NCBI GenBank assembly: GCA_945921365.1
Contig: CAMEKL010000001.1
Location: 1 to 20,732 of the forward strand
Reading direction: 5' to 3'
DNA: 20,732 nucleotides
From: an uncultured Bacillota bacterium
Lineage (GTDB): Bacteria; Bacillota; Clostridia; Christensenellales; UBA1242
In this document: one piece after another, positions 1 through 20,732 of the stretch
Layout of the letters: each line of letters starts with the position of its first letter
Position numbering within the stretch: position 1 is the first letter of the stretch
Position numbers and translations under genes: made by a program
Notes under the pieces: model-generated
The model's database searches: none
Told to the model about the DNA's origin: nothing
Seen by the model: the letters and a program-made list of their open reading frames with translations, nothing else

Positions 1-1639
1 CATAAAGATGTTTGTCTTCCACTTTAAACTCTGCAACCTTTTTGTTTATATATTCCATAACTTCAAGCGCAAAATTTCCATCTTCAACAAGAGATTTTCC
101 ATTGTATAATTCTTGAAGTTCGTTAAGCGCTGTTATTCCAAAAGATGCTGTTGCATATTCTAGAAGTGGCTTAATTTTATCTCGTGGTTTTAAATGACCT
201 TTATAGAATCCACCTTCGCAATAAGCAAGAGGATTCGTGCTTGCACGCATTTCGCCAAGATAGTCATAAGTTCTCTTATGAACATTTCTAATTAGTTCAA
301 GATAATAATCTAAAACTTTATAAAAATCTTTATTTTCACGCTTTGCCTTTGCATATATCATTGGAAGATGTAAGCTTACTGCACCAATATTGAAACGGCC
401 AACAAAAATTGGTGTGTCGCTTTCATCAGCCTTAGAGAATCCACCCTTTTCCCACCAAGGTGCTAGGAAGGCTCTGCAACCCATTGGGCTTATAACTTTT
501 CCATATTGTTTATACATATCTGCTATGTAACCTTCACCAGAAAGAGATAACCAATCTGGATACATTGTTTTTGAACTGCATTCTATGCCTGCTTCAAAAA
601 GATCTTCATTTACTTTTCCTTCTCCATGTAAATTTTCATCATAAAGGAAAACAATTTTTGGGAAAAGCACTGGCTTTTTGTGCCCTTCTTTTCCTTCTCC
701 ATTTTTTCTAACTTTTAAAATTGCTTTTGTTGCCATCTTTCCAAACTTAGTTGTTGAAAGACCAGTTGTAACAGTTATGAAAGGATAATCTCCTCTTGAA
801 GATGCAACCGTGTTAAACTTATATTCCCAACCTTGAAAACCTTGTTCGAAATCACGTTCAACATCTTTTTCTGCCTCTTCTTCTGCAAGCTTTCTGTCAA
901 TCTTTAATGCCAAATATTTTTCAATATATTTATCATAAGACCTTTGTGCATATTTTTCCAAAACCTTGTCTATTTCTGGAAGTGTGAAACCACCATATTG
1001 TTGACTTGCTGAAGCAAGTGTAACATCTCCAATAACGTCAAAAGCAGTGTCTAAAGTTTTTGGCTCGTTATACCACATATTGCTCATTTCAAAACCATTT
1101 TCTAAAACGCTTTTTATATCAAACAAGCAACAGTTCATTGTGTCTCGCCTTGAACTCATATCGTGAATATAGATATATCCTTCACGACATGCTTGAAGCT
1201 CTTCATTGCTCATAAAAAACTTTTGATACAATTCCTTGTTAAGTTGATTAAAAATTAAACATCTCTTTGTTGAAACAAGAGCACTGTCTAAATTACTGTT
1301 TTCTTTATCTCCAATATACATGATTGCTTGACTTTTTTTATAAACATCATCAAGCATTCTAACAAAATCTTGCTTATAGTTTCTATAATCTCTGTAACTT
1401 TTTGCAACTTCTGGTTTAACTTGGTCAAGCGCATTTTCAACAATAATATGCATAACAGCAATTTCAACCTTATCTGTTGGCTGACTTTTAACCATTTTAT
1501 CAACAATGTTTTTAAGTTTATCAAGTTCTTCTTCAGTGAACTCAACAAGCGCCCTATATGCAGATTTTTTTACAGCTGTTAAAACTTTTTGAACATTATA
1601 ATCTTCAAGTGTTCCGTCTTTTTTAACGATTTGTATCAT
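1..1639 (-). CDS. nrdD: Anaerobic (class III) ribonucleoside-triphosphate reductase, N-terminal 546 residues; runs off the left edge
   Basis: Reduces ribonucleotides to deoxyribonucleotides by glycyl-radical chemistry in the anaerobic cytoplasm, after activation by NrdG. Translating the minus strand from ATG 1639-1637 gives an unbroken frame to the window edge. Residues 1 to about 90 (starting MIQIVKKDGTLEDYN) look like an ATP-cone, the allosteric nucleotide-binding domain. Then come NCCLFDIK (Cys170/Cys171) and SPMGCRAFL (Cys388), which match the conserved active-site cysteine regions of the family. The C-terminal zinc cysteines and the glycyl-radical site lie outside the window, as would any nrdG. 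A GGGGG-type ribosome binding site at 1649-1653 supports the start. The upstream region carries two NrdR boxes, so dATP/ATP-responsive NrdR control is likely. Family assignment is firm; intactness of the missing third cannot be judged. Confidence 0.95.
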   Translation of the reverse strand, partial: MIQIVKKDGTLEDYNVQKVLTAVKKSAYRALVEFTEEELDKLKNIVDKMVKSQPTDKVEIAVMHIIVENALDQVKPEVAKSYRDYRNYKQDFVRMLDDVYKKSQAIMYIGDKENSNLDSALVSTKRCLIFNQLNKELYQKFFMSNEELQACREGYIYIHDMSSRRDTMNCCLFDIKSVLENGFEMSNMWYNEPKTLDTAFDVIGDVTLASASQQYGGFTLPEIDKVLEKYAQRSYDKYIEKYLALKIDRKLAEEEAEKDVERDFEQGFQGWEYKFNTVASSRGDYPFITVTTGLSTTKFGKMATKAILKVRKNGEGKEGHKKPVLFPKIVFLYDENLHGEGKVNEDLFEAGIECSSKTMYPDWLSLSGEGYIADMYKQYGKVISPMGCRAFLAPWWEKGGFSKADESDTPIFVGRFNIGAVSLHLPMIYAKAKRENKDFYKVLDYYLELIRNVHKRTYDYLGEMRASTNPLAYCEGGFYKGHLKPRDKIKPLLEYATASFGITALNELQELYNGKSLVEDGNFALEVMEYINKKVAEFKVEDKHLY

Positions 1640-1670
1640 ATATATTTACCCCCATAATTTTGTTCCCTTG

Positions 1671-1717
1671 TTACAATATATTGTGGTTCAACAAGATTTT
1701 GAACCAAAATATTGATT
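1671..1717 (-). promoter_or_regulatory. Tandem NrdR boxes upstream of nrdD
   Basis: Two 16-bp sites fit the published NrdR consensus acaCwAtATaTwGtgt. Site 1671-1686 (ttacaatatattgtgg) matches 13 of 16 positions; site 1702-1717 (aaccaaaatattgatt) matches 11 of 16, including 9 of the 10 core positions C-to-G. They are separated by 15 bp, giving 31 bp centre to centre, the three-turn spacing usual for NrdR pairs. They lie between the predicted -10 element and the nrdD start, so binding would block transcription. Confidence 0.85.
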
Positions 1718-1719
1718 TA

Positions 1720-1748
1720 ACTTTAACAATTATTAGAATATATGTCAA
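1720..1748 (-). promoter_or_regulatory. Predicted nrdD promoter
   Basis: On the minus strand a perfect -35 TTGACA (1743-1748) is followed after 17 nt by TAAAGT (1720-1725, 4 of 6 to TATAAT). The distal NrdR box starts just downstream of this -10. The rest of the 1749-1887 gap is A/T-rich and shows no other recognisable element. Confidence 0.5.
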
Positions 1749-1887
1749 ACAAAATTTAACAATTTTTTGCGTCTAAAAGCAACTTATTTTTTTACAAAAT
1801 TATAAACAGCTAGAATAAAGGAAAGTAGAAATTTAATATTTTTTTTCAAGGCTGTTTAAAATTTTTTCTTGTGTCAATACTTTTGTT

Positions 1888-3576
1888 ATGTATATTTTTC
1901 CTGTTCTAAATGGAAATGCGTGCATAAAAAACAAAAGCACTGCAATTTCTAAAATTGATGAAAGTGGCAAAATTGAAGTTTATGGAGTTAGAGATAAGTT
2001 TAGATATGACAATATCTCAATGCCATTCTTTAGAGGTATTGCATATTTTATTTTTGGTCTTTACCTTTTTTTTAAAAGCATGATAACCGCACAAGAAGTT
2101 TTTTTAAAAGAAAAAAAAGTTGAAGAGAAAAGAAAAATAAAAATCAGCGAAAGCAGACTTTTATCTATTATAGCCCTTAGCTGTGGAATTATTTTTGGAA
2201 GTCTTGCTTTTGTTCTTATTCCTTATTTTACTTTTTTCTATCTTGGAAAACTTGGCTATAACTATTTTTTAATTTGTCTTACCGCTGCTGGACTTAGAAT
2301 TTTAACATTCGCTTTAATTCTTCTTGTGTTAAGATTTATCCCATCTTTTAAACAGTTTTATAGACATAATGCAAGTTGCAATCTTGTTTTTAAAGAAGGA
2401 GAAAACTATCATCTTTCAACAAATTTTCTAACTTTTGTTTTAACCTCTTTCTTTATTCTCCTTTTTGTGTTATCATTTACTGCACTTAATATAAACTATG
2501 GGCTTAGAATTCTTCTAAATCTTTCTATAACTTTTACAACTGTTGGAATTGTGTTTGAAATTTTAAAAGCTATTGAAAAAAATAATGGAATTCTTTGTAG
2601 CATTTTTGTTAAACCAATTTCTTTTTTGGTTACAGCAAAACCTAGTTTAACAGAAAAAAACATTGCTAACAGCGTTGTGGAAGAGGTTAATATGATGGAA
2701 GAAAATCGCGAGAGAATTTTAGATGAAATTTCTGGAAAAGAAATTCCAATGAGTGTTGTTATTTCAGAAGTTAAAGAAAAGCTTGCAAAGGCAGGAATTG
2801 AATCAGCAAGTGAAAGTGAATGGCTTATTGCAGAGTGTCTTGGAAAAAACAGAAACGACATTAGGCTTAGAACAACAGTTTCTAAAGAAGAGTATAAAAA
2901 AATTAACAGTGTAACAGCAAAACGAGAAAAACATATTCCATTAACAAAAATTTTCAATAAAGCAAATTTTTATGGATACGATTTTTATATTGATAAAAAT
3001 GTTCTTTCTCCAAGACCAGAAACAGAGCTTTTAGTTGAGGAAGTTATAAAAGAGGCAAAAGAAAGAAATAATCCAAAAACAAAAATTTTAGATTTATGCA
3101 CTGGAAGTGGAGCAATTGCAACAGTTCTTGCAAAAAAAACAAATGCAAAGATTTTTGCTTCTGATATTTCAGAAAGCGCACTTTTAATTGCTAAGAAAAA
3201 TTCAAAAACTCATGAAGCACAAGTTAAATTTATAAATTCCGACATCTTTAAAAATTTTAAAAAAGAAAAATTTGATATCATTGTTTCAAATCCACCGTAT
3301 ATTCCATCAAAGGATATCTTAGCACTTGAAGATGAAGTTAAAAATAATGACCCTATTTTAGCACTTGATGGTGGTGAAGATGGGTTGATGTTTTATAGGG
3401 AAATAATTAAAGAGGCGCCAAACTTTCTTCTTCCAAATGGCATGATTTTTTTAGAAATCGGCATAAATCAAAGTAAAAGTGTTAAAAAACTCTTGCAAAA
3501 AGATTTTGAAGATATTAAAATAAAGAAAGATTATTCAAAAATAGATAGAATTGTCATTGCAAAATTAAAAGGATAA
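1888..3576 (+). CDS. prmC: DUF1385 membrane domain fused to PrmC, the release-factor glutamine methyltransferase
   Basis: PrmC methylates the glutamine of the GGQ motif in RF1 and RF2. The C-terminal half, from about residue 285, is a complete PrmC: a helical N-terminal domain, the SAM-binding motif DLCTGSG (402-408) and the catalytic, glutamine-binding NPPY (468-471). Residues 1 to about 280 resemble DUF1385, a multi-pass membrane family often encoded beside prmC in clostridia. There are about five hydrophobic segments (about 43-65, 93-118, 124-152, 179-200 and 206-230). The usual DUF1385 signatures (GGQAVIEGVMMR, YHGAEHK, HPRCGTSF) are eroded, for example YRHNASCNLVF in place of the histidine region. 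Most family pairs are separate genes; here they form one continuous 562-codon frame. The start lacks a clear Shine-Dalgarno and is somewhat uncertain. prfA fragments follow at once. PrmC identity is firm; the DUF1385 match is from memory of the family pattern. Confidence 0.88.
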   Translation: MYIFPVLNGNACIKNKSTAISKIDESGKIEVYGVRDKFRYDNISMPFFRGIAYFIFGLYLFFKSMITAQEVFLKEKKVEEKRKIKISESRLLSIIALSCGIIFGSLAFVLIPYFTFFYLGKLGYNYFLICLTAAGLRILTFALILLVLRFIPSFKQFYRHNASCNLVFKEGENYHLSTNFLTFVLTSFFILLFVLSFTALNINYGLRILLNLSITFTTVGIVFEILKAIEKNNGILCSIFVKPISFLVTAKPSLTEKNIANSVVEEVNMMEENRERILDEISGKEIPMSVVISEVKEKLAKAGIESASESEWLIAECLGKNRNDIRLRTTVSKEEYKKINSVTAKREKHIPLTKIFNKANFYGYDFYIDKNVLSPRPETELLVEEVIKEAKERNNPKTKILDLCTGSGAIATVLAKKTNAKIFASDISESALLIAKKNSKTHEAQVKFINSDIFKNFKKEKFDIIVSNPPYIPSKDILALEDEVKNNDPILALDGGEDGLMFYREIIKEAPNFLLPNGMIFLEIGINQSKSVKKLLQKDFEDIKIKKDYSKIDRIVIAKLKG

Positions 3577-3580
3577 AAAC

Positions 3581-3676
3581 ATGCTTGAAAAAACAATTGC
3601 TTTTAAAAACAGATTTGATGAACTTACAGAACTTATTTCTAAGCCAGAGATAATTGCAGAGTCTGAGACCACATAA
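3581..3676 (+). CDS. prfA: Detached N-terminus of peptide chain release factor 1 (residues 1-31), separate mini-ORF
   Basis: This 31-codon frame begins 4 nt after the prmC stop, with an AAAGGA ribosome binding site at 3568-3573 that overlaps that stop. Its peptide begins [18 protein letters not shown] and aligns without gaps to the start of Bacillus RF1 (MLDRLKSIEERYEKLNEL), including the following S-x-P-E-[IV]-[IV] turn. It ends at TAA 3674-3676. The remainder of RF1 resumes in another frame (+2) about 110 bp later. The ATG and ribosome binding site are intact, so the mini-ORF could still be translated, either as a helix that pairs with the RF1 core or simply as a relic that couples translation to the next ATG. 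Confidence 0.8.
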
Positions 3677-3783
3677 AAGGAGAAAAGAATATGAAATACG
3701 TTATTTTTATTGTTATTTTTATCGTTTCATGGCTGGTTGGTGTGCTTGGGTGGGCACAAATAATTGGTAGCCTTCAGAACATT
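3665..3783 (+). other. Insertion interrupting prfA: stop codon, new ribosome binding site, new ATG and a membrane helix
   Basis: Aligned to RF1 of Bacillus, the mini-ORF covers residues 1-31 and the second frame resumes at about residue 35 (SKEQSD there, IKERSG here). The DNA between is therefore extra, replacing only about three codons. It holds TAA 3674, AGGAG 3678-3682 with an ideal 8-nt spacer, ATG 3691 and about 30 codons of strongly hydrophobic sequence. Its part 3737-3780 uses codons rare in the neighbours (CTG, GGG, CAG) and is roughly half G+C, against about 30% around it. The exact ends are uncertain. No terminal repeats typical of an insertion sequence were found. Confidence 0.7.
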
Positions 3784-4755
3784 AAAGAAAGAAGTGGGCT
3801 TGAAAGTTTAGCAGAGGCTCATGACGAACTTGTTAAACTTACAAAAGAAGAAGAAGATATACATAAAACTCTTGAAACAGAAAAAGACGAAGAAATTCTT
3901 GAACTTTTTAAAGAAGAGGAAAAGGAAAATAAAAGAAAAATTGAAGAACTTTGTGAAAAAATTAAAATACTTCTTCTTCCAAAAGATGAAAATGATGACA
4001 GCAACGTCATTATTGAAATAAGACCAGGTGTTGGTGGAGAAGAATCTGCCCTTTTTGGTGCTGTTCTTTTTAAAATGTATTGTAGATATGCAGAAAGAAA
4101 TAGATGGAATGTTGAAATTGTGGATTATTCTGAAACAGAAATTGGCGGAATTAAGGAATGTTCTTTCACAATTGCTGGAAAAGGTGCTTATTCAAAACTT
4201 AAGTATGAAAGTGGTGTTCATCGTGTTCAACGTGTTCCAGAAACAGAATCTCAAGGTAGAGTTCACACTTCAACAGCAACAGTTGCTGTTCTTCCAGAAG
4301 TTGAAGATGTTGACTTTGAGATTTTAGACAAAGATTTAAGAATAGACACATATAGAAGCAGTGGTGCAGGCGGTCAACATATCAATAAAACAGATTCTGC
4401 AATTAGAATTACTCACATTCCAACTGGAATTGTTGTTTCATGTCAAGACCAACGCTCTCAAACAAAAAATAAAGAAAAAGCGTTTGAAGTTTTAAAATCT
4501 AAATTATACAACTACTATAAAGGTCAAATAGATAAAGAATATTCTGAAAACAGAAAAAATCAAGTTGGAAATGCAGAACGCAGTGAGAGAATTAGAACAT
4601 ACAACTATCCACAAGGAAGAATAACGGACCACAGAATAAACTACACTGTTTACAACCTTGAAGACTTTTTAGATGGAAATATTGAAGATTTAATTGAAAA
4701 CTTGGCAATTGCAGACCAAAAAGAAAAGCTTGAAAAAGCATTAAATCAACAATAA
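3691..4755 (+). CDS. prfA: Peptide chain release factor 1 with a replaced, transmembrane N-terminus
   Basis: RF1 reads UAA and UAG in the ribosomal A site and triggers peptide release. From about residue 32 ([16 protein letters not shown]) the 354-residue protein follows RF1 closely. It has the RF1 tripeptide PET (183-185) of the PxT codon-reading type, not the SPF of RF2, the GGQ catalytic loop (227-229, [15 protein letters not shown]), and the conserved SQDQRSQ-like and RTYNFPQGR-like regions (here CQDQRSQ and RTYNYPQGR). Residues 1-31 ([20 protein letters not shown] then [11 protein letters not shown]) are not RF1; they form one transmembrane helix. The normal first 31 residues lie upstream in a separate mini-ORF. 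The AGGAG at 3678-3682 strongly supports the ATG at 3691. rpsF and one lipoprotein gene here end in TAG, so the cell needs a working RF1. RF1 identity is certain; membrane anchoring is inferred. Confidence 0.9.
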
Positions 4756-4759
4756 ACAC

Positions 4760-4788
4760 TTGATTGTCTAAATAAACTATGATAAAAT
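4760..4788 (+). promoter_or_regulatory. Predicted promoter of the gene at 4809
   Basis: TTGATT (4760-4765), a 17-nt spacer and TAAAAT (4783-4788) with the extended -10 TGA directly before it. The start codon follows about 20 nt later, behind a strong GAGGAGG ribosome binding site (4797-4803). Confidence 0.7.
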
Positions 4789-4808
4789 AAAACCACGAGG
4801 AGGAAAAA

Positions 4809-6311
4809 ATGGGGAAAAAAGTTAATCGTGGTTTTTTTAGTTATCTTTTAATACTTTTAGGTGTTGTTCTTGCATTCGTTACCATTTGCGTTTGCATCAT
4901 GATTTTTTCACCAGGAACAGAAATTTTTGGCTTTTCATATTTTAGTGAAAAAACTGGTGAAAAAGAAATTTTAAACGCAACAGTTTATAACGGTGAAGAA
5001 AAAATTGAAGGTGAAACTTTTGATTTAAACAATGAAGGGCAAATGAATGATATTAACTCTCTTGTTTTAAAATCAAACAAATATTCAATAAGCGTTAAAC
5101 AAAAAGAAAAAACAACAGATTCTGTTAAAAGTGCATTAACTGTTATTGTTAACACAACTATTTCTGGCTTTGTGAAAGATAATAAAGTTAAAACAGAAAT
5201 ATTTTGCAAATATTTTAAAGACACTAAAACACTTGAAATTGTTGCCAACGCACCAACTGGATTTTTAAATTTTAATAACACTGCTTACATTGAAGTTTTA
5301 TTTCCAACAGATTTTAATAAAGAAATAAATATTCAAATTGAAAACGAAAATGGAAATATTTATCTTGGAAATAACAGTTCAGCGAATATTGAATCTAACA
5401 CCTTAAATGTTAATAAACTTGATGTGAACATAAAATCTGGAAATTTAAATGGCTATAATTATTTTGCAATTGCAGACAGCACAAAAGATTCTTCTATAAA
5501 AACTCAAAAAGGAAAAATAAATTTTGAAAGTGCTATCTCTGCAAAAAATCTAACACTTGAAACAGAAACTGGAAACATCAATTTAATAAGCGAAAATTTA
5601 GATATTGCAAATACTTTAAAAATTAAATCTAACAGTTCTTTTGTTGAAATTAAAAAAGCAACTGCAAAAAGTTTTGACTTTGATGTTGCTGGTGGGAAAA
5701 TTTATGCTGGAGAACTTACTGGACATATAATCTTTTCTCAGAATTCAAATTCATGTGACTTCCAAGCAAACACAATTAACGGTTCTCTTTTAATTGGAAC
5801 TATAAATACTGACTTTGATAAAATCATCACAAAAACTTCTGTTTTAATCAAAGATTCAATAAACGGAAAAGCAACAATTTCAACTAATGGGGAAGTTAAT
5901 ATTGCAAAAATAAATAGTTCTATTTTAACATCTACCATAAGAACAAATTCTGCAAAAATAAGTGTTTGTGAAGTTGAGGCTAATATTGATGTTGTTTCAA
6001 ACTCAGGCCAAATTATTTTAGGAAAAATTGAAAATTCAAACATCTATGGAATTAGAAAACAAATTGATGTTACTTCAAATTCTGGCTATGTAGTTTTATA
6101 TTTTGACAAAGTTGGAACAAACAGCAATGTTAATTCTAAAAATAATATTTATGCTTTTTTTAAAAATGGAGATTTTAAACTTAGCGCAACCGCTTCTAAA
6201 ATTATATTAAATGAAAAAGAAGAAACATCTCCAATTTCAATTGGTTCAAACGATTTAAAAACTTTAAATTTACAAACAGAAAAAACAATAACAATAAGCA
6301 CAAATAATTAA
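4809..6311 (+). CDS. Membrane-anchored beta-repeat protein, DUF4097-like putative adhesin
   Basis: No enzyme function is recognised. Residues about 10-33 form one hydrophobic anchor after a basic MGKKVNR start, placing the remaining roughly 465 residues outside the cytoplasm. That part is rich in N, S, T, K and I and built of short alternating strands with recurring patterns such as ETGNINL, SNSGQIIL, SNSGYVVL and NGNIYLG. This is the layout of DUF4097-type putative adhesin domains, which fold as a right-handed beta-helix. It has its own promoter and a strong ribosome binding site, and ends at a hairpin terminator, so it is probably monocistronic. Cysteines are few and there is no LPXTG sorting signal. 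It could instead be another extracellular beta-solenoid; the fold class is more certain than the family. Confidence 0.6.
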   Translation: MGKKVNRGFFSYLLILLGVVLAFVTICVCIMIFSPGTEIFGFSYFSEKTGEKEILNATVYNGEEKIEGETFDLNNEGQMNDINSLVLKSNKYSISVKQKEKTTDSVKSALTVIVNTTISGFVKDNKVKTEIFCKYFKDTKTLEIVANAPTGFLNFNNTAYIEVLFPTDFNKEINIQIENENGNIYLGNNSSANIESNTLNVNKLDVNIKSGNLNGYNYFAIADSTKDSSIKTQKGKINFESAISAKNLTLETETGNINLISENLDIANTLKIKSNSSFVEIKKATAKSFDFDVAGGKIYAGELTGHIIFSQNSNSCDFQANTINGSLLIGTINTDFDKIITKTSVLIKDSINGKATISTNGEVNIAKINSSILTSTIRTNSAKISVCEVEANIDVVSNSGQIILGKIENSNIYGIRKQIDVTSNSGYVVLYFDKVGTNSNVNSKNNIYAFFKNGDFKLSATASKIILNEKEETSPISIGSNDLKTLNLQTEKTITISTNN

Positions 6312-6341
6312 AAAAAAGAGATTATTTAATCTCTTTTTTTT
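6311..6341. terminator. Bidirectional hairpin terminator between convergent genes
   Basis: GAGATTA (6318-6324) pairs with TAATCTC (6327-6333), extended by A7 on the left and a T run on the right, so either strand gives a stem followed by U residues. It serves the plus-strand gene ending at 6311 and the minus-strand gene whose stop lies at 6340-6342. Confidence 0.85.
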
Positions 6342-6972
6342 AAAAGCTTCTTTCGTTTTTATTTATTTTTGCTTTTTTCTCATTTATAAGTGTTTTTTCA
6401 AAAACATCTTTAATTTTTTTAACTTCTTCAAAATTTAAAAATTTCTTATTCAATGTTGAAAGAATTCCAATTGTATAAATTTTTTTGTTAGCTAAAATAA
6501 TTTTTTTTGCATTATCAAAAGAATAACTTTTACAATCTGTTGTTGGAATAAAATTCCACTCCTTTTTATTATCTGAAAATATAACGTTCCCTTTTATTTT
6601 TTCCCCAGAAGTTATATCATAGCAAAATATATTATTTTCTTTTTTTGAAATTGTTATTGCTCTTAAAACATTATTTTTTTCGTTAAAAAGAAACTTGATT
6701 TCATTATTTTTAAAACTGTTTAAGGTTTTTGAAAAAATGCTGTAAAGTTGTTCAATTTTCATTTTATTGTAATAATCTTTTTCTTCAAGCCCAAGAATTT
6801 TAACAATTCCACTTGTTGTGTAAATATAATAATCTTTGCTTAATAAACTATAATTGATAGCTTTTTTACTAATTAAACTATATGCAAAATCTTTGTCAAT
6901 TTTAAGGATATCACATTCCTTTGTTTTTTCATTTACAATCCAAAGTAATTCACTTCCATTATATTTTTCCAT
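6340..6972 (-). CDS. Hypothetical protein, 210 residues, no recognised domain
   Basis: I do not recognise this gene. A longer frame begins at 7002, but the ATG at 6972-6970 (protein MEKYNGSELLWIVNEK) is preferred because an AGGGG ribosome binding site lies 8 nt upstream and the extra ten codons overlap the predicted promoter and leader. The product is lysine-, isoleucine- and asparagine-rich, with no signal peptide or membrane helix, so it is probably cytoplasmic. The middle contains short alternating strands (YYIYTTSGIVKILG, NNIFCYDITSGEKIKG, KKIILANKKIYTIGIL) that suggest a beta-rich fold; the end is a basic helix. It has its own promoter and shares a bidirectional terminator, so it appears to be a stand-alone gene. 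Confidence 0.7.
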   Translation of the reverse strand: MEKYNGSELLWIVNEKTKECDILKIDKDFAYSLISKKAINYSLLSKDYYIYTTSGIVKILGLEEKDYYNKMKIEQLYSIFSKTLNSFKNNEIKFLFNEKNNVLRAITISKKENNIFCYDITSGEKIKGNVIFSDNKKEWNFIPTTDCKSYSFDNAKKIILANKKIYTIGILSTLNKKFLNFEEVKKIKDVFEKTLINEKKAKINKNERSF

Positions 6973-6992
6973 ACACAACCCCTTATATATTT

Positions 6993-7021
6993 TTAATAAC
7001 ATATAAAAGATGCTTTGTCAA
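6993..7021 (-). promoter_or_regulatory. Predicted promoter of the 6340-6972 gene
   Basis: Minus strand: perfect -35 TTGACA (7016-7021), 17-nt spacer, and TATTAA (6993-6998) with an extended -10 TG one base before it. The expected start of transcription lies about 13 nt before the ATG at 6972, leaving room for the AGGGG site. Confidence 0.6.
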
Positions 7022-7031
7022 TATTAAAATT

Positions 7032-7066
7032 AAAAAAAAATCACCATGTTTTGGTGATTTTTTTTA
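7032..7066 (-). terminator. Rho-independent terminator of the rpsF-ssb-rpsR operon
   Basis: Stem TCACCA (7041-7046) with TGGTGA (7052-7057), loop of 5 nt, stem extended by A/T pairs. On the minus strand it is followed by a run of nine U residues (7032-7040). The upstream arm touches the rpsR stop codon. Confidence 0.85.
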
Positions 7067-7315
7067 TTCTCCTTTAAATGGAAGAAGTGCCATAATTCTT
7101 GCCCTTTTTATTGCTTCTGTAAGTTGTCTTTGGTGAGCAGAACAAATTCCTGTTTGTCTTCTTGGCAAGATTTTTCCTTTTTCTGTCATAAACTTTTTAA
7201 GTTTATTAACATCTTTATAATCTATTGATTCAACTTTATCAACGCAGAACAAGCAAACTTTCTTTTTTGAAGGTTTTTTGAATTTTTTGCGTTCTTCAGT
7301 TTTAACTTCGCTCAT
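7064..7315 (-). CDS. rpsR: Small ribosomal subunit protein bS18
   Basis: bS18 binds the 30S platform together with bS6. The 83-residue protein shows a lysine-rich N-terminus and the core patterns [21 protein letters not shown] and [19 protein letters not shown], typical of bS18. It keeps CLFC (21-24) and a third cysteine in GICSAHQ, so it is the zinc-binding (C+) form. It is last in the rpsF-ssb-rpsR operon, 16 nt after ssb, with a terminator overlapping its stop. Its length is normal for the family. Confidence 0.97.
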
Positions 7316-7331
7316 ACTATTCTCCTTTTAA

Positions 7332-7724
7332 TTAAAATGGTAGTGTGTCATCATCAATTGGTTGAAGCTCTGCAACATCATCTTTCTTTTCAGCACCAAA
7401 TCCATCGTTCTTTGTTGATATGAATTCAACTTCATCTGCTGTGATTTCTGTTACGTAACGTTTTGAACCATCTTGTGCGTCATAACTTCTTGTTTGAATT
7501 GATCCAGTAACAGCACATTTGCTTCCTTTTTTTAAATATTTACTGCAATTTTCAGCTTGTGATCTCCATGCAACAATATTTAAAAAATCTGTTTCTCTTT
7601 CACCGCTTGCACCAACAAATCTTCTTGAAACTGCAAGAGTGAATCTGCAAACTGAAATTCCAGAATTTGTTGTTGTTAGTTCTGGGTCTTTTGTTAAATT
7701 TCCAATTAATATAACTTTATTCAT
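7332..7724 (-). CDS. ssb: Single-stranded DNA-binding protein
   Basis: SSB coats single-stranded DNA during replication, repair and recombination and recruits partners through its C-terminal tip. The 130-residue protein starts MNKVILIGNLTKDPEL, continues with the OB-fold patterns SVCRFTLAVSR, ETDFLNIVAWRSQAENCSKY and GSKCAVTGSIQTRSY, and ends in the acidic tip DDDTLPF. The linker between fold and tip is short (about 20 residues), so the protein is smaller than Bacillus SsbA (172). It sits between rpsF (8 nt gap) and rpsR, as is standard in Bacillota. Confidence 0.97.
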   Translation of the reverse strand: MNKVILIGNLTKDPELTTTNSGISVCRFTLAVSRRFVGASGERETDFLNIVAWRSQAENCSKYLKKGSKCAVTGSIQTRSYDAQDGSKRYVTEITADEVEFISTKNDGFGAEKKDDVAELQPIDDDTLPF

Positions 7725-7732
7725 ATATACCT

Positions 7733-8014
7733 CTATTTTTTGATAAACATTTGTCTAACAATGCTTTCTGTTATGTTCATTGTGTTATTTATAACTTTTA
7801 TTGCTTCTGCTGGAGCTTCAAAGTTTACAAGAACATAATATCCTTCATTTTTGAAATTGATTGGATAAGCAAATTTTTTCATACCCCATTTATCAATTGC
7901 AATGTTTTCTCCACCGTTCTTTTCAATTAAAGCTTTTATTTTTTCAACAACAGCTTCTTTTGATTCGTCAGTTTCGCTTGAAGAAATGATATACAATAGT
8001 TCGTATTTATTCAT
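7733..8014 (-). CDS. rpsF: Small ribosomal subunit protein bS6
   Basis: bS6 assembles with bS18 on the 30S platform. The 93-residue protein starts MNKYELLYIISSSETDE and includes IDKWGMKKFAYPINFKNEGY and YVLVNFEAPAEAIK, matching the bS6 ferredoxin-like fold. A strong AAGGAGG ribosome binding site precedes it. It is the first gene of rpsF-ssb-rpsR. It ends with TAG, a codon read only by RF1, which matters because prfA in this window is rearranged. Confidence 0.96.
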   Translation of the reverse strand: MNKYELLYIISSSETDESKEAVVEKIKALIEKNGGENIAIDKWGMKKFAYPINFKNEGYYVLVNFEAPAEAIKVINNTMNITESIVRQMFIKK

Positions 8015-8089
8015 ACATTACCTCCTTTTGGACAAATTTCTTTGGTTTTTTAACTTAATAAAAAACAAGGACTTTTTCAAGCCACTTGT

Positions 8090-8118
8090 ATTCTATCATA
8101 TTATATTTTATTTAGCAA
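8090..8118 (-). promoter_or_regulatory. Predicted promoter of the rpsF-ssb-rpsR operon
   Basis: Minus strand: TTGCTA (8113-8118), 17-nt spacer, TAGAAT (8090-8095) with extended -10 TGA. It gives a leader of about 70 nt. The leader contains an A/U hairpin (8045-8051 with 8060-8066), but I see no CCG bulge typical of the bS6:bS18 autoregulatory leader. Confidence 0.6.
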
Positions 8119-8133
8119 GAGTTTTTTTAAATT

Positions 8134-9237
8134 TTATCCAAGCATTCTAACTGGCAAGATAAGGAAAGTGTAAAACTCATTATCTATTGGAGTTATAATG
8201 CAAGGGTTTGTTGAATTATTAAATGAAATTTTAATAAATTCATCTGATATATTCCTTGCGCATTCTGTGAAATATCTTGCATTGAAAGCAATTTTTAAAT
8301 CTTTACCTTTGAATGAAACGTTAACATTTTCATTAACATTTCCTAAATCTGAATTTGAAGTTATTAAAAGGTTATTTTCTTTTATATCAAACTTAACAAG
8401 GTTGTTTTGACCAATTCTAGAAAGAAGAGAAGCTCTATCTAATGCATCTTCAAATTGTTTTTTGTTTATAACAACAGTTGTTTCAAAGTTTTGAGGTATT
8501 ATTTGTTTATAGTTTAAGAAATCTCCATCAAGCAGCCTTGAAATAATTTTAGTATCTTCTAAATCTATCATTATATAATTTTTTTGAATATAAATGTTTA
8601 TAATGTTTTCTTCATCTCCAAGAAGTTTACTTATTTCTGAAAGACTTCTTGCTGGAATAATTACATTAACTTTTATATTTGAATATTTTAGTTCTGTTTT
8701 GCAAAGAGCAAGCCTGTAACCATCAAGAGCAACAGTTGTTAATTTATTATTTTCAATTTCAAACAAACAACCTTTTAAAATTGGGCGAGAATCATCAACT
8801 GCAACTGCAAAAATTGTTTTATTTATAACATCTTTAAGCGTTGTTTCTGTTAATGAGAAATATTCATTTGAATCAATTTTATTAAATGAAGGATATTCAA
8901 GCGCATTGAAACATTGAACTGTTGTTTGGCTATCCATATACTTAATTGTTAATTGATTTTTATCATTCGTTATAAGTTCGATTTTTTCTTTTGTTAATTT
9001 TTTAACAAGTTCCGTAAAAAATTTTCCAGGAACAACTGTTTCTCCTTCAATTTTTACTTCTGCTCTAATTTTCTTTTCTATTGAAAGTTCAAGGTCAGTT
9101 GCTGAAACAATAATATAATTTTCATCTGCAACAATTTTAATTCCCTCTAAAATTGGGTTTGTTGTTCTAACACTAATTGCTCTTGAAACTTTTAAAACTG
9201 CTTCTGATAAATCTAAGCCATCACATATAACTTGCAT
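8134..9237 (-). CDS. dnaN: DNA polymerase III sliding clamp (beta subunit)
   Basis: The beta clamp is a ring-shaped dimer that holds the replicative polymerase on DNA. The 367-residue length is normal. Family patterns are clear: an N-terminal MQVICDGLDLSEAVLKVSRAI, ILEGIKI, VPGKFFTELVKKL, ILKGCLFEI with VALDGYRLALCK in the middle domain, and the C-terminal IDNEFYTFLILPVRMLG that forms part of the partner-binding region. AGGAG lies 8 nt before the ATG and a good promoter precedes it. dnaN usually follows dnaA directly; here its upstream neighbour is an AT-rich intergenic stretch and ychF, and its downstream neighbour is the rpsF operon. No recF or gyrB follows within this window. Confidence 0.97.
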   Translation of the reverse strand: MQVICDGLDLSEAVLKVSRAISVRTTNPILEGIKIVADENYIIVSATDLELSIEKKIRAEVKIEGETVVPGKFFTELVKKLTKEKIELITNDKNQLTIKYMDSQTTVQCFNALEYPSFNKIDSNEYFSLTETTLKDVINKTIFAVAVDDSRPILKGCLFEIENNKLTTVALDGYRLALCKTELKYSNIKVNVIIPARSLSEISKLLGDEENIINIYIQKNYIMIDLEDTKIISRLLDGDFLNYKQIIPQNFETTVVINKKQFEDALDRASLLSRIGQNNLVKFDIKENNLLITSNSDLGNVNENVNVSFKGKDLKIAFNARYFTECARNISDEFIKISFNNSTNPCIITPIDNEFYTFLILPVRMLG

Positions 9238-9266
9238 AATAAATCTCCTAATTAAATTCTTAATAT

Positions 9267-9295
9267 ATTATATCATAACAAAATATTTAAATCAA
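9267..9295 (-). promoter_or_regulatory. Predicted dnaN promoter
   Basis: Minus strand: TTGATT (9290-9295), 17-nt spacer, perfect TATAAT (9267-9272) with extended -10 TGA. The leader would be about 22 nt and holds the AGGAG at 9246-9250. Confidence 0.75.
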
Positions 9296-9320
9296 TTAAA
9301 TTGAAAAAGAAAATTTTGGT

Positions 9321-9532
9321 TTTTGCCAGCAAAATATATGTTTTTATTTTATTTAAATAATATTATTCTTAATAAAGGCTGTGGATAAGTTTATAAGTTT
9401 TAAAAGCCACAATATATTTGAAAAAATATATGAATTTGGTAAAAATTAAACACTATATATTGTGATTTATAATTTTTGTAAAAATGTTGATTAAATGTTA
9501 ATAAAAATAAAAAGTTATTCACAAATTCACAA
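9321..9532. other. Candidate chromosomal origin (oriC) in the dnaN-ychF gap
   Basis: The 318-bp gap holds no gene. It contains two perfect DnaA boxes (TTATNCACA) in opposite orientation: TGTGGATAA at 9380-9388 and TTATTCACA at 9515-9523, with a 7-of-9 match AAATTCACA directly after the second (9524-9532). A 36-bp tract, 9341-9376, has a single G/C pair and lies 3 bp from the first box, fitting a DNA unwinding element. A palindrome TTTTGCCAGCAAAA is at 9321-9334. dnaN, parAB and three parS sites nearby place the window near the origin. Two perfect boxes are few for an oriC and dnaA is not adjacent, so this could instead be a DnaA-controlled promoter region. Confidence 0.5.
9450..9465. promoter_or_regulatory. 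NrdR-like palindrome in the dnaN upstream region
   Basis: acactatatattgtga matches the NrdR consensus acaCwAtATaTwGtgt at 15 of 16 positions, better than either box before nrdD. A weaker relative (11 of 16) lies at 9407-9422, 43 bp away, not at the usual 31-32 bp. It sits about 155 bp upstream of the predicted dnaN -35 and between the two DnaA boxes. Confidence 0.5.
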
Positions 9533-9555
9533 AAAAAAGTTATACTACTCTAACC

Positions 9556-10644
9556 TTAAACATTAAATCTGAAAAGCATTATATCTCCGTCTTGAACAAT
9601 ATAGTCTTTTCCTTCAATTCTAACCTTGCCTTTTTCTTTTGCCTTTAAATATGAGCCAGCTTCCATTAAATCATCATAAGACACAACTTCTGCTTTAATA
9701 AAACCTTTTTCAAAATCTGTGTGAATTTTTCCAGCGGCCTGTGGAGCTTTACTTCCAATTTTGATTGTCCATGCCCTAACTTCTTTTTCTCCTGCTGTTA
9801 AGAAACTCATGAGACCAAGAAGTGTGTAACTTGCGCTTACAAGCTTTTCAAGACCACTATCTTTTATTCCAAGTTCTTCTTTAAACAGCTCTTTTTCGTC
9901 GCTTTCAAGTTCGTTTAATTCTTCTTCAATTTTTGCACAAAGAGTTATAACTTGCGAGCCTTCTTCTTTTGCAATTTCTTCAACAATTTTTGAATATTCA
10001 TTTCCAGTTTTTATTTCTTTTTCACTAACATTTGCAACATATATTATTGGTTTTGAAGAGAGAAGAAAGAATGAGTTACATATTTTCTTTTGTTCTTTTG
10101 TTAAAACAACGCTTCTTGCACTTTTTCCGTTTTCAAGTGCTTCTTTAATTAGTTTTAAAACTTCAAATTCTTCCTCTGCACCTTTTTCTCCAACCTTTGC
10201 AAGTTTTGCAATTTTTTCATAACGTTTTGTAACATTTTCTAGATCAGACAAGATTAGCTCTAGGTTAATAACTTCAATGTCTCTTTTTGGGTCAACAGAA
10301 CCTGAAACGTGAATTATATTTTCATTTTCATAACATCTAACAACGTGAACAATTGCGTCAACTTCTCTTATATGGCTTAAAAATTTATTTCCAAGACCTT
10401 CGCCCTTACTTGCCCCTTTAACAAGACCAGCAATATCAACAAATTCAATTGCCGCTGGAATGATTTTTTGAGTGTTGTAAAGTTTTGCAAGTTCATTTAG
10501 TCTTTCATCTTTTACTTCAACAATTCCAACATTTGGTTCAATTGTGCAAAATGGATAGTTTGCACTTTCTGCTTTTGCATTTGTGATTGCATTAAAAAGT
10601 GTGCTTTTTCCAACATTTGGAAGTCCAACAATTCCTATTTTCAT
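9556..10644 (-). CDS. ychF: YchF/OLA1-family redox-regulated ATPase
   Basis: YchF is an Obg-related P-loop protein that binds ribosomes and hydrolyses ATP rather than GTP. The start ATG at 10644 gives [25 protein letters not shown] 8 nt upstream supports it over the in-frame ATG at 10659, which would place that site inside the coding sequence. Visible parts are the P-loop GLPNVGKS (7-14), the G3 motif [20 protein letters not shown], the altered G4 NVSE that explains ATP preference, and a C-terminal TGS domain ending in [13 protein letters not shown]. The 362-residue length is typical. It is separated from dnaN by the candidate origin and is divergent from uppP. No obvious hairpin terminator follows. 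Confidence 0.96.
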
Positions 10645-10724
10645 TTTTTTCTCCTGCATACTTATATATTTTAATTTAATTGCATAGAATAATATATATC
10701 AAAAAAGGTAAATAATCAAGAAAA

Positions 10725-11492
10725 ATGACAATTTTAGTTGCACTTATTTTGGGAATAGTTCAAGGGTTAACAGAATTTTTGCCAGTTTCAAGCAGTGGAC
10801 ATCTAATGCTTCTTAATTCTGTTTTTAATGTTAATGGAAATTTTTTAATTATTGAAATTATTCTTCACATTGCAACTCTTCTTGCAGTTGTTATTGTTTT
10901 AAGAAAGGAAATTTGGTTTATAATTAAAAATCCTTTTTCAAAAGAAATGAAAAATTTAGTTTTATCAACAATTCCAACTATTATTATTGTTTTTATTTTT
11001 CGATTTTTCACAAACTCTGTTTTTGAAAATGCAAAAATTTTGCCAGTTACGTTTATGATAACTGCTTTATTTCTTATAATTAGTCAAGTTATTAGTGAAA
11101 AAAAACAAAATTGTAAAAAAAGAGAAATAAAAACATCTTCTTGTCTAATGATGGGGGTTATTCAAGGTTTTGCAGTTCTGCCAGGAATTTCACGCTCTGG
11201 CTCAACAATTTGCACTGGTTTAATAATGGGAGAAAATAAAGAAGAAAGTGCAAAATTTTCTTTTCTTATGAGCATTCCAATTATTATTGCATCACTATTT
11301 TATGAAATTATTTTTTCTTCTGACAAAATTTTTGGAGTTCAAGTTTTACCAATAATCATATCGTTTTTAAGTGCATTTATCGTTGGCATTTTATCTATTA
11401 GATTTATGTTAAAAATAGTTTCTAAAAGCAAACTTTATTATTTTGCATTCTATTTGTTTGCACTTTCAATTTTATCAATTTTTATTGTTTAA
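10725..11492 (+). CDS. uppP: Undecaprenyl-diphosphate phosphatase (BacA/UppP family)
   Basis: It dephosphorylates undecaprenyl diphosphate, recycling the lipid carrier for peptidoglycan and other wall polymers at the cytoplasmic membrane. The 255-residue protein is almost entirely hydrophobic, with about seven or eight membrane segments. It has both catalytic signatures: LTEFLPVSSSGHL (15-27, with Glu17 and His26) and LPGISRSGST (152-161, with Arg157). The length is close to the family norm of 260-280. The nearest purine-rich site (AAAAAGG, 10702-10708) is 16 nt from the ATG, so the ribosome binding site is weak. veg follows 39 nt later and may be co-transcribed. Confidence 0.95.
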   Translation: MTILVALILGIVQGLTEFLPVSSSGHLMLLNSVFNVNGNFLIIEIILHIATLLAVVIVLRKEIWFIIKNPFSKEMKNLVLSTIPTIIIVFIFRFFTNSVFENAKILPVTFMITALFLIISQVISEKKQNCKKREIKTSSCLMMGVIQGFAVLPGISRSGSTICTGLIMGENKEESAKFSFLMSIPIIIASLFYEIIFSSDKIFGVQVLPIIISFLSAFIVGILSIRFMLKIVSKSKLYYFAFYLFALSILSIFIV

Positions 11493-11531
11493 AATTACAT
11501 ATTTAAGTTAATAATCTTATGGGAGATTTTT

Positions 11532-11774
11532 ATGCGAAAATTAGGTTTAAGTTTAAGTGAAGTTAAAGAAAAAATTAAAAATTTGAAGGGGGAAAATGTA
11601 ACTCTTGCAGTAAATAGGGGAAGAAAAAAAATTGAAACAATAAATGCGCAAATTGAAAATATATATCCAAGTGTTTTTACCGTTAAAGTTGACCAAATCA
11701 ACCAACTTGATGTTCAAACTTTTTCTTATTTTGATGTTTTGTGTGGAGATGTTGAAATTTTGTCTATTGTTTGA
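11532..11774 (+). CDS. veg: Veg protein
   Basis: Veg is a small, highly expressed protein of Bacillota; in Bacillus subtilis it has been linked to biofilm regulation. The 80-residue product starts MRKLGLSLSEVKEKIKNLKG and contains VTLAVNRGRKKIETINAQIENIYPSVFTVKVDQ, which matches the family pattern (G-[KR]-[KR]-x-I/E ... YPSVF). A GGGAG ribosome binding site lies 6-8 nt before the ATG. It ends in TGA, the only TGA among the complete genes here. Its last 49 bp overlap, tail to tail, the end of the minus-strand gene at 11726-12418. In Bacillus, veg is likewise an origin-side gene, though not usually beside uppP. Confidence 0.9.
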   Translation: MRKLGLSLSEVKEKIKNLKGENVTLAVNRGRKKIETINAQIENIYPSVFTVKVDQINQLDVQTFSYFDVLCGDVEILSIV

Positions 11775-12418
11775 CCTGATTTTCTTTTCTTTTTCCAGTT
11801 TTTAACAACAATTGGAATAACAGTTGAAAAAACAACTATGAGAACAAAAATAATAATTAAAACATAATATCTAAATCCAGAAACAGAAATATTTTCAGTT
11901 AAAACATATCCTGTTAAAATTTCATTGTCTTTTAAAAATGAAATTTCTTGATATGTTTTATTTTTATCGTAGGCACTAAGAAGTTTAATCTCTGTGTTTG
12001 TGTTTAAAATTATATTTTCACCGTTATAAACAAAATTTTGATAGTTATTCTCATTTAAAATATAAACTTCACTTTCTTTGCTTAATATAGCGTTTGGTTT
12101 AAATTGAATTTTAAAGTTTTCTTCATTTTTCCTAATCGTGCTTGTTAGGATATATCCTTCATATTCCTTATAAGAAACTTTAAAGTATTTTAAATTTGTT
12201 TCACTCTCGTCATTATATATTGTTTCATCACTAACAATTATAATTTCACCTTTAGAAACCTCTGTAATTTTTTCATAATTTGAACTGTTTGGCTTAGAAA
12301 CAATGTATGCAAAATCTGTTATAACCTTATATTCAAGGTTATCTGCATAAACAAAGTTTAAATTCGTTGTTGTGAACAAACAAAGCATCAAAATTATAAA
12401 AACAAAAAATTTTTTCAT
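11726..12418 (-). CDS. Exported SH3-like protein with a C-terminal membrane anchor
   Basis: The specific function is unknown. Residues 1-25 form a signal peptide (MKKFFVFIILMLCLFTTTNL, likely cut after VYA). Residues about 28-97 have the look of a bacterial SH3-like domain: YIVSKPNSSNYEKITEVSKGEIIIV, then YFKVSYKEYEGYILTSTIR. A second similar stretch, about 110-175, includes KLLSAYDKNKTYQEISFLKD and GYVLTENI. Residues about 184-205 are a membrane helix followed by a basic tail (KNWKKKRKSGQ), so the protein should have its SH3-like parts outside and its tail inside. A cell-wall-binding or sensing role is plausible but unproven. It diverges from the lipoprotein at 12527 and overlaps veg by 49 bp at its 3' end. 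No Shine-Dalgarno precedes the ATG. Confidence 0.75.
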   Translation of the reverse strand: MKKFFVFIILMLCLFTTTNLNFVYADNLEYKVITDFAYIVSKPNSSNYEKITEVSKGEIIIVSDETIYNDESETNLKYFKVSYKEYEGYILTSTIRKNEENFKIQFKPNAILSKESEVYILNENNYQNFVYNGENIILNTNTEIKLLSAYDKNKTYQEISFLKDNEILTGYVLTENISVSGFRYYVLIIIFVLIVVFSTVIPIVVKNWKKKRKSGQTIDKISTSPHKTSK

Positions 12419-12424
12419 AAGATT

Positions 12425-12453
12425 ATCTTATTAAAAAAAATCGAATTTGTCAA
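12425..12453 (-). promoter_or_regulatory. Predicted promoter giving a leaderless mRNA for the SH3-like gene
   Basis: Minus strand: perfect TTGACA (12448-12453), 17-nt spacer, TAAGAT (12425-12430). The ATG begins 7 nt after the last base of the -10, where transcription itself would be expected to start. There is no Shine-Dalgarno between. Confidence 0.55.
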
Positions 12454-12488
12454 ATTTATGTAAATTTTAATTGCTATGTCTAAATTTG

Positions 12489-12517
12489 TTGAAAAAACAG
12501 TTATTTTATGATAAAAT
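12489..12517 (+). promoter_or_regulatory. Predicted promoter giving a leaderless or near-leaderless mRNA for the lipoprotein at 12527
   Basis: TTGAAA (12489-12494), 17-nt spacer, TAAAAT (12512-12517) with extended -10 TGA. Only 9 nt separate the -10 from the GTG start codon, so the transcript would have a leader of 0-3 nt. Confidence 0.6.
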
Positions 12518-12526
12518 TTAAACAAG

Positions 12527-13486
12527 GTGAAAGTAAAATTTTTAATTGTATTTTTAGTTTTATGTGTCTTTGCATTTTGTGGTTGTTCAGATGCAAATGT
12601 TTCTTATGAAGATTTTCACGAAGATGTTAGTGTTATTGATAATGAAAGTGGAAAAATCAATGAAGATGATAAAGAACTAATTATTGAAGAAATTAAAAGT
12701 AATATCAGTGAAGAAAACGTCAATTCTGACAATGAAAATAGCACTAAAGAAAATGAAAATAATAAAAATTCAACAAATTATAGCGATAATGATGGTGATG
12801 TTAATTTAGAGAATGATGAAAAAATACAGCCAGATGAAAACAATGAAATTGATAATTCAATCAAAGATAATTCAATCAAAGATAATTCTGTAAATGATGA
12901 GAATTTAATAAATAATGAAAATGATGATGAAGAAACAATCATTGACGCACAAAATGAAAATAACACAGACAATCAAGAAAAAGAAAATTCAAATGAGGAT
13001 AATAATCAAAAATCTATTCAAAATAACACAGAAGGAAATAACACAGAAGAGAATAACACAGAAGAGAATAACTTAGAAGGAAATAACACAGAAGATATCA
13101 ACGAACAAAATCTCAATGAACAAAACAACAACGAAGAAGATAATAAAGAAGAAGAGAAAAATATAATAGAAAATCCTTATTCGTTTGTTTTTGAAAATAA
13201 AGAACAAGATGGCTGCGAATATAATTTTAAAGAAAAAGAGATTATTCTTTCTCTTAATGAAAACACAGAAGCAAATTTTGTTAAGTTTAAAGCATTTGTT
13301 TATTTTGAAAATGAACTTTATAAAGAACAAAAATTTTCTGTTGTGATTTTGGAAAGTGAAAATTATGATTACAGTGTTACCGTGAATAACATATACATAG
13401 AAATATACAACGCTTGTGATTTTTATGTTGTGTTTAACAACACAAGTTTGAATATCTTAGAAGCAATTCATATATATGCTGTTTAG
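12527..13486 (+). CDS. Putative lipoprotein with a long acidic, asparagine-rich repeat region
   Basis: No known family recognised. The start is GTG at 12527, with no ATG alternative near it. Residues 1-20 are a lipoprotein-type signal ending in FCGC, with Cys20 as the likely lipidated residue; the -3 phenylalanine makes the lipobox non-canonical. Residues about 25-210 are low-complexity, very rich in Asn, Glu and Asp, and include pentapeptide repeats (NSIKD twice then NSVND; five units of the NNTEG/NNTEE type). They should form a disordered acidic stalk. Residues about 215-319 look folded and beta-rich (YSFVFENKEQDGCEY, FVKFKAFVYFENELY, VTVNNIYIEIYNACDFYVVF). A stalk displaying a small domain from the membrane is the simplest reading. 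It is followed by a second lipoprotein 38 nt later, probably in the same transcript. It ends in TAG. Confidence 0.75.
   Translation: MKVKFLIVFLVLCVFAFCGCSDANVSYEDFHEDVSVIDNESGKINEDDKELIIEEIKSNISEENVNSDNENSTKENENNKNSTNYSDNDGDVNLENDEKIQPDENNEIDNSIKDNSIKDNSVNDENLINNENDDEETIIDAQNENNTDNQEKENSNEDNNQKSIQNNTEGNNTEENNTEENNLEGNNTEDINEQNLNEQNNNEEDNKEEEKNIIENPYSFVFENKEQDGCEYNFKEKEIILSLNENTEANFVKFKAFVYFENELYKEQKFSVVILESENYDYSVTVNNIYIEIYNACDFYVVFNNTSLNILEAIHIYAV
12851..12895 (+). repeat. Tandem 15-bp repeats encoding NSIKD-type pentapeptides
   Basis: Two identical units (GATAATTCAATCAAA, 12851-12865 and 12866-12880) and a third diverged unit (12881-12895), all in frame with the lipoprotein. Confidence 0.9.
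13022..13096 (+). repeat. Tandem 15-bp repeats encoding NNTEG/NNTEE pentapeptides
   Basis: Five contiguous 15-bp units of the form AATAACACAGAAGRN (13022, 13037, 13052, 13067, 13082). Units two and three are identical; unit four has CTT in place of ACA (Leu for Thr). Units keep the reading frame, so copy number can change without a frameshift. Confidence 0.9.
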
Positions 13487-13524
13487 TTTATAAAAAAGAG
13501 TCAATAATCTTATTTGGAGATTAT

Positions 13525-14265
13525 ATGAAAGTTAAATATAGGCTTACAGCATTTTTTTTATTTATGTTATGTTTTTGTGTTATTCTCACAGCGTGCAATC
13601 AAAAAAATAGCAAAATAACAGTGTTTGAAAGTGAATTTAAAGATGGAAACAATGATATCTTTGGTGGATATGGAACTGTTGTTTCAAATGATGATTTTAC
13701 AATTTCACTTATTAAAAGTGAAAAATTTCTTGTTGGACCTCTTTCTTATTTCGGACAGAACGAAAACAAAAACTCAGTTTGGACAAATTCTGGTCTTGAA
13801 GCAGAAATTGAACTTAAAATAAACCCAGAAGAATTTAATGTGAATGATTATTTCAATATTTCATTTTATATAAACAACAAACAAAATGAAGTTTTAACAA
13901 GTGTTAGATTCTGCTTTAGAAAATTTCAAAATGCTTTAAGAGTTGGAACAAGTAAAAAAACAGGAATAGAGAACAATCTTCTTGCAACAGATTTTAATAA
14001 TGCTGAAGCAAAAACTTTAACTGAAAATAAAGCGTATAAATTTATTTGCAGTTTCTATTCTTCAGTGGAAAACAAACTTCTTTGCACATTAAAAATTGAA
14101 GATAGTAATAAAAATGAAATTTTTCTTTCAACGCCTAAATATCTTCTTCTAGATAATAATGAAGAAATTGACATATCATCTGTTGGTGGATTTAGATGTG
14201 TTTGGATTGATTTAATGAACACACAGTTTTTGGTTGTTGATAAAATTCATCTTTATGAAAACTAA
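13525..14265 (+). CDS. Putative lipoprotein, 246 residues, unknown function
   Basis: I do not recognise the family. Residues 1-24 are a clear lipoprotein signal (MKVKYRLTAFFLFMLCFCVI then LTAC, Cys24 lipidated). The mature part has no long low-complexity region and looks beta-rich: VWTNSGLEAEIELKI, YFNISFYINNKQNEVLTSVRFCFR, YKFICSFYSSVENKLLCTLKIED and a final TQFLVVDKIHLYEN. The alternation and size would suit a concanavalin-like jelly-roll binding domain, which is speculation. A GGAG ribosome binding site precedes the ATG by 7 nt. It begins with the same MKVK as the lipoprotein 38 nt upstream; the two are probably in one operon and act at the outer face of the membrane. Confidence 0.75.
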   Translation: MKVKYRLTAFFLFMLCFCVILTACNQKNSKITVFESEFKDGNNDIFGGYGTVVSNDDFTISLIKSEKFLVGPLSYFGQNENKNSVWTNSGLEAEIELKINPEEFNVNDYFNISFYINNKQNEVLTSVRFCFRKFQNALRVGTSKKTGIENNLLATDFNNAEAKTLTENKAYKFICSFYSSVENKLLCTLKIEDSNKNEIFLSTPKYLLLDNNEEIDISSVGGFRCVWIDLMNTQFLVVDKIHLYEN

Positions 14266-14276
14266 GTTAAAAAAAC

Positions 14277-14304
14277 TTGAAATTGTTTGTAGTTGTGATA
14301 TACT
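14277..14304 (+). promoter_or_regulatory. Predicted promoter giving a leaderless mRNA for mnmE
   Basis: TTGAAA (14277-14282), 16-nt spacer, TATACT (14299-14304) with extended -10 TGA. Nine nucleotides lie between the -10 and the ATG, with no Shine-Dalgarno site. Confidence 0.6.
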
Positions 14305-14313
14305 ATAAAGCGT

Positions 14314-15642
14314 ATGAACGAAACAATCTGTGCACTTGCAACTCCAGTTGGAACGGGAGGAATTTCAATTATTAGAATAAGCGGAGAAAAAAGTTTAGAA
14401 ATTGCTAAACAGTTTTTTTCTTGCAAAAATCTTGATTTTGAAAACATTAAGCCTAGATATCTATATTATGGAAACTTTAATGGAAAAGATTTCCTAGACC
14501 AAGTTTTGTGTGTTTATTTTAAAGCTCCTTTTTCGTTTACAGGAGAAGATGTTGTTGAATTCCAATTTCATGGTGGGGAATATCTTGCAAGCAAAATTCT
14601 TAAAGAAGTTTTAACAAAATGCAGGTTAAGCGAACCGGGAGAATTTACAAAAAGGGCTTTTTTAAATGGAAAAATTTCACTTGATGAAGCTCAGGCGGTA
14701 AGTGATTTAATTTTTGCTGAAAGTGATGCAGAGATTAAAAGTGCAAACCTTTTACAAAAAGGATTTTTAAACAAAAAAATTAAAGAAACTCAAGAACAAA
14801 TTTTAAATCTTCTTGCAGAGATTGAAGCAAATTTAGACTATCCAGATGATTTTAGTGAGAATGTGTTGATTGACAAATCTAAAAAGCTTGCAAAAGACAT
14901 TAAAGAAAAAATTGAAGAAATTTTAAACAACAGTGCAAATTCAAAACAGATTAAAAATGGAATAAATGTTGCAATTGTTGGAAAAACAAATGTTGGCAAA
15001 TCAAGCTTATTAAATGCAATTTTGGGTGAAAATAGAGCAATAGTTACAGATATTGAAGGAACAACACGTGATGTTATTTCTGAGAGAGTTTTGATTGATG
15101 GATATAAAGTTAATTTCATAGACACTGCTGGCATTAGAGAAAGTGATGATTATGTTGAAAAGATAGGAATAAAAAAATCACTTGAAGAAATTGAAAACGC
15201 TGATATAATTTTGTTTGTTTTAGATCTTTCAAGAGAGATTGAAAAAAGCGAACTTGAGGTTTATGAAAAAATTAAAAATAAACCGCACATTGTTGTTGCA
15301 AATAAATGTGACAACAAAAAAAATAATTTAAATTTTCAAAAAATGATTGAAATTAGTGCAAAAAATGATATAAATATTGAAAATTTAAAAAAAGAAATAA
15401 TAAAAACAATAATTTATGAAAAAATTGATTATAGTAAAATTATGCTTACAAACGAAAGACAAATTTCAATTTTAAATAATTGTTTAAGTTTAATCTGTGA
15501 ATTTTTAAACAAAAATTTAAGTTTAGACTTAATTGCTTTTGAAATTAAAAAAATTTGGAAAGAACTTGGAAAAATAACTGGAGACACAGAAGACGAGAAA
15601 ATTATTGACACAATTTTTTCAAAGTTCTGTTTGGGAAAATAA
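14314..15642 (+). CDS. mnmE: tRNA modification GTPase MnmE
   Basis: With MnmG, it builds the 5-(carboxymethyl)aminomethyl group on wobble uridine 34 of certain tRNAs. The 442-residue protein shows the N-terminal folate-binding domain (MNETICALATPVGTGGISII), a helical domain, and an inserted G domain: G1 GKTNVGKS (223-230), G2 GTTR (249-252), G3 DTAG (270-273), G4 NKCD (330-333), G5 SAK (348-350). It ends FCLGK, the conserved CxGK motif with the functional cysteine. Length is normal. It heads mnmE-mnmG-rsmG. Its ATG has no Shine-Dalgarno and sits 9 nt after a good -10 box. The jag and yidC genes that usually precede it in Bacillota are absent. Confidence 0.97.
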   Translation: MNETICALATPVGTGGISIIRISGEKSLEIAKQFFSCKNLDFENIKPRYLYYGNFNGKDFLDQVLCVYFKAPFSFTGEDVVEFQFHGGEYLASKILKEVLTKCRLSEPGEFTKRAFLNGKISLDEAQAVSDLIFAESDAEIKSANLLQKGFLNKKIKETQEQILNLLAEIEANLDYPDDFSENVLIDKSKKLAKDIKEKIEEILNNSANSKQIKNGINVAIVGKTNVGKSSLLNAILGENRAIVTDIEGTTRDVISERVLIDGYKVNFIDTAGIRESDDYVEKIGIKKSLEEIENADIILFVLDLSREIEKSELEVYEKIKNKPHIVVANKCDNKKNNLNFQKMIEISAKNDINIENLKKEIIKTIIYEKIDYSKIMLTNERQISILNNCLSLICEFLNKNLSLDLIAFEIKKIWKELGKITGDTEDEKIIDTIFSKFCLGK

Positions 15643-15643
15643 A

Positions 15644-17524
15644 ATGGAAATGGAAGAAAATTTTTTTGATGCTGTTGTTATTGGTGCTGGTCATGCTGGT
15701 TGTGAAGCAGCACTTGCTCTTTCTCGCCTTGGGAAAAGTGTTTGTTTAACGACTATAAATTTAGATGCAATTGCTTTTCTTGCTTGTAACCCATCAATTG
15801 GTGGAACTGCGAAAGGACATCTTGTTTGTGAAATAGATGCTCTTGGTGGCGAAATGGGAAAAAATGCAGACGAAACAGCAATTCAAATGAGAATGCTCAA
15901 TCGAGGGAAAGGCCCAGCTGTTCACAGTTTGCGTGCACAAGTTGATAAACTTGAATATCATGCAAGAATGAAAAGAATTTTGGAAGAACAGCCAAATTTA
16001 AAAATAAAACAAGTTGAAATTGCCGAAATTTTAACTAAAGACAATAAAATTATCGGTGTTAGAACAACACAAAATGAGATTTTTAAATGTAATACTGTTG
16101 TTGTTGCAACAGGTGTTTATTTGCAAAGCAAAATTATTATTGGAGAATTTGAAAAACAAATTGGGCCAAATGGTTTTGCTAGAGCTGAAGAACTTTCTGC
16201 TTCAATTGAAAAACTTGGTCATAATTTAAGAAGATTTAAAACAGGAACACCAGCAAGAATTAACGGACTTTCAATAAATTTTGAAAATCTTGAAAAACAA
16301 GATGGCGAAAATAACATTCAGTCATTTTCTTTCGAGCATGGACAATTTAATCATAACATTTCCCCTTGCTATGTTACATACACAAATCTAAAAACACATG
16401 AGATTATTAGAAATAATCTAGATCGTGCTCCACTTTACAGTGGTAGAATTAAAAGCACAGGTCCAAGATATTGTCCTTCAATTGAAGACAAAGTTGTTAG
16501 ATTTCCAGATAGAGAAAGGCATCAAATTTTTCTAGAACCAGAAGCTCTTTCAACACATGAGATTTACATTCAAGGTGTTAGCACTTCTCTTCCTGTTGAT
16601 GTGCAAAAGAAGATGTATCACTCTATTGAGGGATTAGAAAATGCTGATATCATGCGTTATGCCTATGCAATTGAATATGACGCAATTGACAGCACAACAC
16701 TTAAGGCGTCTCTTGAAAGTAAAATTATTTCAGGACTATTTTTTGCTGGGCAAATAAATGGAACATCTGGCTATGAAGAAGCAGCAGCTCAAGGACTTAT
16801 TGCAGGAATAAATGCTAGTTTAAAATTAGATGAAAAAGAGCCACTTATTCTTGGACGTGAACAAAGTTATATTGGTGTTTTGATTGACGATTTAGTCACA
16901 AAAGGAACAAACGAACCATACAGAATGATGACATCAAGAGCAGAATTTAGACTAATTTTAAGACAGGATAATGCTGATGAAAGGCTTACAAAAATTGGAA
17001 AAGAAATTGGCTTAGTTTCTGAAGAAAAATTTAAAAAATTCGAAAAAAAATGTGAAAAATTAGAAAAAATTCGCAAAAAAACTAGTATTTTATTAAAAAT
17101 TGATGAAAAATTGAAAAATTTACTAAAAAAATTAAATGAAAACATTCCAACTTCTTCAATTAAAATTTGCGATTTAATTAAGAGAAATAATGTTAATATT
17201 TTTGATATTAAAAATGAATATCCAGATATTTTTGATGGAGATAGTGATGTGCTTTTGGATATAATTAACACAGAAATTAAATATGAAGGTTATATAAAAC
17301 AACAAAATGATGAAATTGAGAAGTTAAAAGCAAAGGAAAACACTAAAATACCTGAAAACATTGATTACAATAATGTTAAAAGTTTAAGGATTGAAGCTGT
17401 TCAAAAACTTTCAAAAATTAAACCTGAAACAATTGGTGCTGCAAGCAGAATTTCTGGCGTTTCACCTGCAGACATTTCAGTTCTTATGATTTATATAAAG
17501 GCATTAACCAAAAATGGAAAATAA
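15644..17524 (+). CDS. mnmG: tRNA uridine-5-carboxymethylaminomethyl modification enzyme MnmG
   Basis: FAD-dependent partner of MnmE in wobble-uridine modification. The ATG at 15644 is chosen, one base after the mnmE stop, with GGGA about 8 nt upstream; a frame extension to 15605 would overlap mnmE and lie beyond the family N-terminus. The 626-residue length is typical (E. coli 629). Visible are the FAD-binding dinucleotide motif DAVVIGAGHAGCEAA, the NPSIGGTAKGHLVCEIDALGG block, RGKGPAVHSLRAQVDK, RRFKTGTPARI, and the C-terminal helical region with IGAASRISGVSPADIS. The segment about 455-510 is lysine-rich and diverged, as is usual there. It overlaps rsmG by 11 bp. Confidence 0.97.
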   Translation: MEMEENFFDAVVIGAGHAGCEAALALSRLGKSVCLTTINLDAIAFLACNPSIGGTAKGHLVCEIDALGGEMGKNADETAIQMRMLNRGKGPAVHSLRAQVDKLEYHARMKRILEEQPNLKIKQVEIAEILTKDNKIIGVRTTQNEIFKCNTVVVATGVYLQSKIIIGEFEKQIGPNGFARAEELSASIEKLGHNLRRFKTGTPARINGLSINFENLEKQDGENNIQSFSFEHGQFNHNISPCYVTYTNLKTHEIIRNNLDRAPLYSGRIKSTGPRYCPSIEDKVVRFPDRERHQIFLEPEALSTHEIYIQGVSTSLPVDVQKKMYHSIEGLENADIMRYAYAIEYDAIDSTTLKASLESKIISGLFFAGQINGTSGYEEAAAQGLIAGINASLKLDEKEPLILGREQSYIGVLIDDLVTKGTNEPYRMMTSRAEFRLILRQDNADERLTKIGKEIGLVSEEKFKKFEKKCEKLEKIRKKTSILLKIDEKLKNLLKKLNENIPTSSIKICDLIKRNNVNIFDIKNEYPDIFDGDSDVLLDIINTEIKYEGYIKQQNDEIEKLKAKENTKIPENIDYNNVKSLRIEAVQKLSKIKPETIGAASRISGVSPADISVLMIYIKALTKNGK

Positions 17525-18212
17525 AATAATTGAAAAATTTACAGAAAATAATTTAAAAATTGATGAAAAAATTGCTAAAAATTTAAAAAAATTTAATAAT
17601 TTGCTAATTGAAGGAAATAAAATTTGCAATTTAACAGCCATTACTGATGAAGATGAAGTTATTGAAAAACACTTTTTAGATTGCATTCTTCCAGAAAAAT
17701 TTTTTAGCGCAAACTCAAAAGTTATCGATATAGGAGCTGGTGCTGGATTCCCTTCAATTCCACTTAAAATTTATAGACCGGATTTAAACATTGTTATGGT
17801 TGACAGTTTGAATAAAAGAATAAAATTTTTAAATGATGTTATTTCTTCTTTAAATTTAGAAAAAATCATTGCAATTCATTCAAGAGCAGAGGAACTTGCA
17901 CAAAAAGAAGATTATCGTGAAAAATTTAACATAGCAACAGCTAGAGCAGTGGCTAATTTGCAAACATTATGTGAATATTGTCTTCCTTTTGTAAAAGTTG
18001 GTGGAAAATTTATTGTTTATAAAAGTGGAAATATAGATGAAGAAATTGAAAAATCAAAAAATGCTATTAAGATTTTAGGTGGAGAACTTGAACTTGTTGA
18101 AAAATATAAAATCGGAGAAAATGATAGATCTATTGTAGTTATTAAAAAAATAAAGAGCAGTGAAAAAAAATATCCAAGGCAAGGAAATAAACCTAAAACG
18201 AATCCAATTTAA
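17514..18212 (+). CDS. rsmG: 16S rRNA (guanine-N7) methyltransferase RsmG (GidB)
   Basis: Methylates N7 of G527 (E. coli numbering) in 16S rRNA using S-adenosylmethionine; loss causes low-level streptomycin resistance in other bacteria. The 232-residue protein contains the entry pattern NLTAITDEDEVIEKHFLDC, the SAM-binding DIGAGAGFP (72-80), MVDSLNKRIKFL, FNIATARAVANL and the C-terminal KKYPRQGNKPKTNPI. The ATG lies inside the end of mnmG, so the genes are translationally coupled. A strong terminator follows. The noc gene that follows rsmG in Bacillus is not present; parA comes next. Confidence 0.97.
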   Translation: MENKIIEKFTENNLKIDEKIAKNLKKFNNLLIEGNKICNLTAITDEDEVIEKHFLDCILPEKFFSANSKVIDIGAGAGFPSIPLKIYRPDLNIVMVDSLNKRIKFLNDVISSLNLEKIIAIHSRAEELAQKEDYREKFNIATARAVANLQTLCEYCLPFVKVGGKFIVYKSGNIDEEIEKSKNAIKILGGELELVEKYKIGENDRSIVVIKKIKSSEKKYPRQGNKPKTNPI

Positions 18213-18224
18213 AAAAAAATTCAT

Positions 18225-18258
18225 ATGGCGCAAATTTTAATTTTTGCGCCATTTTTTA
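18225..18258 (+). terminator. Rho-independent terminator after rsmG
   Basis: ATGGCGCAAA (18225-18234) pairs perfectly with TTTGCGCCAT (18243-18252) around an 8-nt loop, followed by a T run. It ends the mnmE-mnmG-rsmG unit and separates it from parAB. Confidence 0.92.
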
Positions 18259-18286
18259 AAAACGCATAAAAAAATTGTTTTTTTAT

Positions 18287-18315
18287 TTGAAAAATATGTA
18301 TTTAAGTGTTAATAT
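18287..18315 (+). promoter_or_regulatory. Predicted parA-parB promoter
   Basis: TTGAAA (18287-18292), 17-nt spacer, TAATAT (18310-18315). The AGAGG ribosome binding site at 18322-18326 and the ATG at 18333 follow closely, so the leader is very short, about 11 nt. Confidence 0.6.
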
Positions 18316-18332
18316 ATATAAAGAGGTAATAA

Positions 18333-19151
18333 ATGGGAAAGATAATTTCGTTTGCAAATCAAAAAGGTGGTGTTGGTAAAACAACAACTTGTGTTAACGT
18401 TGCTTCTTATATTGCATCACATGGTTTAAAAGTTCTTCTTGTTGATCTTGATCCTCAAGGAAATGCAACAAGCGGGCTTGGAGTTGAAAAGAATTCAACT
18501 TTAAAAACGATATACAATGTTTTAGATGGAGATGCATATATAGAAGAGGTAATTTTAAAGAGCAATATTCCTTCATTAGATGTAATTCCTGCAACTGTTG
18601 ACCTTGCGGGAGCAGAAATTGATCTTGTTCAAATGAATAATAGAGAAAAAGTGCTTAGAAATAGGCTTGAAAGAGTTAAAAATATATATGACTTTATTTG
18701 TGTTGATTGTCCACCATCTCTTGGATTGCTAACAGTTAATGCGCTGTCTGCTTCTGATTCTGTTTTAATTCCAATTCAATGCGAATTCTTTGCTCTTGAA
18801 GGTTTGACCCAGCTTATGAACACGATAAGACTTGTTAAAAAACATTTAAATCCAGAGCTTGACGTTGAAGGCGTTGTTTTAACAATGAAAGACGCGAGAA
18901 GCAACTTAATAAATCAAGTTAGTGAAGAAATTAGAACATTTTTTGGAAAAAAAGTTTTTGAAACTGCAATTCCAAGAAATATTAGGCTTGCCGAAGCTCC
19001 AAGTCATGGCGTGCCAGTTGGTGTTTATGACTCAAATTCTAAAGGTGCAAAAGCATATTTGTCTCTTTCAGAAGAAATATTAAAAAGAAATCATATTAAA
19101 TTTGAGTCGATAAGCAGCAAAATTAAATATTTAGGAGAAGAAAATGATTAA
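18333..19151 (+). CDS. parA: Chromosome partitioning ATPase ParA (Soj)
   Basis: ParA is a DNA-binding ATPase that moves or positions ParB-parS complexes; in Bacillus Soj also controls DnaA. The 272-residue protein begins MGKIISFANQKGGVGKTTT with the deviant Walker A motif KGGVGKTT (11-18, including both lysines). It continues with LLVDLDPQGNATSGLG (Walker A-prime region) and FICVDCPPSLGLLTVNAL (Walker B region), and ends with PRNIRLAEAPSHGVPV, a hallmark of Soj/ParA. Length fits chromosomal ParA without an N-terminal HTH extension. It overlaps parB by 8 bp. Confidence 0.97.
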   Translation: MGKIISFANQKGGVGKTTTCVNVASYIASHGLKVLLVDLDPQGNATSGLGVEKNSTLKTIYNVLDGDAYIEEVILKSNIPSLDVIPATVDLAGAEIDLVQMNNREKVLRNRLERVKNIYDFICVDCPPSLGLLTVNALSASDSVLIPIQCEFFALEGLTQLMNTIRLVKKHLNPELDVEGVVLTMKDARSNLINQVSEEIRTFFGKKVFETAIPRNIRLAEAPSHGVPVGVYDSNSKGAKAYLSLSEEILKRNHIKFESISSKIKYLGEEND

Positions 19152-20070
19152 AAAAGGTTTAGGAAAAGGAATTAACGCTCTTATCTCTGTTTACGATGAT
19201 GAAGAAGATGTCAAAGAGAATGTTTCACGTGAAACATTGTCAAATGCTGTTAACGAAATTGACATAAATGAAATAATTGCAAATCCAAATCAACCAAGGA
19301 AACATTTTGATGAAGATGCATTAAATGATTTGGCAAAGTCTATTAAAGTTCATGGCGTTATTCAGCCAATTGTTATAAATAAAAAACAAGATGGTAAATA
19401 TTTAATAATTGCCGGCGAAAGGCGTTGGCGCGCATCAAAAATTGCAGGACTAAAAACAATTCCGGCATACATAAGAGATTTTACAGATAAGCAAATTAAA
19501 GAAATTTCCATTATTGAAAATTTACAAAGGGAAGATTTAAATCCAATTGAGGCTGCAAAAGCAATCAAGCAGTTAATGGAAGAATATAAACTTACTCAGG
19601 AAGCGGTTGCTGAAAGAATTGGTAAAAGTAGGTCTGTTATTGCGAACACAGTTAGACTTTTAACGCTTCCAATAGAAGTTGTTAAATATATTGAAGAAGA
19701 TAAACTTAGTGCAGGTCATGCAAAAGTTCTTGTTGCTCTTGAAAATCAAGAAGAACAAGTTAAAATTGCAAATGTTGCAGTTGCCAAGAAAATGTCTGTT
19801 AGAGAAATTGAAAAACTTGTTAAAGCACTAAATAATCCAACGAAAGAGCGACCAAAAAGCGAGCAAAGTTTAGAGCTTAGGGAAATGATAAATGAGATGC
19901 AAAGAGTTTTTTCAACAAAAGTATCTGCAATTGGCAATGATAACAAGGGTAGAATATATATAGATTACTATTCTAAAGATGATTTGGATAGAATTAATGA
20001 TTTAATTCAAATGCTCAATAAAAAAGTGCTTACTTTAAAAGATTTAAGCAATATAAACAAAAGAAAATAA
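19144..20070 (+). CDS. parB: Chromosome partitioning protein ParB (Spo0J), a CTP-dependent clamp
   Basis: ParB loads at parS, slides as a CTP-bound clamp and recruits ParA and condensin. The 308-residue protein starts MIKKGLGKGINALI, the short ParA-stimulating N-terminus. Then come the CTP-binding ParB/Srx domain with NPNQPRKHFDEDAL and GERRWRA (91-97), the DNA-binding HTH (TQEAVAERIGKSRSVIANTV, about 156-175) and the C-terminal dimerisation region with a lysine-rich end. The coding sequence itself carries a parS site that encodes residues NVSRET. Two more parS sites follow the stop codon. It overlaps parA and is probably co-transcribed. Confidence 0.97.
   Translation: MIKKGLGKGINALISVYDDEEDVKENVSRETLSNAVNEIDINEIIANPNQPRKHFDEDALNDLAKSIKVHGVIQPIVINKKQDGKYLIIAGERRWRASKIAGLKTIPAYIRDFTDKQIKEISIIENLQREDLNPIEAAKAIKQLMEEYKLTQEAVAERIGKSRSVIANTVRLLTLPIEVVKYIEEDKLSAGHAKVLVALENQEEQVKIANVAVAKKMSVREIEKLVKALNNPTKERPKSEQSLELREMINEMQRVFSTKVSAIGNDNKGRIYIDYYSKDDLDRINDLIQMLNKKVLTLKDLSNINKRK
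19221..19236. other. parS: parS site inside parB
   Basis: Perfect 16-bp TGTTTCACGTGAAACA, the ParB-binding centromere sequence of Bacillota, located in codons for NVSRET of ParB. Several other bacteria also carry a parS within parB. Confidence 0.95.
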
Positions 20071-20072
20071 TT

Positions 20073-20088
20073 TGTTTCACGTGAAACA
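20073..20088. other. parS: parS site downstream of parB
   Basis: Perfect TGTTTCACGTGAAACA, 3 bp after the parB stop. The palindrome extends to 22 bp with perfect flanks (20070-20091). Confidence 0.95.
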
Positions 20089-20111
20089 AATAAATGTCTT
20101 CTTTAAAGCAA

Positions 20112-20127
20112 TGTTTCACGTGAAACG
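20112..20127. other. parS: Second parS site downstream of parB
   Basis: TGTTTCACGTGAAACG, 15 of 16 to the consensus, 39 bp from the previous site. With flanking GCAA/TTGC the inverted repeat is 24 bp with one mismatched pair, so on RNA it might also act as a hairpin after parB, though no T run follows. Confidence 0.9.
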
Positions 20128-20196
20128 TTGCTTCGACAAAAATATTTAAAAAGGTAAAAATTAAATAATGTTATTATAAATAATATATTTATTTTG

Positions 20197-20205
20197 TGAT
20201 AAAAT
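20197..20205 (+). promoter_or_regulatory. Predicted extended -10 promoter of ftsH
   Basis: TGATAAAAT: -10 TAAAAT (20200-20205) with extended TGA. The position of the -35 (20177-20182) is a poor match, so the extended element probably carries recognition. The AGGAG at 20213-20217 is followed by the ATG at 20223. Confidence 0.5.
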
Positions 20206-20222
20206 AACACTTAGGAGATTAT

Positions 20223-20732
20223 ATGAATAATAAAAACAAACGTTCAAACTTGATTTGGTGGATTATTTTAGGAGTGATCTTGGTTGTTTTGCTGATTTCA
20301 CTCTTTACTGGCGGAAATAACTATGGAGAAAAAATTTCACCTTCTGAATTTTCTGAAAAAATTGCTGCGTCAGAAGTAGAAGAAGTGTATTACTACGGTG
20401 GGGTTTTTAGAATTAAAAAAGTTGGCTCAGATAAAGAGCTTCCTTCATATGCAGATTACTATTGCGAAGTTGCAACTTCCGCAACACAAGAAAATTTGAT
20501 TGAACAAATTTCTGCAAACAATATTAAATATTCAGAACAGCAAGTTAAGGAATCTTTCTTGCAAACAATAATGCCATACATTAGTTTATTTGTAATTTTG
20601 ATTATTGCATACTTTATTTTAAGAGCAATAATGAAAGGAAATCAAGGCTCACTTGGCTTTGGAAAGAGCAAGGCAAGAAATTCTGAAAATATTAAAGTTA
20701 GATTTAGTGATGTTGCTGGTGCAGACGAAGAA
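20223..20732 (+). CDS. ftsH: ATP-dependent zinc metalloprotease FtsH, N-terminal 170 residues; runs off the right edge
   Basis: FtsH is a membrane-bound AAA+ protease that removes misassembled membrane proteins and some regulators. The visible part has a basic start (MNNKNKRSNLIWW), a first membrane helix (about 10-30), an extracytoplasmic domain of about 85 residues, a second helix (about 117-138), and the linker leading into KVRFSDVAGADEE, the invariant entry to the AAA+ domain. Walker and HEXXH zinc motifs lie outside the window. AGGAG 5-6 nt before the ATG supports the start. The extracytoplasmic domain length is ordinary for the family. Confidence 0.94.
   Translation, partial: MNNKNKRSNLIWWIILGVILVVLLISLFTGGNNYGEKISPSEFSEKIAASEVEEVYYYGGVFRIKKVGSDKELPSYADYYCEVATSATQENLIEQISANNIKYSEQQVKESFLQTIMPYISLFVILIIAYFILRAIMKGNQGSLGFGKSKARNSENIKVRFSDVAGADEE

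Follow-up and report, generated by a model that had tools for sequence, protein, structure and literature searches.

An RF1 gene interrupted by a foreign-looking patch that resembles the beginning of a gene for a small membrane protein: natural recombination or assembly error

The window, by which we mean the whole 20,732-nucleotide stretch of DNA analyzed here, is contig C1 of a MAG (G000) that comprises 549,671 bases in 99 contigs and is 61% complete. In it the prfA gene, which encodes release factor 1 (RF1), is divided between two open reading frames in different frames, and the second of these begins with a hydrophobic helix (Table 1). The locus raises the question of whether a cell makes an RF1 that is anchored in the membrane, as the original prediction held, or whether the arrangement reflects an accident in one strain or in the assembly.

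Table 1. Features of the split prfA gene and its upstream neighbors (window coordinates)
Feature	Position	Strand	Basis
NrdD, anaerobic ribonucleotide reductase, cut by contig start	2–1645	minus	381 bits over 326.35
DUF1385-PrmC (RF methyltransferase) fusion ORF, 562 aa, directly upstream of prfA	1888–3576	+	domain models
RF1 codons 1–26 (domain 1 helix 1), 5' part of prfA	3581–3658	+	mini-ORF compared with intact P0001
31-codon mini-ORF: RF1 1–26, insert codons ESETT and TAA	3581–3676	+	sequence
Foreign-looking patch, 122 nt, replacing eight prfA codons (DQKEWKKL)	3659–3780	+	P0001, four congeners, donor family P0121–P0132, codon outlier
Shine-Dalgarno-like AGGAG, 8 nt before ATG 3691	3678–3682	+	sequence
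354-aa fusion ORF: donor-type membrane helix and RF1 from about residue 35	3691–4755	+	TIGR00019
Hydrophobic helix, predicted transmembrane, limits approximate	3697–3768	+	KD19 maximum 2.66; low-confidence model helix 2–18
KERSGL codons, common to RF1 and donor relatives P0122/P0123; right joint probably in or beside them	3784–3801	+	protein comparison

The larger ORF is an RF1 by the models for the bacterial family (TIGR00019, NF001859; Pfam PCRF and RF-1), with scores above the cut-offs from residue 31. TIGR00019 gives 468 bits (cut-off 423.25) over residues 30–350 of the 354, the curated Pfam cut-offs are exceeded by PCRF (219.7 bits) and RF-1 (145.8 bits), and the family models match only from residue 30–31 onward. 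The GGQ peptide-release motif is present (GAGGQ in the translated ORF), its G227, G228 and Q229 being invariant in a 24-row alignment. Unlike other bacterial RF1 proteins, the fusion has no continuous domain 1 beginning with helix 1; a membrane helix stands in for the first 34 residues of RF1, and helix 1 is encoded in the separate ORF and frame. A class-I release factor family that lacks domain 1 altogether, RFH (prfH), is described in an excerpt of PMC1586002, but the fusion retains most of domain 1 (helix 2 shortened, helix 3 kept) and scores only 99 bits with the RFH model against 468 with that of RF1.

The top RF1 relative, P0001, is intact and identical to the RF1 part of the fusion at 316 of 324 residues (98%), and the mini-ORF agrees with it at 25 of 28 aligned residues. 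In four congeners, too, the RF1 N-terminus is unbroken and reads ...KPEIIADQK(E/Q)WKKLVKERAGLE.... The sequence, these homologies and the intact relatives are direct observations, and on the assembled sequence a foreign segment appears to have taken the place of resident prfA DNA. P0001 and the congeners give an exchange of 122 nt for eight codons, rather than the roughly 110 bp for about three codons first proposed; the loss of these codons (24 nt) is deduced from the protein comparison with P0001. The mini-ORF, 31 residues long, does end in a TAA at 3674 as predicted, but it was taken for RF1 residues 1–31, and only residues 1–26 are RF1 while the last five codons belong to the insert. That the remainder of RF1 is read from ATG 3691 behind an AGGAG and through a strongly hydrophobic helix, and that rpsF ends in TAG, agree with the sequence.

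Both ORFs are open and each has a ribosome-binding-like sequence, and the hydrophobic start is in frame with RF1 in the longer one. Within the first 60 residues the Kyte-Doolittle 19-residue maximum is 2.66 for the fusion ORF and −0.08 for intact P0001. The fold model of the fusion has a mean pLDDT of 69.9 and keeps helices at 37–63 and 67–95 as well as the later domains; residues 1–36 fall below 50, and a helix at 2–18 lies in this low-confidence part. Intact P0001 is modeled with a mean pLDDT of 83.1 and with block means of 84–90 where the fusion is below 50; it has a discrete helix 1 at 2–18 and a helix 2 at 28–67, so that in the fusion helix 1 is predicted to be lost and helix 2 shortened.

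The hydrophobic start has relatives of its own. A search with fusion residues 1–40 found four proteins of 81–85 aa, one of which (P0121, 85 aa) is identical to the fusion ORF at 30 of the first 35 residues; since this matches the start of a protein that itself has relatives, the hydrophobic stretch is not a chance run. P0122 is identical over residues 20–37 of the fusion, a run of 18 residues, and P0001 is identical at residues 32–38, so the two sources probably meet in this part of the ORF. Nine proteins came from a further search, P0121 again and P0131 from Butyrivibrio sp. M55 among them. Together these two-helix proteins (P0121–P0132, 81–85 aa) resemble the fusion at its start and differ from it in having a second helix and their own C-terminus, where RF1 follows instead; P0121, P0122 and P0124 had no match better than E 0.2 in Pfam or PHROGs. 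Read alongside this family, the 122-nt patch looks as though it takes in the last codons of one gene, a ribosome-binding site and the first part of a gene for a small membrane protein; its ESETT-stop would be the 3' end of the donor's upstream gene.

The family is sparsely distributed. It occurs in three of 391 genomes of the class at E 0.01, the MAG itself included, in one of 397 genomes within the family of G404, and in two of 79 genomes of a genus that we call Butyrivibrio-like because a protein of one member (G894) is letter for letter identical to P0131. It was not found beyond the source genome in a phylum sample of 398 genomes including that genome, nor in the rest of the order sample, 395 genomes (396 with its own; E 1e-5). 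In the Butyrivibrio-like genome the gene for this 84-aa two-helix membrane-type protein (L114:1498–1752, minus strand) has as near neighbors one ORF that carries transposase-type integrase domains and another with a CHC2 zinc finger (primase-type), surroundings that suggest a mobile island. In a second genome a 36-aa version begins in the same way (L111:269–379).

The composition of the insert also sets it apart. When 1384 overlapping windows of the genome are ranked by codon score, the insert ORF falls in the lowest 1.4%, and its GC content is raised without being extreme (7% of window segments are equal or higher). We considered other sources. As a copy from elsewhere in the MAG it is rejected, the best other match there being 16 bases (E 0.08), and as a copy shared with the congeners it is rejected too, the matches there being short and AT-rich (the best with E 9.5e-4 over 35 query bases). 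The 35-aa insert peptide was not found in the four congeners; in a search of 60 relatives nine genomes matched at E up to 1, namely its own and eight at E of at least 0.046, whose 27–45% identity we take as chance. A piece of a known phage or plasmid is rejected as well, with protein matches at E 2 or worse, none with P0121, and DNA matches at E 0.1 or worse. Viral contigs yielded no relative, and gave three short-motif matches inside proteins that, judged by eye, look otherwise unrelated. DNA searches found no donor DNA for the insert.

At the joints, homology is suggested on the right side, where KERSGL is shared in protein; no shared word is known on the left. At the right, P0122 reads NIKERSGLV where intact RF1 reads LVKERSGLE, so that six codons are held in common at the protein level and the right joint probably lies in or next to them. 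P0121, although closest to the fusion overall, has NLKSRG where the fusion has NIKERS, and because of this the true donor would be an unseen relative.

Could the arrangement be an adaptation? In favor of a functional two-part, membrane-anchored RF1 evolved under selection, with the 31-residue peptide completing domain 1 in trans, stand the two open ORFs with their ribosome-binding-like sequences and a helix 1 that is a discrete element of the intact model (H2–18). However, none of the relatives examined has it. The RF1 database search scored residues 1–120 and passed 644 proteins; among the best 120 of these 644, which are cluster representatives (with eight members behind P0001), none has the GWAQ insert motif or a hydrophobic N-terminus. 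The same holds for the related loci, where 0 of 43 scorable ones among the 69 scanned (L012–L080) have a hydrophobic RF1 start, and the four congeners are intact. RF1 was matched in 59 of 60 genomes searched, the source included; in the other 58 no match begins before residue 25. The codon use of the patch, moreover, is unadapted as well as foreign-looking. We therefore regard an evolved two-part RF1 as very improbable, and a conserved or evolved membrane-anchored RF1 is not supported. What stands of the original prediction is the interruption of RF1 and its membrane-type N-terminus; its membrane-anchored RF1 as an established form is not supported, since no listed RF1 or scored related locus shares that start and an intact RF1 that is 98% identical exists. 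The prediction also missed the likeness of the insert to the beginning of another gene. An exact-phrase search of one open-access library found no report of a membrane-bound or split RF1.

The alternative that programmed recoding (readthrough, frameshift or a ribosome hop across the insert) yields a full-length soluble RF1 has a precedent in RF2, for which an excerpt of PMC12421855 describes a programmed frameshift near the N-terminus. Here, however, readthrough of the TAA cannot rebuild RF1, because the mini-ORF and the fusion ORF do not share a frame and reading on past the TAA runs into further stops at 3692 and 3761, which disposes of stop readthrough as the route to a soluble form that had been suggested. 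Even a perfect hop would leave RF1 eight codons short, the RNA of the insert folds no better than its shuffles (z −0.71), and no Rfam match falls in 3400–4000. We find this explanation scarcely credible. Within its first 80 codons the fusion ORF has one further in-frame start, GTG 3742, which has no evident ribosome-binding site; with readthrough leading into the wrong frame, RF1 is therefore the 354-aa form if the sequence is real.

Whether it is real depends on weighing a natural event against an assembly or strain-mixture artefact, in which a coverage gap or a variant bubble within prfA would have been closed by the assembler with a read path from a donor organism of the same sample, perhaps through words that both have in common, the KERSGL codons for example, while prfA in the living cells is intact. 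Several observations argue for such an artefact or count against a real patch: the MAG is fragmented and incomplete, the gene struck is one that should be needed, P0001 is intact, one joint lies within a shared stretch, the closest donor relative differs at that joint, and nothing comparable recurs among the relatives examined, no fusion being found among the best 120 of 644 RF1 representatives (the eight cluster members behind P0001 apart). Chimeric prfA sequences do occur in such public data. The database RF1 P0003 agrees with P0002 at 171 of its first 172 residues and with P0001 at all of its last 191, the two parts being joined in a conserved block; it is either a natural recombinant or an assembly chimera.

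The MAG also contains another broken sense-strand gene. A screen for split genes compared about 212 kb of G000 with 400 kb of the congener G002; 138 ORFs of the former matched 121 of the latter, antisense shadows included, and eight pairs at six places were found. These places are prfA, its antisense shadow, three further antisense shadows, each of a gene that is open on the opposite strand (SMC, YlqF and IleS, which account for five of the eight pairs), and one real case, an RNA-methyltransferase-like gene on contig C18 (L136:2981–3780, minus strand) that has an internal deletion and a frameshift relative to G002 and gives RlmK/L- and RlmI-type matches below cut-off. This second lesion within the sampled part of the MAG likewise weighs on the side of an artefact.

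Against an artefact, the assembler would have had to err twice independently, at joints about 120 nt from each other, the left one without a known shared word, and by chance the outcome would have to pair a good ribosome-binding site with a start codon that leads in frame into RF1. Conversely, a real patch is favored by its two-sided nature and its resemblance to a nameable protein family that was not found in the rest of the 61%-complete G000 or in the 395 further genomes searched in the order, by the atypical codon use of the insert ORF and by the place of the right joint, probably in a hexapeptide that RF1 and donor relatives share. An in-frame start with a good Shine-Dalgarno sequence is what survival would need; it counts only in part, because a joint at KERSGL would itself set the frame. 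The most likely account is that the patch in prfA is a strain-specific accident, with assembly error almost as likely and reality slightly ahead. More specifically, we tentatively favor, at close to an even chance, that short-patch recombination put foreign DNA into prfA and left a truncated, probably membrane-tethered RF1; to the artefact we assign a probability that also approaches an even chance.

Short-patch double illegitimate recombination is a named type of recombination, although the name matched no paper in that open-access library, and a 2016 PNAS paper by Harms reportedly treats short foreign patches as an outcome of recombination. An excerpt of PMC3240628 describes short foreign patches as such an outcome. 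The prfA patch resembles this and homology-facilitated illegitimate recombination in that a small piece of foreign DNA takes the place of a small resident piece with one joint probably assisted by homology, and differs in that it is read from sequence alone and has an undefined left joint.

By such short-patch recombination, a scrap of DNA from another bacterium, with a Butyrivibrio-like source as the nearest lead, would have been patched into the prfA of this strain. The right end was probably anchored by the roughly six shared codons, the left would have joined with little or no homology, and eight codons would have been removed. With the patch would have come a stop, a ribosome-binding site and the first codons of a gene for a small membrane protein that read in frame into the remaining RF1. 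Host competence is possible: a ComEC-type domain (PF03772) occurs in all five genomes of the genus, but 10 of 14 control genomes, including E. coli, have it too, so it points to competence only weakly. We infer this recombination route, and likewise the expression, location and activity of the patched RF1. The cell would make a 31-residue fragment carrying domain-1 helix 1 and an RF1 that lacks helix 1 and bears one membrane helix. By the positive-inside rule, positive residues after the helix would favor the cytoplasmic side for RF1. Placed there, the tethered protein would keep its codon-reading and GGQ domains and may terminate at UAG and UAA with reduced efficiency.

A search for a second prfA, which had been proposed as a check, found none in the 61%-complete MAG; besides prfA and a weak overlapping match in another frame, the only hit is on C69, and this is prfB (503.6 bits over 370), the sole other release-factor match there. 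Sampling of 212 kb gave 152 ORFs with a stop and a length of 150 aa or more; their stops are 102 TAA, 32 TAG and 18 TGA. Some RF1 activity is needed, because 32 of the 152 end in TAG and only one prfA was found. In favor of a real patch, the excerpt of PMC1586002 treats RF1 domain 1 as functional yet non-essential and reports that truncated RF1 works in vivo, and our fold model keeps the later domains. On the other side, a reviewer's remarks in the same excerpt recall that RF1 is totally inactive on ribosomes without L11, the domain-1 contact, and mention slow growth without domain 1. That a natural patch made the cell's only RF1 split and membrane-tethered, with the lineage surviving and terminating at UAG from the membrane, seems to us rather unlikely.

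If real, the locus would be a natural test of how far RF1 domain 1 can be cut and of whether membrane tethering leaves a soluble translation factor able to function. It would also be a case in which a short piece of foreign DNA entered a gene that should be needed and the cell survived. If it is an artefact, it shows a MAG yielding a plausible new protein, and read support would be worth checking first.

Directly upstream of prfA, DUF1385 and PrmC are fused in a single ORF. The congener G002 has a similar open frame of 582 residues, so this fusion is probably not a local error.
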